Shown here one piece after another: positions 1 to 64,000 of a DNA stretch of 64,000 bases. A program made the position numbers and the translations under genes. The stretch lies in the NCBI RefSeq assembly GCF_024298885.1, contig NZ_CP101166.1, positions 3,223,149 through 3,287,148 on the forward strand. The letters run 5' to 3'. The notes below the pieces were generated by a model. The model was not told the origin of the DNA. It saw only the letters and a list, made by a program, of their open reading frames with translations, and searched no databases. Within the stretch, counting starts at the first letter, position 1. Every line of letters starts with the position of its first letter. This DNA is from Haloglomus halophilum (GTDB lineage: Archaea; Halobacteriota; Halobacteria; Halobacteriales; Haloarculaceae).

Positions 1-63
1 GCCGATTACGTCACTTCTCCAGCGGCTCTACGATGAGCGCGTCGAAGAGCGCTGCTATTCGTG

Positions 64-98
64 ATTCAGTTCGAAAGCGGTCGCTGTTCGAACTGAAT
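64..98. promoter_or_regulatory. Perfect 12-bp inverted repeat upstream of the Rieske gene
   Basis: Arms ATTCAGTTCGAA (64-75) and TTCGAACTGAAT (87-98) are exact complements across an 11-base spacer, and part of the spacer also pairs (AGC/GCT). It lies 68 bases before the Rieske protein start. No T-run follows, so it could be an operator or a structured leader as easily as the terminator of a gene left of the window. Confidence 0.6.
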
Positions 99-165
99 AC
101 GGCCGGCCGCGCCGGCTCCTGCCATCGCAAGCGTTGAATCGCCTGCCCGCCAAGGCCGGGGCAGG

Positions 166-654
166 ATGGAGGTCAGCGACGACCAGCGGATCTGCGACGT
201 GGAGGACGTTCCCGAGGCAGGGACCTTCCTCTTCACCTACCGTGACGGGTTCGACACCGGGGAGGCGCTGCTCGTCCGGTTCGGTGGCGACGCGCCGTCG
301 AGCGACGCCGAGGTGGGGGGCACGGCCCCGGTGGACGAGGACACCGGCATCGCCTGCTGGAAGAACTACTGCCAGCACTGGACCGACGTGCGTCTGGACA
401 AGGGCAGTGGCGCCCGGGTCCGCGACGGCGAGCTGTGGTGCAACAAGCACGCCGCGACCTTCCGGCTGGACGACGGCGTCTGCACGCACGGTCCCTGCGA
501 GGGTGCCGTCCTCGACGAGGTGGACGTGACGGTCCACGACGGCGGCGTCTACCTGACCGACGACCGCTACGAGTTCGACTCGACGGGGCCGGACGGGGAC
601 CGTGACCTCTCATCCGGCGCCCCGGGCGGCCGCATCGACTTCACTGGTTCCTGA
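166..654 (+). CDS. Rieske [2Fe-2S] domain protein
   Basis: Predicted soluble iron-sulfur electron-transfer protein of 162 aa. The two cluster-binding pairs are visible: CxH at C69/H71 (YCQHW) and CxxH at C92/H95 (WCNKH), separated by about 20 residues as in Rieske folds. A second Cys pair near 106-111 follows but is not part of the motif. There is no membrane anchor or signal peptide, which argues against a bc1-type Rieske subunit and for a ferredoxin-like or oxygenase-associated one. The partner enzyme is not obvious from its neighbours. The ATG at 166 gives a compact domain protein. Confidence 0.85.
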   Translation: MEVSDDQRICDVEDVPEAGTFLFTYRDGFDTGEALLVRFGGDAPSSDAEVGGTAPVDEDTGIACWKNYCQHWTDVRLDKGSGARVRDGELWCNKHAATFRLDDGVCTHGPCEGAVLDEVDVTVHDGGVYLTDDRYEFDSTGPDGDRDLSSGAPGGRIDFTGS

Positions 655-718
655 GGGCTCTCCTCGCCGCGCCCGGCGCGCGGAAACGCTCATGCATCAC
701 CGCCCTGAATACCCGGCT

Positions 719-1471
719 ATGGGGTTGCTCTCGCGACTCGGGATCGGGAACGCGACCGTCGACACCGTGTTCCCGACGACCCGCGTGACGGCCGGGGATT
801 CGGTGACCGTCCGTGTCGAGATCGAGGGAGGGCGCGACCGCCAACACGCCCAGGAACTGGTGGTCGGCCTTCTCACGCGGGCCGAGACCGGAAACGGGGA
901 ACGCGTGGTCGAGGTGTCACGTACGACGCTGGCCGAGGACCTCGAGGTCACACCGGAGACCGACCGCCTGCTCGAGACGTCGGTCGACATCCCCCCGTGG
1001 ACGCCCATCACCCGGCACGGGACGGAGGTATGGGTCGATACGGACCTCGCCATCGACTGGGGCGTCGACTCGCACGCGGAGGACGCCCTCCACGTCGAAC
1101 CGGGCGAGCGCCTCCGGCTGGCACTGCAGGAACTCGCAGAACTGGGGTTCGTCCCTCACCGTGCCGTCCCACTGGCCGGCGAGGGCGAGCGGGTCGCCGC
1201 CCCGGGTGTCGACGGGGACCACCCGGTCGTCCAGCAGTTCGACTGCCATCCCCGGTCCGGCAGCTTCGTCGGGAGCGTCCGGCGACTGACCGTCGTCGCC
1301 GTCCCGACGGTGGCCGACCTGCGACTCCACCTCCGCGTGGATATGGACACGGACGTGGTGTACGAGGCGACGGGCGCCTACGAACTCTCCATCGGCATCA
1401 CGGTGACCGACGAGGGGCCGGCCGAGCTTCGACACCGGCTGGAGCGGGCCATCGGCGGCCGGGGGAGCTAG
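719..1471 (+). CDS. Spo0M-like (sporulation-control family) protein
   Basis: A 250-aa protein with the Spo0M family opening (MGLLSRLGIGNATVDTVF) followed by beta-rich, arrestin-like sequence. The family was named in Bacillus for a sporulation phenotype, and the archaeal role is unknown. An in-frame ATG at 602 exists, but it overlaps the upstream gene and adds basic, non-conserved sequence, so the start at 719 is preferred. The gene converges with the HTH/Zn-ribbon regulator downstream, and the two stop regions overlap by four bases. Confidence 0.8.
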   Translation: MGLLSRLGIGNATVDTVFPTTRVTAGDSVTVRVEIEGGRDRQHAQELVVGLLTRAETGNGERVVEVSRTTLAEDLEVTPETDRLLETSVDIPPWTPITRHGTEVWVDTDLAIDWGVDSHAEDALHVEPGERLRLALQELAELGFVPHRAVPLAGEGERVAAPGVDGDHPVVQQFDCHPRSGSFVGSVRRLTVVAVPTVADLRLHLRVDMDTDVVYEATGAYELSIGITVTDEGPAELRHRLERAIGGRGS

Positions 1472-1761
1472 TCGACGCGGAACGCCGGCTCCTCGACGGC
1501 CTCGGACTTGCAGTCCGGACACCGCGAGGGACGGTTCACGGGGTCGTCGAAGGCGGAGAACCCGCAATCGAGACACTCCGGCGGGGCGACCAGCAACTGC
1601 TCGTCGGCTGCGTCGAGCGACCTGGCGATGTGCCGGACGTGCGAGAGGGCCTGGTCTGTGGTGATGTCGAACTCGCTGGCGATGGCGCTGGCCCGGAGTG
1701 CCTCCGACCGGAGGTGGTCCGCGATCCGCTCCCGAGTGGTTGGTTCGTCGACGCCCTGCAT
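1468..1761 (-). CDS. Transcriptional regulator, HTH fused to zinc ribbon
   Basis: A 97-aa protein with an N-terminal winged-helix-like half (about 8-50) and a C-terminal four-cysteine ribbon: C64-x2-C67 (ECLDC) and C81-x2-C84 (CPDC). This is the architecture of the archaeal predicted regulators that join an HTH to a Zn-ribbon. The ATG at 1761 gives the canonical short form, and longer in-frame extensions run into the divergent sugar nucleotidyltransferase gene. Target genes cannot be read from the sequence. Confidence 0.8.
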   Translation of the reverse strand: MQGVDEPTTRERIADHLRSEALRASAIASEFDITTDQALSHVRHIARSLDAADEQLLVAPPECLDCGFSAFDDPVNRPSRCPDCKSEAVEEPAFRVD

Positions 1762-1867
1762 GCCGGGAGGTCGTCGGCCGGGTGGCAAATCCCTTCCCCC
1801 TGGCGCGTTCCACGCTGCGGGTCGGGAAGGGAAACTGACTTGCACGGGGCTACCGACGCCACGCGGT

Positions 1868-2833
1868 ATGCACGCTGTCGTCCTGGCTGGTGGGTACGCG
1901 ACGCGCCTGTGGCCCATCACGAAACACCGACCCAAGATGTTCCTCCCGGTCGGCGAGACCACCGTCGTCGACCGTATCTTCCGCGAGCTCGAGTCCGACG
2001 ACCGCATCGACGATGTCTACGTCTCGACCAACGAGCGGTTCGCCGACGAGTTCCGCGACCACCTCGCCGAGAGCGAGTTCGAGAAGCCCGTCGTCTCCGT
2101 CGAGGAGACCACCGAGGAGGACGAGAAGTTCGGCGTCGTCGGGGCGCTGGGCCAGCTGGTCGACCGCGAGGGCATCGACGACGACCTGCTCGTCGTGGCG
2201 GGCGACAACCTCGTCGACTTCGACCTCAGCGAGTTCATCGACTTCTTCCAGGCGAAGGGGGCCCCGTCGCTGGCGGCCTACGATGTCGGCTCGCGCGAGA
2301 AGGCGCGCTCGTACGGCCTCGTCGAACTCGACGGTGACCGCGTCGTCGACTTCCAGGAGAAGCCCGACGACCCCAAGAGCACGCTCGTCTCCATCGCCTG
2401 CTACGCGTTCCCCCGCGACCAGCTCCGGTTCGAGGAGTACCTCGAGAGCGGCAACAACCCCGACGAACCGGGCTGGTACCTCCAGTGGCTCCAGGAGCGG
2501 ACCGAGGTCGACGCCTTCGTCTTCGACGGCGCCTGGTTCGACATCGGCACCCCCGAGTCCTATCTGGAGACGGTCGCGTGGTATCTGGACGGCGACAGCG
2601 TCGTCGCCGAGGACGCCACCGTCGTCGACACGGAGGTCGGCGAGAACGTCCACATCATGTCGGGCGCCCACGTCGAGGACGCGACGCTGGAGCGGTCGCT
2701 GGTCTTCCCGAACGCGCACGTCGAGGACTGCGAGATCCACGACTCCATCATCGACGAGGAGACCCACGTCGAGAACATCGACCTCGCGGGCGCGCTCGTG
2801 GGTGCACACACCCATCTGACGAACGGGGAGTGA
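1868..2833 (+). CDS. Sugar-phosphate nucleotidyltransferase (NDP-sugar pyrophosphorylase)
   Basis: A 321-aa enzyme that activates a sugar-1-phosphate with a nucleoside triphosphate for glycan synthesis. The N-terminal nucleotide-binding signature is clear (VLAGGYATRLWPIT, then RPKMFLPV), with a metal-binding Asp in the VVAGDN stretch. The last ~100 residues form imperfect hexapeptide repeats of a left-handed beta helix. Which sugar or NTP is used cannot be told; glucose-1-phosphate thymidylyl- or uridylyltransferase are the usual annotations. The ATG at 1868 puts the signature at residue 4, as is standard. Confidence 0.9.
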   Translation: MHAVVLAGGYATRLWPITKHRPKMFLPVGETTVVDRIFRELESDDRIDDVYVSTNERFADEFRDHLAESEFEKPVVSVEETTEEDEKFGVVGALGQLVDREGIDDDLLVVAGDNLVDFDLSEFIDFFQAKGAPSLAAYDVGSREKARSYGLVELDGDRVVDFQEKPDDPKSTLVSIACYAFPRDQLRFEEYLESGNNPDEPGWYLQWLQERTEVDAFVFDGAWFDIGTPESYLETVAWYLDGDSVVAEDATVVDTEVGENVHIMSGAHVEDATLERSLVFPNAHVEDCEIHDSIIDEETHVENIDLAGALVGAHTHLTNGE

Positions 2834-2900
2834 CGCACGGGCACGCTTCGCTCCTGCCCTCTCGCTCTACTGCCGTCCTCGCGATGTCCCGGCCGGTTCC

Positions 2901-3647
2901 TCACTCCAGCGTCGCGTCCGTGACCCGGATATGTCCCCGCGTTCCCTCCCACACCCTCTCGAACTCGAGGCTGATGCGCCGGGCCATGTGCGGCCCGTCG
3001 ACGACGAACGTCTCGAACTCCCCGCCCTCGCCGAGGATGTGGACGCCGTACTCCTCGTGGAGTCGTTCGAGGTCTTCGAGCGCCGCCTCGTCGAGCCGCC
3101 GGCCGAGCCACGATTCGTCGAGGCCACCCGCAGCCACCTGCACGATGCGGATGTCGAACCCGGCGTCGAGCATGGCGTCGGCCAGCTCGCGGGGGTCCTC
3201 CTGCCACAGCGGCGCGAACACCGCACAGCCGAGACGGTCCGCCATCGACCGGATGCGGGAGGTCTGGTACTCGCTCTCGACGGCGCCGGCGGTGACGCCG
3301 CCCAGGCTACCGAGGTCGTCACGCAGGTCCTCGAGTGCACGCTCCAGGGGTTCCAGTTCACGGTCGCCCTGGGCCCCCGAGTCGGTCGCCTCGGCGGCTG
3401 CGAAGTCCTCCGGATAGACGTCGACGAGGTCGATGCCGATGCTCTGGGCGGCCAGCGCCGTCAGGTCCGTCGCAGGCGTGTGGTACATGTAGGAGTCCCC
3501 CTCCGGATGGACGGTCACCAGTCGCTCGACCGGGAGCCCCGCCTCCAGGGCCCGGTAGAGCGCCCACGAGGAGTCCTTGCCGCCGGAGAAGAGGCTCACC
3601 CAGGGCCGGTCCGTGGGGAGCGCGTCGGCGTCAGCCGCGTCGGTCAT
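2901..3647 (-). CDS. dph6: Diphthine--ammonia ligase
   Basis: A 248-aa ATP pyrophosphatase family enzyme that performs the last amidation step of diphthamide on elongation factor 2. The N-terminal PP-loop is present (SLFSGGKDSSWAL, about 18-30), as is the conserved late motif EGGEFET...DGP (about 213-225). Length and both motifs match the archaeal Dph6/DUF71 family. It stands alone, with its start near that of the DUF373 gene behind it on the same strand. Confidence 0.88.
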   Translation of the reverse strand: MTDAADADALPTDRPWVSLFSGGKDSSWALYRALEAGLPVERLVTVHPEGDSYMYHTPATDLTALAAQSIGIDLVDVYPEDFAAAEATDSGAQGDRELEPLERALEDLRDDLGSLGGVTAGAVESEYQTSRIRSMADRLGCAVFAPLWQEDPRELADAMLDAGFDIRIVQVAAGGLDESWLGRRLDEAALEDLERLHEEYGVHILGEGGEFETFVVDGPHMARRISLEFERVWEGTRGHIRVTDATLE

Positions 3648-3709
3648 ACCAGCGGTAGCGAGGCGACCGGTTTAGCCACACCGCTCTCGCGGTGGTGGCG
3701 CGCGGCGAC

Positions 3710-4837
3710 TCACGACTCCGGGAACTCCTCCTCGACGCCCTCCTCGGTGGTGATGTAGGAGGTGAATCGGACACCGCCGAGGCTGATGGCGATACCGAGC
3801 AGCACGAACACGGCCAGCCGAGTCCAGACGGTGACGGTGAACCCCTCCACGGAGACGGGGCCCAGTTCGGTCGCTGGGACCATCACCGACGGGATCTCGC
3901 CCGCCCGTTCGAGGAAGTACGCCGAGAACCCACGGACGACGAGTCCGACCGCGACCACACCGAAGGGGAGGTTCAGGAAGGCGTTCGGGACCTGCTCCTC
4001 GGCGAGGAACTCGTCGATGAGCCGCCCGGTCGAGGCGGTGAGGGCGGCCAGCGCCAGCCACGGCACCGCCGCGAAGACGAACCGCATCCCGAGGATGACC
4101 GGACTCGCCGCCGTGTTCGACACGTCGATGGCGCCGGCGAACAGGCCGACCATCGCCAGGCCCGCGCCGACGACGTAGGTGACGAGCGACACCTGTCCGG
4201 AGTAGAAGGCGTCGCGGACGGCGCCCGGAAGCGCGGCCAGCCAGTCGTCGACACCCAGCCCCTTGTAGAGGAGGAACACGCCGATGACGGCGGCGATGGC
4301 CGACACCGCGACCGTCAGCGAGTCCGCCAGCAACAGCAGGACGGGGAACGCCAGCAGGGCCGCTCCGATAGGCACCAGAACCGTCGCCCGCAGTTCCTCG
4401 TCGGCCAGGAACTGCTTGAGGACGTAGTAGGTGGACTCGATGTCGTGGCTCTGACGGACGACCACGCGGTCGACCGCGTCGACGCGGATACGTGACTCGA
4501 CGATGGGGACCAGCCGCTCGTCCTCGGCGCTGTCGGTCACGACGACGGCCGAATCGGGCCGGTACTCCTCGACCAGCCGGTCGGTCTGTCGCGCGACCGC
4601 GCGGTCGGCGTCCACGCCGTCGCCGCCGCCCGAGACCACCGCGACGATGGCCTCGTCGCCCTCCGCCTCGATGTCGTCCGCGACCCGGAGCGTCTCGAGG
4701 AAGCTGTTGACGCGGGAGGTTTCGGGGTCCGCGACGCCGATCTCCATCACCAGCGATTCGATGGCGTCACGCCCCACCACCGGCTCACCGTCGGCGAGGT
4801 CGCCCCTCCGGTCCACACAGACGACGAGCGTACTCAC
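3710..4837 (-). CDS. DUF373 family membrane protein
   Basis: A 375-aa protein with a GTG start. Residues 1-~140 are soluble and begin with the DUF373 signature (LVVCVDRRGD). About six hydrophobic segments follow between residue 150 and the C-terminus. The family is archaeal and of unknown function. The soluble half looks like a Rossmann-type domain facing the cytoplasm. It is followed on the same strand by dph6, separated by 62 bases, so co-transcription is possible. Confidence 0.82.
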   Translation of the reverse strand: MSTLVVCVDRRGDLADGEPVVGRDAIESLVMEIGVADPETSRVNSFLETLRVADDIEAEGDEAIVAVVSGGGDGVDADRAVARQTDRLVEEYRPDSAVVVTDSAEDERLVPIVESRIRVDAVDRVVVRQSHDIESTYYVLKQFLADEELRATVLVPIGAALLAFPVLLLLADSLTVAVSAIAAVIGVFLLYKGLGVDDWLAALPGAVRDAFYSGQVSLVTYVVGAGLAMVGLFAGAIDVSNTAASPVILGMRFVFAAVPWLALAALTASTGRLIDEFLAEEQVPNAFLNLPFGVVAVGLVVRGFSAYFLERAGEIPSVMVPATELGPVSVEGFTVTVWTRLAVFVLLGIAISLGGVRFTSYITTEEGVEEEFPES

Positions 4838-4901
4838 GGACGAGAGGTGGTGGCGCCCGGGTAAAAGGGTTCAGGCTGACTCGCGGGTCGCGGCGCGGGC
4901 G

Positions 4902-5906
4902 TCACCGCTCGGCGCGGACCTCGACCTCGTCGTCGGGCGTGACCGCGTCGGCGAGGCCCTGCCCGAGCGCGTACGCCACGCCGCTCGCACCGCCGCGGAG
5001 GCGGGCGCCCAGCCCACGCTGGGGTTCGAAGGTCGACACGCGCGGCTCCGTCCCCAGCAGCGTCTCCAGCCGGTCCTCCACGTCGTCGCGGGTACCGAGG
5101 TCGTCGACCAGCCCGAGGTCGTGGGCCTCCGCCCCGAGATAGACGCGTGCCTCGGTGTCGCGCACGAACTCCTCGTCGAGGTCGCGCCCCTCGGCCACCG
5201 TCTCGACGAACGTCTCGTAGAACTCGTCGGTGATCCCCTGCAGGTACTCGCGCTCGTCCGCCTCGAGCTCGGTGAACGGGGAGCCGGCCTCCTTGTACTC
5301 GCCGGCGACGAACTGCTTGTACTCGACGCCGAGCTTCTCCAGCAGCTCGGTCGCGGTGAACCGCGGGCTCCGGACGCCGATGGAGCCGACAACCGACCCC
5401 TCGCGGGCCCACAGCTCGTCGCAGCCCGAGGCGATCCAGTAGCCGCCACTCGCACACGTGTCCGTGGTGTACGCGACGGTCGGTCCGTCGAACTCCTCGG
5501 TGGCCAGCCGGATGTCGTCGCTGGGGACGACCGCGCCGCCGGGCGTGTTGAGCTTGACGAGCAGGGCGTCGACGGCGTCGTCCTCGTCCGCACGCTCCAT
5601 CTGCTCGACGATATCGTCGGCACCCGGCGTGGTGGGTGTCGAGGGAAGTGGGCTGCTCCCGCCGTCGCGGGTGATCGGTCCCTCGACAGCTACCTCGGCG
5701 ACGTTGTACGTCGGGTACAGCGAGCCCGCGATGCGGCTGCCGAACTGGAGGCCTGCCCCCACCGTCGCCAGCACCAGCACCACGCCCAGCAGCTCGGCCA
5801 GGTCGCCGGGGAACCAGACGAACAGGACGTAGCCGGCGACGACGCTCAGCACCGCGACGAGGACGATGATGAGCGTGCGGGCGAACCCCTGCGTGCGGTC
5901 GCTCAC
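4902..5906 (-). CDS. sppA: S49 family signal peptide peptidase, SppA type
   Basis: A 334-aa membrane-anchored serine protease expected to degrade cleaved signal peptides or membrane protein fragments. Two hydrophobic segments (about 11-32 and 38-58) precede the protease domain. The nucleophile motif CASGGY contains S153, and the probable general base is K205 (EYKEAGSP), giving the Ser-Lys dyad of archaeal SppA. The GTG at 5906 places the membrane anchor at the N-terminus. The 60-codon in-frame extension upstream is low in hydrophobicity and encodes a short tandem repeat, so I exclude it. Confidence 0.85.
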   Translation of the reverse strand: MSDRTQGFARTLIIVLVAVLSVVAGYVLFVWFPGDLAELLGVVLVLATVGAGLQFGSRIAGSLYPTYNVAEVAVEGPITRDGGSSPLPSTPTTPGADDIVEQMERADEDDAVDALLVKLNTPGGAVVPSDDIRLATEEFDGPTVAYTTDTCASGGYWIASGCDELWAREGSVVGSIGVRSPRFTATELLEKLGVEYKQFVAGEYKEAGSPFTELEADEREYLQGITDEFYETFVETVAEGRDLDEEFVRDTEARVYLGAEAHDLGLVDDLGTRDDVEDRLETLLGTEPRVSTFEPQRGLGARLRGGASGVAYALGQGLADAVTPDDEVEVRAER

Positions 5907-6013
5907 GATGCGCTCCCTCCGTGGGTCGATGACCGATACCCTCGCGACGGGTCGTGATTCCCGTGTGGTTCCATACCGTCGCTCCGCCCGCGCCGGAGTT
6001 AAAGACACCCGAC

Positions 6014-6076
6014 CGTGGATGACGAACAGGCGCCCATGGATGGCGAACGGACGCCCATGGATGGCGAACAGGCGGC
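6014..6076. repeat. Three tandem 21-bp units upstream of sppA
   Basis: Units at 6014-6034, 6035-6055 and 6056-6076 share the core GGATGGCGAAC with a few substitutions. They lie in the 5' region of the sppA transcript, and being a multiple of three they keep a reading frame open. Confidence 0.75.
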
Positions 6077-6279
6077 GCCACGGCACCGACAGCGAGGGGT
6101 GGCGCCGCGCTGTACGAACCCCTCGCCGACTCCCGTCAGGTCACGGGGTCGGTGGTCCCGCTCTCGTACTTGAATCTACGGTCGGAGAGGGCACTGCCGA
6201 TATGTGGTCGCTCCGTGGCTTATGCAGAAAATCTTGGAAATATCGAAGATATGGCTGGAGTCTGGGTCTTATCGCCCCT

Positions 6280-6558
6280 TCAGAGCTTTCGCTCGGCGTC
6301 GTCGGCCAGCTCCTCCATCCGCTTGCCGATGCGGCCGGCGTCGGAGAACTCGTCCTCGCTCATGACCTTCGCGAGGGCGTTCCCGAGGACGAACACGGCG
6401 TGCTTGTGCTCGGACTTCGACTTGTGGACGTCGTTCGGGGTCACGTCCAGCCCCTTGTACTCCTCGAAGACGCTGGAGTCGACATCGTCCATCCCGTCGA
6501 ACGTCTCCATGATGGAGACCATCTGTTCGTGGAGCTCCAGCAGTTCGTCCTTGTGCAT
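6280..6558 (-). CDS. UPF0058 family protein
   Basis: A 92-aa helical protein matching the short archaeal UPF0058 family. It has the typical opening MHKDELLELHEQM and a His-containing central helix (SEHKHAVFVLG). The family has no firmly assigned biochemical role; histidine and acidic residues suggest metal binding. An ATG nine codons upstream is possible, but the family begins at the chosen site. Confidence 0.75.
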   Translation of the reverse strand: MHKDELLELHEQMVSIMETFDGMDDVDSSVFEEYKGLDVTPNDVHKSKSEHKHAVFVLGNALAKVMSEDEFSDAGRIGKRMEELADDAERKL

Positions 6559-6662
6559 GGAAGCGTGTTGCCGGTACGCCGACATAACAGTTGCGCGGGG
6601 GGAGATACCACGGGCTGCTGGCCTCGGAGTGCGGAGAGAACCGCTCGGCGCCGCGGGCGTCC

Positions 6663-6875
6663 TCAGAAGACGTACTCGTCCTCGTGGCCCATCATCCCGT
6701 CGTCCTCGAATCCGGCGTCCTCGTCCTCCATCGGGCCGCTCGTCTTGTACGCACGGATTCCAGTCGACAGGAGGTCCTCGATGGCCTCTTCGCGGTTGAC
6801 GAATTCGCCTCGCTCGACGAGCTGGGCAATCTGCATCTCCAGGTGTTCAGGAACGGTGATTTGTACCTTCGGCAT
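6663..6875 (-). CDS. Ribbon-helix-helix DNA-binding protein
   Basis: A 70-aa protein. Residues 1-45 have the ribbon-helix-helix pattern: a beta strand (KVQITVPEHL), then two helices with the turn GEFVNREEAI. The tail is short and acidic. It probably acts as a dimeric repressor. It is divergent from the sulfite-oxidase-like gene at 7074, with a ~200-base shared upstream region, so it could regulate itself or that gene. Confidence 0.8.
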   Translation of the reverse strand: MPKVQITVPEHLEMQIAQLVERGEFVNREEAIEDLLSTGIRAYKTSGPMEDEDAGFEDDGMMGHEDEYVF

Positions 6876-7073
6876 CTGAGTGTGGGAAGATTCGGCAGAC
6901 GGGGATTTAAACCTGGCGGGGACGGTACCGAATCCGACAATCCCGAGTTCGATATCACGAACTTTCGCTTGCGCTCGGCGTGGATGTTTTACCGTTCGGT
7001 AAGGAACTGGAACTCGGTTGATAGATTGGGCGGCAAACGTCAGGCATACGGGTGCTCGCTTCGGAGGCAGGGC

Positions 7074-7667
7074 ATGGGCGATATCGTGGATGTCACGGAC
7101 CTCTACCGCGAGTTCGGCGAGGAGCGGCTCCCACCGGGCCAGCGCGAGACGAGCGCGTTCCCGGTGCTGTCGAAGTCCGGGACGCCGTCGGTGTCGGAGC
7201 CGGACGTGGAGGTCTGGGGGGCCGTCGACGACCCGACGACCTTCTCGTTCGACGAGTTCCGCGACCTCCCCAGCGAGACGCAGCGACAGGACTTCCACTG
7301 TGTCACGGGCTGGTCGAAGTTCGACTGCGAGTTCACCGGCGTCACCTTCCCGACGCTCGCCGAGGCCGTCGGCGTCGATGACGACGCGGTCCACGTCATG
7401 TTCCACGCCGCCGACGGCTACACGACCGACCTCCCGCTCGAAGCCTGCATGCGCCGGGAGACGATGTTGGTGTGGGGGTTCGACGGTGAGACCCTCCCGG
7501 CGGACCACGGCGGCCCGGTCCGCGTGGTGACGCCCCACCGCTACGCCTACAAGGGGGCGAAGTGGGTGACCGGCGTCGAGTTCCTGACCGAACCCGAGCG
7601 TGGCTACTGGGAGCAGCGCGGCTACTCGGTCACGGCGGACCCCTGGGAAGAGGAGCGGTACGCGTAG
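7074..7667 (+). CDS. Sulfite-oxidase-like molybdopterin oxidoreductase
   Basis: A 197-aa protein of the sulfite oxidase / MsrP catalytic-domain superfamily. The cofactor-ligating cysteine is C76 in DFHCVTGWSKFD, followed by the downstream YKGAKW segment typical of the fold. It lacks a signal peptide and a haem or dimerisation domain, so it is a minimal cytoplasmic version whose substrate is unknown. The ATG at 7074 is chosen because the preceding in-frame sequence overlaps the divergent regulator. Confidence 0.85.
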   Translation: MGDIVDVTDLYREFGEERLPPGQRETSAFPVLSKSGTPSVSEPDVEVWGAVDDPTTFSFDEFRDLPSETQRQDFHCVTGWSKFDCEFTGVTFPTLAEAVGVDDDAVHVMFHAADGYTTDLPLEACMRRETMLVWGFDGETLPADHGGPVRVVTPHRYAYKGAKWVTGVEFLTEPERGYWEQRGYSVTADPWEEERYA

Positions 7668-7769
7668 GGCGCTACGCGTCGCTGTCCCGGCGTGGGGGGG
7701 CGCCGACTGCCGGCCCCCACGCCGCGCGCTCCCCGAGAAATATAATCCATCACGCGAGTACGGACGCGC

Positions 7770-8150
7770 ATGCCCATCGATGCCGACGAGTGGGACGAGG
7801 GCCGGACGGAGCAGGGTGCAGAGGGCGGCCACGTCAAGGAGAAACTGCTGGAGTACCTCGAACTGAACGAGAACCGCGCGTACACGGCCGACGAACTGGC
7901 GAAGGTGTACGCCCGCGAGGTGGCCGGGGACGCCGTTGCCGGCGAGGACCCGGAGGGAATCAGCCCTGACGCCCCGGACGACGGCGGGATGTTCGAGCGG
8001 TTCCTGAGCCGTGTCAACCGGACCGTCTTCCGGCGCTCGGGGAACATCCGCGAGGCGCTCGAGGAACTCGAGGCCGAGGGGCGCGTCGAGAGCAAGACCA
8101 TCGAGACCGCAGAGGGCCGCCGGACCTACTACCGGGTCCGGCAGGACTGA
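7770..8150 (+). CDS. Winged-helix-like hypothetical protein
   Basis: A 126-aa protein. The first half has a helix-turn-helix feel (VKEKLLEYLELNENRAYTAD followed by ELAKVY), and the last 40 residues form a helix plus wing (NIREALEELEAEGRVESKTI, then RRTYYRV). It is probably a DNA-binding regulator; no family is recognised with certainty. It is immediately convergent with the cysteine-cluster gene downstream. Confidence 0.7.
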   Translation: MPIDADEWDEGRTEQGAEGGHVKEKLLEYLELNENRAYTADELAKVYAREVAGDAVAGEDPEGISPDAPDDGGMFERFLSRVNRTVFRRSGNIREALEELEAEGRVESKTIETAEGRRTYYRVRQD

Positions 8151-8180
8151 GGCTCCGGGCGGCCCGCCCCCTGCGGGTCG

Positions 8181-8744
8181 CTACAGCTCGACCTCGGTCG
8201 TCGGGTCCTCGAGTTCCCACAGCAGCTCCGGCAGGAACGCCTCCAGGTTGTCGACGACGCGGCGCTCGCTCACGTCGAGCCCCTCGCAGTGCTCGTGGGC
8301 GCTGTCCCGGATGGAGACGTGGATGTCGCCGGCCTCGACGTGGACCTCCAGCGGGAACACCGAACAGCGCGCGGGCTTCCACTCGTGTTCGGCGTGGAGC
8401 GCACAGAGCCCATCGTCGCGCAGGAAGTAGCAGGCCGCGCCGTCCTCCGGGTCGACGTGTTCCTCGCGGTTCTTCCGCTCGCGGCGGACGAAGTCCCGGC
8501 CATGAGCCTGCGTGACGGGGTCGTTGATGGACTCCCGTGCGGCCAGTTCCAGCAGGTCCTTCTCGTACAGCAGGACGCCGTGCTGACAGCACCAGGTACA
8601 GTCGTCGACGCACTCGAACGTCAGCGAGGGGTCGAACTCCACGACGACCTCCTTCCCGTCGTGGACCGTCGTTCGGAACGGTGGCTCGGGGTGGCCCTCG
8701 CTCCCGCTTCGGGTCCCGGTTTCGGCGTCCTCGGCATCGCTCAC
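8181..8744 (-). CDS. YkgJ-type cysteine cluster (Zn/Fe-chelating) protein
   Basis: A 187-aa protein of the family that coordinates a metal or cluster with spaced cysteines. Two Cys groups are visible: ECVDDCTWCCQHG, then ACYFL...GLCALH...PARCSVFP. The function in archaea is unresolved. The GTG at 8744 starts a natural acidic N-terminus. A longer ORF with an ATG at 8822 adds Arg/Pro-rich residues unlike haloarchaeal protein. Confidence 0.8.
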   Translation of the reverse strand: MSDAEDAETGTRSGSEGHPEPPFRTTVHDGKEVVVEFDPSLTFECVDDCTWCCQHGVLLYEKDLLELAARESINDPVTQAHGRDFVRRERKNREEHVDPEDGAACYFLRDDGLCALHAEHEWKPARCSVFPLEVHVEAGDIHVSIRDSAHEHCEGLDVSERRVVDNLEAFLPELLWELEDPTTEVEL

Positions 8745-8860
8745 GTTCGTGCCCTGGGAGATTGACGGGCAAAGGCGTTCCGTCCGGCCGGCGCCCGGCC
8801 GGTGTCCGGCCTGCCGGTCCACCCGAGAGTTGAAACCGGATGCCGCGGGCAGGACCGCCG

Positions 8861-9535
8861 ATGGAGGCGTTCTCCGACATCGCGACGGCGGCCTACTGCC
8901 CCCGACAGCTCTACTACCGGCGACAGCATGCCGACCACGAGGTCCCGGAGCCGGCGGCCGAGCGCCGGGCGCTGGCCTTCCGGTACGGCGAGCTGCTCGA
9001 CCCGGCCCACGACCTGCGAGGGGAACCGGTCGATGCGACGCCCACGCAGTTCCGGGCGCGGCTCTCGGCCGCGAAGGAGCGTCTCGATGCGTGGGGGGCG
9101 CTCGTCGACCCTGCGGGGCGGGAGGTGCTGCTGGAGGGGAAGGACGCCCGGGGTATCGCGCACAAGGTCCTCGACGGCGAGGTGGCGGGTACGGACCCCC
9201 CGACCGTCTCGGTCGTCAGCGCCGGCGAGCCGCCCGAGCGCGGCGTCTGGGAACCCGACTCCGTCCGCGCGGTGGCGGCCGCGAAGGCGCTCGCGTGGGA
9301 GCGCGAGACGGCGGTCGACCATGCCTTCGTCGAGTACCCGGCGCACGGTGTGATCCGCCACATCTCCCTCGGGACACGGCGCACGGCCGCGTACCGTCAC
9401 GCGCTCCGGGTCGCGCGGTCGATGGACGGGCCGCCGCCCCGACTCGAGAACGACGACCGCTGCGAGCCCTGCGAGTACCGGGCCGAGTGCGGAACCCGGA
9501 CACGGACGCTCCGGTCGCTGCTGGGTGGGGACTGA
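8861..9535 (+). CDS. Solo Cas4/RecB-like Fe-S protein
   Basis: A 224-aa protein with the Cas4/Dna2 layout: an N-terminal Cys (AYCPRQLYY, C13) and a C-terminal trio CEPCEYRAEC that together would hold a 4Fe-4S cluster. Between them a PD-(D/E)xK nuclease core is expected. An Asp is present (KVLDGE), but I see no ExK where it should follow; the strand reads VSVVSAGEPP. There is no CRISPR array or cas gene nearby. It may be an inactive or diverged Cas4 relative that still carries the cluster. The start follows the conserved MEAFSDI opening. Confidence 0.75.
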   Translation: MEAFSDIATAAYCPRQLYYRRQHADHEVPEPAAERRALAFRYGELLDPAHDLRGEPVDATPTQFRARLSAAKERLDAWGALVDPAGREVLLEGKDARGIAHKVLDGEVAGTDPPTVSVVSAGEPPERGVWEPDSVRAVAAAKALAWERETAVDHAFVEYPAHGVIRHISLGTRRTAAYRHALRVARSMDGPPPRLENDDRCEPCEYRAECGTRTRTLRSLLGGD

Positions 9536-9562
9536 GGAAGCGCTTCCGTCGGTCCGAGCGGG

Positions 9563-10165
9563 TCAGTGCTCGGCCAGCCACTGCTCGATGGCGTCGATAC
9601 GTTTCCCGCGTCGGTGGATTGTCCCGGCCGTCACGTCGACCACGGTGCTCCCGCCGCCCGGCGTCCGCCCGCCGTCGACGACGAACGCCCGGTCGCGGAT
9701 GGACGGTGCCACCTCGCCGATGCCCCGGGCGCTCCCCTCGCCGCTCAGGTTGGCGCTCGTCGCCGTGATCGGTCGGTCGGCGGCCCTGGCCAGCCGCCGC
9801 GCCACCTCGTGGTCGGGAACACGGAGGCCGACACGGTCACCGCCCGCGACGAGTTCGTCCGGGACGTGGTCGGTCCGTTCGACGACGACCGTGACCGGCC
9901 CGGGGAGGAACCGGTCGCAGAAGGCCCGTTCGTGCTCGTCGAGTCGGACGTACGGCGCCGCGGCCGGGAGGTCGGGGACGGCCATCGAGAGCGGCTTGTC
10001 ACGCGACCGGCCCTTGGCCTCGAAGACCCGTTCGACCGCGGCCGCGTCGGTCGCGTCGGCGCCGAGCCCGTACACGGTCTCGGTCGGGTAGACGACCAGT
10101 CCGCCCGAACCGATACGGTCGGCAGCGTCCTCGATGGTTTCGTCGGAGACTGACCCGGTCGACAT
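9563..10165 (-). CDS. sua5: L-threonylcarbamoyladenylate synthase (Sua5/YrdC/TsaC)
   Basis: A 200-aa enzyme that makes threonylcarbamoyl-AMP from threonine, bicarbonate and ATP for the t6A37 modification of ANN-decoding tRNAs. Visible motifs are PTETVYGLGADA (about 26-37), the KGRSRDKPLS loop and ATSANLSGEG. This is the short YrdC-only form without the C-terminal Sua5 extension. It is followed after six bases by the redoxin gene upstream on the same strand, suggesting one transcript. Confidence 0.9.
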   Translation of the reverse strand: MSTGSVSDETIEDAADRIGSGGLVVYPTETVYGLGADATDAAAVERVFEAKGRSRDKPLSMAVPDLPAAAPYVRLDEHERAFCDRFLPGPVTVVVERTDHVPDELVAGGDRVGLRVPDHEVARRLARAADRPITATSANLSGEGSARGIGEVAPSIRDRAFVVDGGRTPGGGSTVVDVTAGTIHRRGKRIDAIEQWLAEH

Positions 10166-10171
10166 CCCCGG

Positions 10172-10690
10172 TCAGAGGTCCTGGACCGCCGCCTCGATAT
10201 CCGAGTACGGCGGGAACTCGGGGTTCTCCCCGGCGACCCACGTGTACCGGACGGTCCGGTCCTCGTCCAGCACGAACACGGCGGGGCGGGGCTCGCGGAT
10301 GCCGGTCATCCCGTCCACGTCGGTCGCGATGCCGAACTCCTCGGCGACGCCGGCCGCCGGGTCCGAGAAGAACCGGAACTGCTCGAAATCACGCCACTCG
10401 CGGATGAACCCCTTCAGCTCGTACGGCGAGGAGATTGAGATGCCGACGATCTCGGCGTCCCAGTCGGTCCACTCGTCGTCGCGGATGCGCTGGAAGACGT
10501 AGGTCGGCGGGAAGTCCCCGGCCATCTGATGGAAGACGAGGACGACCGGCGAGTCGTCGGTCAGGTCCGACAGGGCCACGTCCTCCCAGAACTCCTCGTT
10601 CACGAGCGGGCGGGTGAAATCGGGCGCCGTCTCGCCCTCCCCGAGTGCGTCGGCTGGCGGGAGTTCCGAAACCTCGAAGCCCAGGTCCAT
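10172..10690 (-). CDS. Peroxiredoxin-like protein lacking catalytic cysteines
   Basis: A 172-aa AhpC/TSA-type thioredoxin-fold protein: APDFTRPLV at the start, then the strand VVLVFHQMAGDFPP, then PAVFVLDEDRTVRYTWV. Where peroxiredoxins carry the peroxidatic Cys (FxPxxFTxxC), this protein has no cysteine; indeed the whole protein is Cys-free. It could bind or scaffold rather than reduce peroxides. The start codon overlaps the stop of the glutaredoxin-like gene (ATGA), so the two are translationally coupled. Confidence 0.8.
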   Translation of the reverse strand: MDLGFEVSELPPADALGEGETAPDFTRPLVNEEFWEDVALSDLTDDSPVVLVFHQMAGDFPPTYVFQRIRDDEWTDWDAEIVGISISSPYELKGFIREWRDFEQFRFFSDPAAGVAEEFGIATDVDGMTGIREPRPAVFVLDEDRTVRYTWVAGENPEFPPYSDIEAAVQDL

Positions 10691-11052
10691 CAGGCCTCCA
10701 CCTCCTGCTCGTCGGTGTCCTCGCCCTCGCTGCCGGACTCGAGTTCCTGCACGTCGTCGCCCGCCGCGTCGGCGGAGATGTGGACCGGCGTCTCCCCGTC
10801 GCCGTCGCCGTACGTCTCGTCGAGGTACTCGACGATGTTGGCGGATTCGGACATCGTGACGCCGGTCCGCTCGTCGACGAGGGCGGGCACGGTGCGTGCG
10901 CCGGTCAGTCGCTTCACCACGTCGCGCCGGGAGTGGCGTGCCTCTACGAATCGGGAGTGGTAGTCGAGCCCGAGGTCGTCCAGTTTCCGGACGGCGCGCT
11001 CGCAGAACGGGCAGGCCTGCAGCCGGTACAGTGTGATTGTCGGGTCGCTCAT
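10690..11052 (-). CDS. Glutaredoxin / GST N-terminal domain protein
   Basis: A 120-aa protein. A thioredoxin-fold N-terminal domain has the CPFC active site (residues 14-17), the cis-Pro segment TVPALVD and the GST-like SANIVEYLDETYGD. An acidic tail of ~35 residues follows. It is a likely thiol-disulfide reductant, perhaps using gamma-glutamylcysteine, since gshA is present in this genome. It is coupled by ATGA overlap with the cysteine-less redoxin, a pairing that suggests a functional partner. Confidence 0.82.
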   Translation of the reverse strand: MSDPTITLYRLQACPFCERAVRKLDDLGLDYHSRFVEARHSRRDVVKRLTGARTVPALVDERTGVTMSESANIVEYLDETYGDGDGETPVHISADAAGDDVQELESGSEGEDTDEQEVEA

Positions 11053-11197
11053 GCGTTCGGATACGGATGGCCGACCGGTAAGCGTATCGCCCGCGGAAGC
11101 GGGCCGTGCATGACCGGCACGGTCCGGAACGGCCGGACCCCTCGTGGCGGGAGATGGCAAACCCTTAATCCCGTGGCGAGTCAACACGGACTACTCG

Positions 11198-12604
11198 ATG
11201 GGTATACGCCTCCTCAGCCCGCTGCTCGCGGATTCGCTGTTCAGCGGCGGCACTCTCCTCCAGGCACAGTCGGTGCTCCCGGCGGTCGATACCACCACCC
11301 TGACCGTACTCGGCCTCGTGACCATCGTCTTCCTCATCGCGCTCTCCGGGTTCTTCTCCTCCTCGGAGATCGCGATGTTCTCGCTCGCGCCCCACCGCGT
11401 CGAGTCGCTCGTCGAGGACGACGTGCCCGGCGCGGAGGCGATGGCAGAGCTGAAATCCGACCCGCATCGCCTGCTCGTCACCATCCTCGTCGGCAACAAC
11501 ATCGTCAACATCGCGATGTCCTCCATCGCGACGGGGCTGTTCGCACTCTACCTCTCGCAGGGGGCAGCCGTGGCCGCCGCCACGTTCGGCATCACGGCGC
11601 TCGTCCTGCTGTTCGGTGAGAGCGCGCCCAAGTCCTACGCCGTCGAGAACACCGAATCGTGGGCGCTGCGCATCGCCCGCCCGCTCCAGATCGCCGAGCT
11701 GGCGCTCCTCCCGCTGGTCGTCACCTTCGATTACCTCACCCGCGTCGTCAACAAGGTGACCGGTGGCCGGTCGGCTATCGAGACCTCCTACGTCACCCGC
11801 GATGAGATCCGCGACATCATCGAGACCGGCGAGCGCGAGGGCGTCATCGAGGAGGACGAGCGCGAACTCCTCCATCGTGTCTTCCGGTTCAACAACACCA
11901 TCGCCAAGGAGGTGATGACCCCGCGGCTCGACATGACCGCCGTCTCGAAGGACGGCTCCATCGAGGAGGCTCTGGAGACCGCCGTCCAGTCGAGCCACGC
12001 CCGCATCCCCGTCTACGAGGGCTCGCTGGACAACATCATCGGCGTCGTCCACGTACGTGACCTCGTTCGCGACCTCAACTACGGCGAGAACGAGTCCGAG
12101 GACCTCACGCTCGAATCGATCATCGAGCCGACGCTCCACGTCCCCGAGTCGAAGAACGTCGACGAACTGCTGGCCGAGATGCGGCAGAACCGGATGCACA
12201 TGGTCATCGTCATCGACGAGTTCGGGACCACCGAGGGGCTGGTGACGATGGAGGACCTCACCGAGGAGATCGTCGGGGAGATCCTCGAGGGCGAGGAGGA
12301 GGAGCCCATCGACTTCCTCGACGAGGACACCGCCCTCGTCCGCGGCGAACTCAACATCGAGGAGGTCAACGAGGCGCTCGACATCGACCTGCCGGAGGGC
12401 GAGGAGTTCGAGACCATCGCCGGCTTCATCTTCAACCGCGCCGGCCGCCTGGTCGAGGAGGGTGAGGTCATCTCCTACGAGGGCGTCGACATCCGTGTCG
12501 AGGAGGTCGAGAACACGCGGATCATGAAAGCGCGCATCACCGTCACCGACGAGTACGGCGTCGAGGACGAGGAGGCCGAGGCCGACGAAGTGGCGACGGA
12601 CTGA
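11198..12604 (+). CDS. CNNM/CorC-type transporter (DUF21-CBS-CorC_HlyC)
   Basis: A 468-aa membrane protein of the hemolysin C / CorC / CNNM family linked to Mg2+ or Co2+ efflux. An N-terminal DUF21 domain with about four membrane segments includes GFFSSSEIAMFSL. Two CBS motifs follow (MTPRLDMTAV; MRQNRMHMVIVIDEFGTTEG), then an acidic CorC_HlyC transporter-associated domain. The ATG at 11198 lies just before the first hydrophobic stretch. It is divergent from the glutaredoxin/redoxin pair. Confidence 0.88.
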   Translation: MGIRLLSPLLADSLFSGGTLLQAQSVLPAVDTTTLTVLGLVTIVFLIALSGFFSSSEIAMFSLAPHRVESLVEDDVPGAEAMAELKSDPHRLLVTILVGNNIVNIAMSSIATGLFALYLSQGAAVAAATFGITALVLLFGESAPKSYAVENTESWALRIARPLQIAELALLPLVVTFDYLTRVVNKVTGGRSAIETSYVTRDEIRDIIETGEREGVIEEDERELLHRVFRFNNTIAKEVMTPRLDMTAVSKDGSIEEALETAVQSSHARIPVYEGSLDNIIGVVHVRDLVRDLNYGENESEDLTLESIIEPTLHVPESKNVDELLAEMRQNRMHMVIVIDEFGTTEGLVTMEDLTEEIVGEILEGEEEEPIDFLDEDTALVRGELNIEEVNEALDIDLPEGEEFETIAGFIFNRAGRLVEEGEVISYEGVDIRVEEVENTRIMKARITVTDEYGVEDEEAEADEVATD

Positions 12605-12701
12605 CCGGAAACTTCCTGCTCGGCGGGTGCCCTCGCCGGGCGGCCTGCGGCTCCCCACCCTCTGTACGAACCCGTCCAGAAGACCGCTCGTCGTGGACGG
12701 G

Positions 12702-13889
12702 TCAGAGCACCGCATCGACCGCCACGAACATCCCGTAGCTCACGGTGAACGCCAGCACCAGCGACCCGACCCAGGCCAGCACCGTCTTCACCATCTTCTC
12801 GCGGCTGACCCCGGCGCCGCCGGCGGCGTAGCCCGACCCGATGATGGCGGAGACGATGATCTCGTTGAACGAGACGGGGATGCCGAAGAAGACGGCGGTC
12901 TGTGCGATGGCGAAGGAGGGGATGAGCGCGGCGATGGAGCGGCGCGGCCCGAGCGCGGAGTAGTCCTGCGCGAGCGCCTTTATCATCCGCGGCGCGCCGG
13001 TCCACGAGCCCACGAGGAGTCCGAGTCCGCCGGCGAACAGCAGTCCGGTGAGCGGCAGCGCCAGCGACGTATCGTCCAGCAGCGGGAGCAGCGGACCGAG
13101 CGCGAGGCCGACCTGCGAACCGCCCGCCGAGAACGCGACGAGGCCGCCGAGCGCGAGCAGGAAGTGGCGCTGTCCGGCGGCCTTGTCCCGGGAGATGTCC
13201 TGTGCGAGCGCGAGTGCGACGGCGGCTGCGAGCACGAGCGAGACGGCGGCTCTGACGAGGAGTGGTGGCCCGGTGAACTCGGCGGCGATGGTCCCCGCGA
13301 TGGAGGCGGCCTCGCCCGCGGGCCCGAGCAGCACGAACCCCACGTTGGCGAGGATGAGCCCGACGATTCCTGCGAGCAGCGGGACCGCGACGCCCTCGGG
13401 AACGCGCTCGTCGCGGAGCGTCACCGCGGTGCCGTAGGCGATTCCGCCGCCCACGAACGGGACCAGGACCCAGAGGGTCGCGATCTCCTGGTACTTCGCC
13501 CACGCGGGCGCGCCGCCCATCGCCAGGCCGGCGCCCACGACCGCTCCGGTGACGGTGAAGGCGGTGGCGATGGGGTAGCCCGCGAAGACGCCGATGGCGA
13601 CCAGCGTCGCCGCCACGAGCAGGCCGACCGTCGCGGCCACCGGTGAGAGCGTCACCCCGACGACGAGCTCCTTGCCGACGGCCTCGGTCACGTTGGCACC
13701 CTGCAGGATGGCACCGAGCAGGCCGAGGATACCGACGATGAAGCCGGCCCGCATCACGCTGATCGCGTTCGCACCGACGGCGGGCGCGAAGGGGGTCGAC
13801 CCGGAGGAGCCGGCGCCGATGGACCAGGCCATGAAGAGGCTCGCCAGGCTCGCGATCACGAGTGTCACCAGCGTCGCGGTGCCGACCAT
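12702..13889 (-). CDS. PiT-family inorganic phosphate transporter
   Basis: A 395-aa permease with about ten hydrophobic segments and the duplicated PiT signature: GANAISVMRAGF near the N-terminus and GIPVSFNEIIVSAIIG near the C-terminus. It imports phosphate with a cation. No PhoU-like regulator adjoins it, although such genes often accompany Pit in haloarchaea. It converges with the CNNM gene. Confidence 0.88.
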   Translation of the reverse strand: MVGTATLVTLVIASLASLFMAWSIGAGSSGSTPFAPAVGANAISVMRAGFIVGILGLLGAILQGANVTEAVGKELVVGVTLSPVAATVGLLVAATLVAIGVFAGYPIATAFTVTGAVVGAGLAMGGAPAWAKYQEIATLWVLVPFVGGGIAYGTAVTLRDERVPEGVAVPLLAGIVGLILANVGFVLLGPAGEAASIAGTIAAEFTGPPLLVRAAVSLVLAAAVALALAQDISRDKAAGQRHFLLALGGLVAFSAGGSQVGLALGPLLPLLDDTSLALPLTGLLFAGGLGLLVGSWTGAPRMIKALAQDYSALGPRRSIAALIPSFAIAQTAVFFGIPVSFNEIIVSAIIGSGYAAGGAGVSREKMVKTVLAWVGSLVLAFTVSYGMFVAVDAVL

Positions 13890-14066
13890 CAGTTGTCCGA
13901 CGCTACTCCGGCATGCCGGTTAAAGCCGCCCATCGACTCGTGGCCGCGAGTCCGTGCTGGCTGCGGCCGGGCACGGGCGCGCACGCTGCCCGAAATCCCT
14001 AGTGGTCGTTCCGGTCGATTCCCACGAAGCGGCAGTTCTATCAGAACCCTCTGCCTGCGACCGGGT

Positions 14067-14528
14067 ATGGTAGCACTCGGACTGGTGGTCGCTCAGTTCA
14101 ACAAGGAGCGACCGATTACGCACGAGATGGCCGAGCGGGGCCGCGAGGCCGCGGCCGCGCGCGACGCCGACGTCGTCGCCGAGGTCCCGGTTCCCGGTTC
14201 GTACGACGCGCCGCTGGCCGCCGACCGACTCGCGCGCCGCGAGGATGTCGACGCGGTCGCGGTGCTGGGCGCCATCGTCACGGGCGATACGAACCACGAC
14301 GAGGTCATCGGCCACGCCATCGCACCGAAGCTCTCCGATGTCGCACTCGACCGTGATACGCCGGTCACGCTCGGCGTGACGGGGCCGGGGCAGTCGGCGG
14401 CCGAAGCCGACGAGCGCGTCCACGTCGGCGCCGACGCCGTCGACGCCGCACTCGACCTTGCCGCCGACCTCCCGGAGCCGGGTGCCGACCTCGATTCGTA
14501 CGACGCGGATACGGGGGTCGAAGCATGA
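14067..14528 (+). CDS. ribH: 6,7-dimethyl-8-ribityllumazine synthase
   Basis: A 153-aa riboflavin pathway enzyme that condenses 3,4-dihydroxybutanone-4-phosphate with the ribitylaminouracil. The substrate motifs are visible: N-terminal FNKERPIT, the core AVLGAIVTGDTNHDEVIGHA (catalytic His in the NHDEV stretch) and the late VTLGVTGPG. The stop overlaps the next gene's start by four bases (ATGA), so it is coupled to the aminotransferase. Confidence 0.92.
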   Translation: MVALGLVVAQFNKERPITHEMAERGREAAAARDADVVAEVPVPGSYDAPLAADRLARREDVDAVAVLGAIVTGDTNHDEVIGHAIAPKLSDVALDRDTPVTLGVTGPGQSAAEADERVHVGADAVDAALDLAADLPEPGADLDSYDADTGVEA

Positions 14529-15673
14529 ACTTCGAGTTCGCGGACCGCGTCACGCGTGTCGAGCCCTCCGCCACCATCGCTATCAGCAACCTCTCCGCGG
14601 AACTGGAGGCCGACGGCGTCGATGTCGTCGATCTCTCGGTGGGCGAACCGGACTTCCCCACGCCGGCGAACATCGTCGAGGCCGGGAAGGACGCGATGGA
14701 CGCCGGTCACACGGGCTACGCGCCCTCGAACGGCATCCCGGCGCTGAAGGAGGCCATCGTCGACAAGTTCGAGAGCGACGGCCTCGACTACGGCACCGAC
14801 GAGATCATCGTCACGCCGGGCGGGAAGCAGGCGCTCTACGAGATCTTCCAGACGCTCATCGACGACGGGGACGAGGTCGTCCTGCTGGACCCCGCGTGGG
14901 TCAGCTACGAGGCGATGACGAAGCTCGCGGGCGGTTCCATCTCGCGCGTGGATACCTCGGGCCACGGCTTCCAGCTCGAGCCCGTCCTCGACGATTTCGC
15001 CGAGGCCGTCTCCGACGAGACCGAACTCGCGGTCATCAACTCGCCGAACAACCCGACTGGGGCCGTCTACTCCGACGCTGCTCTGGAGGGTGTGCGTGAC
15101 CTCGCTGTCGACCACGATTTCGCGGTCATCTCCGACGAGATCTACAAGGAGATCACCTACGGCGTCTCCCCGACCTCGCTGGGCACGCTCGACGGGATGG
15201 GCGACCGGACCATCACGCTCAACGGCTTCTCGAAGGCCTACTCCATGACGGGCTGGCGGCTGGGCTACTTCGGGGCGCCCAGCGACCTCGTGAGCCAGGC
15301 CGGCAAACTCCACTCCCACTCCGTGACGTGCGCGACGAACTTCGTCCAGCACGCGGGCGTCGAGGCGCTCCGGAACACGGACGACGCTATCACGGAGATG
15401 CGCGACGCCTTCCACGAGCGCCGCGACATGCTCGTCGACCTGTTCGCCGACCACGGCAAGGAGGTCGCCGTTCCCGAGGGCGCGTTCTACATGATGCTCC
15501 CGGTCCCGGAGGACGACCAGTCCTGGTGCGAGGGCGCCATCGAGGACGCCCACGTCGCCACAGTTCCCGGTAGCGCCTTCGGCACGCCCGGCTTCGCCCG
15601 GCTCTCGTACGCGGCGAGCGAGGAGCGCCTGCGCGAGGGCGTCGAGCGGCTGGCCGAGGAAGGCTACCTGTAA
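14525..15673 (+). CDS. Class I/II PLP-dependent aminotransferase (AspAT-like)
   Basis: A 382-aa fold-type I aminotransferase, probably aspartate or aromatic. The PLP lysine is K237 (NGFSKAYSMTG). Other cofactor residues are N175 (SPNNPTG), D204 and Y207 (SDEIYKE) and R245 (WRLGY). It is coupled to ribH by overlap, an arrangement with no obvious pathway link other than shared expression. Confidence 0.9.
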   Translation: MNFEFADRVTRVEPSATIAISNLSAELEADGVDVVDLSVGEPDFPTPANIVEAGKDAMDAGHTGYAPSNGIPALKEAIVDKFESDGLDYGTDEIIVTPGGKQALYEIFQTLIDDGDEVVLLDPAWVSYEAMTKLAGGSISRVDTSGHGFQLEPVLDDFAEAVSDETELAVINSPNNPTGAVYSDAALEGVRDLAVDHDFAVISDEIYKEITYGVSPTSLGTLDGMGDRTITLNGFSKAYSMTGWRLGYFGAPSDLVSQAGKLHSHSVTCATNFVQHAGVEALRNTDDAITEMRDAFHERRDMLVDLFADHGKEVAVPEGAFYMMLPVPEDDQSWCEGAIEDAHVATVPGSAFGTPGFARLSYAASEERLREGVERLAEEGYL

Positions 15674-15737
15674 CGACGCGGGACCGATTCTCGGTGCGGG
15701 CGGGCCTTTTTGTCGCTGCAAGGAGACACGCACGCCC

Positions 15738-17291
15738 ATGGCGGGGTACGATTACGTCATCGTGGGTGGCGGGTCCGCGGGGTGCGTGCTGGCGAACCGG
15801 CTGAGTGCGGACAACGATGTGCTGCTTCTGGAGGCCGGCAAGCCGGACGAGAAACGGGAGATGTCCATCCCCATCGCGCACGTCGACCTCCTCGGGACGG
15901 AGTACGACTGGGACTTCCGGACGACACCGCAGGCGGGGCTGGACGGGCGCCGTGTGACGCTCGCGCAGGGGCGGACGCTAGGGGGCTCCAGTTCCATCAA
16001 CGCGCAGATGTACTTCCGGGGGCACGAGACGGACTTCGAGGCGTGGGCCGCGGCGACCGACGACGAGGGCTGGGGGCCCGAGTCCGTCGCGGGATACTAC
16101 GACGGACTCGAGGACAGCGAGGGCGGGTTCCTCGGTTCGGGTGGTCCCCAGCATCTCCGACCGATACGCGACCCGCATCCCGTGTCGTCGTCGCTGGTCG
16201 ACGCGGCTGCCGCGGCCGGCCTCGGCCGGGCCGAGAGCGTCGCCCGCGACGCCGAGGGGGTCGGCTTCTGTGAAGTCATCCAGCGGGACGGCGAGCGGTA
16301 CAGCGCCGCGGACGCGTACCTGAAACCGGCGATGAGTCGAGACTCGCTGACCGTCGAGACGGGTACCCACGTCCGGCGGCTCCGGTTCGACGGCGACGGT
16401 GACCGCGTGACGGGCGTGCTGTACGTCCAGAACGGCGTGACTCGCATCGCCGAGGCCGACGCGGAGGTGATTGTCTGCGCTGGAGCCATCAACTCTCCCC
16501 GGTTGCTGCTCCTCTCGGGCGTCGGCCCCGCCGACCACCTCCGCGAGCACGGCATCGAGGTTCGAGCGGACCTGCCGGTCGGCGAGGGTCTCCAGGACCA
16601 CGCGCTGGTCTACACCAACTACCGCGCCACGACGGAGACGTACGACGATGCCGAGTCGCTGTGGAACGTGGCGAAGTACCTCCTCCTGAAGCGTGGTCCA
16701 CTCGCCTCGAACGGGTCCGAGGCGGTGGGCTACTGGCGCTCACGTGAGGGCCTCGACGCGCCGGACATCCAGTTCATGTTCGCCCCGGCGACCATCGAGG
16801 GCGGCGACCTCGCCGAGTACGACTGGAGCGGGTTCACCATCGGTGTCGGGCTCGTCGCGCCGGAGAGCCGCGGCCGGGTCCGGCTCCGGTCGGCCGACCC
16901 GGACGACGACCCGCTCGTCGACCCCGGCTACCTCTCCGCCGAGGTGGATGTCGAAGCACTCGTGCGAGGGGTCGAGAAGGCCCAGGAGATCGCCGCGGCG
17001 GCGCCGCTCGCCGACGTGTACGACGGGCGGAACTTCCCCGCGGGGACCGACGAGGCGTCCATCCGCGAGCACGTGCGCGACCACACCGGCTCGTACTACC
17101 ATCTCGTCGGCTCCTGCCGGATGGGTGCCGGCGAGGACGCCGTGGTCGACCCGGCGTGTCGAGTTCGGGGTGTCGAGGGGCTGCGGGTGGTTGATGCGTC
17201 GGTCATGCCGACCATTCCGCGAGTGAACACCTACGGGCCGACGATGATGCTCGCAGAGCGAGCAGCGGACCTGATATCTGGTGGTGCCTGA
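15738..17291 (+). CDS. GMC-family FAD oxidoreductase (choline/alcohol dehydrogenase-like)
   Basis: A 517-aa flavoprotein. The dinucleotide-binding fold is at the N-terminus (YVIVGGGSAGCVLANRLS), with GMC signature 1 around GRTLGGSSSINAQMYFRG. The C-terminal catalytic pair is HLVGSCRMG plus an Asn in RVNTYGPTMM. It oxidises an alcohol group on an unknown substrate; choline, for betaine osmolyte synthesis, is only one possibility. No betaine-aldehyde dehydrogenase is nearby. Confidence 0.88.
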   Translation: MAGYDYVIVGGGSAGCVLANRLSADNDVLLLEAGKPDEKREMSIPIAHVDLLGTEYDWDFRTTPQAGLDGRRVTLAQGRTLGGSSSINAQMYFRGHETDFEAWAAATDDEGWGPESVAGYYDGLEDSEGGFLGSGGPQHLRPIRDPHPVSSSLVDAAAAAGLGRAESVARDAEGVGFCEVIQRDGERYSAADAYLKPAMSRDSLTVETGTHVRRLRFDGDGDRVTGVLYVQNGVTRIAEADAEVIVCAGAINSPRLLLLSGVGPADHLREHGIEVRADLPVGEGLQDHALVYTNYRATTETYDDAESLWNVAKYLLLKRGPLASNGSEAVGYWRSREGLDAPDIQFMFAPATIEGGDLAEYDWSGFTIGVGLVAPESRGRVRLRSADPDDDPLVDPGYLSAEVDVEALVRGVEKAQEIAAAAPLADVYDGRNFPAGTDEASIREHVRDHTGSYYHLVGSCRMGAGEDAVVDPACRVRGVEGLRVVDASVMPTIPRVNTYGPTMMLAERAADLISGGA

Positions 17292-17419
17292 GAGCGTTCG
17301 GGAGGTTGAATTTTACATGTATGTTAACTGACTTGACGAGGGGATTGGGGGTGGAAGGTTCGAACAGGTGAGAAATATGTTACATATAGAATATATGCGT
17401 GTGTCCCCGCCCGTCTCTA

Positions 17420-19114
17420 TCAGAGCTGCTCGCTCGATGCCAGCGGCTCCCCGCCGAGTTCCGCCTCGACCTGCTCCTCCAGCTTGTACCGCTGGACCTT
17501 CTGCGTCGCCGAGCGCGGGAGTTCGTCCACGAAGAACACCCGCCGGGGATGCGCGTAACTCGCGACGTTCTCCAGCGAGTACTCACGGACGGCCTGCTCG
17601 TCGAGGTCGGCGTCCGGCTCCGGCACCACGAACGCGACCGGTGCCTCGCCTTTCACCTCGTGGGGTGCGGCGACGACGGCGGCCTCGGCGATGTCCGGGT
17701 GGTCGTAGAGGGCGTCCTCGACCTCGGCGGGGTAGATGTTCTCGCCGCCCGCGATGATCATGTCGTCGGCGCGGTCGACGATCCAGAGGTGGCCGTCCTC
17801 GTCGACGCGGCCCACGTCCTCGGTGTGGAACCAGCCCTCGTCGTCGAACACCGCCTCGTTCGTCTCCGGGAGACCGTGGTAGCCCTCGAACACCTGGGGG
17901 CCTCGCACGGCGATCTCGCCGGTACGCTCGGCCTCGTCCTCGGGGAGGTCCGTCGGTGCCTTCCGGGGGTTCAGCGCCCGTGCCGGGACCACGGTCTCGC
18001 GGGTGTCCGGGTCGCGCAACTCCAGTTCGAGGTTCCGGAGTGGCTGGCCGATACAGCCGGCGGCCTTGTTCACGGCGGGCGAGCGCAGCGTGACGAGGCC
18101 GGCGGTCTCGGTCATCCCCCAGCCCTCGCTCATCGACACGTCGAAGTCGCGCGTGAGGTTGCGCTTGGTGTCGTCCGGGAGCGGGGCCGCCGCCGCGCCG
18201 AGTGCCTCCACCGACGACACGTCGTACGCGTCCGGGTTCTCGCTGTACGCCCGGTACATCATCGTGTGGAGCGCGGGGACCGCGGGTACCTCGTTGATGT
18301 CGAACTGCGCGATGGCCTGGAGCATCCCCTCGCCGCTGGGGCGGGCCTGCAGGATGACGGTCCCGCCGGTGTAGAGGTACTTCCCCATCACGGTGTTCAG
18401 CGTCGGAACGTGGAACAGCGGGAGGACCATCAGGCCGGTCATCCCGGGGTCGGGGCTGGGGCCGGAGGTGGCCATCGACTCCTGCACCGAGAGCAGGTTC
18501 CGGTGGCTCAACAGCACCCCCTTCGGCCGCCCCGTGGTGCCGGAGGTGTACGTCTGGACGGCCACGTCGTCGGTGTCGCGCTCCGGCGGGTCGAAGTCAG
18601 GGTCGGCGGCCTCGAGTGCGGCCTCGTAGTCGACCACGCCGTCCGCGTCGCCGTCGGGGTCGCCCATCCCGGGGATCCAGCGGGTCGCGATGCCCGCCTC
18701 GGCGGCGATATCGGCCGGCGCCGCGACGGTCGCCCGGTCGGTCTCCATCCCGCCGACGAGCAGCGGCGACGTGACGAGATGGTCCACGTCGGCGTCCGAG
18801 CAGATGTACCCCAGCGTCTCGATGTCCATCCGGAGGTTGAGTGGCACCGGGATGGCGCCGGCCCGCATCGTGCCGAAGAAGGTCTCCGGGAACTGGAGCG
18901 TGTTCGGCAGGAAGAGCCCGACGCGGTCGCCCGGTTCGACACCGCGCTCGGTCAGCGCGCTCGCGACGCGACTCGCGCGCTCGTCCAGGTCCGCGAAGCT
19001 CTGTGCCTCACCGTACTCCAGCGAGACGATGGCGTCCTTCTCGCCGTATCGGTGCGCTCCCATCGACAGCACGGCGTCGGCGTGCTGGAGGGGACCGCCG
19101 TCGTGGTGCTCCAT
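17420..19114 (-). CDS. Long-chain fatty-acid--CoA ligase-like AMP-binding enzyme
   Basis: A 564-aa adenylate-forming enzyme. The P-loop-like TYTSGTTGRPKGVLLSH motif, the A5 region SEGWGMTETAG, the hinge GWFHTEDVGR and the C-terminal AGGENIYPAEVED loop are all present. It is predicted to activate a carboxylic acid to its CoA thioester, with the chain length not readable. The start at 19114 (MEHHDGG) avoids a low-complexity upstream extension. A Bat-type regulator gene lies just upstream on the same strand. Confidence 0.88.
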   Translation of the reverse strand: MEHHDGGPLQHADAVLSMGAHRYGEKDAIVSLEYGEAQSFADLDERASRVASALTERGVEPGDRVGLFLPNTLQFPETFFGTMRAGAIPVPLNLRMDIETLGYICSDADVDHLVTSPLLVGGMETDRATVAAPADIAAEAGIATRWIPGMGDPDGDADGVVDYEAALEAADPDFDPPERDTDDVAVQTYTSGTTGRPKGVLLSHRNLLSVQESMATSGPSPDPGMTGLMVLPLFHVPTLNTVMGKYLYTGGTVILQARPSGEGMLQAIAQFDINEVPAVPALHTMMYRAYSENPDAYDVSSVEALGAAAAPLPDDTKRNLTRDFDVSMSEGWGMTETAGLVTLRSPAVNKAAGCIGQPLRNLELELRDPDTRETVVPARALNPRKAPTDLPEDEAERTGEIAVRGPQVFEGYHGLPETNEAVFDDEGWFHTEDVGRVDEDGHLWIVDRADDMIIAGGENIYPAEVEDALYDHPDIAEAAVVAAPHEVKGEAPVAFVVPEPDADLDEQAVREYSLENVASYAHPRRVFFVDELPRSATQKVQRYKLEEQVEAELGGEPLASSEQL

Positions 19115-19200
19115 GACAATCGTGAACGCGTGTGTCGCATCGGGGGTTAAGTCTATCCCCGGCTGTCGCCGGCGGTCCCGGACCGCCCCTGCCCCGCCCC

Positions 19201-19236
19201 CGGCCGCCCCCGGCCGCCCCCGGCCGCTCCCGGCCG
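19201..19236. repeat. 10-bp GC-only tandem repeat before the CoA ligase
   Basis: About 3.6 copies of CGGCCGCCCC (one with a single change). They lie between the end of the Bat-type regulator and the ligase start. The minus strand is rich in G-runs and might form a quadruplex or vary by slippage. Confidence 0.75.
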
Positions 19237-19246
19237 CCACTCCCTG

Positions 19247-21385
19247 TCACTCGCTCGTCGGCGACTCGTCGAAGAACAGTTCCAGGAAGTTCCGCTCGGC
19301 GGCGCGGAGGTGGTAATGCAGCGTCGCGGAGGTGATGCCCATCCGTTCGGCGACCTCCTCGGCGTTGTGGACGCGGGGCCACTCGAAGTAGCCCATCAGG
19401 TACGCGGTCCGGAGGACGTCGCTCTGCCGGTCGGTGAGGCGCTCGTCGGCCGCTTGCCGGAGGTCCTGAGCCGTCTCGACGGGCTCTTCGACCCGTCGTT
19501 TGGCTTTCAGCGACGCCTCGAACTCGTCCTGGAACGCCTCGACGACGGTCCGGGTGCTGGTCTGCCCGGCGATGCGGGCGGTGAACTCGGCGGTGCCGCC
19601 CTCGGCGCTCCCCTGCTGGACCACGGCCCCGACATCGCTCAGGCGGGCGGTGACGCTCCGAGGCGCTATCGCTTCGATGATGGTCGTCGTGGGTCCGTCG
19701 TCGCCCTCGCGCTCGCTGACCACCGCCACCTCGAGGGCGCCGGCGGCCTCCGCGCCGGCGACCGCCGCCTCTGCGGGGGCCTCGACCTCGAGGAAATGCC
19801 GGAGACCATCGTCCTCGGGGACGGTCCAGCGCAGGCCGACGGGCCCGGCCTCGGCCGAGAGCGTCGCCAGGAAGCAGTTCTCCCCCCGGACGCGGAACAC
19901 GAGTTCCGTCGTGGTGCCCGAGTGGAGCAGGAGTTCCGTGTCGGCGGCGTTGATGGCGAAGCCGACGACGCGCGCCAGTCGCTCCAGCGCGGCCTGCTCG
20001 CGGTCGCTGAACGCGTCAGCCCGTGGCGACTGCAGGCAGAGGACGCCGTAGGCGGTGTCGTTGTGCGTGATGGGGAGCGCCATGCTCGCCCGGATGCCGT
20101 GCTCGGCCGCCAGCCCGTGCTCGGTCGGGTGGTCGCCCCCCATCCAGTCGTCGCGTCGGATACACGGCTCCCCCGTCCGGAACGCGACCCTCGCCGGGTG
20201 GTCCTGGTGGGTCCCGGCCGCCGTGGCGACATCGGCGGCGTCCGCCTCGGCCGTGTTCTCGGATGTCTGCTGGCTCGCGAACAGCGGGGGCTCACCAGCG
20301 CTCGCCGTCACCTCCAGGCCGCCCGCGGCGATGCGACCGACCCAGACCGTCCGGTAGAGGTCGGAGGCAGCCAGCCGCTCGCAGACGGTCTCCTCGATAC
20401 CCTCGCGGGTCGCGGACTCGACGATCCCCTGGACGACCCCCTCGACGGCCTCGCTGATGCGGTTCAGCGTCGCCAGCTGGTCCCGGTGGCGTGCGAGCTG
20501 GTGCTCGCGGCGCCGGCGGTCGGAGACGTCCCGGAGGACGCCGACGACCACCCGGTCGTCCCCGTCGGCGACGGCCGTGGCGTGGATCTCGGCGGGGATA
20601 TCCCCGCCGGCGCTCGCGACCGTCAACTCCACGGTTCCCGTCTCGCGGTCCCCTGCCAGCAGTGCCTCGTGGAGGCCGACCGCTGCGGCCTGGGAATCGT
20701 CGGCGAGCAGCGCCCGGAGCCGCTGACCCACCAGTGCATCGCGGTCGCGTCCCAGCGTCGCCGCGAGCCGGTCGCTCACCGCGGCGAGCCGGCGGTCGCC
20801 GTCGAGGACGTACGCCCCATCCCCGACGGCCTCCACGATGTCGGCCCGCTGGAGCAGACTCCCGGCGGCGAGCCCGTCGTCGGTGGCCCCGGATGCGGTG
20901 CCATCGGCAGCTCCGGATACGGTGTCGTCGGGGGCTCCCTCATCCGGGAGCCTGGTCGCGGTCGTGTCCTCCTCCTCCACCTTCTCCTTCGCTTGTTCTT
21001 GCTCTTCTGCCTCCTCGGTCCCGCTCGGCCGACCGACGGCCAGCACGGCGGTCGGTCGGCCCTCCAGTTCGATGGCCGAACAGTCGAATGCGAACCGCCG
21101 CGTTCCGCTCCCGGCCTGAACGTCCACCTCGACGGTCGTCGTGTCACCGGCGGCAGCCGCAGCCACGGCCTCGCGGGCGCGTTCGCGGTGTGCCGGGCGA
21201 GCCAGCGTGTCGAACGTGTCCGGCTCGTCTCCGGCCAGCAGCGTGGCTGCGGCTTCGTTCGTCCGCTGGATGCGCCCGTCGGTCGCCAGCACGAACGCGG
21301 GACCGGGAATCGCGTCGAGCAGCGCCGCACCCGACGGTCCGTTCGTATCTCGACGCTCCCCCGGCTGCTGGTGTCCGTCTGCCAT
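19247..21385 (-). CDS. Bat-type sensor-regulator (PAS-PAS-GAF-BAT-HTH_10)
   Basis: A 712-aa haloarchaeal regulator related to the bacterio-opsin activator. In order there are two PAS-like domains (about 20-120 and 170-290), a GAF domain (about 310-465), the Bat GAF-associated domain (about 475-640) and a C-terminal HTH_10 helix-turn-helix (TDRQSDVLRTAYLMGYFEWP onward). An acidic low-complexity linker near 125-170 separates the PAS domains. It lies upstream of the CoA ligase in the same direction, which may be a target. Retinal-protein control is not implied. Confidence 0.85.
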   Translation of the reverse strand: MADGHQQPGERRDTNGPSGAALLDAIPGPAFVLATDGRIQRTNEAAATLLAGDEPDTFDTLARPAHRERAREAVAAAAAGDTTTVEVDVQAGSGTRRFAFDCSAIELEGRPTAVLAVGRPSGTEEAEEQEQAKEKVEEEDTTATRLPDEGAPDDTVSGAADGTASGATDDGLAAGSLLQRADIVEAVGDGAYVLDGDRRLAAVSDRLAATLGRDRDALVGQRLRALLADDSQAAAVGLHEALLAGDRETGTVELTVASAGGDIPAEIHATAVADGDDRVVVGVLRDVSDRRRREHQLARHRDQLATLNRISEAVEGVVQGIVESATREGIEETVCERLAASDLYRTVWVGRIAAGGLEVTASAGEPPLFASQQTSENTAEADAADVATAAGTHQDHPARVAFRTGEPCIRRDDWMGGDHPTEHGLAAEHGIRASMALPITHNDTAYGVLCLQSPRADAFSDREQAALERLARVVGFAINAADTELLLHSGTTTELVFRVRGENCFLATLSAEAGPVGLRWTVPEDDGLRHFLEVEAPAEAAVAGAEAAGALEVAVVSEREGDDGPTTTIIEAIAPRSVTARLSDVGAVVQQGSAEGGTAEFTARIAGQTSTRTVVEAFQDEFEASLKAKRRVEEPVETAQDLRQAADERLTDRQSDVLRTAYLMGYFEWPRVHNAEEVAERMGITSATLHYHLRAAERNFLELFFDESPTSE

Positions 21386-21476
21386 GACTCGATTTCCGCC
21401 GGACGGCGGTCTATGTCGACCGGAGGAACGCGGGAAGATAAGTTGTCGGGTGGTTCGTGGCCGTGAGCCCGCGCCG

Positions 21477-23402
21477 TCAGTCGTCGCGGACCAGCGTGCT
21501 CCGCAGCTCCTCGTCGAGCTCGGCGTCGGCCATCTTCTCGACCAGCGCGTCGAGGACGGCCTCGCGCTTGCCGGGGACGAACTTGATGGAGCCGACGACG
21601 AGGTGGCCGCCGCCGCTGACGCCTGCGCCGGGCAGCTCCTCGGTCAACTCCGTCACCATCTCGGGGATGTCCAGCCGGACGCCGTCCGACCGGAGGACCG
21701 CGAAGTCCGGCCCGTAACCGATGGTGATGACGGGGTCGCCGGTCTCCTCGACCTTCCGGTCGTGGACCTCGCCCGTCGTCTTCCCGGGAGCGGGGTAGAT
21801 GAATCGGTGGGCGTGCTCGTCGACATCGAGCCGGTAGAGGTGGGCGTCGTTGTCGAGTCGTTCGTGGTCGACGTGCGGGAGGGCGTCCTCGAGCTGGCGG
21901 TCGACATCGCGCTCGGCGCGGGTGGCCATGAACTCGACGAGGTCGTCGTGCCGGTCGGCGTCGGTGCCCACGTCGAGCAGGTCGTTGACGAAGCCGTTGC
22001 CGTCGTTGTAGCGGAGCCAGTGGGCGGCGTAGTCGAGCGCCTCGCCCACGTCGCGGAGGTCGGCCTCGGTGTAGCCGGCCTCCTCGGCCAGTTCGAGGTA
22101 GTCGTCCATCGCCTCGGCCTTCGAGCGGTCCGACAGGCCGCCGACGGCGGGGACGTGGCGGACCTCCTCGGTGATGTCGGGGTCGACCAGGCGCGCGAGC
22201 TCGACACCCATCATGCCCGTCGTGATGCGGTAGTCCTCGCCGTGGAGGTACGGATTGACGTGGGCCTCCAGCAGCGGCTCGACGGCCTCCGGGTCGGGGT
22301 GGTGGTGGTCGACGACGACGATGGGCACGTCGTACTGGGCCATCGCGCGGTAGGCGGGAACGTCCTCCTCGGTCGACCCGTTGTCGAGCATACACAGCAT
22401 CGGGAGCTTCTGCCCGTGGCGCTCGCGGTCCTCCAGTGCGAAGTTGAGGTCGCGCGTGACATCCTCCATCTCGTAGAACGGCGCCTTCGAGGGGAGCCGC
22501 TTCAGGAGGTGTCGCGGGGCCTGGTTGTCCTCGTGGGTGTCGTCGATGAACCGCTCGAGTGCGGTCTGGAGCGGCACGGAGGCGCACATCCCGTCACCGT
22601 CGGCGTGGTGGCGCATCCGGATGGGGCGGTTGGCGAGTGCGGCCCGGCGGAGGTGACGGGCCACCTCGCGCAGTTCCTCGTGGATGGACTCGAACGCCTC
22701 CCACTCGACCAGCGGCTCGACCTCGGGCGGCTCGGCGGCGGCCGCCAGTCGCTCCTCGTAGTCGGCGCGGACCTCCTCGGCGGCCTCACCACGCAGGCGC
22801 GAGAGGTCCTCGACCTCGATCTGCAGCGCTTCCTCGCGGTGCTCGACCTCGCCCGTGATACGGACGGCGTCGTCCACCTCCACGCTCGGGTACGCGCGGA
22901 CGCCGGCGGACTCGAAGGCGGCGCCGGGGACGACAGCCTCGCCGTCCGCGACGTGGAACAGCGTCGGGCCGCCGGTCTGCTTGACCTGCACGACGACGCC
23001 CTCGACGTTGACGATCTCGCCGACGTGTTCGTCCAGTTCGGCGACCGCGACCTCGGCGCCGGCCGCGACTTCCTCGGTCTCGAACTCCGCTATGTCGCGC
23101 TCGGCGAACGCGAGGTCGCCGTTCTCGCGTACCTCGATGAGTTCGACGATGAGTTCGTCACCGACGTCGTACGCCCCCTGCAGCTCCGAATCGTGGACGA
23201 GTCCGGAGACGCTGGCCGAGACGTCGACGAAGACCCCGTACTCGACCACGCCGTTGACGGTCGCGTGGTAGTGCTCGCCCTGTTCGAGGGCATCGGCCGT
23301 ACAGGCGTCCGCGAGGCGATAAACGACGGTCCCCCGGTCCGGGACCCCGTCAGCATCGGAATCGGCGCCGACCTCCTCGTCGGCGTCGGGCGAATGAGAC
23401 AT
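21477..23402 (-). CDS. DHH-family phosphoesterase/nuclease with S1 and OB domains
   Basis: A 641-aa protein of the archaeal RecJ-like class. Residues ~40-110 are an S1 RNA-binding domain (GVVEYGVFVDVSASVSGLVH), and ~115-205 resemble an OB fold. The catalytic DHH domain has RHHADGDGM (about 265) and VVVDHHHPD (about 352). The C-terminal DHHA1 part contains SGGGHLVVGSI. It is expected to cut single-stranded nucleic acid in replication, repair or RNA processing. Confidence 0.88.
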   Translation of the reverse strand: MSHSPDADEEVGADSDADGVPDRGTVVYRLADACTADALEQGEHYHATVNGVVEYGVFVDVSASVSGLVHDSELQGAYDVGDELIVELIEVRENGDLAFAERDIAEFETEEVAAGAEVAVAELDEHVGEIVNVEGVVVQVKQTGGPTLFHVADGEAVVPGAAFESAGVRAYPSVEVDDAVRITGEVEHREEALQIEVEDLSRLRGEAAEEVRADYEERLAAAAEPPEVEPLVEWEAFESIHEELREVARHLRRAALANRPIRMRHHADGDGMCASVPLQTALERFIDDTHEDNQAPRHLLKRLPSKAPFYEMEDVTRDLNFALEDRERHGQKLPMLCMLDNGSTEEDVPAYRAMAQYDVPIVVVDHHHPDPEAVEPLLEAHVNPYLHGEDYRITTGMMGVELARLVDPDITEEVRHVPAVGGLSDRSKAEAMDDYLELAEEAGYTEADLRDVGEALDYAAHWLRYNDGNGFVNDLLDVGTDADRHDDLVEFMATRAERDVDRQLEDALPHVDHERLDNDAHLYRLDVDEHAHRFIYPAPGKTTGEVHDRKVEETGDPVITIGYGPDFAVLRSDGVRLDIPEMVTELTEELPGAGVSGGGHLVVGSIKFVPGKREAVLDALVEKMADAELDEELRSTLVRDD

Positions 23403-23574
23403 GTAATGGGTTTCGGTCCCGTTGCCGTTTAAGAGTTGTCAAACTGTGGAACCGCCGCTCCGACGCGTCACGGGCTGCTGGCCGCTCAGACGGTGGATTC
23501 CGGTCACACCCACTCGCCCGCGGTGGGGTCCGGGGCATCGAAACGCCTAATCATCGGCCGACCGGACCTCGGGT

Positions 23575-24102
23575 ATGCGCCTGTTCCGGTCGAGCGGGGT
23601 CATCGGCATCGCCGAGGACGCCCTCGAGTTCGCGCTCGAGGCCTCCGAGGACGCCCACCCCAACGAGTACATGGGCTTCCTCCGGGGCGAGGACGCCTCG
23701 CGGCTGGGCCTCGACCGGGACGGCACCGTCATCACGGACGTGCTCGTGATCCCGGGGACGGAGTCGAACCCCACGAGCGCCACCGTCCAGGAGTACATGG
23801 TCCCCAACAGCATCAAGTCCGCCGGGTCCGTCCACTCCCACCCGAACGGCGTCCTCAAACCCTCCGACGCCGACCTGATGACCTTCGGGAAGGGGAAGGT
23901 CCACATCATCATCGGCTATCCGTACGGCCGCCACGACTGGCAGGCGTTCGACCGCGAGGGCGAGCCCCGGGACCTGGAGGTGCTCGACGTCGACCTGCCC
24001 GACGACGAGTTCTTCGACTTCACGCAGGCGGACATCGACGAGGAGCTCCGGGAGGAGGCCGACGAGCGCGACACCCGCTTCGACGGGGGGGATGGCTGGT
24101 GA
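23575..24102 (+). CDS. JAMM/MPN metalloprotease (JAB domain)
   Basis: A 175-aa protein with a complete JAMM zinc site: E31 plus H87-x-H89-x7-S97-x2-D100 ([14 protein letters not shown]). Archaeal JAMM proteases remove ubiquitin-like SAMP proteins, so desampylation is a reasonable prediction. The C-terminal ~50 residues are acidic and helical. Its stop overlaps the GTG start of ribL (GTGA), giving tight coupling between a protease and FAD synthesis. Confidence 0.88.
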
Positions 24103-24587
24103 GTGGCGACGGCGCGGGCACGGACGGCGACGCCCGCGACGCGGAGACGCTCCCTCAGTACGAGCGCGTCGTCGCGCAGGGGACCTTCGATATCCTCCAC
24201 CCGGGCCACCTCCACTACCTCCGCGAGGCGGCCGCGCTGGGCGAGGAGGTCCACGTCATCATCGCCCGCTCGGAGAACGTGACCCACAAGGAACCGCCCG
24301 TGCTGGACGACCAGCAGCGCCGCGAGATGGTCGACGCGCTGGAGCCAGTGACCGAAGCGCATCTCGGGCATCTGGAGGACTTCTTCGTCCCCATCGAGCG
24401 CATCGACCCGGACTGCATCCTGCTGGGTCACGACCAGCACCACGACGCTGACGGGGTGCGCGCGGCGCTGGATGGTCGGGGGCTGGACTGTGACGTGCGA
24501 CGCGCGAGCGGCCGGGAACCACGGTTCGAGGGCGAGTTGCTGTCGACGGGGCGTATCTTCGACCGCATCTGCGAGGAGCGGTGCTAG
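24099..24587 (+). CDS. ribL: FAD synthetase (archaeal RibL-type adenylyltransferase)
   Basis: A 162-aa nucleotidyltransferase of the cytidylyltransferase superfamily. It has the N-terminal HxGH site ([14 protein letters not shown], about 28-41), a KEPPVL segment and a late STGRIFDRI motif in place of the usual ISSTRI. Length and motifs fit RibL, which adenylates FMN to FAD. The GTG at 24099 overlaps the JAMM stop. CMP- or glycerol-phosphate-specific paralogues are the alternative. Confidence 0.8.
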
Positions 24588-24727
24588 GCGAGTAGAAGCT
24601 CTCGATCTCTATGGTATATCTAACCTTGGGTACGTAATCAACTCTCTGCATTCTTATAAATAGATTTGTGGTGTTATCGTGGAGTTTTTGATTTTATGCC
24701 TAGTGGTATCTCAATGTGGCCAACAGT
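24588..24727. other. AT-rich intergenic segment
   Basis: A clearly AT-richer stretch follows the ribL stop (for example TCTTATAAATAGATT near 24650). It separates ribL from the repeated element. No gene is seen. It may hold a termination or promoter signal for whatever the element expresses. Confidence 0.5.
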
Positions 24728-25026
24728 GGCGACGGAGACGCCTCCGAAGCCCTCGCCCGCTCCGGGCCCCTGACTCGCTGCGCTCCTCACTCCGGTCGCT
24801 CCGCTCTCTCCGTTGTGGTGCTTGCGTCGTCAGTTGACCCGGAGCGCGCTCGCCCTTCGAGTCCGCCAAGGCCCGCAGTTTGTCAGTCGGCAGTCGTGGA
24901 CCTCACGCCTCCCCACCCGCTTGCGCTTCTCGCTCGCTTCGCTCGCTTCGATGCTCAGCCCTCGCGCGCTGGGCGGCGGCCGGCCCTGCGGGCACGGCCG
25001 CCAGCGCGCGCCCACTGGACTGACGG
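24728..25026 (+). repeat. Copy A of a dispersed non-coding element
   Basis: About 300 bases with no credible protein gene, between convergent ribL and psmA. Many blocks recur in the same order and orientation at 37282-37676, for example GAAGCCCTCGC, CGCTCGCCCTTCGAG, GTCAGTCGGCAG, CCTCCCCACCC and TGGACTGAC. The whole is moderately diverged. ORFs across it are Arg/Ser/Ala-rich artefacts. It resembles a dispersed haloarchaeal repeat or structured RNA rather than a gene. Confidence 0.7.
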
Positions 25027-25096
25027 GTGAGCGTGCAGCGTCGCTGTTTCTCCGAGAACACGCCGCGGGCGTCGCAGAAAGGTGGTGCGAGTCGGC

Positions 25097-25867
25097 TTAC
25101 TCCTCGTCCTCCTCGTCCTCCTCGTCCTCCTCGCCCGTGTCGAGCAGCCCGTGTTCGTCCAGATACGACTCGACCTGCGCGTCGTCGAGGTCCTCGTACT
25201 GGGCGGTGTCGGACGGGATGACGGCCACGCCGATTCCCTCCGGGGTGAGCTTCCCGTCGTTGACCGACGCGAGCGCGCCGAGCGCCAGCCCGACGCCGGT
25301 GTCGAGGTCCGCGGACTCGTCGTAGTTCTCCTCGAGGTAGTCCTCGATCTCGCCGCGGTCCGCGCCGATGGCGAGGGCCTGCCACTCGTAGGGGGTCCCG
25401 GAGGGGTCGGTCTCGAAGAGGCGCGGTTCGCCGTCCTCGACGCCCCCGACGATGAGCGCGACGCCGAACGGGCGTGCGCCGCCGACCTGCGTGTACTGCT
25501 GGATGAAGTCGGTGACCTCCTTCGTGAGCGTCTCGACGCCGATGGGCTCGCCGTAGCGGAGCTGGTTGACCTGCGCCTGGCGACGGGCCATGTCGATGAG
25601 CTGGCGGGCGTCGGCGACGTGGCCCGCGCTCGCGATACCGATGTGGTCGTCGGCCTTGTGGAGCTTCTCGACGGAGTTGCGCTCCATCAGCGGCGAGCGG
25701 ATACGCTTGTCGACGGCGAGGACGACGCCGCCCTCCGTCCGGACGCCGATGCTCGCCGTGCCACGCTTGACCGCCTCGCGGGCGTACTCCACCTGATAGA
25801 GCCGGCCGTCCGGCGAGAAGATGGTGATACCGCGGTCGTACGCCTGCTGTTGTGATTGTCCCTGCAT
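25097..25867 (-). CDS. psmA: Proteasome alpha subunit
   Basis: A 256-aa structural subunit of the 20S proteasome outer rings. The alpha signature YDRGITIFSPDGRLYQVEYA is at residues 10-29, where it gates the pore, and the body matches the family to about residue 240. The tail is a run of Glu/Asp. The start at 25867 (MQGQSQQQ) is the canonical one. It ends the Rpp30 - methyltransferase - Pop5 run, with 68 bases after the Pop5 stop. Confidence 0.95.
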   Translation of the reverse strand: MQGQSQQQAYDRGITIFSPDGRLYQVEYAREAVKRGTASIGVRTEGGVVLAVDKRIRSPLMERNSVEKLHKADDHIGIASAGHVADARQLIDMARRQAQVNQLRYGEPIGVETLTKEVTDFIQQYTQVGGARPFGVALIVGGVEDGEPRLFETDPSGTPYEWQALAIGADRGEIEDYLEENYDESADLDTGVGLALGALASVNDGKLTPEGIGVAVIPSDTAQYEDLDDAQVESYLDEHGLLDTGEEDEEDEEDEE

Positions 25868-25935
25868 GTTCTGTGTGGTGTGTCGTTGTGGGGTGTCTCG
25901 GCTCCGAGGTCGGTACCGGGAGATGCCGCGCGTCG

Positions 25936-26469
25936 TCAGCCGTCGGAGCCCTGGTAGTCGAGTTCCGTCGCGCCAGCGTGCCCGCCCGCCAGTTCGACGT
26001 CGACCCGTCGGCCACGGGTCCACGCCCGGCGGTCGGCCCCCGCGAACGCGACCGTTCGGTCCCCTGTTCCTGCTCGCGGCCGATTCAAATACTTTTCCTC
26101 ACTGGCTCGCACGGTCCCGCTGACACCGCGGACGCGCGTCCGGACCGGCGCCCCCTCGACGGCGTCGAGACAGGCGACCACGGCCCGGCCGCGCTGGACC
26201 TCCTCGCGGCGAACGCGCACGATTGCGATCGCCTCCGCGCCCGCCTCGTCCCTGGCGTGACCGTCCTCGTCCGCCTCCGGCCGTCCCCGCGCGAACCGGA
26301 CGACCGACAGGTCGGCGTCGGCGCTCCCCGGGTCGCCGAGCAGGTTGCCCGCGGCGTACCAGATGGCCCGCTGGAGCGCCTCGCGGCCGAACGTCGCCTC
26401 CGGGTGCGACTCCAGCTCGACGGCGAGGTAGCGCCAGCGCGGACGGAGGTGTTTCGGGAGGTGCTTCAC
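25936..26469 (-). CDS. rnp2: RNase P protein component 2 (Pop5)
   Basis: A 177-aa protein subunit of RNase P, which matures tRNA 5' ends. It has the Pop5/Rpp14 opening KHLPKHLRPRWRYLAVE and the later strand IAIVRVRREEVQRGRAVVAC. The C-terminal ~35 residues after EEKYL are extra. It has a GTG start, and lies seven bases behind the methyltransferase gene and upstream of psmA in one apparent operon. Its binding partner Rpp30 is two genes upstream. Confidence 0.9.
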   Translation of the reverse strand: MKHLPKHLRPRWRYLAVELESHPEATFGREALQRAIWYAAGNLLGDPGSADADLSVVRFARGRPEADEDGHARDEAGAEAIAIVRVRREEVQRGRAVVACLDAVEGAPVRTRVRGVSGTVRASEEKYLNRPRAGTGDRTVAFAGADRRAWTRGRRVDVELAGGHAGATELDYQGSDG

Positions 26470-26476
26470 GGGCCGC

Positions 26477-27175
26477 TCAGTCCTCGTTCATCCCGACGGG
26501 CTCGTCCGAGAACCCCTCGTCGGCGGCGGCGTCGGTCTCCAGCCGGTCGGCGACCAGGACCCCCACCTGCTCGTGGACCAGCTCGACGGCCGTGACGGCG
26601 TAGCCCGCGTCGGTGAACGCGTCACACAGCACCCCGACGGTGGCCGGGTCGTCGACCTCCGGGCTGTAGAACGGCTCGTCGGGGTCGGGTTCGCCGAAGA
26701 ACATCACGTCGCCGAGGACGATGCGCCGGGGGGCCAGGTCGGCGATGATGTCGATGGCCTCGCGCTTCTCCGCATCCGAGAGGTGGTGCATCGCGAAGTT
26801 CGAGACGACCACGTCGACGGGACCCTCGTAGCCCGGCTCCCGGAAGGTCCCGTTGCCGAAGCTGACGTTGTCGGCGCCCTGCCCGTCCGCCTTCTCGCGT
26901 GCCTTCGCCAGCATCCCGTCGCTGATGTCGCGACCGACGACTCGGCCGGCGTGGCCCGCGAGCGCGAGCGCGATGGCGCCCGTCCCCGTCCCGAGGTCCA
27001 GCACCACGTCGTCCGGGCGGAGGGGGCGTGCCGGGCGCATCGCACTCTCGGCGGTGCCGCGAGCGTGCTCGACGACGAGCCCCGCGCAGGCCTCGTACTC
27101 GGCCGACTTGTCCGCGTCGTAGGAGTCGGCCGCCTCGTCGAACCGCGCGGCGTGCTCGTCAATCGACTTCTTCAT
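26477..27175 (-). CDS. Class I SAM-dependent methyltransferase
   Basis: A 232-aa methyltransferase with motif I VLDLGTGTGAIALALAG (about 60-76), an acidic motif after it (VGRDIS) and the VVVSNFAMHHL motif IV/V region. The substrate is unknown. It sits between the two RNase P protein genes and overlaps the Rpp30 gene by 17 bases, so a tRNA or RNase P-linked substrate is worth considering. That is inference from position only. Confidence 0.85.
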   Translation of the reverse strand: MKKSIDEHAARFDEAADSYDADKSAEYEACAGLVVEHARGTAESAMRPARPLRPDDVVLDLGTGTGAIALALAGHAGRVVGRDISDGMLAKAREKADGQGADNVSFGNGTFREPGYEGPVDVVVSNFAMHHLSDAEKREAIDIIADLAPRRIVLGDVMFFGEPDPDEPFYSPEVDDPATVGVLCDAFTDAGYAVTAVELVHEQVGVLVADRLETDAAADEGFSDEPVGMNED

Positions 27176-27992
27176 ACCGACCCCTGTGGACGCCGGGGGC
27201 TATGAAATCCTCGCCGAGTCGCTCGCGGTTGCGCGCGGTGAGTCGCCCCCACTCGCGGAGCCCCGCCGCCACCTGCTCGGGGTCGAACCCGACGACCTCG
27301 CCCACCGCCCGGAGGTCGCGTGGCGACCGGAGTTCGAGATACGAGGCCGGGTCCACGCTCACGACGAACGGGGCGTCGTAGTGGGCGACGATCTCCCGTT
27401 GCTTGCGGAGCCCCCTGACGGCCTGCACCCGCTTGCCCCCGGTTCGTCGGAGCACGCGCGAGAGGTCGAACTCGAGTCGGACGCCGTTCCGCGCCGCCGC
27501 CTTCACCAGCACGTGGTTCAGGTCTCCCTCACCGCGGGTCGGGTGCGCCAGCACGTCCACGCGTGGATCCTCGACCGCCCAGCGGTTCAGCGACCCCCCG
27601 TGGACACAGACGATGACGCGCTCGTCCCGGTACCGCGAGAGGAGCGTGCCGGCCTGCCCGCGGTCGTCCGTCCGTATCTCGACGGCCGGCACCACGTCGA
27701 TGTCGTACGCGTCGATGACGCGGTCGGGAGCGTAGGCGCCGCCACCGGGGTCCTCGGGCGTCTCCTCGACCGGCGTCGCGTCGGCGTCCCCGTGGTTACG
27801 GACGACGACGCCGGCGTAGCCGGACTCGGCCGCGGTCAGGGCCATCCGGGCGACCGTCGCGTCCCCCTCGGGACGAGCGTGGACCGCAGCGTACGGCCCA
27901 CCAGCGGCTGCCGAGCCCTCGTCGGTCCCGTCGGCGTCGGCGTCGGGGTCGGGGTGATTCGGCGGTGCGTCCCTACCGTCGTCGTCCGTCAT
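27159..27992 (-). CDS. rnp3: RNase P protein component 3 (Rpp30/p30)
   Basis: A 277-aa TIM-barrel-type subunit of archaeal RNase P. Family landmarks include YAAVHARPEG at the barrel start, VCVHGGSLNRWAVEDPRVDV and the helix NGVRLEFDLSRVL. The haloarchaeal copy has an acidic ~35-residue N-terminal extension. ATG at 27992 is taken; a GTG one codon earlier is equally possible. It is first gene of the run ending in psmA. Confidence 0.9.
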   Translation of the reverse strand: MTDDDGRDAPPNHPDPDADADGTDEGSAAAGGPYAAVHARPEGDATVARMALTAAESGYAGVVVRNHGDADATPVEETPEDPGGGAYAPDRVIDAYDIDVVPAVEIRTDDRGQAGTLLSRYRDERVIVCVHGGSLNRWAVEDPRVDVLAHPTRGEGDLNHVLVKAAARNGVRLEFDLSRVLRRTGGKRVQAVRGLRKQREIVAHYDAPFVVSVDPASYLELRSPRDLRAVGEVVGFDPEQVAAGLREWGRLTARNRERLGEDFIAPGVHRGRYEEVD

Positions 27993-28036
27993 CACCTCGG
28001 CGGATGCGGGGGGCGGGCAAGGGCGTGTCGGTGGGA

Positions 28037-28092
28037 TGACCGGCGCCGGACGGTGTCACGGTAGCGTGACCGGCACTGGACGGTGTCACGGT
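28037..28092. repeat. Two 26-bp direct repeats before a membrane protein gene
   Basis: Copies at 28037-28062 and 28067-28092 differ at two positions and repeat every 30 bases. Shared core GGACGGTGTCACGGT. They end 40 bases upstream of the ATG at 28132 and 45 bases from the rnp3 start, so either promoter could be affected. Confidence 0.8.
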
Positions 28093-28131
28093 GGTGCAAG
28101 CGGTTACAATCCCCTGGCCGAACCCCCGGCT

Positions 28132-28512
28132 ATGCGGAAGCTCGGAGTCGCCGCCGTCGCCGCACTCGCCGGCGTCGCCGTCGGCATCGCGGGGGAGGCT
28201 AGCCTCGCGGGTCTACTCGTGGCGCCGGCGCCGCTCCTGGCCGTCATCCGGCAGCTGCCGCTCCCGGTCGCGGCCCCGGCAGCGGTCTCGCTCGGCATGT
28301 CGATGTTCACGATGGTCGCGCTGAAGCGCGAGACCGACCTGCCGCTGGTCATCAGCGGGATGATTGTCCCGGTGGTCGTCTTCCTCGGATTCGGGCTCGC
28401 GGTGGTGCTGGACCGGTTCACCGCACTTTCCCTCGTCGAGGGGGCGTTCGGCCTCGGCGTGCTGCTGTTCGGTCTGGTGTTCGTGAAGCAGATGGTCGAC
28501 CCCGACCCGTAG
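28132..28512 (+). CDS. Hypothetical four-helix membrane protein
   Basis: A 126-aa, strongly hydrophobic protein with about four transmembrane stretches and short charged loops (ALKRETDLP; VKQMVDPDP tail). No family recognised. The ATG at 28132 sits directly before the first membrane helix. It is divergent from rnp3 and convergent with the UbiA fusion gene. Confidence 0.7.
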   Translation: MRKLGVAAVAALAGVAVGIAGEASLAGLLVAPAPLLAVIRQLPLPVAAPAAVSLGMSMFTMVALKRETDLPLVISGMIVPVVVFLGFGLAVVLDRFTALSLVEGAFGLGVLLFGLVFVKQMVDPDP

Positions 28513-28552
28513 TGCGCCGGGGTTGTTCCGGAGGTCCGGGGTTGTCCAGTTC

Positions 28553-29743
28553 TCACCCGTCGGTGTCGTGTCGTAGCGACTCGTGGACCCCGACGACGAA
28601 CGCCGGCACTACCAGCATGAACAGGTGCTCTTCGAGGGGGATGCCGAGCAGTTCGACGCCCGTTCGGAGCGGAATCGCGAAGACGCCGACCTCCAGCGTG
28701 TACCAGTCCCAGAGGTACGCGAGCGGGTAGAGGACGACCACCGTCCGGGCGGCCGCCCGCCACGCGCCCGCCCGCCACAGCAGGGCGAACGCGCCCGTGC
28801 CGAAGAGCGCCTCCGTCGCGAGATAGGTGTACGGCCCCAGCACGCCGATGTCCGGCAAGGGGACGCCCGCGAGCGGCCGGAACCAGACCGCCGCCACGAG
28901 GACGGCCAGGAAGAGATACGCACCCCGGATGAGCAGCATCGTCGCCAGTTCCGGGTCCCCGCGGGTCGCGAGCGCGGCCACGACGACGAACGGAACCGTC
29001 GCGAGTACGCTACCCGTCGGAAACAGGCCGTCGATGGCGAACGCGACCACGAGGAACATCCCGAGCCCCATCAACCCGAAGGCGATCTCGCGCCCACGGC
29101 GGGGCCCCAGCGCCACCGCGACCGTCCGTTTCCCGATGGACCGGTCGTACAGCACGTCCTTGGTGTCGTCGACCACCTTCACGCCGGAGAGCGCGACCAC
29201 GAACACCGCGGCGAACGCGAGGACGGCCGGCGAGAGCGTGCCCGCCTGCACGTAGAACCCGCCGAGGAGTGCCAGCGCCACGCCGGTGGGGTAGCCTGCC
29301 GTGGCGGTCACGGGGTTGGTGTCGAACTGTGGCGCGTGCAGGTAGCCGATGACCCATCCCGGTAGGGTCAGGAGTCCCGCGACCGGGCCGGCGACCGCGA
29401 CCACTCCGGCCAGCGCGAACGCGAACCCGACCGTCGCGCCGGCCAGCGCCAGTCGACAGCCACGGGCCGTGAGCGGGTGGTCGTCGTCCTCGCTCCGGAT
29501 GTGGAAGTCGACGTAGCCGTCCTTCAGGTGGGCGGTGTAGAGGCCGAAGAAGACCGCCACGAGGTGTGCGACCAGCGCGAGTGGAGCCAGCGTCACGTCG
29601 GTGGCACCGAGACGGGTTGTTCCGGCGAGGACGGCACCGAACGCGCTGGCGGCCAGCGGCGGCAGCATGAACACCGGATGGACCTGCGAGCCCAGCGCCT
29701 GGAGTCCAGCCGTCGGACCAGCGCCGTGGCGTGCAATAGCCAT
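28553..29743 (-). CDS. UbiA prenyltransferase fused to a lycopene-cyclase-type domain
   Basis: A 396-aa membrane protein. The first ~270 residues are a UbiA-type prenyltransferase with two Asp-rich sites: KDGYVDFHIRSEDDDHPLT and the DDTKDVLYDRSIGKRT loop. The last ~100 residues are a lycopene-cyclase domain of the CrtYc/Yd type (LWDWYTLEVG, then GIPLEEHLFML). Only one cyclase half is visible, where active enzymes have two. A role in C50 carotenoid or other isoprenoid lipid synthesis is likely, but the exact reaction is not clear. No other carotenoid gene is within view. Confidence 0.78.
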   Translation of the reverse strand: MAIARHGAGPTAGLQALGSQVHPVFMLPPLAASAFGAVLAGTTRLGATDVTLAPLALVAHLVAVFFGLYTAHLKDGYVDFHIRSEDDDHPLTARGCRLALAGATVGFAFALAGVVAVAGPVAGLLTLPGWVIGYLHAPQFDTNPVTATAGYPTGVALALLGGFYVQAGTLSPAVLAFAAVFVVALSGVKVVDDTKDVLYDRSIGKRTVAVALGPRRGREIAFGLMGLGMFLVVAFAIDGLFPTGSVLATVPFVVVAALATRGDPELATMLLIRGAYLFLAVLVAAVWFRPLAGVPLPDIGVLGPYTYLATEALFGTGAFALLWRAGAWRAAARTVVVLYPLAYLWDWYTLEVGVFAIPLRTGVELLGIPLEEHLFMLVVPAFVVGVHESLRHDTDG

Positions 29744-29841
29744 GTGTGAATTAATAGCACGGAATCCGCAAAAGTATCGGGGCGCTACTGCGGCTGACAC
29801 GCCCTCGCGTACTCAGACCAGCAGGTTCTCTCGGACAGCGG

Positions 29842-30093
29842 TCATCCGGTCGATGGCGGCGTGCATCGCTGCGGCGGTTCCGGCTCCCGCGTCCGCTCGG
29901 GTGCTCCCCTGTCCCGCTCGTCCGGGTCGGCCATCTCCTCACCGGGCGGCGTCGGGGTGTCCGGTCCAGTCCCGGGGCCGTGCGGGCCGGTGTGCCCGGG
30001 GTCGGCCGCAGCCAGTGGTAGGCCGGCCACGGCTCCGACGAGCAGTACCAGGGCCATCGCGAGTCGATGCGCTCCGTCCGGGAGTGGCTTCAT
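29842..30093 (-). CDS. Small secreted Pro/Glu-rich protein
   Basis: An 83-aa ORF with a signal-peptide-like start (MKPLPDGAHRLAMALVLLVG, ending near AAADPG) and a hydrophilic Pro/Gly/Glu tail rich in PEPPQ-type sequence. No family recognised. Supported by the hydrophobic leader and an AT-rich promoter-like region just upstream (30115-30140). It might be a chance ORF. Confidence 0.45.
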   Translation of the reverse strand: MKPLPDGAHRLAMALVLLVGAVAGLPLAAADPGHTGPHGPGTGPDTPTPPGEEMADPDERDRGAPERTREPEPPQRCTPPSTG

Positions 30094-30391
30094 ACCCGGG
30101 ACGGGCGGCGACCTGGCCACAGATACATATTCATTTTGATATTTTGGAATCGGTGCGCGTATGTTCCAGAAAAGTTCACAAGCGCCGGCTACTGGCGGTT
30201 GTTTTTGTGGGCGTCTCCTGAATACATCGTCGATTTGAGCATTCGGCCCGACTCGCTCCGGGAGTCGGGACTCCGGTGTGATATAAACGCTCCCGGATAC
30301 CGGGCGGAACGGATAGGTTGCGATACCGGGATGTTCGAGTCGAGAACTGCGGGTGGCCACACGGCGTGGTCCCTCGTGGTCGAACGCATCC
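30094..30391. promoter_or_regulatory. Divergent promoter region with hairpin and TATA box
   Basis: Contains an AT-rich patch near 30120-30145 suited to the leftward small ORF. A hairpin CCCGACTC (30247-30254) pairs with GAGTCGGG (30262-30269). A TATA-like GATATAAACG near 30280 would serve the rightward beta-propeller gene with a leader of some 80 bases. Confidence 0.5.
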
Positions 30392-31696
30392 ATGCACGAG
30401 TCGACAGCGACGGCCGACGAGCGACGCACAGACCGCACAGACGATACCGGAGACGATTCTCACCGCGGTACCACCCGCCGGGGCGTCCTGCGAGCCACCA
30501 CGGGTGCCCTCGCAGTCGGGGTGGCTGCGGGAACGGCCGCGGGCCGCCGAGCGGTCCCCGGCGTAGCCGAGGGCGCCCGACAGGACACGCGCGACGTGAT
30601 GTTCACGTCCTGTGCACGGGACGGCTCCGTCACCCTCATCGACGCGCACTCGCTGGAGACGTACGGCACCGTCGATGTCTATCCCGACCCGGGCAGCGAG
30701 GACCCGGCCAGCGACGTCGTCGACGACATCGAGCCACGCTTCGTCAACTCCTTCGCCCGGACGAACTACCTCGAACACGCTAACGTCTCGCCCGACGGCC
30801 GCACCGTCTACGCTGCCCGTGGCCACGCGGGCGACGTGGTCGCGGTCAACATCGCCACCGGGGAGAAGCTCTGGGAGACGGAGATGGACGGCGGTCGCGC
30901 CGACCACCAGGTCATCTCGACGGACGGGCGCTACCTGTTCACCTCCGACCTCACGACCGACCATATCGACAAGATCGACACCCGAACCGGGACCGTCGTC
31001 GGCCGCGCGCCGGCCCGCGATTTCCCACACGGCAACCACTACCACGAGCTGCCAGCGTTCGGTGGCAACCCGGTGCTGGTCAACGGCAGCCTCGGGAACA
31101 TGGTCGTCGACGATTCGAGCACGGGCGACCCGCTGGGCCATCGGCTCACCTTCATCGACCCCGAGACGATGCTCCCGCTTCGGACGGTCGAGTTCGACGA
31201 GGGCGTCCGCCCCATCGCCATCACCGGCGACGGCCGGAAGATATACGTCCAGGAGTCGTACTTCCACGGCTTCTACGAGTACGACATCGTGAGAGACGAG
31301 ATCACGGGTACGGTCGAGCTCCCGAAGACCGAGCACGTCCCCGAGAGCAAGAGCGACTACCCGCTCCAGTCGGCTCACCACGGCATCGGGCTCTCCGGCG
31401 ACGACGAGTACATCGCCGTCGCGGGAACGACCTCCTACGTCGTGTTCATCGTCCGCCGCTCGGACCTCGAACTGCTCGCGACCATCCCCGTCGGCGAGCA
31501 CCCGTACTGGGTCCAGACCGGCCCGACCGGCGACCGCGCGTTCGTCCCCGTCAGGGGCCGGAACGAGGTCGTCGCCATCGACTACGAGTCCCAGGAGATC
31601 GTCGGCCGCGCGCCGACCGACCGCCAGCCCCACGTCACGGAGTACTCCGAGGTACCGACGGAGGCGCTGGAGGGGCTGGCGTCGCGGAGTGACTAG
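30392..31696 (+). CDS. Tat-exported YncE-like beta-propeller protein
   Basis: A 434-aa protein with a twin-arginine signal (TTRRGVLRATTGAL, about 30-55) and seven or so propeller blades. The repeats resemble YncE/YVTN proteins: SVTLIDAHSLETYGTVDV, then VSPDGRTVYAARG, then LTFIDPETMLPL, then GDGRKIYVQES. It is predicted to fold in the cytoplasm and work outside the membrane, perhaps binding a ligand or cofactor. Start at 30392 chosen for a normal Tat n-region length. Confidence 0.8.
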   Translation: MHESTATADERRTDRTDDTGDDSHRGTTRRGVLRATTGALAVGVAAGTAAGRRAVPGVAEGARQDTRDVMFTSCARDGSVTLIDAHSLETYGTVDVYPDPGSEDPASDVVDDIEPRFVNSFARTNYLEHANVSPDGRTVYAARGHAGDVVAVNIATGEKLWETEMDGGRADHQVISTDGRYLFTSDLTTDHIDKIDTRTGTVVGRAPARDFPHGNHYHELPAFGGNPVLVNGSLGNMVVDDSSTGDPLGHRLTFIDPETMLPLRTVEFDEGVRPIAITGDGRKIYVQESYFHGFYEYDIVRDEITGTVELPKTEHVPESKSDYPLQSAHHGIGLSGDDEYIAVAGTTSYVVFIVRRSDLELLATIPVGEHPYWVQTGPTGDRAFVPVRGRNEVVAIDYESQEIVGRAPTDRQPHVTEYSEVPTEALEGLASRSD

Positions 31697-31866
31697 ACGA
31701 TACGGAAGCTCCGTCCCACTCCGCGCGACGGATTCACTCGGCAGACAGGGCTTTCGGGTCCGAGCTGGACGCGCTGTGCCGCGCGGAAAGCCACACCGGA
31801 CGCCCCGGTGGTTCGACCGGGGCGCGCAAACGGTTAGTGTGCGGTGGTCGAACCTGCACGTAGTAG

Positions 31867-32934
31867 ATGAACCACGAGTCGGCTAGCAGCGAGAACCAGC
31901 CGGTGAGAGCAACCCGCCGCCGTCTCCTGGGTCTCTCGGCCGGCGTCTTCGCGACAGGGCTGGCCGGGTGCACTGGTGGGCCAGCGGGACGCCCGGATGC
32001 GACGCCGCCAGATACGTCGACCGGCACAGCGACCGACACACCGGTCACGACCGAGGCTCCCTCGCGCAGACACGAACAGGCGGACGACCCGTTCCGAGAA
32101 CTGAACCGAACCGAGACCACGTCGACGACGGCGGTTTCGTTCGAGGTCGTCCTCGAAGCCGGCCAGTACGCACACCGCGAACTGCGCATCGAAGCCCCAA
32201 GTGAACTCGAGATAACGGGGGAGAGTACGGCCCGGATGGATGTCTTCCTCCTTCGCTCGGAGAGCGTCTTCGCCAGCTATCAGTCGGGGGAGCAACCCCT
32301 CCCCACCGGGGCCCTGACCGCGACCGACATCGACACCATCGACAGCAGTATCGAGGTCTCTCCCGGCACGTACTTCCTCGTCTTCGACAACACTGCCACG
32401 TACGGAGTAGCGCCACAGGGGGACCTGAACTCCAGATTCGAGGTGACTGTCTCGTCGGGGCAGCCGACCCCTACCGGGACGACGAACCCGCCCGGCGAGA
32501 ACAACGCCGAGATCGTCGGTGAGAGCGAGATGCCGAAGATACGGCGCGTGACCGACAACTTCGGGCATACGTTCGTCTGGGATGCGGCGGACGGTGGTGA
32601 GGCGAGCCATACGGTCTCGGTCGAGGACGAACTCGTCGTCTCCGACGACACCACCGTCTCCCTGACGGTCGACGAGGTGTGGGCCGATGCCGGGGACGAC
32701 CTCTCGTTCAGCTACGTCTTCGGGAGTAGCCGGCGCTCACACCCCGACAACACCGCGTTCGACGGGAGGATTCGAAGTAACGCACATACGTGGCAGATGA
32801 GTCGGGAGCAGTATTCCTCGGCGTGGAGATTCCAGATATATATCCGAAACGAGGACGATATCTACTATCACAACGCAGCCAGTGAGAGCGATTTCAAGTT
32901 CACCGTCTACTACGGGAACCTGACGTTGGCGTAG
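31867..32934 (+). CDS. Tat lipoprotein of unknown function
   Basis: A 355-aa protein. Its leader RRRLLGLSAGVFATGLAGC carries both a twin-arginine motif and a lipobox ending at C36, the standard haloarchaeal lipoprotein signal. A Thr/Pro/Asp-rich linker follows, then two beta-rich domains (about 85-200 and 220-355) of unrecognised family. It should sit on the outer face of the membrane. It is followed directly by the tRNA-derived repeats. Confidence 0.75.
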   Translation: MNHESASSENQPVRATRRRLLGLSAGVFATGLAGCTGGPAGRPDATPPDTSTGTATDTPVTTEAPSRRHEQADDPFRELNRTETTSTTAVSFEVVLEAGQYAHRELRIEAPSELEITGESTARMDVFLLRSESVFASYQSGEQPLPTGALTATDIDTIDSSIEVSPGTYFLVFDNTATYGVAPQGDLNSRFEVTVSSGQPTPTGTTNPPGENNAEIVGESEMPKIRRVTDNFGHTFVWDAADGGEASHTVSVEDELVVSDDTTVSLTVDEVWADAGDDLSFSYVFGSSRRSHPDNTAFDGRIRSNAHTWQMSREQYSSAWRFQIYIRNEDDIYYHNAASESDFKFTVYYGNLTLA

Positions 32935-32944
32935 GGTCGCCCGA

Positions 32945-33189
32945 TGCGCGGGACCGGATTTGAACCGGATCAAGACATTCCGGGCAGGCGGCGCTTCGCG
33001 CCGTTCCGGGCTGTGACTTGCAGGGTTGCAAATCCGGCCGTGCCCAGACACGTCTCTCACGTTCTTCGAGACGGTCATGCGCGGGACCGGATTTGAACCG
33101 GAGGAAGACGTGCTCACTTCGTTGCGCGCGTCTTCCAGGGTTCAAATCGGCCCTGCTCCTTCGCTCGGTCGCTACGCTCCCTCGCTCAG
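32945..33189 (-). repeat. Two foldback copies of the tRNA-Leu 3' end
   Basis: The last 24 bases of the tRNA-Leu gene (T-arm, 3' acceptor strand and discriminator) are repeated exactly at 32945-32968 and 33078-33101, in the tRNA's orientation. Each copy is paired with an inverted partial T-arm (33023-33045 and 33138-33153), so each ~75-100-base unit can fold on itself. The inner arms of the second unit also pair (GGAAGACG/CGTCTTCC). These are candidate att-site scars or a tRNA-derived structured repeat. Confidence 0.8.
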
Positions 33190-33273
33190 TGCGCGGGACC
33201 GGATTTGAACCGGCGGACTCCTACGAGACAAGGTCCTAAGCCTTGCGCCGTTTCCTGGCTTGGCTACCCGCGC
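33190..33273 (-). tRNA. tRNA-Leu (anticodon UAG)
   Basis: Full cloverleaf on the minus strand. The acceptor GCGCGGG pairs with CCCGCGC, with discriminator A. The D-arm GCC/GGC, the anticodon stem CAAGG/CCTTG around loop CTTAGGA (anticodon TAG) and a class II variable arm CTC/GAG are all present. The T-loop TTCAAAT is canonical. CCA is not encoded. No intron. Confidence 0.95.
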
Positions 33274-33320
33274 GCACCTCCATCTCTGCCGGAGGGCGGC
33301 AAGAACCTGACGTTCCGCCG

Positions 33321-33860
33321 TCACTCCACGCGCTTCTCGGCCCGCTCGTCGGCGCGTTCACGCATCGCCCGCGCGATGCTCGACGGCTCCGGGTTCGCGG
33401 GTTCGGGAACGCCGAACTCGTCACCGACGCGTAGTTCGCCGCCGTCGACCACGTCCGCGCAGATACCGCCGCGCCCCTCCGTGAGCGCCTCCATCACGCC
33501 CTCCTCGTCGGCCACGCGCTCGACGTGTGCGCAGGGCGGCCGCGGTCGGGTCCCCTCGAAGGTGACCTCACCGACGCTGAAACGGTGGTCCAGCAGGTCG
33601 TGCAGGTCGACGCCTCGCGTGACGACGTTCCGGCGGTGGCGCCCGTCGGTCAGGTCGATATCGTACTCCTCGCGGATGGTCTCCAGCGCCTCGGCCGCGA
33701 CGAACGTGACCTCGCAGACGTCGTACGGGGAGTAGTAGCCGGTCCCCTCGTAGTAGCGGTCACCGACGAGGCCGCCCGGGCGGGCTTCCACCGATTCGAC
33801 GGACTCCATCGGCGCCGAGTCCTCGCCGGCGATGCGGATGCGTTCGACGTGGCCGTCCAT
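33321..33860 (-). CDS. MOSC domain protein
   Basis: A 179-aa protein of the MOSC family, beta-barrel proteins that handle sulfur for molybdenum cofactor enzymes or reduce N-hydroxylated substrates with bound Moco. The conserved Cys lies in RPRPPCAHVE (about 120). The earlier segment GRHRRNVVTRGVDLHDLL is typical. It could serve the sulfite-oxidase-like enzyme elsewhere in the genome. Confidence 0.88.
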   Translation of the reverse strand: MDGHVERIRIAGEDSAPMESVESVEARPGGLVGDRYYEGTGYYSPYDVCEVTFVAAEALETIREEYDIDLTDGRHRRNVVTRGVDLHDLLDHRFSVGEVTFEGTRPRPPCAHVERVADEEGVMEALTEGRGGICADVVDGGELRVGDEFGVPEPANPEPSSIARAMRERADERAEKRVE

Positions 33861-33939
33861 ACGGATTCGAGAGTCCGCGCGTGCAAAAGCGTCGCGGGCC
33901 AGGCGTTCGCGCCCCGGCTACCACGCCCCCATAGCCGGT

Positions 33940-34287
33940 TCAGTCCCGCAGCGACGTGGCGTAGTCGCCGACCGTGCTGTCGTGGACGAGCCCGTCGACG
34001 ACCGCGGTCGGGTCGGGGTCCAGTTCGTAGCCCGGGCGACCCTTGCCGACGGGGGAGGTGGCCTCCACCTCGGTCAGCGGGCCGTCGCCGGTCATCGACT
34101 CCAGTACGCGCAGGACGGCCGCACGCTCGACGCCACCCTCCGCGCAGGTCACGTCCGCCGTGCGAGCCGTACATCGCTCGCGCACGACGAAGGAGTGGAC
34201 CGGCTCTCGGTCGTCCAGCGCCAGGTCGGCGACCGCCAGCAGGACGAAGCGCTGGAACGGCCGCTCTGGTAGCGTCTCTTCGATCAT
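33940..34287 (-). CDS. Hypothetical winged-helix-like protein
   Basis: A 115-aa acidic protein. Helical N-terminus (RPFQRFVLLAVADLALDD), a central helix pair and a wing-like GRPGYELDPD strand suggest a small winged-helix protein, but no family is recognised. It is divergent from the TFB-like gene at 34407. Confidence 0.65.
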   Translation of the reverse strand: MIEETLPERPFQRFVLLAVADLALDDREPVHSFVVRERCTARTADVTCAEGGVERAAVLRVLESMTGDGPLTEVEATSPVGKGRPGYELDPDPTAVVDGLVHDSTVGDYATSLRD

Positions 34288-34406
34288 AGATGACCGGGTG
34301 CGTGCCCGGGAGATAAAACACCGTGTCCGTTCCCATCCGTGGGGAGCGAGCGTCGAGTTGCGACCGGGGCCGGAGATTCAAGTACGCCGGCGACCGAGAG
34401 GCGTCC

Positions 34407-34715
34407 GTGTACCGCGCGTCCGACGAGGTGGACAACGAGGAGTGGCTGGCCGAGCTGGAGACCGCAGCCGACCGGCTCGGCCTCGGCACGGACGCGCGGA
34501 GTCGGGCGGCGGACCTGTTCCTGAGTGTCAACCCCGACACCGACCGGTCGAAGCGGGCCGTCCTCGGGGCGGCCGTCTACGCGGGCGCGCTGATGGCCGG
34601 CGACCGGCGCTCGCAGTCCGAGGTAGCCGACGCGGTGGGGTGCTCGCGGCTGACGGTCCAGGGGCGGTGGAAGTCACTGCTGGAGGAGGCCGGGCTGGAG
34701 CCGCCGGGCTGGTGA
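34407..34715 (+). CDS. Mini TFB-like cyclin-fold protein
   Basis: A 102-aa protein resembling one cyclin repeat of archaeal transcription factor B: ADRLGLGTDARSRAADLFL, then KRAVLGAAVYAGALMAGD and a C-terminal helix-turn-helix (SQSEVADAVGCSRLTVQGRW). It lacks the zinc ribbon and second repeat of a full TFB. It may modulate initiation or act as an ordinary DNA-binding protein. GTG at 34407 chosen because it opens at the conserved YRASDEV. Confidence 0.75.
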   Translation: MYRASDEVDNEEWLAELETAADRLGLGTDARSRAADLFLSVNPDTDRSKRAVLGAAVYAGALMAGDRRSQSEVADAVGCSRLTVQGRWKSLLEEAGLEPPGW

Positions 34716-34716
34716 G

Positions 34717-35244
34717 TCAGTCCTCGGAGGCGTCCGTGCTGGTCTCGACGTCGGCATCGGCCGGACTCGCACGCCCCTCGCGCTCGGGCGTGAGGTTCCC
34801 GTGTTCGTCGATCTCGCCGGTCACGACGCGTGTCGAGGAGATGGCCTCGCCGTCCTCCGCGGGAACGTGGTCGACCACCTCGATGTCGAGCGGGTCGAGC
34901 CCGTTCCCCTCGCGGATTTCGTTGACGCGCTCGCCGCCGTCCCGGGTTTCGGGCGAGACAATGAGCACGTCGAACCCCGGTTCGGTGGCGACGCCGGTCG
35001 GCTCGGTCAGCTCGCGGATGGTGTACTCGCGGTCGTACTCGGCGGCGAACGACGCCAGTTCCGCGGCGAGGTCCGCCCGGCGCTCGGTCCACGGGCGGAC
35101 GTAGCGCTCCTGCGAGCGCGTCTTCGGGGCGAGGTCGTCACTGGTGAGTCCGACGGTCACGTCGCCGAGCTCGAACGCCCGCTCGAACAGCGCACGGTGC
35201 CCGTCGTGGATCGGGTCGAACGTGCCGCCCAGCACCACCTGCAT
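34717..35244 (-). CDS. coaD: Phosphopantetheine adenylyltransferase (archaeal type)
   Basis: A 175-aa enzyme that adenylates 4'-phosphopantetheine in CoA synthesis. It has the HxGH site (GGTFDPIHDGHRALF, residues 6-20) and ISSTRVVTGEID, the nucleotidyltransferase ISSTR motif. A 35-residue acidic tail follows. It converges with the TFB-like gene, with stops two bases apart. Confidence 0.9.
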   Translation of the reverse strand: MQVVLGGTFDPIHDGHRALFERAFELGDVTVGLTSDDLAPKTRSQERYVRPWTERRADLAAELASFAAEYDREYTIRELTEPTGVATEPGFDVLIVSPETRDGGERVNEIREGNGLDPLDIEVVDHVPAEDGEAISSTRVVTGEIDEHGNLTPEREGRASPADADVETSTDASED

Positions 35245-35301
35245 ACGCCGCGAGTGGCGTGCCGGCGGTTTAGTCGTTCCCCAACAGGTTCATTGCGGCG
35301 G

Positions 35302-35826
35302 TCAGTCGTCGTCCGCCTCGGTACCCGCCTCGGTGCCCGCGTTCGCCTCGCCCTCCACACCGACGCTGATGGTGACAGGGCCCCGCTCGTCATCGGCCTC
35401 GGCCTCGGCCTCGCCGAGGTGGCGGTCCAGATTGAACACCGTGTTGAGTTCGTTCTGTACGCCGTCGACGATGCTCGTCACGAGGTCGGCGGGCGCCTGG
35501 GCGGTGTACTCGTAGGGGTTGTTGCCGGCGCCGCTTGCCTCGCGCTTGCGGCGCTCGACCTTCCCATCCTCGTGGAGTTCGGCCAGCGCCTCCCGGACCG
35601 TCGACGGGTAGAGTCCGGTTCCGGTCGCGATCTCCTCGGAGGTGCTGTCCGGATGCTGTCGGAGATAGAGGTATATCCGGGCCCGTGTCTCGGTGTCGAG
35701 GACCCACGCCAGCAGGTCGACGATACCGTCGTCGAACGAGGCGCTCCGCTCCTCGAGCGCGTCCCGGACCGCCACCTCCCCGTCCTCTGGGATATCCCCG
35801 TCGTCAGGGCTCTCTTCGGCAGACAT
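35302..35826 (-). CDS. Winged-helix transcriptional regulator (TrmB/MarR-like)
   Basis: A 174-aa protein. An acidic leader is followed by a winged helix (about 35-105): RARIYLYLRQHPDSTSEEIA, then the recognition helix LYPSTVREALAELHEDGKVE and wing. A C-terminal ~65 residues, acidic at the end, may dimerise. Targets unknown. ATG at 35826 removes a basic 21-residue extension. Confidence 0.78.
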   Translation of the reverse strand: MSAEESPDDGDIPEDGEVAVRDALEERSASFDDGIVDLLAWVLDTETRARIYLYLRQHPDSTSEEIATGTGLYPSTVREALAELHEDGKVERRKREASGAGNNPYEYTAQAPADLVTSIVDGVQNELNTVFNLDRHLGEAEAEADDERGPVTISVGVEGEANAGTEAGTEADDD

Positions 35827-35994
35827 ATCGGGTCTATCGCGAGGCGAGGGAATCACCGGATAAAAAGCCAACGTCTGTCTCGGCGCCACGGGTGGAATCC
35901 CGAGTCTGAGGGGAGTTACGACCCGAGGAGCGATTCAGCGGGTGCCACCCTCTGCCGGTATGGACCGCTGGCTGCCGCTCCTGGAGCCCTCCCC

Positions 35995-37179
35995 TCACTC
36001 GTCCGGATCCAGCAGCAGTGCCGCACAGAGCGCATCGAGTCCCTCCTCCTCGCGGAGTCGGCGTTGCCGCTCGGCGCCGCTCTCGGACTCGTACAGCCGC
36101 CGGATGCCCTCGACGCCGAGTCGGTCGGCCAGCCGGTCGGTCGCCTCGCCGAGGCCGATGGTCCCATCGCCGTCGCGGTCGATGAACGAGGCGCCGTGTC
36201 CCCGACGGATGGCCCGCCACTTGTTCTCGTCCAGCGTCTCGCGGCGGTGGCCGGGTGTCTCGTCGCTCGCGGCCGCGTCGGTGCTCTGACTCCCACCACG
36301 GTAGGCCGCCCACGGGTCCGACCGGTCGGCGTACCGTTCGGCGAGGTCCAGCACCAGCGCGTGGACGGCCTCGGCGAACGCCATGACGCGCTCGGGGTCG
36401 GCCTGCCCGTCCGGGGTGCGGACCTCGACGGTCCCGTGAGCCGAGTGCGGGCGCACGTCGTACCAGAGCTCACCCCGGTCCTCGATACTCCCCAGCTCGA
36501 CCATCCGCCGCTCGAGGTCGAGGTACTCCTCGAACGAGCCGAAGGCGGTCGGGATGCCCGTGTTCGGGAGCGCCTCGAAGATCTTCGCGCGCGCCGACGC
36601 CAGTCCGGTGTCGAATCCGTTCCAGTACGGCGAGTTCGCCGACAGCGCCAGCAGGACGGGCAGATCCCACCGGAGTTCGTTGGCGATCCAGGTCGCCTTG
36701 TCCGCGTCGTCGACGCCGACGTGGACGTGCAGTCCCGCGGTCGTGTTACGGTGCTGTGGGTACTGGATACGGTCGAGCTGCGACCGATATCGGGGCTTCT
36801 CGGCGTGCTCCAGTTCGCGCCACTTCGCGGCCGGGTGGAGTCCGGCCGCCGCGATCTGGTAGCCGTGGGCCTTGGCGTGCTCGACGAGCGCCGCCCGGAC
36901 TGCGCGGACCTGTTCGCGTGCCTCCGACAGCGACTCGCAGGTCGGGGTCTGCGTCTCGATGACGCATTTGAACAGTTCGTGGTCGAGCCGCCCTTCGAGG
37001 AGTTCGGGGGGTGTCGAGTCGTAGACGAGCGTGTCCGTCCCCGATGTCGGCCGGCCGTCCTCGTCGACGACGTAGAACTCCTCCTCGATGCCGAGCGTTC
37101 CGAGCCGGTCGAACGCGTCGGCCGAACCCGTCGCTCCCTGCTTCTGGTCGTCGGCCCCGGCGTCGTCGCCCGTCTCCAT
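35995..37179 (-). CDS. gshA: Glutamate--cysteine ligase, GCS2 family
   Basis: A 394-aa enzyme that ligates glutamate and cysteine to gamma-glutamylcysteine, the main low-molecular thiol of haloarchaea. Family motifs include [14 protein letters not shown] (metal/substrate site), [15 protein letters not shown] in the form [14 protein letters not shown], and [16 protein letters not shown]. It is preceded on its 5' side by copy B of the dispersed element. Confidence 0.92.
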
Positions 37180-37281
37180 CGCTCGCATCGAGACGACCCG
37201 GGCGGTTAAATCTCACCGTCGGCGACGCGGTACGGACACGAGCGTTTTGATTCTGAATCCCTCGCGCTCTCTCATGCTGAC

Positions 37282-37676
37282 AGCGACGACCGGGGCATCT
37301 ACGAAGCCCTCGCGCTCTCGACCGGCTGCGACTCGCTGTGCTCCTCGCCTCGCTCCCTTCGGTCGCTCGGCTGCGGTGCTTGCTTCGTCTCACCGGGCCG
37401 AGAGCGCTCGCCCTTCGATTCCGCCAGGGCCGCGCGTTGGTCAGTCAGCAGCCGTGGGCCTCTCACCTCCCCAGCCGCCTGTGATGCTCGCTGACGCTGT
37501 CGTCGGACTACGTCCGACTGCAAGCGGTACGGAGTCCCGCTCTGTCGCCGAAAATCGAAGATTTTCGAGATCACGAGAGAGCGACGCTCTCTCGGACGAC
37601 GCTTCTCGGCCCTCGCGTGCTTAGAGGCGGCTGGCCTTCGGCACAGCCGCCAGCACGCGCCGGTTGGACTGACTGG
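37282..37676 (+). repeat. Copy B of the dispersed non-coding element, with hairpin insert
   Basis: Shares ordered blocks with 24728-25026 in the same orientation. It carries about 100 extra bases with three perfect hairpins: GTCGGAC/GTCCGAC (37502-37518), CGAAAATC/GATTTTCG (37549-37567) and GAGAGAGC/GCTCTCTC (37575-37593). It lies upstream of gshA and downstream of flpA. Translations across it are compositional artefacts. Confidence 0.72.
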
Positions 37677-37778
37677 TGTTCGCGGCCATATTATCCAGAA
37701 ATGCAGAATATTACTGGCAAATCCTCGGCATAGGTTTTGAACATAACTCTTCCTGACTTAACCTGGCATTTCCATCTG

Positions 37779-38417
37779 TTATTCGCTCAGCGGACGCGCA
37801 ACAACGGCAAGGTGGTCGTCGTGGGTGGGGTCCAGCCGTTCGGTCTCCAGCACCTCGTACCCCTTCCGGAGGTCGGACAGCACCTGGTCGAACACGTCGT
37901 CCGGGTCGGCCACCACGTCCTCGCTCCGGGCCTTCACCGAGAGCAGGAGCCGGCCATCCTCGCGGAGGAACCGGCGGTTCCGGAGCGCGACCGTTGCCTG
38001 CCCGCGCGTCGCCACGTCCTGCACCAGGGCGTCGACGGGTTCGACGACGTGTGCGTACGTCTCCGGTTCGCGGGCGTCCTTCAGCAGCGGAAAGAGGTTC
38101 GGCCGGGGCTCGGCGGCGTCCAGCAGGTCACGTGCGGGTCGGGGGGCGAACTCGACGGCGTAGGTGGGGCCAGCGAAGTCGGCGACGTGTGAGACGGTCG
38201 TCCCCGCGGCCGCGCCGAGGTAGAGGACCGTCTCGCCACCCGCCAGTCCCGTGTCCAGTCCCCGGCCGAGCATCGCACCGAGCTTCGACCGGCCGGTGTC
38301 CCACGCGCGCCAGTCGCCGTCGGTCGGCTCCCCGTAGACCGGCGGCCCGCGCGTGGCGAGCCGCTCCTCGCCGTCGAACGGCCGGCGCTCGACCCCCTCG
38401 GGCAGGGTCGGCGTCAC
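37779..38417 (-). CDS. flpA: Fibrillarin-like rRNA/tRNA 2'-O-methyltransferase
   Basis: A 212-aa catalytic subunit of C/D box RNPs that methylates RNA ribose 2'-OH. SAM-binding residues lie in ETVLYLGAAAGTTVSHVADF, then YAVEFAPR, then PLLKDAREPE, with the catalytic-region segment VDALVQDVA. Its GTG start overlaps the Nop5 stop (GTGA), ensuring matched synthesis of the two partners. Confidence 0.93.
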   Translation of the reverse strand: MTPTLPEGVERRPFDGEERLATRGPPVYGEPTDGDWRAWDTGRSKLGAMLGRGLDTGLAGGETVLYLGAAAGTTVSHVADFAGPTYAVEFAPRPARDLLDAAEPRPNLFPLLKDAREPETYAHVVEPVDALVQDVATRGQATVALRNRRFLREDGRLLLSVKARSEDVVADPDDVFDQVLSDLRKGYEVLETERLDPTHDDHLAVVARPLSE

Positions 38418-39295
38418 TCGTCGTCACCTCCGGTCGTTGCGTCGTCACCGTCGTCGCCCTTCCGCGCCCGGATGGTCGCGATGCGGTCACGGAGCTGTTC
38501 GTCCAGTACCGGCCGGCGCTCGCCGGTGTAGTGGTCGGCGCGAGCGGCGATAGCCAGCTTGCCGGCGAGCGCGCGCGCCGCCGACCCGCGGTCGTCGGGA
38601 TGTGTGTTCTGCACGGCCTCGTGGATGTAGATGACGCCATGCTTCGGCGACGGCGCCCGGCCGCGGAGGTGCGCGAACAGTGCCTCCTCCGCGCCGAGTA
38701 CCTGAAGCGTCCCCGAGGGCTTGCGCGCCAGCGTCTCCAGTCCACCGGCGAGCGCGATGAGCCGCGCGGCGAGCACGGGCCCCGCGAGTGCCGAGAGGTT
38801 GGGCGCGACCTCCGGGGCGGTTCGCTCGATGCTCGCACGGAGGTCGGCTGCCTCGTCGTCGAGGTCACGGACGCGCCGGGCGAGTTCGACTACGCGGCGC
38901 TCGTCTGGTTCCGGGTCGCGCTCGGCGAGTTCGCGGGCGAACTCGATGCCGGCGCCCGGGTCAGCGACCAGTGAACTTCCCCACTCGGCGACGCGCTCGG
39001 CGAGTTCGTTCGCGACCCGCTCGCAGTCGTCCATCGCCCGAATACTATGCTGCAACTGTCGGTCATCCGACCGTTCGTACTCCTGCACCGCGGCCCGCGT
39101 CGCGGCCATGCTCGCGTCGTGTAAGATTTCGTAATAATCGTTCTCGTCGGCAGCGAATCCCGACTCGACCGCGCGTGCTGGCCAGTCATCTGGGGTGTCC
39201 GCGGTGCCATCACGGATGGCCTCAGCGGCTGCTTCCTCGTCGTCGCGGTCGATCCCCTCGAACCAGCCTTCGTCCGAGGAAGCGGTGCCGTCCAT
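38414..39295 (-). CDS. nop5: Nop5/Nop56-58 family C/D RNP scaffold
   Basis: A 293-aa protein that bridges fibrillarin and L7Ae on C/D guide RNAs. A coiled-coil region spans about 135-170. The Nop domain begins at LSALAGPVLAARLIALAGGL and includes GTLQVLGAEEALFAHLRG and KHGVIYIHEAVQ. The N-terminal fibrillarin-binding domain is short and acidic, and the usual KKE tail is replaced by an Asp/Gly tail. First gene of the nop5-flpA unit. Confidence 0.93.
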   Translation of the reverse strand: MDGTASSDEGWFEGIDRDDEEAAAEAIRDGTADTPDDWPARAVESGFAADENDYYEILHDASMAATRAAVQEYERSDDRQLQHSIRAMDDCERVANELAERVAEWGSSLVADPGAGIEFARELAERDPEPDERRVVELARRVRDLDDEAADLRASIERTAPEVAPNLSALAGPVLAARLIALAGGLETLARKPSGTLQVLGAEEALFAHLRGRAPSPKHGVIYIHEAVQNTHPDDRGSAARALAGKLAIAARADHYTGERRPVLDEQLRDRIATIRARKGDDGDDATTGGDDE

Positions 39296-39538
39296 GGCGC
39301 GTCGTTGCGCGGTGGGTCACATAGACGTATTGGAGACGGGTTCATACTGGCGCAGGGAACCGGCAGCCATGGTTAACGCACTCTGTCGAGTAGTCCAGTA
39401 GCGTAGAGATGTCCGGACTGTTGTAGACTCGAATAGTCGAATTGTGGTGTCGCAGCTATCCATCCGGCGCAATATCCATCGAACAAGTCCATTTCTGTGC
39501 GACCTATTAGATAAAGATACAATCCCCTCTCCTGCAAT

Positions 39539-40597
39539 CTACACGTCGACCATCAGTTCTGCTGTTTGGAGGATGTCCTTGAGATCAGCGAGGTGCTCCT
39601 CCGCCTTCTGCACTTGGCCAGCCTCAAAATAGGCTAACGACTTCGCGAGATCCGCAGAAATCGCATCGGCCTCATCTTTGAATTTATCAATCTCGTCCTG
39701 TGTTGAGACGATCACCAGCTTCTGGAGCGTTGGATCGGAGTTCTGTGCTTTCATCAGGTTGAGTAACGCAGAATCACGGCTCCCCTTCCGGTGGACCTCG
39801 AAAGCGTAGGCGATAACCCCGAGATTTGCGACGCGAGTACTCCACCGCACGTCGAGTCGGGCGCCGGGCCCTGCTTCATACTCCTCTTCAACATCGAAGC
39901 CGAGGCCGTCACCGATTTCCAGAAGCTTCCCCTTGAACTCCTCATGGTCGAAGTCCTGGATAGGTTGGGTCTCGCTCTCCTTTTCACCATCTTCCTCATC
40001 GAGATCCAACTCAGAGACGTAAAAGAGGAAGTAGTCAACATCGATCAAATCCTCGATTTTCACGCCTCCAGATTCTGTCTCGATCTCGTCTAATCGCTCC
40101 TTCACCTCATTTACTGTCTCAAGGAAATCGATGTACTGGTCACCACTGGAAAGTCGCGAGGGAACGTCGTAGCCGAGATGCTGTAATGCTTCACGGGCCC
40201 GCCGATTATAAATCGCGCACTCATCAGGATAGAGGAAGGTAAGAATCTCCGTGATACTTGCCGGACCCAGCATATTCACGTCCTCGGTCAGGATGTCAAA
40301 TTTCTTCGCGATATCGTCCGTCTCATAGAGCGCTTCGTGGAAACGTGACCGTACGTTCTCGATTCCGTCTTCGAGGATCTCCCCAACGAGGTAGTCCTTG
40401 TTCGTCCACCCACGGAAGGCCCAGAGGTTCCGGACGAGTTCCCGGATATCGCCCTCATTAAAATCGGTGACGCGCTCTTCAGAGACGAGATCCGGGAACT
40501 CCTGTTTCTTCTCGATACGCTCAGTTGTGAACGCCTCTCCAGCCTGTTCGGTAAACTCGTGATAGTGTTCCTCCAATTCTCCGTCTGAGATAGGCAT
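39539..40597 (-). CDS. PD-(D/E)xK-like protein of the accessory region
   Basis: A 352-aa protein. The middle (about 105-145, LGPASITEILTFLYPDECAI, then REALQHLGYDV) resembles a helix-hairpin-helix or McrB-associated helical domain. The C-terminal ~130 residues look like a restriction-endonuclease fold: GARLDVRWS (Asp) and, after a strand, YAFEVHRKGSRDSALLNL (E-x-H instead of E-x-K). A nuclease or DNA-binding role is inferred. Lower GC than the core genes before it. ATG at 40597 preferred over GTG at 40615. Confidence 0.65.
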   Translation of the reverse strand: MPISDGELEEHYHEFTEQAGEAFTTERIEKKQEFPDLVSEERVTDFNEGDIRELVRNLWAFRGWTNKDYLVGEILEDGIENVRSRFHEALYETDDIAKKFDILTEDVNMLGPASITEILTFLYPDECAIYNRRAREALQHLGYDVPSRLSSGDQYIDFLETVNEVKERLDEIETESGGVKIEDLIDVDYFLFYVSELDLDEEDGEKESETQPIQDFDHEEFKGKLLEIGDGLGFDVEEEYEAGPGARLDVRWSTRVANLGVIAYAFEVHRKGSRDSALLNLMKAQNSDPTLQKLVIVSTQDEIDKFKDEADAISADLAKSLAYFEAGQVQKAEEHLADLKDILQTAELMVDV

Positions 40598-40717
40598 AGC
40601 CGCCCCATCGTCCACTATGCTTGAAAGAACTTCTTCTCATCCGGCCCGATCCACTGAATTTGGATTAGGTATATAAACGTGGGATGGTGATGGTGACAGA
40701 TATCCGATATTCGGGGT

Positions 40718-41215
40718 TCAGGATTCGTCGTCCGCTGCAGCGATGACATCCGCACGAAGTTCGTCGGATATCCAGAACCCCGCCTCGCGGAGGGCATCGA
40801 GTTCGGCCTCGATATCGAGGTTGCCGTGCTTTGCCTCGCGAAGAAGGATACCGATCACGCCTGTCACGGACAGGCCGTGCCGCCGCGCGACACGGCGACC
40901 ATCCCGCTCGTCGATCAGGAGCAAACCTGCCCCCTCGGTGACGGCGTAGCAGATTGCTGCTGTCTCGCCGATATCGAGTTCGTGGACAATCTCGACGAAG
41001 AGGTCGGACCGATCGACCGGAATGATCGTCAGGAACCCCTGCTCGCGTAGCTCTTGGAGCGCCTCCAGTCCCTCCTCACCCTCTGTGAGTTCGGTCCAGA
41101 CCTGCTCTGGGGCGGTGATACCTGAGAACTGTGACTCGAGAAGATCCAATCGGCCAATGAGCGCGAGGTTCAGTAGTGGAGACGTGTCGGCAACGATGAG
41201 CTCGTCACTGCGCAT
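40718..41215 (-). CDS. DUF3368 PIN-like toxin candidate
   Basis: A 165-aa protein with PIN-domain features: N-terminal Asp (IVADTSPLLNLALIG), a mid-protein Glu and Ala-rich helix (DIGETAAICYAVTEGAG) and the acidic LLIDERDGRRVARRHGL. DUF3368 proteins are commonly the RNase partner of UPF0175 antitoxins. The gene overlaps the UPF0175 gene by 11 bases, antitoxin first, as in toxin-antitoxin operons. Confidence 0.8.
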   Translation of the reverse strand: MRSDELIVADTSPLLNLALIGRLDLLESQFSGITAPEQVWTELTEGEEGLEALQELREQGFLTIIPVDRSDLFVEIVHELDIGETAAICYAVTEGAGLLLIDERDGRRVARRHGLSVTGVIGILLREAKHGNLDIEAELDALREAGFWISDELRADVIAAADDES

Positions 41216-41450
41216 ACTCGACATCCTCGGCGAGTTCCGACTCACCGTAGTGGCGGGGAATCTCGCGTTCGCCGAGGAGTTGCTGGAACTCTCGCTTCGA
41301 CATCCCGGCCAACGCGCGGGCCTTGCCGAACGAGAGCACGTCCTGGGAGTAGAGCGACACCGCCAGCTCCCGCTTCACCACCTCGGAGCGCTCACCCTCG
41401 GGAAGTTGGAGCGCCTCGTATACCTCGTCATCGATTTCTATGGTGGCCAT
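41205..41450 (-). CDS. UPF0175 antitoxin candidate
   Basis: An 81-aa protein with the UPF0175 pattern: N-terminal strand ATIEIDDEVYEALQLPEGER, then a helix-turn-helix around SFGKARALAGMSKREFQQLL and the end REIPRHYGESEL. It is predicted to bind DNA and neutralise the downstream PIN-like protein. Divergent from the PLD-NTPase gene. Confidence 0.82.
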   Translation of the reverse strand: MATIEIDDEVYEALQLPEGERSEVVKRELAVSLYSQDVLSFGKARALAGMSKREFQQLLGEREIPRHYGESELAEDVEYAQ

Positions 41451-41653
41451 GTTCGACGTTGGACAACTCGGCTATTGAGTGTTTGGCCGCCGCCTAATTC
41501 CCGTCGTATATCCGTGGTTTCGGTCGGTACCCGACTGGACTACTGTATGAGGTCTCAGCGAGAAGAGAGTGAATGGTGTCCACCAGGGGAATCGGAACTA
41601 ACAGTTCCAGCCCGCGGCACGGTTTTTTCCGCGCATTCACCCAGAACTACGCC

Positions 41654-44005
41654 ATGGAAGAGGTCACCGCCAACATATCGTTCGACCGGTTCGCGGACAT
41701 GCCGGAGTTCTACGGCTCCGGGGCAGCCAGCTACCGGCTCGCGATGGTGAAGCGGCGCGAGGACTTCCTTGACATCTTCGAGGGGGCCGCCCACGTCGAC
41801 GCCATCACCTACGCCGATACGCCCGAGCTGATGGTGCGGATGCTCACGGAGTACGACATCGGCTCCCTGGACGTCCTCGTGGGCAACGCGGATGACTACG
41901 CCGAACAGGTGAATGAGGTGGCGACGGCCCGGGAACTGGTCGACCTCCGCCAGCAGGACCGGCTGACCGTCCGCCTCAAGAACCAGAAGACGGTTCACTC
42001 GAAGATGTACCGCGTGGTGATGCCGGACGAGACGGTGAAACTCATCCACGGCTCGGCCAACCTCTCGGTTAACTCCTGGCAGTACCACACGAACCAGATC
42101 TCGGTCATCACGACGGAAGTCGGAACCGAACTGGACGAGGAGTTCCTCCAGTTTATCGACGAGTACCGCGAGACGTACAGCAGCCAAACGTTACTCGAGG
42201 GACTCGTCGAGGCGTTAGAGGAGGCGGATTCCAACGAGGAGCGCGAGGAACGCATCGAGTACTGGGTCGGAGCTGGCGACCTCGAGCTAAGCGACACGGC
42301 CGCCCTCAATCAGGACGCTATCGAGGACCTCGAGGAGGTAGCGGACCACGTGACCGCCGTCGTAGAGGATCCCGACGAGGCCGACGAGACGGTCGCGTTC
42401 GTGGAAGAACCGGAGAACGCCGACCGGTCTGTCGTCGAACCATCGGGAGCGGACAACGGCGACGGCACAACTGAGGCGTCTACCGACGACGATTCTGGTG
42501 AAGCCAACGACGGGGAACCAGAATCTGCTTCAGATGGAAACGAGCCGGCGGAGTCTCCCGACATCGGGCTGGTCGAGTCGGCACACGAGACGGGGCTGGG
42601 TGATTCCCTCGACCGTCCACGCGTTCGTGCCCCCGACCGACGCGTCCGTATCGGGACGAACCGGGTCGACCCAGACACCGCTGACGAGTTCGGGGCCAGC
42701 CTTCAGGACAAGGGCGCAACCGTCGAGGATCACTCCATCATGGCGCCACTCAGTGCCTACAACCAGCAGGTCAAGGAGTCCACGAAGATTCCGACGATGA
42801 CGGTGCTACCGGAATCGAATCAGGTGGTCATCGGGGAGAAAGAGGACATGATCCTAGTTGCGACGGAGTCGCCCGATCCGGAGGTTCTGGACCACTGCCT
42901 ATCGACGATAGAGGAGTACCTCGAGACAGTCGATGACCACGGCTACACACAGAACTCCGAGGCCATCATGGCGCAGATGTACGAGGCGTTCCTCTACGGG
43001 TTCTGGGCGCCGTTCGCCAACCAGTACGCGGAGAGCCTCTCATCGCCGTCACGGACCCTCGACAACGTCCTCCAGCACCTCTACATCCAGGGCAAGTCTG
43101 ACGCCGGAAAGGACAAGCTCACCGAGTACATCCTTCGACTGCTCTCGGACAACATGGTCACCTCTGGAGTCGATGGTGACAGCATCGGAGTGAAGGAAGT
43201 ACGGGGCGTCCGAGAGTGGGACACTTGCTTCCCGTACGCTATCATCGACGCGGAGAAGGACCGCATCGAGGACTGGGGAGCGATCCGGAACTACTGGAGT
43301 GACTGGACCCCAACCAGCGTCGACCAGCCTTGCCTCATCTTCACCACGAACGACGCACTCCCGAAGTCGGAGTTCCGCAATCGGATGAAGATCCTGAACA
43401 TGGATGTCTCCTTCCCATCGAACCCGGAGGACCCGGGCTTCCACGAGGCGCAGGAGGACTTGTCCGAGGTGCTGGAGCAGGAGAACCCCATCTTCTCATA
43501 CGTCGCACGTCGGATGGTTCGGGAGGAACCGTGGACCGACGGCACGGGCACGATTGAAGATGTCCGGCACATCCTCAACGACTTCTACGAGGAAGCAGAC
43601 CGCCCCAAGCCCGACTACTTCCCCGCCGAGAAGCCAGCCGAGAAGACGTACGACACTGGTCGGATGAAGTGGCAGCGAGACATCCGCGGCGGGAGGGTCA
43701 CCTTCGAGCCAGAGCCCGACGGAATCGAGGCGAAGTTCAAGCGAGAGAAGTACGAGGTGTTCGACTACGAAAAGCGCCTGAGCAAGCGATTCATGTCGGA
43801 TCAATCCGGCAGCGACGTATTCATCGGTGACCCCGAGGCGTTCGCCGAGTGGGTAGGCTACTCCGTGGACGAACTACTCGAAGGGGTCGCCGAACAGGCT
43901 GGTGAAGACGAGGATGAGCCAGAAGAAACCGGCCCTGAGGAGGCACAGAGCGACCAGTCGGAGGACAGCGGTGGCGGGTTGCTCTCCCGGTTGCTCGGCC
44001 GATAG
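41654..44005 (+). CDS. Phospholipase D-like nuclease fused to a P-loop NTPase
   Basis: A 783-aa protein. Residues ~30-180 form one PLD half-site: H115-x-K117 (VHSKMYR) and N136 (GSANLS). An acidic Ser/Asp/Glu-rich linker follows (about 230-320). Residues ~430-640 look like an AAA+/SF3-helicase-type ATPase: Walker A-like GKSDAGKDKL (480-489), Walker B-like YAIIDAEKD (528-536), sensor LIFTTND (561-567) and Arg residues R575/R577. The last ~140 residues are unassigned. One HKD half-site implies dimerisation. It is a predicted energy-dependent nuclease of a defence or mobile-element type; no known system is recognised. Start at ATG 41654. Confidence 0.72.
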   Translation: MEEVTANISFDRFADMPEFYGSGAASYRLAMVKRREDFLDIFEGAAHVDAITYADTPELMVRMLTEYDIGSLDVLVGNADDYAEQVNEVATARELVDLRQQDRLTVRLKNQKTVHSKMYRVVMPDETVKLIHGSANLSVNSWQYHTNQISVITTEVGTELDEEFLQFIDEYRETYSSQTLLEGLVEALEEADSNEEREERIEYWVGAGDLELSDTAALNQDAIEDLEEVADHVTAVVEDPDEADETVAFVEEPENADRSVVEPSGADNGDGTTEASTDDDSGEANDGEPESASDGNEPAESPDIGLVESAHETGLGDSLDRPRVRAPDRRVRIGTNRVDPDTADEFGASLQDKGATVEDHSIMAPLSAYNQQVKESTKIPTMTVLPESNQVVIGEKEDMILVATESPDPEVLDHCLSTIEEYLETVDDHGYTQNSEAIMAQMYEAFLYGFWAPFANQYAESLSSPSRTLDNVLQHLYIQGKSDAGKDKLTEYILRLLSDNMVTSGVDGDSIGVKEVRGVREWDTCFPYAIIDAEKDRIEDWGAIRNYWSDWTPTSVDQPCLIFTTNDALPKSEFRNRMKILNMDVSFPSNPEDPGFHEAQEDLSEVLEQENPIFSYVARRMVREEPWTDGTGTIEDVRHILNDFYEEADRPKPDYFPAEKPAEKTYDTGRMKWQRDIRGGRVTFEPEPDGIEAKFKREKYEVFDYEKRLSKRFMSDQSGSDVFIGDPEAFAEWVGYSVDELLEGVAEQAGEDEDEPEETGPEEAQSDQSEDSGGGLLSRLLGR

Positions 44006-44079
44006 TCGTAGCGATGTATTCGCTATGACACCATGCGATATTCCCAACCTGATAGCAATCAGATACGACCCTCAGCAAT

Positions 44080-45171
44080 TCAGAGACCCAGTTTGAAAAT
44101 CCGATCGCGATACTCCGACTCGACGTCCTCGTAGTAACTGTGGATGTAGTAGTCGATGCCGCCTGCTGACTCCCATCCACTAGTTCCCACGGTGTCTCCC
44201 CTCATGTATCGGATTAATTCACGGTTCATGTCCTCCTGAACACGCCAAAACGTGGTGAATCGATGTCGTCCGAAGTGCGATGTAACCCCTTGATGTTGTT
44301 CGGTTTCATCGTACTCTGGTCTGAAGTGCCGTTTCCATGCCGTATTCATGACCTCATCGTCGGTCTGTGTATTGCTCCGCTGGCTCAGGAACAGCCATGG
44401 CTCGCCGTTATCGGGCCGGATGAGGAGGTATCGAATGAGAATCCGTCGCAGCTCGTCGTCTATCGGGAGGACACGGGGACGTTTTGACTTGTTCCCCGAT
44501 CTGTCGTGGGGGATGTAGACGGCATCATCGTACTCACTGACGCGTGGTGCACTCCCCATCCGGTCGTAATGCTCCTGTACCTCCTGCTGGCGGATATTGA
44601 TCTCGCTGATCTTGATATTCGCAACTTCACTGGCCCTCAGTCCGAGCTTCAACTGCACCGCGATAATCGCCTGGTCGAAGATATGGTCCACGTCGGCCAG
44701 AATCTCACGAAGTCGGTCTAAGGATATCCGTGGAGGCTCTTTCACGCGTCCAGTCGAGAGGTCGACCTGGCGCTCAGCCAGTTTGAATGGATTGTAATCG
44801 ACCGAATGCGGGAATACGGAATCGTCCTGCCAGTACCGGTAGATTCGGTTCAGTCGAGTCAGCTTCTTGTTCGCTGTCCGTGGAGCGTTGTCGCGCTCCT
44901 CAAGTTCGATTTCGAGGAACCGTTTGACGTGGTCCTCGTTCGGACAGGTCGGCTGCCGACCCTGCTCAGCCATAAACTCCTTCCACTGCTGGATGACTCG
45001 TTCGTAGCCTCTTATCGTATCATCCGCCGGCCCGCTGGGCTCGAGATCGTTCTCGAAGAACGGCGCGAATGCGTCCTTCTTGAGTTCGCGGAACTTCTGA
45101 TCATACTGTTCGAGTGGATCGATTGTTTGACCGAATTTCTCTGCGATTTCTCTGCGTGTTTTGTCAGTCAT
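44080..45171 (-). CDS. Tyrosine-type site-specific integrase
   Basis: A 363-aa recombinase with an N-terminal SAM-like core-binding domain (about 50-115) and a catalytic domain. Catalytic residues visible are R179 (KLGLRASEVAN), a Lys near 230, H299-x-x-R302 (SHFGRHR) and a Tyr in GIDYYIHSYYED (Y341/342 or Y346/347). It is the last gene of a four-gene minus-strand operon starting at 46398, two bases after the preceding gene. Confidence 0.88.
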   Translation of the reverse strand: MTDKTRREIAEKFGQTIDPLEQYDQKFRELKKDAFAPFFENDLEPSGPADDTIRGYERVIQQWKEFMAEQGRQPTCPNEDHVKRFLEIELEERDNAPRTANKKLTRLNRIYRYWQDDSVFPHSVDYNPFKLAERQVDLSTGRVKEPPRISLDRLREILADVDHIFDQAIIAVQLKLGLRASEVANIKISEINIRQQEVQEHYDRMGSAPRVSEYDDAVYIPHDRSGNKSKRPRVLPIDDELRRILIRYLLIRPDNGEPWLFLSQRSNTQTDDEVMNTAWKRHFRPEYDETEQHQGVTSHFGRHRFTTFWRVQEDMNRELIRYMRGDTVGTSGWESAGGIDYYIHSYYEDVESEYRDRIFKLGL

Positions 45172-45173
45172 GG

Positions 45174-45677
45174 TTATCGCTTGTCGTTCTGTGAGAGCTT
45201 CTTCGCCCAGACCTCGCTGGGGTAGTCGTACTCGACGACCGCCATGTGTACTGGATGATAGACATGGGGATGCTCGGTATGCCAGAGCAGCCAGGAGTAG
45301 AACTCCTCTATCGGCTGGAAGTACTCGAAGTAGACCGTTTGGAGCTTCCGTGTGTGGCTCTGCCGCCCGATAGAACCGTCACGCAGCGCCCGGAGGAAGC
45401 CAGCGACGTGCTCAGGATCGCAGAGGGCGTGGTGCCGGTCGATGTCGCTCAGGTGGTCTGCAAGATACCGACCCGCTTTCTCGTACCGGGTTCGTGTCGC
45501 ATCTGAATCGAATTTCTCTGTCTTGACTTCGGCGAACTCCGCCCAGGTGTCCTCACCAGCGTAATCCCCCGCGTAGTTGGCGAGCTGGTACCGCTGTGGC
45601 ACCTGCTCGAGGCGCTTGTAGACCCCCATCCGGTCCTTGACATCTTGCGAGAGCGTACGCGCTGTTTCCCCCGTCAC
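45174..45677 (-). CDS. SAM-like core-binding domain protein of the integrase operon
   Basis: A 167-aa protein without catalytic residues. The central part (TRTRYEKAGRYLADHLSDID, then PEHVAGFLRAL and SHTRKLQTVYFEYFQPIEEF) reads like the N-terminal DNA-binding domain of phage integrases standing alone. It could help the integrase bind its arms or core. The GTG start overlaps the upstream stop (GTGA), and two bases separate it from the integrase gene. Confidence 0.7.
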   Translation of the reverse strand: MTGETARTLSQDVKDRMGVYKRLEQVPQRYQLANYAGDYAGEDTWAEFAEVKTEKFDSDATRTRYEKAGRYLADHLSDIDRHHALCDPEHVAGFLRALRDGSIGRQSHTRKLQTVYFEYFQPIEEFYSWLLWHTEHPHVYHPVHMAVVEYDYPSEVWAKKLSQNDKR

Positions 45678-46129
45678 TGCTGGCTCTCCTCTAGGCTGTT
45701 TGTTGCGAGGTGATAGCCGTCACCAGTCTGACGTAGCTTCAGTCCTTCCAGCTCTTCCAGGTGCTCCGTCACTCGACCAGGGACCGTGTTGATTACGTGC
45801 TGGACGATCTCTTCGTACGAGGCTCCAGGGTTGGCGCCGATGTACTCGAGTATTTCCTGCTGTTCGTCTCTGTAGAGCGCATCCTCGAGCTCCTGAATCC
45901 GTTCACGAGCGCGCTTCAGTTCATCTCGGAGGTTATTGCGCTGCTTCCGTAACTCTCGGACCTCGTCCCCTTCTGCCGTAGCGGGAGCATCGAACTTCTT
46001 CAGTCCAGCTTCAATCATGGCCTCGGCGAAGGCGGACCGAGAGCGGAACCCCAGTTCCTCGCATCGCGACTCCCAGCGTTCCATCTGCTCGTCACTGGGG
46101 TAGGTCGCGACCTGGTTCGTCTCCGTCAT
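45674..46129 (-). CDS. RHH / coiled-coil / winged-helix protein of the integrase operon
   Basis: A 151-aa protein. The N-terminal helices (SDEQMERWESRCEELGF, then SAFAEAMIEAGLKK) resemble a ribbon-helix-helix-like domain. A charged coiled coil spans about 55-90, followed by a C-terminal winged helix (EILEYIGANPGASYEEIVQH). It is probably the DNA-binding regulator or directionality factor of the recombinase cassette. Confidence 0.72.
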   Translation of the reverse strand: MTETNQVATYPSDEQMERWESRCEELGFRSRSAFAEAMIEAGLKKFDAPATAEGDEVRELRKQRNNLRDELKRARERIQELEDALYRDEQQEILEYIGANPGASYEEIVQHVINTVPGRVTEHLEELEGLKLRQTGDGYHLATNSLEESQQ

Positions 46130-46155
46130 GGTCTGAGAGCGGTCATCTGAGCTGG

Positions 46156-46398
46156 TTAGGGGCGGTCCGATCCCTCGAGACTGTGAGGTTCCAGGTGCAG
46201 TTCTCGATTAACCACCTGGACGACTATTGCGTCGCTCTCCTCCGGCTCAACCCCGAGACGGAGGAGTTGAGCTGTACTCAAGAAGATCGCTACCCCGACA
46301 ACCTCTCCTTGCGGTCCCTGGCATAGGGGGACGAGACTCCCACAGTTACCAACCGGAGTCTCCCCGGATTGGGGTAGGTCACGAACGCGCTCACTCAT
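46156..46398 (-). CDS. Small hypothetical protein heading the integrase operon
   Basis: An 80-aa protein starting MSERVRDLPQSGETPVG and containing a beta-rich stretch (GEVVGVAIFLSTAQLLRLGV). No family recognised. It precedes the regulator gene by 26 bases in the same direction and lies behind an inverted repeat at 46440-46463. An ATG at 46446 is possible but would cover that repeat. Confidence 0.6.
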   Translation of the reverse strand: MSERVRDLPQSGETPVGNCGSLVPLCQGPQGEVVGVAIFLSTAQLLRLGVEPEESDAIVVQVVNRELHLEPHSLEGSDRP

Positions 46399-46439
46399 TG
46401 TGACCCTCCAGTGTATTGTCGCACGCGTGGGTCCGCCAG

Positions 46440-46463
46440 CGAACAACGACGAATTGTTGTTCG
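46440..46463. promoter_or_regulatory. Inverted repeat upstream of the integrase operon
   Basis: CGAACAAC (46440-46447) and GTTGTTCG (46456-46463) are exact inverted arms with an 8-base spacer, 42 bases before the first gene of the operon. Likely operator for one of its two DNA-binding proteins. AT-rich sequence beyond 46500 could hold the basal promoter. Confidence 0.55.
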
Positions 46464-46799
46464 AAATCTGATTGTTCAGTGGTTCCTGATTTGTTGTCCA
46501 TTCTGCACGGGACGCACGCGCTCCAGACGGATATATTTAAAATAGTTGACTGTTTGGTGGGGTAATGAATGTTTCTTCTAATCCGCCAAAATATGGCTCA
46601 GAGTGAGTATTTACGCCATCCCGAGCTGCCCGTGCGAAAAATATATAAAAATTCTGTTAATATGTGGTATACCTCGCCGCTGTGAGTGCCGGCTTAGTCC
46701 AAAAGGAGTAGAGTACAGGATAATCTCATCCAATATTACGACAAGGACTAACACACAGTCGCCCCTCGCCTTGGTCATGTCGAAGTGCTGGGTGACTAC
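46464..46799. other. AT-rich intergenic region
   Basis: About 335 bases of low-GC sequence with several TATA-like runs (TATATTTAAAATAG near 46531; AAATATATAAAAATT near 46638). No convincing gene. It likely contains promoters for the leftward integrase operon and may mark the edge of an inserted segment. Confidence 0.5.
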
Positions 46800-47171
46800 G
46801 GGGAGCACGAATCCCGAGGCGGTGGTGAACCCGCTCGCTGCGGCGTGTACGGAGTGGGACTATGCTCCGGATGAGGTCTACCCGCTTGGAAATCCTGGGG
46901 TCGCAGATCAGATCGCCGATACGCGAGTCTCTACGAACACATCTCCGAGGCCGACAACAGCTCGCACGAGGACATGTCTGTCTCGAACGCTGGCTGGGAG
47001 GAGAAGCGCGAGGCGATTCAAGAACACACGGTACTCCGGCTGAACAAGCCCCTCGTCCAGAACTGGCCCGAAGAGTGGAACGGGGAGACGATTGCGGATC
47101 GAGGCGCGTGGCTTGCAGACCGCGCGAACCAGATTTGGGAGGCCCCAGACTCCGACTACTGGGACCAGTAA
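46800..47171 (+). pseudogene. Remnant of a GmrSD/DUF262-DUF1524 restriction protein
   Basis: Only the C-terminal end remains, and it needs a frame change. One frame gives WDYAPDEVYPLGNPG (the 'GNL' region of DUF1524). The other continues YEHISEADNSS, then VSNAGWEEKREAI, LRLNKPLV, WPEEWNGETIADRGAWLADR and ANQIW, ending at 47171. The spacing of the N-x(4)-EKR, W-x(5)-I-x(2)-R and final IW motifs matches DUF1524 C-termini. A type IV-like restriction gene was lost here. Confidence 0.7.
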
Positions 47172-47246
47172 CGCGTGTGCGTCACGCGACGACAGTCTCT
47201 GGCCGACGCTGTAACTGCTGCGTGAGCGAAATCTTTTATAAGTAAC

Positions 47247-47264
47247 AGGCAGCACCTGCTGCCT
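47247..47264. terminator. Perfect hairpin after the GmrSD remnant
   Basis: AGGCAGCA (47247-47254) and TGCTGCCT (47257-47264) pair perfectly around two bases. It follows the remnant and precedes the HNH unit. Terminator or operator; no clear T-run, so the type is tentative. Confidence 0.45.
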
Positions 47265-47289
47265 CTCAACTGCTGCCGGGTGACCTTTT

Positions 47290-47493
47290 ATGTCGATGTA
47301 TCACAGAGAACCTGATGTGCAGACCGGGAGACCGTCCCTCGGAAGCGGACGGCCGGTGTATAGGCACCGACCACCCGGCTGCCATCTAAGCAGCATGAAG
47401 TCAGAAGCAATTCGCCGACAAAGTCCTGTCGGCCACGACGCGGTAGAGGCAGAGAACACAACCAACATGCGGCCCACGGAGGTGCGGTCATGA
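47290..47493 (+). CDS. Possible small leader ORF coupled to the HNH gene
   Basis: A 67-aa ORF whose stop overlaps the HNH start (ATGA), the usual sign of coupled translation. The protein is Arg/Pro/Ser-rich with no recognised domain. An internal ATG at 47395 would give a 32-aa peptide with better composition. It could be a chance frame. Confidence 0.35.
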   Translation: MSMYHREPDVQTGRPSLGSGRPVYRHRPPGCHLSSMKSEAIRRQSPVGHDAVEAENTTNMRPTEVRS

Positions 47494-48131
47494 GCGTGGA
47501 TAACCGCGATGAGGTGCTGGAGCGCGACGGTCGCCAGTGCCGGATTTGCGGTGCCGCCGACCGCCAACTCGAGGTCCACCATGCCACCCCGCAGTCAGAC
47601 GGTGGTAGTGACGACCCCGAGAACCTCCTCACCCTCTGTGACCGGTGCCACACGCTGGTCCACAGTCGCACGCGCGAAGAGGAGGTCCCACTCGACCCAG
47701 AAGAGGCCCGGGTCGACATGACCCAGAGCGACCTCGCGATTATCAAGGCGCTCTCCGAGGTCGGAGCATCCACCCCGCCCGAACTCGAGGAGGTGGTCCG
47801 ATTCAGTGAGCCGACCGTGCGGCGGCGCCTCCACGCGCTGACGGTCGACGACATTGTCGCCCCACGCCTCGATGGCAAGTGGGACTTCGCCGAGGAGGTC
47901 AGCCGGTCCGCTGTCGGCCGGTGGCCGGAGAAGTCCGCCCGCGCAGCGCGGTACGCGCGAAACGAGGTCATGCGGCGGATGTTCGAGTCCGGCATGACGA
48001 AGTCGGAAATCGCCGACATAGTCGGACTCGATGACCGGACGGTCGGTCACAACATCACGCAGGCACGGGCCCTGCGCCCACCGCTCGAACCGATGACCGA
48101 CATTCACCTCTCGGTGGTTGACGTAGAGTAG
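47490..48131 (+). CDS. HNH endonuclease fused to helix-turn-helix domains
   Basis: A 213-aa protein. Residues 1-60 form a zinc-supported HNH site: C17-x2-C20, H30/H31, N45, C50-x2-C53-H54 and H58. Residues ~75-135 look like a winged helix (DLAIIKALSEVGASTPPELE, then EPTVRRRLHAL). Residues ~150-200 hold a second HTH (MRRMFESGMTKSEIADIVGL). It may be a sequence-directed nuclease from a mobile element or a defence nuclease. Confidence 0.82.
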   Translation: MSVDNRDEVLERDGRQCRICGAADRQLEVHHATPQSDGGSDDPENLLTLCDRCHTLVHSRTREEEVPLDPEEARVDMTQSDLAIIKALSEVGASTPPELEEVVRFSEPTVRRRLHALTVDDIVAPRLDGKWDFAEEVSRSAVGRWPEKSARAARYARNEVMRRMFESGMTKSEIADIVGLDDRTVGHNITQARALRPPLEPMTDIHLSVVDVE

Positions 48132-48453
48132 GGGCAAACTCGGTAGGCCGCCTCTGATATGGTCTGAACCATTACACCAATTTTTTGATAAATATCCCGT
48201 AGCGGGGCCTCCATGTGTAGTCTGACGTAGTCTAGTTCTGGCCATATCTGGCCAGATTTATGGGCAGAATTATGGCCTGCAATTGCTCTATATCAGTACC
48301 CAATCATTTTGCTGGGCATCCCCGTGAGCGGTGCAGTTTGGTCCGAGCACCGTAATTAATTTCTACCGGGACAGAAGTCTCTCCTGCTGTTCACTACTAT
48401 CTAAAAGTAAACTGATACAATATATTGCAGAGTAGAACGTAGTTCCAGTGTGT
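48132..48453. other. Intergenic region with palindrome
   Basis: About 320 AT-rich bases with no gene. An inverted repeat TCTGGCCA/TGGCCAGA lies at 48237-48256 around four bases. AT-rich promoter-like sequence (AAACTGATACAATATATTGC near 48410) precedes the next gene. Confidence 0.55.
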
Positions 48454-49077
48454 ATGGGTACAATCCGTGTTGACGATGTCCCACTCGATGAAATGGCGCA
48501 AAAGGCTCTCATCCTACTGGGGCGGGAGGAACTCTTGGAACTTGATACATCAGAACTTAACAAAAAACTCAAGGGGGCAAATTCAAATCAAGTCAGACAC
48601 CGAATCAGGAGACTCAAACAGGCTGGATGCGTTGAGACGCATAAGAATCCTAATTCGAACAACGACCCGCGGGATATCCAGATGACTGGGAAAGGACAGA
48701 ATGTTCTCAACCGGGTTGAGGTGGATGAAAAAGAGGTGAAGACAGAAGAAGACAGAATCTCGGAACTTGAAGAGGAGTTTTCGGATCTGAGGGACGAGTT
48801 CGATGCCTTGGAGGGTGGAGTTGATGACCTCTCTGAGGCCCATGCGAGGGTCAGTGGCCGCCTTCGTTCCGAACAGGAGATTATACAGAAGCAGGAAGAG
48901 ATCAGGGAGCAGCAAAAGGAGATAGAGGAGGAGTTAGCGGAACTCCGTGAACAGGTTGTGGGCTCTAATCCGTCTTCTAGGGAGTTAGAGCTGTCTGACG
49001 AGGAGATCCGCAATCTCAGAGGGCTGTTAGATGTTATATCTGAGTCGGGTGGCGATGGTGGTGGCGGGTTGGTGTAA
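48454..49077 (+). CDS. Winged-helix protein with coiled coil
   Basis: A 207-aa protein. The N-terminal ~80 residues look like a MarR-type winged helix (QKALILLGREELLELDTSEL, then NSNQVRHRIRRLKQAGCVE and TGKGQNVL). A long, highly charged coiled coil follows (about 95-170), then a helical tail ending in a Gly run. GC is much lower than in core genes, which suggests recent transfer. Probably a DNA-binding regulator or structural protein of a mobile element. A GTG two codons upstream is an alternative start. Confidence 0.72.
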   Translation: MGTIRVDDVPLDEMAQKALILLGREELLELDTSELNKKLKGANSNQVRHRIRRLKQAGCVETHKNPNSNNDPRDIQMTGKGQNVLNRVEVDEKEVKTEEDRISELEEEFSDLRDEFDALEGGVDDLSEAHARVSGRLRSEQEIIQKQEEIREQQKEIEEELAELREQVVGSNPSSRELELSDEEIRNLRGLLDVISESGGDGGGGLV

Positions 49078-49132
49078 CCGTACGTGCTGATCTCAAGGAG
49101 CCCAGTACTACCCAGTACGTCGAGTATGTACT

Positions 49133-49301
49133 GGTCGACGACAGTCTGGACTCTGGCGACCGGGTCGATGTCTCCAACTCCGACTATGCGACCCAGCCGA
49201 TTCTGCCCAAGAAGTTCCGGGATTACATCTACACACTATATCCAGTTCTCGAGGATGGGTTGATTCACCTGCCGTACTGGTTCTACCTCATGCTCTGCTG
49301 A
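49133..49301 (+). pseudogene. Deletion remnant of the AAA ATPase found intact at 52914-54476
   Basis: Translation of this stretch gives VDVSNSDYATQPILPKKFRD, then YIYTLYPVLEDG joined directly to LIHLPYWFYLMLC and stop. The first part matches the middle, and the second the extreme C-terminus, of the intact protein on the opposite strand. So roughly 300 codons were lost internally and the 5' half is missing. Two copies of the gene family therefore existed here, in opposite orientation. Confidence 0.85.
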
Positions 49302-49528
49302 GGGCGGCACGGGGGCTCTCACCGGCAGCAAGTGGTTGTATCTGAGCGGGCTATCGCAGAAAATTTTGCCGTTTCTGGGCCGATATTATTTAAACAGTAT
49401 CAACCCATCTGACCGTGGTATCTAGCATACGGATGGGATATACTACAGTAACGTGTCCAGTTGGTACTTAATTATTATTTTTAATCTAAATACACCAGAA
49501 TTAAGTTTCAAACAGCCGAATATGTCTC
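49302..49528. other. AT-rich spacer
   Basis: Low-GC sequence with TATA-like runs (TATTATTTAAACAG near 49384; TTAATTATTATTTTTAATC near 49468) that can serve the small winged-helix gene at 49529. No other gene seen. Confidence 0.45.
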
Positions 49529-49789
49529 ATGGGAAGCACCGGACTTCACAAGCGCGACGTAGAGATCCTGAAAGGGGTTGGCAAGCTTGGAGGTGAGGCT
49601 TCGATATCACAGGTGCATCGTTCCACGAATATCGATTCTCCATCGATTGAATTGAATCGTGCAATAATCCTAGAGAACGAGGGACTCCTCGAGATCAGGG
49701 TTGAGGAGGTGATGGGGACTAGGGTAAATCCTCGTCTCACTCTCACCAAACAGGGATGGGAGGCTCTTTTCAGCGTGCTGGTCCTGTAA
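49529..49789 (+). CDS. Small winged-helix protein
   Basis: An 86-aa protein with a MarR/PadR-like layout: KRDVEILKGVGKLGGEASIS, then a recognition-helix segment (SPSIELNRAIILENEGLLEI) and wing (TRVNPRLTLTKQGWEAL). Low GC and an AT-rich promoter region upstream. Likely a mobile-element regulator. Confidence 0.65.
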   Translation: MGSTGLHKRDVEILKGVGKLGGEASISQVHRSTNIDSPSIELNRAIILENEGLLEIRVEEVMGTRVNPRLTLTKQGWEALFSVLVL

Positions 49790-49804
49790 TCGGAATCTGG
49801 CGAC

Positions 49805-50008
49805 GTGTTGAATCCTCTCGAACAAATCAGCCAGTTGGCAGGCCTGTTCCAGGGGATGACAGCTGATGATGATGATTCCCCGAAGTCCGACGATGATAGT
49901 AGCTCGGCGGAGGAGGACCGGAGTGGTCCAGAGGGCCCGTACAAAACTAGTTCGAGTTTGGTGAATCGCCATAGGGCAGCGGTTTCTGCTGTTGCTGAGT
50001 GGCCGTAA
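49805..50008 (+). CDS. Small acidic hypothetical protein
   Basis: A 67-aa ORF with a GTG start, 15 bases after the winged-helix gene. It begins LNPLEQISQLAGLFQGM and has a Ser/Asp-rich middle. No family. The acidic composition fits a haloarchaeal protein, and position suggests an operon partner, but support is weak. Confidence 0.4.
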   Translation: MLNPLEQISQLAGLFQGMTADDDDSPKSDDDSSSAEEDRSGPEGPYKTSSSLVNRHRAAVSAVAEWP

Positions 50009-50200
50009 TCGTCTCTCTGTGATGGCTGTTCACGACGTTACCTGAACAAATCATCCTGCTGATTGATATGTGGTAATTGTTCGACTCAATGTTCATAACT
50101 CAACAGACCAATCCGACTGCAGTCTGGCGATTCACCAGAGCCTAGGAATCCAAACTGAGCATCTTTCGATCCCAGTAACTTGATATCCGTATCCGAACAG

Positions 50201-51091
50201 ATGGTGATTACTGTGGGACACGTCTACTACCACCACCCGGGTGACAAGCAGTTCTCGCTCGACTTCGTGCATCCGGACTCTGATGAGGCCCTTTCCCGGG
50301 TCGTAGGTTACGACGAGGAGATCGCGGTGAAGGTACGAGCCTATGACCTAGAGGAATCGTTCTACGCGATCTACACGACCCGCACGTTCAGCGGCACGCC
50401 GGTTCGGGAGATGGAATTCGATCTGAACGCAGCGCTCGAATCCGTCGGTGACGCTAGTAGTACCATCGTCCTCCGGCTCATGGACACCTATCGGACAATC
50501 GTCTCTGAAAACGAGGAGGAGAAGGGAACACCCGTAGAAGCGTACAAGCAGGAAGATGTCAGAGAGCTCGCCGATGCACTCGACAAGGTTACCTGGACCG
50601 GATCGGCAACAGATGTCGCTGGACGGCTCGCTTCGAACGTAATCCTGAAGCACGCACTTCCGAACGCGAACCATCGGACCGGTGTGGCACTGATCCAGTT
50701 CTACCTCCGCCGTCTGGACCCGGAGTTCTCGATGCCGGAGACCTACGTGGAGGTTGACCCCGAGACGTACGACTGGCGAGAGTGGGTGAATTCGTACATC
50801 AACGAATCGAAACGGCTACTGACGGTTCGTCGGAAAAACGTCCTGTTCAAGCATCTTCAGGGGTTCGGGGCAACGACGCTGGAACGCAAGCACGGGATCG
50901 AAATCGACCTCTCGGCGTACGAGTTGGACATGCACCCGAGCGAGGCAAAGGAAATCTACGCTGAAGAGCATGAGAACCTCTGGATCGATTTCGTGGAGGA
51001 AGCCGTAGAGAGGGTTGGACACACGGAACTGAAGCAGACACCAGCGATGTCGAAAACGGAGTTCGCCGCTGCGATACGGGACCTCGAATGA
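50201..51091 (+). CDS. Doc-like Fic domain protein
   Basis: A 296-aa protein. The Fic/Doc core motif is at about residues 151-160: H151-A-L-P-N155-A-N157-H-R159-T, resembling Doc's HxFxNANKRT with His for Lys. Doc phosphorylates EF-Tu and other Fic proteins AMPylate targets, so it is a candidate toxin. The N-terminal ~80 residues are beta-rich and the C-terminal ~100 helical, both unassigned. An in-frame TTG at 50180 is a weaker start than the ATG at 50201. No classic Phd antitoxin gene is adjacent. Confidence 0.75.
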   Translation: MVITVGHVYYHHPGDKQFSLDFVHPDSDEALSRVVGYDEEIAVKVRAYDLEESFYAIYTTRTFSGTPVREMEFDLNAALESVGDASSTIVLRLMDTYRTIVSENEEEKGTPVEAYKQEDVRELADALDKVTWTGSATDVAGRLASNVILKHALPNANHRTGVALIQFYLRRLDPEFSMPETYVEVDPETYDWREWVNSYINESKRLLTVRRKNVLFKHLQGFGATTLERKHGIEIDLSAYELDMHPSEAKEIYAEEHENLWIDFVEEAVERVGHTELKQTPAMSKTEFAAAIRDLE

Positions 51092-51098
51092 CGGCTGG

Positions 51099-51203
51099 TC
51101 AGTCCTGCAGCGTTGCGACCATCCGTCCCGTCTCTTCGGCCTCCTCGCTAGGCGACATGTCGTACGCCGCGAGTGCCTCGTCGACGGCCTGATCGAGGGT
51201 CAT
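51099..51203 (-). CDS. 34-aa convergent micro-ORF
   Basis: The short ORF translates to an acidic helical peptide starting MTLDQAVDEALAAYDMSPSE. On its strand a TATA-like TTTATTTGG lies about 30 bases before the ATG, as expected for a leaderless haloarchaeal gene. It converges with the Doc-like gene, with ends eight bases apart. It might be an antitoxin or a regulator; function unknown. Confidence 0.5.
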   Translation of the reverse strand: MTLDQAVDEALAAYDMSPSEEAEETGRMVATLQD

Positions 51204-51456
51204 GTTTCAACCGAAGATTAGCCATCCATCCAAATAAACTCTCGCATCGCCTTTGCTCCCCCCGCGAATACGTCTGATAATCCGGAGGCGGACTAGGACA
51301 CGATACTGCAGTAATTGTTCGAAAAGGGCGTTGAAATACCGGGGATTCCGGCTCCGATCGTCACCCCCGCGTGAACCGCGCTCAAATCATGCTGTCAAGG
51401 TACAACATCGCCCCACCAACCTAAACACCAATCGGCCGGAGTATTGGTCAAAGCCT
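51204..51456. other. Intergenic region
   Basis: Holds the promoter of the leftward micro-ORF (TATA-like element near 51232-51240) and the 5' region of the hypothetical gene at 51457. In-frame sequence upstream of 51457 is Arg/Pro-rich and not credible as protein. Confidence 0.45.
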
Positions 51457-52227
51457 ATGCCAAGCGGTGCTACCGAGGTTACGAACCCGTCGCTCGATCA
51501 CGCAGAGAGCGACAGCAACAGGGCCATGTCGACCGTCGATGACCTCACCTTCGAAGAGGCGTGGCGGGAGATCCTAGTCGAAGCACGCGAAAGCAACCTC
51601 AAGACAGATCTTGAGGAGCGTCACTCCCCGGCCACGTTCGAGCAGGTGCTTCCGCTCGCAGCGGCGAACTCGGATCGCGTGTCCATCACCCGTGAGCCGA
51701 TGGGCCGCTGGACGGACATGACCGAGCACGTCCGGAACGATATCGAGACGCTGCTGGAAAAGGATCACTTCGTCCACCGATTCGTGAAGCCAGTCCCGAA
51801 GACGGAGCCGATCCTGAACCTCTTCGAACTCGGGTATCTCTACGACTCAGTCGCCCGATTCTGCTCGGAGATCGTCGTCTCGACCGAGACTGCAGGGCTC
51901 GAGAATATCCGGTTCCTCGAACTACCGGGCGAGCTTGATGAGTGGATGGGTCGGGTGGACGTACTCTGGCGAATGGCCAGCGAAGACATCCCGTTCCCGG
52001 ACGCCTGCGACCTCGAGACGGTAATCGATGACCTCTATGCCGAACGACTGGGTTTCGTCGAGGCCGCCCGCGGGATGGAGATGTTCCTCCTGATCACCCC
52101 ACCCAACGAGGAGGATGAGGACTTGAACCGAATCACTGATCGCATTGAAACAGGCTTCCGACGGAACGGTACCGTCACTCCGGAACTGGTGTTCGATTAC
52201 TGCTACGGCAAGGCGAGACGTTACTGA
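51457..52227 (+). CDS. Hypothetical acidic helical protein
   Basis: A 256-aa soluble, mostly helical protein with no recognised domain. Regions such as LNLFELGYLYDSVARFCSEI and ETVIDDLYAERLGFVEAARG suggest a helical bundle, and the end is basic (FDYCYGKARRY). It converges with the DUF3883-like gene, and the two genes abut. Typical of defence-island accessory proteins, but no function can be named. Confidence 0.65.
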   Translation: MPSGATEVTNPSLDHAESDSNRAMSTVDDLTFEEAWREILVEARESNLKTDLEERHSPATFEQVLPLAAANSDRVSITREPMGRWTDMTEHVRNDIETLLEKDHFVHRFVKPVPKTEPILNLFELGYLYDSVARFCSEIVVSTETAGLENIRFLELPGELDEWMGRVDVLWRMASEDIPFPDACDLETVIDDLYAERLGFVEAARGMEMFLLITPPNEEDEDLNRITDRIETGFRRNGTVTPELVFDYCYGKARRY

Positions 52228-52866
52228 TTACTCCACCCCGGCGTCACGCAAGAACTCCAGCACCAGCCCGTCGTGTTCGAACCCCTCGTTGCGAAGGGCA
52301 GCAAGCGCATCCGTCGGGAGGTCCGCGAGCCACGCTGTCAGGTTGATCGCGCTCCCGTCGGACTGGATCCCGAGCAGTTGCCAGTCACCGGCGAACGTCC
52401 GCCCCGTATCCTCGCGATGGACCGACTCGTACACCGCGAACTGGTTCTTCAACAGATGGACCCGACGCTTGGCCCCGTCACCCGAGACGGATTTGATCTC
52501 GTACCGCGCCGGCTGCAATCGCCCATGGCTGTCGAGACTGAGCCCGACAAGGTCGAATCCCGCGCCGTCCCACACCTCAGAGATGTGGAGTGCCTCCCGT
52601 AGGAGCCGCTCTTCGTCGACACCTTCCTCGCCGTACCCTTCGAGCGTCTCCCGGACGTGGGTCTCCGTGACCAGCCCGTCGGAGAACGGCCAGCAGAGGA
52701 CGTCGATCGCGTCCTCAAGTGTCGTTACCCGAGCCCCCCGGATGGTCTCCAGCTCTTCGCCCGCTAAGATATCGTCCAGACACTCCTGAGTCCGTTCGAC
52801 TACGTCCGGAAGCGCCGCCAGCTCGGCATCCTGGCCGACGGCCATCTGCGCCCGGTGCTCGTGCAT
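52228..52866 (-). CDS. DUF3883-like nuclease domain protein, probably truncated
   Basis: A 212-aa ORF. The C-terminal half has a PD-(D/E)xK core: GFDLVGLSLDSHGRLQPARY then EIKSVSGDG, followed by HLLKNQFAVYE, as in DUF3883 domains that end large defence proteins. The frame stays open upstream of the ATG through CLCKSPPDDEDYM and into the ATPase gene without an obvious start. This suggests a C-terminal fragment of a once larger protein that now starts internally. Confidence 0.62.
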   Translation of the reverse strand: MHEHRAQMAVGQDAELAALPDVVERTQECLDDILAGEELETIRGARVTTLEDAIDVLCWPFSDGLVTETHVRETLEGYGEEGVDEERLLREALHISEVWDGAGFDLVGLSLDSHGRLQPARYEIKSVSGDGAKRRVHLLKNQFAVYESVHREDTGRTFAGDWQLLGIQSDGSAINLTAWLADLPTDALAALRNEGFEHDGLVLEFLRDAGVE

Positions 52867-52913
52867 GTAGTCCTCGTCGTCGGGGGGCGACTTACAGAGG
52901 CACGCGAGTGCGT

Positions 52914-54476
52914 TCAGCAGAGCATCAGATAGAACCAGTATGGCAGGTGTATCACCCCATCCTCGACGGCAATCGCTCGGTCGTCGCTGACTGTATCGCC
53001 GGTGAGCACGATCCCGAATGGGGCGTTGTAGCTGTCGACGAACTCACGGATGGGTGCCGTAGCCTCGTCCATTGGTGGGCGATAGGCCAGCCCGACGGGC
53101 ACGGGCGTGCCGTCGACCTCGAAGACGAAGTCGACCGTGCCGTCGCGTGCCCGCCAGAAGCTGACCGCGGGCGTGCTCTCGCCTCCCTGTGCGGCATCGA
53201 TTCCGTAGGCGAACCGCATCGTATGATCGAACGCGGCGACGCGAGCCAGCGCAGCCTCGCGGTCGAAATCACGTAGTACCGTCTCTGCGCCCCCATCAGT
53301 AAGCGCCGTGACCAGCCCCGTATCGCGCAAGTAGAGGCGAACTGATCTGGGACGGCTGTTGTCGTACTCGGTGACGCCGGTCAGGAGGTAGAGTTCCTCG
53401 AGGGCAGGGAGGTAGCTGTCCGTGAGCGTCCGGCGGTCGACATCGAAGAGGTCCGCCAACCGCTGGTACCGGACCGGCTCGGCACCGTGGTTGCGGGCGG
53501 CCAGCGCACACAGCCGCTCCAGATCGGCGATGGTCTGGACCGAATCGAAACCCGGGACATCTTGGTAGAGCGCGTCCCGGACATCCTCTCGAAGTTCGGT
53601 GTACGCACTCGCATCGAGAGCCGCTGCGGATTCGACCGGGCCGTCGAGCGCGTAACTGATTGTGCCGCCCATAGCGAGGTAGTGGACCACCTGTGACTGG
53701 ATGCGTCGTTCGACATCGGCTACCCGGTCGTACTGCGCCTGGAGGGTCGCTACGAGATTATCGAGATTCCCACTGTCGAGGGCCTTCGGCAGACTCCCTT
53801 CGCCCTCGCGAATCGGTGTCGGACTGACACGGGTGTCGCCGTCCTCGAGCTCCGGATACAGTGTGTAGATGTAATCTCGGAACTTCTCGGGTAGGATCGG
53901 CTGGGTTGCATAGTCGGAGTCGGCGATGTCGACCCGGTCGAGTTCGCGGTCGATCTGGATACCGGCGTTGGCGGTCACCACGATGTGCCGCTCGGGCCTT
54001 GCAGCCAGCATATCCGCGACCGGTGTCCCCCAGCCCTCTACGGTCGGTTTGCTTGGATGCTCGACGAGGTGGACGTCGTCGAGGAACACGAACTGTGGTG
54101 TCGGATCGTCGGCCCGGCCGAGGATGCGGCTCTCGTAGTAGCGGATGGCTTGTCGGAGGCCCTCATCGGACCGGAGCTGGTAGAGTGGATCCGCGTCGAA
54201 GGGTATGTAGCAGAACTGCTCCGGGGCCGCTCCTTGGTCGATACTATGGTGGATGAACTGCTTGATAAGCGTGGTCTTGCCGACACCACGACGGCCGACG
54301 AGCCCGAGAAGTCGCTGATCCTCGAACTGGCTGTCGGGCTGATCGGGCCGGGCCAGATGGTAGAAGTCACTCTTGGTGCGGGCGGGCAACTCGATGGTAT
54401 CCGCCCCGGAGTCCCACCAAGGGTTGTGCTCGCCGAGCGCTCGGAGGAGCGCGTCTCCGCCCGCGTCGAACGACAT
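52914..54476 (-). CDS. AAA ATPase with DUF4143-like C-terminal domain
   Basis: A 520-aa protein. Walker A GRRGVGKTTL (about 61-70), Walker B FVFLDDVHL (about 128-136), sensor HIVVTANAG, then the YATQPILPEKFRDYI segment typical of DUF4143-type archaeal ATPases. A winged helix lies at about 325-375 (ADLFDVDRRTLTDSYLPALE). The C-terminal nuclease-like domain keeps FWRARDGTVDFVFEVDG but lacks the usual EVK lysine (VPVGLAY). Predicted DNA-dependent ATPase of a mobile element or defence type. A remnant second copy is at 49133-49301. Confidence 0.82.
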   Translation of the reverse strand: MSFDAGGDALLRALGEHNPWWDSGADTIELPARTKSDFYHLARPDQPDSQFEDQRLLGLVGRRGVGKTTLIKQFIHHSIDQGAAPEQFCYIPFDADPLYQLRSDEGLRQAIRYYESRILGRADDPTPQFVFLDDVHLVEHPSKPTVEGWGTPVADMLAARPERHIVVTANAGIQIDRELDRVDIADSDYATQPILPEKFRDYIYTLYPELEDGDTRVSPTPIREGEGSLPKALDSGNLDNLVATLQAQYDRVADVERRIQSQVVHYLAMGGTISYALDGPVESAAALDASAYTELREDVRDALYQDVPGFDSVQTIADLERLCALAARNHGAEPVRYQRLADLFDVDRRTLTDSYLPALEELYLLTGVTEYDNSRPRSVRLYLRDTGLVTALTDGGAETVLRDFDREAALARVAAFDHTMRFAYGIDAAQGGESTPAVSFWRARDGTVDFVFEVDGTPVPVGLAYRPPMDEATAPIREFVDSYNAPFGIVLTGDTVSDDRAIAVEDGVIHLPYWFYLMLC

Positions 54477-54894
54477 ATCTTACAGAGGCCATGGCGGGCA
54501 CCGTAATGGATGTTCTGGCTACGAAACGTGCTCCGCGATGCCTGTTCCTAGCTTTTGAGTACCGAATCTCAGCGCACAGACAGCGGTTGGACGGATAGAA
54601 AGAACATCAAGATGTACTTAGAAGACGATATTAACACATTTCTATCTGTTTTGGCGAAGGGTTTATGGCTTCAAAGTGCATACTGATGCGTGCGGGGTGC
54701 CTGAAAGGCACGCCGCGATGTCGACTTGCGACATTCAGGGGCATCGAGGGGGGACCGCCTGCTGGGCGTCCGGGGGAGTGACGCCCGACACGAGATCAGA
54801 TGAGGACTCACACGCTCCAGGGGGGAGGGACTCGGCGTAGGTCAGCAGCGACGACCATCCGGCCCGACTCGGTTGTGCCGGAGGTGGTCGCCTG
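54477..54894. other. Long intergenic region
   Basis: About 420 bases without a protein gene. The first ~200 are AT-rich (GATATTAACACATTTC near 54628), then comes a G-rich part with three hairpins (54692-54786, listed separately), and then a G/A-rich leader to the HAD-HEAT gene. Confidence 0.6.
54692..54786 (+). ncRNA. Candidate structured RNA of three consecutive hairpins
   Basis: Hairpin 1: GCGGGGTGCCT (54692-54702) with AGGCACGCCGC (54706-54716), one mismatch and a three-base loop. Hairpin 2: ATGTCG/CGACAT (54718-54734). Hairpin 3: GGGCGTC/GACGCCC (54764-54786). They lie ~110 bases upstream of the HAD-HEAT gene, after an AT-rich promoter-like stretch. Could be a 5' leader, a small RNA or a termination structure. 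Strand is assumed from the downstream gene. Confidence 0.45.
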
Positions 54895-56661
54895 ATGCTG
54901 GTGTTCGCGTTCGACCGTGACTGGACCGTGGACGTGAACCCGCACCCGAGCCGGCAGGCGGTGCCGCTCGGGTGGGTACGGGAGCTCGCCCACGAGACAG
55001 AGCACGCGGTCTACGCCATCGGCAATCAGGACCTCGCCGAGGAGGCGGCCATCCCAGGCGTCGTCGACATCGTGGGGATGCACCCCGACGACTGGGACCG
55101 GTGGCTGGGAGGGAAGCGGCCCGACGGGTACTACGAGCGGTTCCCGGAGCGGCGTGAGCGACTGGCGCTCATCGAGGACCTCCATCCGGAGGCCGACGGC
55201 TACATCGTCGTCGACGACCTCGACCTGAGCGACGCGGCCGGGTGGAATCACTACCACGCCTGGGACTTCGTCCCGGCAGCCGAGCGGGGTGAGATCCATC
55301 CGGAGCTGCCGTTCGTCCGCGAACCGACCACTGACGGGGGGTATCCCACGTCTGCCGGCATCATCCCAGCAGACGCGGAACACCTCGACACGTGGCTCAA
55401 GGAGCAGACCGGCACGCCCGCATACGAAATCGAATACACCGATGATGGGGAGGAGCGAGTCGACCTCTGTCGGGACATCTCGGTCATCCGGAAGACGATG
55501 AGCCGAGCTGTCGAGCCGGTGTTTCGCTGTCAACCGGCTGCCCCCGATGAGGAATCGTTCACTGTCGGTATCACCGACATCCAGCAGGTGAGTGCCGTCA
55601 AACCGCCGACCGAGGCCTTCCTTCCGGCTACGGACGATCCGGCTGAGCGAGCAGCCACACTCGCTGACCTCGCGGCAGACAACCCGTTCTCCGTCGAGGT
55701 CTCGCAGGTGTTGGCGCTGCTCGACCGTGAGGATGATACCCCACAGGAAGCAGCGCTCGCGGCACTCCGGCAGGTCGCGGCGGTGCGACCTAGGGACTGC
55801 ACCCCGGCGCTGCCCATCCTCCGGTCGCTACTGGCCGAGGGCTGCACCGCACCGGTGGATGCGCTGGCGGTGCTCGAATCCATCGGCGGCACGGATGCCG
55901 CCGATATCGCGCCGCTGGTCGAAGTCATCACCCCGTACCTCACGGACGACGATGACGACGTGCGTCGGCAGGCCGCGGGCTGTATGACGAAGATTGCGAC
56001 GGCTGATCCCACCGATGCGGTTGGGGCAGTGTCAGCGCTAGCGACGTTGCTCGAGGACCGGGTGGCGACTCACCACGCTGCGCACACTCTATCGGTCGTC
56101 GCGGAGGCCGACCCGACGGCGGTCAAACCGGCGGTGCCTGCACTCGCCGACGCAGTTACTGACGAATCGTTGGATACTGGCACGCGCCTTAGCGCGACGG
56201 CAGCGCTCGGTCGGGTCGCGAACCACGACCCAACTATCGCGCTCGACCTCGTCAACGAGGTCGCGGCGTTGCTTGGGGCCGACGACCCGAAGCTCCGGAA
56301 CAACGCGACAGGGTTACTGTGGGAAATCTCCCGGCTACACGCCGACCGGGTCGAGCCCCACCTCGACACCGTCGCAGAGCTACTGTCAGCCGACGACAAC
56401 CTGACGAGGGTCAACGCCTCGGCGGTGCTGGCACGGGCCGCCGAGGACCTGCCAGAGACTGCGAGAGGGCACGTCGCCGAGGTACGCCCGCTGCTGAACG
56501 ACGAGCATCACCTGGTGCGGAGGAACGCCTGTTGGGCTCTGGGCTACCTGGCCGACGAGGAAGCGCTCGACGTACTGCGGACCGTCACCGTGGAAGACGA
56601 GGACGAGGAGGTCCGCGAGCGAGCCCAGTGGGCCGTCTCGCGGATCGAGGGGGTGGCCTGA
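54895..56661 (+). CDS. HAD-like domain fused to HEAT repeats
   Basis: A 588-aa protein. The N-terminal ~215 residues look HAD-like: DxD at D7/D9 (VFAFDRDWTV) and a later acidic site (YIVVDDLDLSDAAGW). Residues ~230-588 are HEAT-type helical repeats of about 40 residues, for example DDDDVRRQAAGCMTKIATAD and NDEHHLVRRNACWALGYLAD. The HEAT part is a likely protein-binding scaffold. A phosphatase role for the first part is inferred. It precedes the vWA gene by 67 bases. Confidence 0.75.
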   Translation: MLVFAFDRDWTVDVNPHPSRQAVPLGWVRELAHETEHAVYAIGNQDLAEEAAIPGVVDIVGMHPDDWDRWLGGKRPDGYYERFPERRERLALIEDLHPEADGYIVVDDLDLSDAAGWNHYHAWDFVPAAERGEIHPELPFVREPTTDGGYPTSAGIIPADAEHLDTWLKEQTGTPAYEIEYTDDGEERVDLCRDISVIRKTMSRAVEPVFRCQPAAPDEESFTVGITDIQQVSAVKPPTEAFLPATDDPAERAATLADLAADNPFSVEVSQVLALLDREDDTPQEAALAALRQVAAVRPRDCTPALPILRSLLAEGCTAPVDALAVLESIGGTDAADIAPLVEVITPYLTDDDDDVRRQAAGCMTKIATADPTDAVGAVSALATLLEDRVATHHAAHTLSVVAEADPTAVKPAVPALADAVTDESLDTGTRLSATAALGRVANHDPTIALDLVNEVAALLGADDPKLRNNATGLLWEISRLHADRVEPHLDTVAELLSADDNLTRVNASAVLARAAEDLPETARGHVAEVRPLLNDEHHLVRRNACWALGYLADEEALDVLRTVTVEDEDEEVRERAQWAVSRIEGVA

Positions 56662-56728
56662 GAAACGATTTCAGCACCCCGGACTTGCACAGCCGATCGA
56701 ACAACGCAGCACCCGAGAGAACCCAACA

Positions 56729-57376
56729 ATGTCACCCGACACAACCACACACATCACGTTCGTACTCGACTCGTCCGGCTCGATGTCGAAGATCCGCGAG
56801 GACACCATCGGCGGCTTCAACACGTTCCTCGCCGACCAGCGGGAGGAACCCGGCCGCGCGTCGGTCACGCTGTACGAGTTCAGCGACAGCGTCTCTCAGG
56901 TCTATCAGGGCACGCCGCTGGCGGACGCTCCGGAGCTGGACACGGAGACGTACACGCCGGGCGGACAGACGGCGCTACACGACGCCATCGCGACGGCCGT
57001 CACCGAGACCGACGGTCATATCGAGAAGCAACCCGCGACGGTCCAGCCCGACACCGTCATCGTGGTGGTCCTGACCGACGGGAAGGAGAATGCCTCCGAA
57101 ACGCCGCAGGACCGGGTGCGCGAGCTCATCGAGCAGTATCGGGAGGAACACGACTGGGAATTCCTCTTCATCGGCGCGAACCAGGACGCGGTCCTGACCG
57201 CGACGGAGATGGGCATCGAGGCCGACAAGTCGCTGGACATGGCCCACAGCGGGGAGGGAACCCAGGCGGCCTACGAGTCCACTTCGCGGAACGTCCGGGA
57301 AGCACGGCAGACTGGCGAGGCTGGTGGGTTCACCGACGCCGATCGGCAGCGGCAGGACGAGGTCGACGACAGGTGA
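56729..57376 (+). CDS. von Willebrand factor A domain protein
   Basis: A 215-aa protein with a complete MIDAS site: D14-x-S16-x-S18 (LDSSGSMS), T81 (GGQTAL) and D117 (LTDGKEN). vWA domains bind partners through a divalent metal. The C-terminal ~45 residues are polar. No signal peptide, so it acts in the cytoplasm. Probably co-transcribed with the HAD-HEAT gene, and the two may form a complex. Confidence 0.85.
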   Translation: MSPDTTTHITFVLDSSGSMSKIREDTIGGFNTFLADQREEPGRASVTLYEFSDSVSQVYQGTPLADAPELDTETYTPGGQTALHDAIATAVTETDGHIEKQPATVQPDTVIVVVLTDGKENASETPQDRVRELIEQYREEHDWEFLFIGANQDAVLTATEMGIEADKSLDMAHSGEGTQAAYESTSRNVREARQTGEAGGFTDADRQRQDEVDDR

Positions 57377-57478
57377 GCATTATGGGAGTGTGATGGGGAC
57401 CACTTCAGCAGCGCACAAGTACTGGGCTGAAAATTCCGGTAAGATGACTACTCTACCTGGGCCGATCAGCCGACGAGC

Positions 57479-58330
57479 TTAGAACACAGCTCGCAGCTTG
57501 CTGACGAACGACTGCCACAACCCAGCATCATCCGGTCCGGGGTCAGTCCGCTCGGCCGCTGCCACATGCACCGCCTCGACCTCACCGTCCGTAGCGTTGG
57601 AGACGAGTTTCACCGGCACACGATCACCCGCTTCCACCGCTGGAATCGTCCCGAGATTCAGATGCCCTCGCCCCTGCAACTCGACGATTACATTCCCACC
57701 GTTGCTGATTCGATCGACGGGGGCCTCCACGATTGATCCCACATCGACACCGGTCGGATCGAATGTCCCCTCGGACGACACGCTTGCCGAGCCGGTAGTC
57801 GCAGCGTCGGTGTCGAAGCGGGTGGTTGGTTCCTTCCCCGACATCGTCGAGTCAGCATCATCACTCCCCGCTGTCACATCATCCCAGATCGAGGCGAGCT
57901 CCTTTACCTTGTCATCGGGTTCCCCCCTTGCTCCAGGGTGCTCGGTGAGCTGGTTCCGCGAGACTCGCCCCTGCCCATTGAAGACGTGTTTGTTGACCCA
58001 GTCCCGTTCGGTCGGTGTATACCCTTCATAGGAGGCCAGATAACTCCGAAGCTGCCGCTTCTGTGCCGCCGACAGCTTCTGCACCGCCGTCGAGAGATCG
58101 TCCCCGGTCGCATCACCTCCTGGTCCCCCACCACTCTTGCTGTATGCATGCCCAAGCATACAGAGTGGTGTCATCACTTTCCACGGGATCGCGTCACCGT
58201 CTTCGTAGCCAAGGCGAGTATTGAGCAAGGCCTGTGCCGGCTGGACGAGTTGTAGCGTGACAAACCCCCCATCCAATCGGCCCTTGACGTAGTATCCCCC
58301 ACCACCGGCTCGCTTGTGAAGAACGGGCAC
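57479..58330 (-). CDS. Hypothetical protein with C-terminal TRAM/OB-like domain
   Basis: A 283-aa protein with a GTG start. The N-terminal ~150 residues are unassigned, with basic patches (SAAQKRQLRSYLASYEGYTP). After an acidic Ser/Thr linker, residues ~195-255 resemble a TRAM or OB barrel (DVGSIVEAPVDRISNGGNVI, then HLNLGTIPAVEAGDRVPVKL). RNA or DNA binding is a reasonable guess. It converges with the vWA gene and is divergent from the PLD-system operon. Confidence 0.65.
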   Translation of the reverse strand: MPVLHKRAGGGGYYVKGRLDGGFVTLQLVQPAQALLNTRLGYEDGDAIPWKVMTPLCMLGHAYSKSGGGPGGDATGDDLSTAVQKLSAAQKRQLRSYLASYEGYTPTERDWVNKHVFNGQGRVSRNQLTEHPGARGEPDDKVKELASIWDDVTAGSDDADSTMSGKEPTTRFDTDAATTGSASVSSEGTFDPTGVDVGSIVEAPVDRISNGGNVIVELQGRGHLNLGTIPAVEAGDRVPVKLVSNATDGEVEAVHVAAAERTDPGPDDAGLWQSFVSKLRAVF

Positions 58331-58562
58331 AGGGATGATTCCGGGCGGTAGTACTTAGTAACTTGCACCCATCGTGATTGCGCCCCCGGTTCGTTATCCG
58401 GTGTTGAGAGGGATGCTGGATCGTGATCTTCGGCGGTCGGTCAGGGCCGTGTAGTCCCAGAGAGCCATGCAGAAGTAGCACCACACAACGAAGCTATCCG
58501 CTCGCACACCAGCCAGCCGAAGCTATTTATCCTCATCCCGCCGAGGCTGAGGGAGTTCTACT

Positions 58563-59981
58563 GTGACGGGACCGCGCTATATTTTCTCCGGGCAGCCCAC
58601 GAGCGGGGAGCGAAGCCAGCTACTGCGGCCACGGATGCTCGATGAGTACGCCACACCCAACGTCGGCATGATCATGTACGGCTTTTTCTGGGTGAAATAC
58701 GGCCTCTGGCTCAAAGCACAGGGGCTGGATCCCACAGCGCAGTCGGAGCTCCTACTGTGGGTGGAGCAGTCTGATGGATCGATCGAACCAGCCGCTGGAG
58801 CCCTCTATTATTCACTCTTGCTGGTGTATGCGAATGAATCGGCGAGCAATATCCCGGGGCGAAATATCACCAAAGGCTGGATCTTTGCGAAACAACCCTC
58901 CGGGGTCGATCACTATGCAACGGCGGTCCGGAAACTGGACGCGCTAGCGGATGCGCCAGCCAGTGTCGATGGGGAAGCGTTCGTCGAGGCGGTGATCGCC
59001 CCCTGGCTTCGGACTCGGTGTGAAGAGGCAGACATCGATCTCGCAGCACGTTTTGAGGCCGAACTAGCGCCGGCAGTGCAGGCAGAGTACGAAACTGAGC
59101 AGGCTCGATTCGAGGCGTCTCTGGCGGCGTTTACGACAGTGCTTGGGGAGATCTTCAACGCGAATCAATCGTTGCACGAGGGGCATAACACCACCCCGAT
59201 CGACCAGCCATTCGATATCTCGAACATGCTGTGGGCGGCCGCCGCGCCCGAGGGCACAGCACTGGCAAACGACACGGTCCAGATCACTCAGGCCGATGTG
59301 ACGGCCCTCTTTTCGTTGCTTGAGCAATTCGAACAGGGGCGCCGAATGCTGCATTCGTTCATCTTCTTCGGCTATCTCGGGGCGGACCACACCGATGCAG
59401 ATACGGTCCGGGAGATCTTCGCGCTCTGCCGGGCGCAACCGACGGCACTCATCGAGGGAGCTGCGACGCACTATTCGTATACCTTCGATCCACAGATCAG
59501 CGAAGAGATCATCGAGACGAGCTTTGTCTATGAGGTAAACTACATCCTGGCCGAAGCGGAGACGATCGCCCGGAAGCTCCTTGCAGAGCACTCCCAGCAG
59601 ATCTCGCTCCAAGCTGTCGAGGAGTTTTTCGAGGAACGCCGCGGTGACCTGCCGATTGATCAATATGAACGATTCGTCGCTTGGCAAGCGCCAGTCGAAA
59701 CGTATCTCCCGTGGCTGATCGAGCGATATGCGGACACAGGGGAGGATGAGGATGTCGTCGCAGTGCTTGAGATCCTCGAGCGAGGCGTAGCCGAAGGCCG
59801 GTCACCAGCAGCGCTGCTCATTGACCTGCTCACGGATCGTGGTGTTCTGGAGCCGTTCGAGTTCGCGCCAGAGACATACAAGGTGCTTCGGTCCCCGTCA
59901 ACTGAATCGTCGGCGACATTCTACGGCGTCGGGTCAATGGAAGACTACGCAGCAGAACTCATGGAGGCCACCCATGAGTGA
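58563..59981 (+). CDS. Helical protein of unknown family, first gene of the PLD unit
   Basis: A 472-aa soluble protein, mostly alpha-helical, with no recognised domain or catalytic motif and no cysteine cluster. It starts with GTG, and a TATA-like CTATTTATCC lies about 35 bases upstream, fitting a leaderless transcript. Its stop overlaps the start of the 984-aa PLD protein (ATGAGTGA), so the two products are made together. Possible roles are sensor, adaptor or inhibitor of the nuclease; all are inference. Confidence 0.72.
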   Translation: MTGPRYIFSGQPTSGERSQLLRPRMLDEYATPNVGMIMYGFFWVKYGLWLKAQGLDPTAQSELLLWVEQSDGSIEPAAGALYYSLLLVYANESASNIPGRNITKGWIFAKQPSGVDHYATAVRKLDALADAPASVDGEAFVEAVIAPWLRTRCEEADIDLAARFEAELAPAVQAEYETEQARFEASLAAFTTVLGEIFNANQSLHEGHNTTPIDQPFDISNMLWAAAAPEGTALANDTVQITQADVTALFSLLEQFEQGRRMLHSFIFFGYLGADHTDADTVREIFALCRAQPTALIEGAATHYSYTFDPQISEEIIETSFVYEVNYILAEAETIARKLLAEHSQQISLQAVEEFFEERRGDLPIDQYERFVAWQAPVETYLPWLIERYADTGEDEDVVAVLEILERGVAEGRSPAALLIDLLTDRGVLEPFEFAPETYKVLRSPSTESSATFYGVGSMEDYAAELMEATHE

Positions 59982-62928
59982 ATCGGCCCCGTCGATCCTC
60001 GGCGCGATTGAGGAGGAGTTTCAGGATGACCTCCAGACAGAGCGGTTTTCCCAATATCTCTTCCTGACGTGGAGTGTCGACGCAGACTACCTGCGGGGAT
60101 TCGCTGCCGATGACGAGGTCGTCATTTGTGGACCAGACAGCGTCGGGGAAACAGTCGAAGGCCTTGACCAGCCGAATCTCTCCTGGGAGTATCTCGACTC
60201 ACATGCAAAATGCTACCTCATGTGGGGCGAAGACCGGCTTCGCTGTTGGGTGGGGTCGTTCAATCTCACGCCGAGCGCGCTGCGAGATACTCTGGAATGG
60301 GCTGTCGTTCAGGAAGCGCCGTTGGACACGTCGCTGTCGCTGGAGGAGCTCCAGGATGGAACCTGTGACCCAGCTGCGGTCACGACAGATAGCCTCCTCC
60401 AGCAAGTCCTGGCACTTGTCATGGGGGTCCTCACCGCCTCAGAACCGACGCTTGCGACCGACTATCGCAACACCGCTCGTGAGGCGGGGCCGATCGCCCT
60501 CACGAACGGTGCAACTCCCGGGCCAAACGGCCTGCATGCAGCTGTTGAGACTGCATTGGACCGTGCCGACGGAGCGGTCTCCCTGACCTACTACACCCCG
60601 TTCGTGAATCAATCCGGCGTCGAGTTCCTTGCTGAGGCCGTCCCTGAACAGATCCCGCCTGACGAGCGCCACATTCAGATTCGGACCTGTCGAATCACCG
60701 AAGTCGATAGTCAGTCGACGTATTTGAGCCAGGAGGAACTCGACGCGCTGGATCACACCTACGGATCAGTCGATCTCCAAGCACGAGCCTCGGGGACGGC
60801 TGGTGAGACACTCCCCGGCAATGAGACACTTCGCTCTGGCTTTGCGCATTTCAAGCTGCTCCTGCTCTCCTATACCGATCACCAGGGCGAGGATCACACA
60901 GAGCTCCTGTTTACCTCGGCAAACCTGACTGCCAATGCCTGGCGGCCAGGTGCCACCCAGCTCGAATTCGGGCTGTGGGTCCGAGATCCAACCGTCGCAG
61001 CCCCCCTCGCCGAGTTCTTTGGGACTCAACTGAGCCGGTGTTACTCACGGCCGAACCAGACTGACTTCGATACGGTTGAGCGGCTTGAATCGATGACGGA
61101 TCTGCTTACGGAGTCGTCGATCCTGGATCGCCTGACAGACCGACTGCGGGTCGAAAAGCGAGGCATCGTCGTTGACTGGGCATCGACTGAGCCGACGCTC
61201 TCAACGTTCGAAGCGACGATCTTCCTTCGAGAGGTGGCCGGCACCGACACGCGGCACGAACCAACGACGCTTGTCCGGGAGGGGACTGAATTCGTGAGTG
61301 ACTTCGACCCCGGTGAGCTTGACCCGGGCTGGGTGATCGATCGGATTCAGCTCGCCGTAACCACCCGCTGCCGGCCGATCGAGTATACCCTCTCGGATCG
61401 TGGACTGGACGAACTGGTGACACCCGGGTCGATCGACGAAACACGCCAGGCTGTGACTGCTGAGTTGGAGACGCGGGAGATCACGGCGGCTGAAATCGTG
61501 GTGAATGACGAGCACATCATCCGAGGAGCGGCTGGTGAATGGCCCTCCGTGCCGGAGATCGACACACTGCGAATCAGACAGGAATTCGATGGCGAGCCGC
61601 GCGTGTTTCGGCCCACTGTTGTGGCCCCAGCACAGCCACACCTCCCCGACGCGCCCATTGCAGCGAGTTCTGCATCGGCGATTGAGACCGACCGGTTTGG
61701 CGGGCTCTGCCAAATCACGATCACGCCTGTCGAGGGGATCCAGCTGGACTATGACATGCTCGTGTTCACCAGCGAGGAAACTGGTGCCATTGACTGGCTC
61801 GGCTATGCGGCCACGGACCAGGGACTCACGTATTTCGTCGACAGTTCGGTCGCCGGCGAGACCGTCACGGCGACGCTAAAAGAGCCATACGCAGCGTATT
61901 ATGACGAGGCTCCCCGGCAGGTGACCGTGGAGTGTCCCCCGGAGATCTCGTCCACAGCTACGCAATTACGCACCCTGCATCGGGATCCCACCTATCAATT
62001 CTCCCACCACCCCCGTCTTTCCGAGGCGGGCACTGACACCGACACTGCCGAGGCGTATATCACACCTGGGGTCCCCGTTGGGATTACACCGCCACCGGAG
62101 ATTGCGGCGCTCAACGAGCAGGATGCCATTCAGCTGGGGGCTGACTGGAACCGGCGCGGCGGCACGTACGCCCCGCCGACACGGATGTCGCTCGAGGAGA
62201 CGATCACACCGGTAAGTGCCCACAGCCGGATCGTCTATCGTGGCTCCCTCACAACCGAGCTTGCAGGCCACGCAGTCACCTTCCATACACCGCCGAATGA
62301 GTTCCAGGTCAATCAGCAGGTCTTCGCGAGCGGCGCCACGCCTGACTCACGGGCTGTCTCTGCGATCGATCTCGATGCGCTCAGCGCGGATGCCCACGCG
62401 AATTGGCTCGCGTTCGAGGCCGATGAGATCCTTCGGCCGAGTGTCGTGTTGGGGCCAGACCGCTCGATCGAGATGCGCGTCACAGTCGGCGATGACCGCT
62501 ACGACACGTCACAGCGGTATCCCGTCTATAGTGGTGAGCAGCTATTCTTGATTCCGCTGTTTGGGCGCCATCTCGATGTCGGGGACACAACCCGACTGCT
62601 CCTGCAGTGCTCGATCGCGAATGGGCCAGCAACCTATGGTTCGGCCGCGCTCAGCACGGAGCTCTCATATGATCGACAATCGAACGGCCTCCAGCAGCTC
62701 ATCACCGATTCGACTGGCAAGCGGCGACAAGCCGTCCCGATTGCCGATCAGCCAGGCACGAAACTGCCCAGCCTTGATCGCTATCGAGACTTCATTCATG
62801 GAAACGACTTAGAGAGTTATCTCGAGGCGAATCCCGCATTCCGAGTCGATGAGCGAACGGCGACGACGCTCGTAATTGAAGCGCTCGACACCACGGTCCT
62901 GCATCTCGGACCGTATCCGACGGGGTAG
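59974..62928 (+). CDS. Large protein with two PLD (HKD) half-sites
   Basis: A 984-aa protein. Half-site 1: H77-x-K79 (DSHAKCYL) with N97 (GSFNLT). Half-site 2: H292-x-K294 (FAHFKLLLL) with N317 (TSANLT). The Asp of the classical HxKx4D is absent from both, as in several PLD-type nucleases. About 640 residues follow that look beta-rich and repeat-like and match no family I recognise. One protein thus carries a full bilobal PLD site. Predicted DNase/RNase effector. Translationally coupled to the 472-aa gene. Confidence 0.75.
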   Translation: MSESAPSILGAIEEEFQDDLQTERFSQYLFLTWSVDADYLRGFAADDEVVICGPDSVGETVEGLDQPNLSWEYLDSHAKCYLMWGEDRLRCWVGSFNLTPSALRDTLEWAVVQEAPLDTSLSLEELQDGTCDPAAVTTDSLLQQVLALVMGVLTASEPTLATDYRNTAREAGPIALTNGATPGPNGLHAAVETALDRADGAVSLTYYTPFVNQSGVEFLAEAVPEQIPPDERHIQIRTCRITEVDSQSTYLSQEELDALDHTYGSVDLQARASGTAGETLPGNETLRSGFAHFKLLLLSYTDHQGEDHTELLFTSANLTANAWRPGATQLEFGLWVRDPTVAAPLAEFFGTQLSRCYSRPNQTDFDTVERLESMTDLLTESSILDRLTDRLRVEKRGIVVDWASTEPTLSTFEATIFLREVAGTDTRHEPTTLVREGTEFVSDFDPGELDPGWVIDRIQLAVTTRCRPIEYTLSDRGLDELVTPGSIDETRQAVTAELETREITAAEIVVNDEHIIRGAAGEWPSVPEIDTLRIRQEFDGEPRVFRPTVVAPAQPHLPDAPIAASSASAIETDRFGGLCQITITPVEGIQLDYDMLVFTSEETGAIDWLGYAATDQGLTYFVDSSVAGETVTATLKEPYAAYYDEAPRQVTVECPPEISSTATQLRTLHRDPTYQFSHHPRLSEAGTDTDTAEAYITPGVPVGITPPPEIAALNEQDAIQLGADWNRRGGTYAPPTRMSLEETITPVSAHSRIVYRGSLTTELAGHAVTFHTPPNEFQVNQQVFASGATPDSRAVSAIDLDALSADAHANWLAFEADEILRPSVVLGPDRSIEMRVTVGDDRYDTSQRYPVYSGEQLFLIPLFGRHLDVGDTTRLLLQCSIANGPATYGSAALSTELSYDRQSNGLQQLITDSTGKRRQAVPIADQPGTKLPSLDRYRDFIHGNDLESYLEANPAFRVDERTATTLVIEALDTTVLHLGPYPTG

Positions 62929-63096
62929 TGCTCGTACGGCGTGGACCCAGATAGCGGCGCCGGGAGTATGGAGTGGCTCTCCGACAGCAGCCGGGCCACT
63001 GCGCGATGATAAGCGGTGAGTGACTCGATGGGAAGCCTCCGGCTATGGGCTCGAGGAATAGCTTTATATCTTCCAGGAATATCTATCGTCAATAAA
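62929..63096. promoter_or_regulatory. Spacer with promoter for the 55-aa gene
   Basis: A TATA-like TTTATAT at 63063-63069 sits about 30 bases before the ATG at 63097, giving a leaderless transcript. Nothing else seen. Confidence 0.55.
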
Positions 63097-63264
63097 ATGC
63101 GGCGAACAACGACGGTCTCAACGTTTGTCGACCCGGACGCCGATGAGACCGAATGTCATGAGTTCGGCGAGATGATTCAGATCGCCGACGATGAGTTAGT
63201 GTTCGACGCCATCGTTCGGCACTACCAGAATGTGCATGATATGTTGACGGGAGATGGAGAGTAA
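63097..63264 (+). CDS. 55-aa acidic protein
   Basis: A short protein starting MRRTTTVSTFVDPDADETEC and continuing with an acidic helix (IADDELVFDAIVRHYQNVHD). No family. Its own well-placed TATA box makes it a probable real gene. The single Cys/His pair (TECHEF) is too little to call a zinc site. It lies between the PLD unit and the GHKL ATPase gene. Confidence 0.6.
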   Translation: MRRTTTVSTFVDPDADETECHEFGEMIQIADDELVFDAIVRHYQNVHDMLTGDGE

Positions 63265-63604
63265 CGACCAGTGAACCCCAATTGCTTGACCGTCCTCGAG
63301 AGTATGGGGAAAGCGTGCTGTAACAAGAAGCTCAGAAGGGGATCAACGCTACAGATGTTCATCAATTCGATCAGCCCTATCGAGGCGTCCACTTCCCGAT
63401 TATCCAGTTCTGACTTGCCACTTCGCTTTTCCCCATTGACTACTAGAGGATGATAATGGGTCTACGGGGGGACACGAAATTGGAGGTGTCATCTAACGAT
63501 CAAGTAATCAGTCCTAGCACCTACTGGGACTGGAGTGATGGCCGGCATCTGAAGAGATTATCTGTCAATGGAGTACTATCACCGGATTCTGCACGGGGGA
63601 ACCT
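63265..63604. other. Intergenic region, nothing recognised
   Basis: About 340 bases of mixed composition. Short ORFs here lack haloarchaeal composition. It should contain the promoter of the GHKL gene, but no clear TATA box stands out close to its start. Confidence 0.5.
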
Positions 63605-64000
63605 GTGAGAGAGACCAGCGAGTCGAGTGCGCCAGGTAGCGTCCCCACTAGTACGGATCTGAAGGCTGTCTTCAGGAACCACTACCGCCATTTCAAGGAA
63701 ACGAGCGGGGAAGTGGCATACCAACAGCTGCAGGATGAAGCATCCATACGGCGACAGTACTCAGGCCGGGTTCTGTATGAACTGCTCCAGAATGCCCTCG
63801 ATCGTGCCGATTCGACGGTACGGGTACGAGTTATCGGAGGGGAAGACGCAGACCACCAGCCCGCGCTCGTAGTGACGAATGACGGCGACCCTCTGCGCGC
63901 AGATCCAGAGTATGACTATCAGGATCCACCTGAGACTTCGGATGGGAAGCGACCCGATTTCAATGCTCTCTGCACCCTGCACGTGTCGAATAAGTCACCT
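63605..64000 (+). CDS. GHKL (Hsp90/histidine-kinase-like) ATPase, 5' part
   Basis: The frame is open from a GTG at 63605 to the window edge (132 codons) and incomplete. Residues 50-70 (RRQYSGRVLYELLQNALDRA) contain the N-box with N63, and residues 89-96 (VVTNDGDPL) the G1 box. The later FNALCTLHVSNKSP matches sacsin/Hsp90-type ATPases. Proteins of this type in defence islands often end in a DUF3883 nuclease. Start uncertain, but no ATG lies upstream in frame before the stop at 63536. Confidence 0.7.
   Translation, partial: MRETSESSAPGSVPTSTDLKAVFRNHYRHFKETSGEVAYQQLQDEASIRRQYSGRVLYELLQNALDRADSTVRVRVIGGEDADHQPALVVTNDGDPLRADPEYDYQDPPETSDGKRPDFNALCTLHVSNKSP

Follow-up and report, generated by a model that had tools for sequence, protein, structure and literature searches.

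In haloarchaea, Argonaute is co-transcribed with the PLD protein AgaP, for which an N-terminal PLD domain has been described; AgaP is toxic by itself, with residues H105, K107, G157, S158 and N160 required, and it is through AgaP that the APAP system restricts plasmids (Cheng et al., 2024; PMC11442185). The toxicity of AgaP by itself and its restriction of plasmids together with pAgo were demonstrated with the Natrinema pellirubrum protein only. In the main text of that paper the word 'ATPase' is absent and 'helicase' refers to other proteins. PLD and Cas4 proteins were also noted in pAgo operons in a 2018 survey. A single-HKD PLD nuclease fold likewise serves defence in NgoAVII, SauUSI, BfiI and DISARM DrmC. 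The PLD domain of SauUSI is paired with an SF2-type ATPase, and we know of no SF3/D5-type domain in any of these systems. Here we describe an AgaP relative encoded in a 64,000-nucleotide stretch of the Haloglomus halophilum contig NZ_CP101166.1 (assembly GCF_024298885.1; the window, below), in which such a nuclease is joined to a predicted AAA+ domain.

The window gene and the AgaP family

The frame at 41654-44005 (+) gives a stop-free translation of 783 aa, and its start is preferred over that of a longer ORF from 41573 because all close homologues have a Met aligned with the window ATG, mostly within the sequence MDELTANISF. The N-terminal part of the protein is a single-HKD PLD nuclease, which an acidic linker joins to a P-loop ATPase domain, and the C-terminus is formed by a conserved tail. 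Identity of the window copy is 70-77 % with 35 close homologues and 27-42 % with 11 more distant ones. Its features are as follows.

41654..44005 (+): orphan AgaP-family protein, 783 aa, with a PLD and a probable SF3/D5-type AAA+ domain
41723..42223 (+): PLD-family nuclease domain, residues ~24-190 (Pfam RE_NgoFVII/PLDc_2; Foldseek)
41996..42004 (+): HxK catalytic half, H115/K117, (nearly) invariant; equivalent to H105/K107 of Natrinema pellirubrum AgaP
42050..42061 (+): GSxN catalytic half, G133/S134/N136, (nearly) invariant; equivalent to G157/S158/N160 of N. pellirubrum AgaP
42371..42613 (+): acidic linker, residues ~240-320, predicted disordered (pLDDT 27-38 over most of 250-319) and variable in length
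42617..43039 (+): conserved alpha/beta stretch and helical bundle ahead of the AAA+ core, residues 322-462
43061..43603 (+): P-loop ATPase domain, predicted SF3/D5-type AAA+ fold, residues ~470-650 (AF2 model; Foldseek against PDB and viral models)
43091..43120 (+): Walker A, GKSDAGKDKL (480-489), with altered GKDK
43229..43249 (+): Walker B, FPYAIID (526-532), first Asp of DD lost
43328..43351 (+): sensor 1 or SF3 motif C-like PCLIFTTN, N566 invariant
43382..43390 (+): R577 and K579, putatively arginine-finger-like
43604..43891 (+): C-terminal alpha/beta domain, residues 651-746
43973..44002 (+): C-terminal tail GGLLSRLLGR, a G-h-h-x-R motif behind an acidic disordered stretch

A preliminary description of this DNA had noticed one HKD half-site (H115/K117/N136), and it is indeed present; homologues, instead of lacking the HxK and N residues, keep them invariant or nearly so (34 aligned homologues). 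Pfam RE_NgoFVII matches residues 62-168 above its cut-off (E-value 1.7e-6), and the Foldseek matches of the domain include 4rct (the NgoAVII R-protein, 7.5e-7), 7clg (SauUSI) and 1byr (Nuc), so that the protein has both the PLD fold and the HKD motif by which the PLD superfamily is defined. A single HKD half-site requires a dimer to complete the active site, as in Nuc and BfiI, and with one HxK and one GSxN per chain the window protein would need to dimerize likewise.

The link to AgaP comes from locus L124, which lies on N. pellirubrum plasmid pNATPE02, adjoins a Piwi gene and was matched by tblastn at NC_019963 121399-123444 (E-value 3e-61). Counted from its Met, the L124 protein has H105, K107, E112, G119-S120, D122 and GSPN at 157-160, in agreement with the published AgaP numbering, and it falls within the family in both alignment and tree. 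On residue numbering, plasmid and Piwi neighbour together, L124 is AgaP, and the window protein is a member of the AgaP family. The likeness to the AgaP of the APAP system (PMC11442185) extends over the full length, with the HxK and GSxN halves in common and an AAA+-like C-terminal half also in L124; the window copy differs in having no adjacent pAgo, in lacking a long insertion between HxK and GSxN, and in carrying GKDK and ID where N. pellirubrum AgaP has GKGT and DD.

The family was found in 104 of 392 Halobacteria genomes and in 28 of the 145 genomes of relatives searched, and scanning 84,980 species genomes gave 31 loci, all haloarchaeal by record titles. It is present in 22 of 72,556 plasmid records; neither a search of 50,697 phage records nor an IMG/VR scan yielded a member. 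Three copies (L055, L056 and L037) are disrupted, whether by a frameshift, a truncation or stop codons, which suggests frequent loss. We note also two highly diverged AgaP-like proteins whose branches are long (L154 and L155; 1.6-1.7 changes per column), in whose vicinity there is no recognized defence partner, except for a p387-type gene adjoining L155.

The GhhxR tail ends 79 of the 85 AgaP copies; G775 and R779 are invariant, and the pLDDT of the tail is below 40. When the tail was sought in other proteins (~1,700 frames of the loci), no convincing case was found beyond the AgaP copies. As it is present both with and without Argonaute, its ligand is probably something other than Argonaute itself.

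The ATPase half and its motif change

In the preliminary description the PLD nuclease was followed by a P-loop ATPase with the motif order of SF3 or D5 helicases, a proposal with which both the fold search and the order of motifs agree. The AlphaFold2 model of residues 322-746, built from 33 family members, has a pLDDT of 85 and a pTM of 0.86 and, far from lacking a P-loop fold, matches AAA+ helicases. The top Foldseek match in the PDB is the SCCmec Cch helicase (5dgk, 7.9e-5), followed by the NrS-1 CTR, and the top 50 include RFC, RuvB, the SV40 and JC T antigens, papillomavirus E1 and parvovirus B19 NS1. The viral library gave 85 models below 1e-3 which, where named, are mainly primase-helicases and SF3 helicases. 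The TM-scores are low (0.2-0.4) and RFC and RuvB nearly equal SF3 proteins in score, so that 'AAA+' is a firmer assignment than 'SF3'; both of our structure models were built on shallow alignments. On the model, an AAA+ fold for residues ~470-650 is well supported and descent of the ATPase half from the SF3/D5 lineage is likely. Residues 322-462 may correspond in position to the helical oligomerization domain of SF3 helicases.

Sequence comparisons are less telling. Nothing significant was found for the ATPase half in Pfam (which gave no helicase match), PHROGs, NCBIfam or PADLOC, and searches of PDB sequences with the single sequence and with profiles gave unconvincing matches only. In an HMM comparison of the kind that the preliminary description had proposed, hhalign to haloarchaeal DUF5906 helicases gave probabilities of 46-62 % over 29-67 columns, against less than 1 % for shuffled controls, a merely suggestive result that almost vanishes when the GKDK rows alone are used and that is equalled by a P-loop-only match to Rad50. 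Seven residues (G480, G485, K486, D532, N566, R577 and K579) vary little or not at all, even at ~27 % identity; R577 is invariant and K579 nearly so in the wider alignment, and both are invariant among the close homologues.

The predicted fold resembles that of the SF3/D5 helicases (SCCmec Cch, NrS-1 CTR, SV40 T antigen, papillomavirus E1 and DUF5906 phage primases), and the motifs follow in the same order: Walker A, Walker B (hydrophobic-DD where Walker A has GKG), a motif C-like TSN and an Arg-rich element. Unlike these helicases, the AgaP domain is fused to a PLD nuclease rather than to a primase or origin-binding domain, and no Ser or Thr stands directly after the Walker A Lys: the window copy has GKD and other members GKG, which is also found (as GKGT) in some haloarchaeal DUF5906 helicases. 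The acidic Walker B pair, DD in the GKG clades, is absent from the window copy (IID), the first Asp having been lost from its clade. This ATPase domain of AgaP is apparently new to description.

The motifs could be scored in the 84 of 85 AgaP copies that cover them. A GKDK Walker A is present in 41, all belonging to the clade of the window copy, and their Walker B is IID in 36 and VSD in five; the remaining 43 copies have GKG[T/M] together with an hDD Walker B. In a tree built without the motif columns the GKDK copies form one side of a single branch (SH-aLRT 100) and require one change. The altered motifs therefore represent one evolutionary event, and the joint change of Walker A and Walker B is not independent evidence. 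The preliminary description had seen a Walker A threonine replaced by aspartate: the GKD is real and found in 41 of 41 members of the clade, but the wider family has GKG[T/M] rather than GK[S/T], so that in the window clade Asp replaces the Gly and Lys the Thr or Met that follows. With a dN/dS of ~0.04-0.06 in the ATPase domain of the GKDK copies, purifying selection is strong and the domain is not decaying. Since two motifs for holding Mg-ATP have been replaced in a fixed manner, the ring of this clade is most likely a scaffold or a sensor of nucleotide state rather than a translocating motor, and ATP hydrolysis would have been lost from it.

Gene neighbourhoods

Within ~10 kb of AgaP four layouts recur: a gene for an AAA14/DUF4143 protein divergent from a pAgo-AgaP-686aa-PDDEXK-UvrD/PDDEXK run (AddAB-like); Mre11-Rad50-NurA-HerA with AgaP ahead or behind; pAgo-AgaP alone; and AgaP by itself or in the vicinity of a methyltransferase gene, an HVO_2833-like regulator and a nucleotidyltransferase-like gene. 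A pAgo gene on the same strand lies 37-67 bp from AgaP in 15 loci and at 250 bp or less in 21, and one is found within ~10 kb of 24 of the 43 GKG copies as against two of the 41 GKDK copies. In the loci L033-L036 and L137-L146, though not in each of them, pAgo-AgaP is followed at ~9 bp by the gene for the 686-aa protein and then by those for a PDDEXK nuclease and a UvrD-PDDEXK protein, so that an AddAB/RecBCD-like enzyme is included in the Argonaute operon itself. An operon-like run of Mre11-Rad50-NurA-HerA-AgaP is seen in L062, L081, L031, L060 and L142, with pAgo coming after it in L060 and L142.

The genes of this second run are a divergent copy of the set encoding the archaeal Mre11-Rad50-HerA-NurA end-resection complex. 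Unlike that complex, the set linked to AgaP in many genomes is sporadic and has AgaP added: its NurA occurs in 40 of the 392 genomes, 28 of which also have AgaP, 18 within ~13 kb (Fisher 1.3e-9, a value that ignores the kinship of the genomes). The survey of neighbours suggested in the preliminary description, integrases versus defence genes, thus finds the homologues in defence operons with Argonaute, AddAB-like enzymes or Mre11-Rad50-NurA-HerA.

Beside the window gene there is neither an Argonaute gene nor the Mre11-HerA module, whose NurA is absent from the window's genome. The sole Piwi gene of this genome is unlinked, on another contig (C3:24764-25222), and encodes a pAgo-like protein of 755 aa that is 30-32 % identical to the AgaP-linked pAgos; with no pAgo in the window, we refer to an AgaP-family protein and not to an APAP system. 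Its neighbours are the following.

40718..41450 (-): toxin-antitoxin-like pair (DUF3368 PIN-type, UPF0175)
44080..46129 (-): tyrosine integrase (44080-45171; Pfam PF00589, E-value 1.5e-9; PHROG integrase) and two small ORFs (45174-45677 and 45674-46129)

The integrase has no match among the phage records, and it and the small ORFs are thought to be neighbours with no part in the function; their relatives recur beside only one other AgaP copy (L079, 12684-15992), in another order and orientation. The window gene lies in a stretch of lower G+C content (~0.57 against 0.69) that begins about where synteny with three genomes of the same genus ends (39.34 kb). The right end of this island was not located, and the genes that flank the left breakpoint in the relatives lie elsewhere in the window's genome, so that the breakpoint may reflect a rearrangement rather than the end of an insertion.

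Some other features of the window may be mentioned. A tRNA-Leu gene (33189-33273, -) lies within 32944-33273, where its 33-nt 3′-end sequence is repeated at 33077 and 32944 in a manner resembling tandem integration scars. An AAA_14/DUF4143 ATPase is encoded at 52914-54476; most pAgo-AgaP operons of haloarchaea have a gene of this type upstream, in divergent orientation. A second PLD-type protein (59821-62925, a 1035-aa frame) has two HKD-like motifs (HAKCYLMWG..GSFNLT and HFKLLLL..TSANLT) and no similarity to AgaP by blastp.

Proposed role and alternatives

The reading that we favour, and consider probable, is that the window gene is an orphan AgaP, a haloarchaeal defence nuclease whose ring domain acts as scaffold or sensor and whose targeting depends on a factor other than Argonaute. 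The PLD domain would dimerize and cut invading extrachromosomal DNA, and the C-terminal SF3/D5-type AAA+ domain would assemble the protein as a ring, recruiting or gating the nuclease. ATP hydrolysis may be possible in the Argonaute-linked branches, which keep GKG[T/M] and a DD Walker B, and the window branch (GKDK, with ID or SD) would provide a ring scaffold or nucleotide-state sensor. The targeting carried out by Argonaute in the published system would here fall to another factor: in those genomes where Mre11-Rad50-NurA-HerA genes are linked, perhaps their end-processing complex, and elsewhere perhaps a host factor to which the conserved C-terminal tail binds. As a tentative conjecture for the GKDK clade as a whole, it could be a conserved pseudo-ATPase SF3/D5 ring that has passed from motor to sensor or scaffold, within an Argonaute-independent defence nuclease under a divergent Mre11-Rad50-NurA-HerA complex or under a shared factor to which the GhhxR tail binds.

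The preliminary description had envisaged instead a motor-coupled nuclease working as a multimer, or a protein that nicks with its PLD domain and initiates the replication of a mobile element. The multimer is plausible, given that an HKD half-site needs a dimer and that SF3 domains form rings. The motor is doubtful for the window member: K486, D532, N566, R577 and K579 are kept throughout, GKGT does occur in some DUF5906 helicases and dN/dS is low, all of which would suit a working SF3-like ATPase with a non-standard P-loop that feeds DNA to the PLD nuclease, but its clade is changed at two positions that usually serve in handling Mg-ATP, the one following K486 and the first Asp of Walker B, and we regard this possibility as unlikely. 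The replication or mobilization protein of an integrated element, nicking with its PLD domain and unwinding with its SF3 domain, was rejected on context and seems extremely improbable to us. SF3/D5 domains are typical of replication proteins and an integrase gene adjoins, but the family's operons are of the defence type, phage and IMG/VR matches are absent, plasmid occurrences are rare, the integrase has relatives beside a single other copy in a different order, and AgaP, the family member studied by experiment, acts as a defence nuclease (PMC11442185).

It could also be argued that the window protein has remained a partner of Argonaute, as in APAP, and acts in trans with the unlinked pAgo. 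The 755-aa Piwi protein is a candidate, pAgo lies within 10 kb at two GKDK loci, and Piwi genes are present in nine of ~44 GKDK-type genomes versus 14 of the 288 that lack AgaP (Fisher P 0.001, kinship ignored). However, defence genes co-accumulate, which inflates such co-occurrence, and about 80 % of the GKDK-type genomes have no detectable Piwi gene, so we rate partnership in trans as quite improbable, and prefer the orphan AgaP with another targeting factor.

The plasmid-restricting nuclease of haloarchaeal Argonaute immunity thus appears to hold a viral-type AAA+ ring domain that is unmentioned in the published account (PMC11442185), and many of its relatives are free of Argonaute and linked instead to DNA-end-processing complexes. 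This suggests ways, open to test, in which a nuclease with a toxicity of its own may be controlled, through the nucleotide state of the ring or a partner bound by the tail, and it marks a clade in which the ATPase motifs have been rewritten and yet remain under strong selection.

Follow-up and report, generated by a model that had tools for sequence, protein, structure and literature searches.

A candidate haloarchaeal integration module at nop5 that encodes a free core-binding domain beside a tyrosine recombinase

In the haloarchaeal pleolipovirus SNJ2, the IntSNJ2 operon encodes two upstream proteins, Orf2 and Orf3, that help recombination (PMC8371274, PMC5867852), and membership of the SNJ2 type is set at 30% identity to IntSNJ2 over 60% of the length (PMC8371274). 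Other archaeal integrases have att sites inside protein genes (PMC8371274, section 19; PMC6563490), and the thaumarchaeal elements use 3′-distal gene regions and generally short att sites (PMC6563490). Whether att sites in archaeal protein genes have dyad symmetry is asked in PMC8371274. In bacteria, SXT at prfC and the Vibrio dusA islands target housekeeping genes, inserting within the 5′ end, and a new promoter and N-terminus have been demonstrated by experiment for the dusA islands (PMC8409611). Gene-end replacement already has precedents in these bacterial elements. The systems are summarized here as the cited passages of each paper present them.

The locus analysed here lies in a 64,000-nucleotide stretch of DNA from Haloglomus halophilum (the window). 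It shares with the thaumarchaeal and other archaeal gene-integrated elements the use of protein-coding genes as integrase targets; the passages drawn on from PMC6563490 and PMC8371274 contain no description of a coding replacement of hundreds of bases or of a free core-binding subunit. With SXT and the dusA islands it shares insertion in the 5′ end of a housekeeping gene and re-supply of the gene end by the element, but those islands are bacterial and have unrelated accessory factors. Whereas dusA receives an altered N-terminus (PMC8409611, in the passages cited), about 90 codons of a true orthologue are supplied here, and up to 376 codons in mutL. Literature searches returned, within the collection searched, no description of a free core-binding partner, of the INT–CB–WH trio introduced below or of a nop5 target.

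The operon and its integrase

The operon and its leader comprise the following features (window coordinates):

46530–46549, minus strand: TATA-like sequence ahead of the operon, identified by eye
46440–46463, no strand given: inverted repeat with 8-bp arms, candidate operator in the operon leader
46156–46446, minus strand: SM, small ORF of 96 aa; the ATG at 46398 is the likelier start (80 aa)
45674–46129, minus strand: WH, 151-aa RHH-like/coiled-coil/winged-helix protein (HMM, Pfam)
45174–45677, minus strand: CB, 167-aa free core-binding domain with a GTG start (profile comparison, AlphaFold2)
44080–45171, minus strand: INT, 363-aa tyrosine recombinase with core-binding and catalytic domains (PF00589, conserved residues)

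The genes are transcribed in the order SM, WH, CB, INT, separated by a gap of 26 bp, an overlap of 4 bp and a gap of 2 bp, and the GTG start of CB overlaps the stop of WH as GTGA. In accordance with the original prediction of a four-gene cassette with GTGA or near-zero spacing, all four minus-strand ORFs are present. The inverted repeat placed ahead of the operon is also there, as CGAACAAC-8 bp-GTTGTTCG. The repeat and the TTG start of the 96-aa SM frame overlap; with the ATG at 46398 being the likelier start, the repeat falls in the leader. As a candidate operator it fared less well: in the 10 relatives examined, no such repeat precedes the operon, so the operator idea was dropped, and it could be a chance occurrence (0.48 seven-base-arm pairs are expected per kb).

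SM has no family match in Pfam, PHROGs or NCBIfam. In 7 of 60 relatives, weak same-strand homologues precede WH, and conservation of this gene is loose. Its C-terminal half, judged by eye, is presumably AbrB-like. WH consists of an N-terminal RHH-like part, a coiled coil and a winged helix. It matches HTH_24 (E 0.0044), and its relatives give weak matches to NikA-like proteins (4 of 13) and to TraM DNA-binding domains (4 of 13). The AlphaFold model of WH is poor (pLDDT 67.6), too poor for a structure search and, at the RHH part, for a check of the fold. A search of phages with WH gave only weak, unrelated matches (E 0.008–4).

INT matches Phage_integrase (PF00589) with 38.4 bits (cut-off 27.1), and its matches to the SAM-like N-terminal domains PF02899 and PF13495 are below cut-off. 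Residues R179, K228, H299, R302, and Y342 are identical in 59/59 aligned INTs, and among them we assume the catalytic residues to lie. INT has the Phage_integrase catalytic domain and conserved R-K-HxxR-Y residues of a tyrosine recombinase; family and residues suggest that it carries out strand exchange. Its best curated match is XerA_Arch (NF040815, 65.5 bits), and archaeal XerA/XerC/pNOB8-type recombinases have the same two-domain build. However, INT is carried on a mobile element, and its score stays well under the 220-bit equivalog cut-off. XerA is not known to need accessory proteins.

Membership of the SNJ2 family was considered first and rejected. The layout is the same, a haloarchaeal tyrosine recombinase with two small accessory genes upstream in the operon, one for a coiled coil and one MarR-like (PMC8371274, in the passages cited). 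The integrases, however, are unrelated in pairwise comparison: INT gave no significant alignment with the integrase of HHPV4, taken as the SNJ2-type stand-in (best E 0.57), and so falls short of 30% identity over 60% of the length. HMMs of CB and WH match nothing (E ≤ 1) in 31 SNJ2-type loci, a set that may include loci without Orf3. Upstream of SNJ2-type integrases, the Orf2-like protein is a coiled coil of ~111 aa rather than a core-binding domain, whereas such a domain is the accessory here. In addition, SNJ2 has a tRNA target and a viral carrier according to the same passages, whereas the sites of this cassette lie inside protein genes. We therefore regard membership of the SNJ2 family as very improbable.

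The core-binding-like protein and its linkage to the integrase

The 167-aa protein had been predicted to be a free core-binding-like domain beside a complete integrase, and a lack of similarity to integrase N-terminal domains had been named beforehand as one of two refuting points. As a single sequence, CB has no match in Pfam, PHROGs or NCBIfam. Six of 17 CB family members match PF02899 (Phage_int_SAM_1; best E 0.0034), and hhalign aligns the profile of 59 CBs with the N-terminal 150 residues of 59 INTs at 99% probability (E 2.3e-18, 110 columns). Sequences that are fragmentary or frameshifted were left out of the alignments (L041 and L090 for CB, L041 and L074 for INT). The motifs GRHhA.. 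and PH.YnP..A are common to the two profiles, and control comparisons of CB with the INT catalytic domain and with WH gave nothing. The similarity is present, and the prediction stands. A CB profile search of solved structures gave no informative match; the best, at E 0.011, was with an unrelated protein.

The AlphaFold2 model of CB (pLDDT 87.1, pTM 0.84) is recombinase-like. Its best match in VIA-align is Brujita integrase (Z 9.8); the N-domain of a Haloarcula integrase (3nrw; Z 9.5, 2.3 Å over 102 residues), Cre, and XerA are also among the best. The first 29 rows are integrases, recombinases, and integrase-like repressors (2kob is not so titled) with Z of 7.1–9.8, a range that helical models reach by chance more easily, and Foldseek matches are weak (best E 0.9). 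The predicted fold supports the profile match and does not stand alone. CB has both features of a core-binding domain, a sequence relation to a recombinase N-domain and, in the predicted model, a helical fold. Judged from its sequence, CB is a partial paralogue of the N-terminal core-binding domain of INT.

CB is present in 56 of 391 haloarchaeal genomes, the window's own included. We fetched 60 loci, 59 from other genomes plus the second copy of the own genome; fragments in G092, G166, and G176 and the second piece in G260 were not counted as loci of their own. INT lies directly 3′ of CB on the same strand in all 60, at a spacing of −11 to +62 bp, and is truncated in L041 and frameshifted in L074. 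Starting from near-full-length INTs (E ≤ 1e-60), CB adjoins 59 of 60, the exception being G006; this count was read by eye from tables, with a partial CB match in G384 and G166. By HMM, 40 of 61 loci have WH ahead of CB, and WH is absent in 21. The conservation of gene order, which the original prediction proposed to check, is thus seen for CB and INT in 60 of 60 relatives and for WH before CB in two-thirds of the loci. The second refuting point, a lack of linkage elsewhere, therefore does not hold either.

This record bears on an accidental origin, which would make CB a by-product: the decaying 5′ remnant of a duplicated int or of an earlier int that had been an integration site. CB is indeed a truncated paralogue of the neighbouring gene. 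However, its frame is open and strongly conserved across many genera, its position is conserved, and its own motifs differ from those of INT: 12 residues are invariant across 30 sequences, and G18, P88, H138, P142, A146, and W157 are kept in at least 57 of 59. We give this origin hardly any credence.

The chief rival is that CB is an integrase-fold repressor controlling the int operon or maintenance of the element. SroF and YopR are phage repressors of this kind, integrase-like proteins that use the core-binding fold without recombination. Their structures are among the CB model matches (Z 7.8–7.9), and CB, encoded in one operon with INT, lacks a catalytic domain. Against this, the SroF/YopR matches (PDB 9rd5, 9rgl, 8bj6) do not surpass those to Cre or XerA and are confined to the core-binding domain that all have in common; the SroF/YopR chains have about 310–320 aa, whereas CB is an isolated N-terminal domain. 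Moreover, CB appears to be a partial duplicate of the INT that it adjoins in every fetched locus. A repressor role seems to us unlikely, and we prefer to view CB as a recombination partner of INT, a role that it probably has.

Three more distant INTs with 31–32% identity (G021, G326, G375) lack CB and are immediately preceded by WH. The INT tree places them outside all CB-bearing INTs (100/100, midpoint root) and the CB-less INT of G006 inside the family. The CB HMM matches INT N-domains in five of six stretches that encode an INT with no detected CB. The simplest history would start from WH–INT, with CB added by partial int duplication and WH later lost in some lineages; the duplication step is probable because the nearest CB-less INTs show WH followed by INT. 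Since WH is absent from 21 loci and the CB-less G006 INT sits within the family, neither WH nor CB appears to be strictly indispensable.

All named relatives found are haloarchaea. INT was not found in phages at 1e-5 and CB not in plasmids at 0.01; in viral_contigs, CB gave 47 pattern matches, none confirmed. A Haloarcula marina plasmid carries one partial INT (35.6% over 53%). No circular form, which would have pointed to excision, turned up among phages, plasmids or viral contigs at the thresholds applied.

The element inside nop5 and other target genes

The following features surround the junction in the window:

37779–38417: fibrillarin gene, after nop5 (NCBIfam/Pfam)
38414–39025, minus strand: native 3′ part of nop5 (aNOP56; nucleotide comparison, NCBIfam/Pfam)
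39026–39034, minus strand: att core ATGGACGAC in nop5, the junction on this side, where homology between the nop5 copies stops
39026–39295, minus strand: 5′ part of nop5 brought in by the element, about 90 codons, 67% nucleotide identity to G391
39040–39047, minus strand: TAGTATTC, left arm of the inverted repeat flanking the reconstructed attP core
39035–64000: part of the element in the window, continuing to C1:3336733 on the same contig

The INT of the window and its nearest four (L031–L034) sit upstream of nop5–fibrillarin, and a second, truncated nop5 copy is found on the far side of the elements. Both ends are seen in five elements: that of the window's genome (G000) and those of G389, G319, G300, and G336. 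L034 is at a contig end, beyond which its far end lies. Halorubrum californiense and Halobellus captivus are among the carriers of the cassette at nop5. In the window's genome the core of the far nop5 copy is at C1:3336733, giving an element of 74,551 bp with 59.6% GC, compared with 69% on both sides; the lower-GC DNA begins at about 39.0 kb. The other four are about 5.4, 14.1, 15.8, and 21.0 kb, from coordinates. CB and INT were not found in the G389 element. The window's element carries a BREX defence cluster.

In all five elements, the displaced copy matches nop5 from ~codon 1 to ~codon 90 and stops at ATGGACGAC or a near variant. The break is common to the five within a few bases, and the core corresponds to codons 88–90. 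The direct repeats that the original prediction suggested looking for in the flanks are the two copies of a piece of nop5 at the element ends, one of them outside the window; a search confined to the window found no att, as the far end falls outside it. A tRNA gene, the usual archaeal target, was considered as the site and dropped, since ARAGORN found no tRNA next to the INT end in the 60 loci.

A relative of the same genus, G391, shows the site before insertion. Genes homologous to C1:3340494–3346656, beyond the far end of the window's element, are 73–94% identical in G391, occur in the same order and end 1.9 kb upstream of an unbroken nop5; G391 is judged empty from gene order, and at the nop5 site only. 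The working nop5 of the window is 86% identical to that of G391 after the core and 67% before it, and the displaced copy is 86% identical. Identity thus switches at the core and the displaced copy is native-like; therefore, the working nop5 is a chimera, with codons 1 to ~90 from the element. In G392, also of the same genus, the sequence before the core is of the native type (82% to G391, 72% to the window's nop5). The nop5 ORF is intact (293 aa) and its reading frame is kept, so that the att site lies inside the gene, the lost end is supplied by the element and the frame survives, as in gene-end replacement.

Homologous recombination can copy short pieces of core genes, and the far-end nop5 fragment might on that account be a paralogue or chance fragment, with no insertion inside nop5. 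The break shared by five elements, the undisturbed order in G391, and the identity switch at the core all argue against this, and its likelihood is close to nil. By these comparisons, insertion inside nop5 with exchange of the gene end is a near certainty.

The attP-like sequence has TAGTATTC to the left of the core in all five elements. The right arm GAATACTA is present at 19–21 bp spacing in three of them (G389, G319, G336), and G000 and G300 have a degenerate form of it; attB is without either arm. The arms are candidate binding sites for an accessory protein.

To other members of the family, a repeat search was applied at 33 loci (31 further ones plus L031 and L033), comparing the INT side with up to about 46 kb opposite, less at contig ends. 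Nine were assigned: L031 and L033 (nop5), L072, L038, L055, L056, L062, L059, and L081, the repeat of L031 being seen only by tblastn. In MutS, the displaced piece is the 3′ end (aa 751–929). In MutL, the piece is aa 315–690 and the element is about 5.1 kb. At three MutY loci, a 3′ fragment lies beyond INT, and the far side has full genes of 316 and 326 aa and, in the third, a 416-aa frame. Genes for a beta-CASP nuclease and an FAD-dependent oxidoreductase follow the same split-and-replace pattern. These identities are from NCBIfam/Pfam, several below equivalog cut-offs.

The other 24 loci gave no assigned gene-fragment repeat within about 46 kb, and because of this, other members may use short or intergenic sites. 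Plus-strand matches in L054, L040, L063, L084, and L046 were left unassigned; that in L054 is a dispersed repeat which matches just as well on the minus strand. On the INT tree, nop5-site INTs form one clade (100/99) with hosts from two families, and mutY-site INTs form another (100/97). Therefore, the target follows the integrase, not the host.

A proposed recombination complex and its consequences

We propose that the cassette is a nop5 integration module in which CB is a non-catalytic partner at att DNA and WH an accessory factor, a proposal that we hold, as a whole, to be fairly probable. INT would act on the circularized element and recombine it with a short nop5 site at the core ATGGACGAC. 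On integration, the element's own first ~90 nop5 codons re-complete the cut gene, and the host's original nop5 5′ end moves to the far end and decays. CB would most likely sit on att DNA beside INT without catalysis, e.g. at the inverted arms TAGTATTC/GAATACTA, and help assemble or orient the complex. WH probably bends or bridges the DNA, regulates the operon, or both. Of the original prediction, the free domain and the gene linkage are thus supported, and the multi-protein recombination complex is a hypothesis.

A mixed synapse is a more tentative elaboration, which we think possible and rather doubt. Full INT protomers would occupy the cleaved core and catalytically empty CB the outer attP arms, and which sites CB occupies would determine whether integration or excision takes place, with no need for an unrelated Xis-type factor. 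If true, this split-off-subunit design would explain how such elements settle deep in core coding sequences and re-complete them.

The module is widespread among haloarchaea, with an accessory protein visibly derived from the recombinase itself. The attP arms speak to the question of dyad symmetry at att sites in archaeal protein genes, and the att sites, an empty site and minimal natural elements of 5 kb make the directionality of an archaeal integrase directly testable. With the BREX cluster aboard the window's element, the module moves immunity. Archaeal elements live inside core repair and RNP genes (nop5, mutS, mutL, mutY) and replace roughly 60 to 380 codons; therefore, the host genes are mosaics, which matters for phylogeny, for gene annotation and, in the repair genes, possibly for mutation rate.

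Genes and repeats carried by the nop5 element

Several genes of the element inserted in nop5 lie within the window. At window 40718-41450, a gene pair matches the families UPF0175 and DUF3368, a combination reminiscent of VapBC-like toxin-antitoxin systems. The HNH domain of the protein encoded at window 47490-48131 resembles the one in IscB (NF040563 match of 65 bits, below the cut-off) and is followed by helix-turn-helix domains. Window 49157-49301 is 86-91% alike, in inverted orientation, to stretches of window 52914-53940, with arms of 102 and 53 nt. This similarity apparently reflects a gene fragment that is inverted with respect to the following gene.

Window 52914-54476: 520-aa gene

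The 74.6-kb element also carries a BREX-type defence cluster at C1:3286753-3310116 (window 63605 onwards; stretches L112 and L113), adjoined by a TmtA-like large protein. The cluster contains the following genes.

BREX genes within C1:3286753-3310116
BrxHII (match of 1570 bits)
PglX (match of 1736 bits)
Two BrxC/PglY-type ATPases
PglZ

Other integration loci and remnants

A 14-kb nop5 element in another haloarchaeal genome (G389, L115:4645-18957) still has both att ends. Its integration genes seem to be gone; neither CB, the free core-binding domain, nor INT, the tyrosine recombinase, was found in genome G389.

The Haloglomus halophilum genome has a second CB-INT pair, which lacks the winged-helix protein WH (locus L064, G000:C1:2156762-2169190). 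A tRNA-Val lies ~1.9 kb beyond INT, and a search within ~46 kb found no repeat.

In the window, the 3' end of a tRNA-Leu gene is repeated.

Window 33189-33273, minus strand: tRNA-Leu
Window 33190-33217: 28-nt repeat, copy in the gene
Window 33078-33105: 28-nt repeat, second copy, 112 bp beyond the gene

This repeat resembles the scar of a former integration.

The end of int and the minimal elements

In five loci (L065, L066, L068, L069, and L072), the stop codons of INT and of a convergent chromosomal gene either overlap or almost adjoin; this second gene is mutS or, by eye, of the ATP-grasp type. Therefore, the end of int may itself belong to the att region.

Two minimal natural elements (L032, ~5.4 kb; L059, ~5.1 kb) consist of WH-CB-INT and a few small genes, bounded by two copies of the target piece, the duplicated part of the cut host gene. 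These minimal elements are suited to experimental work.
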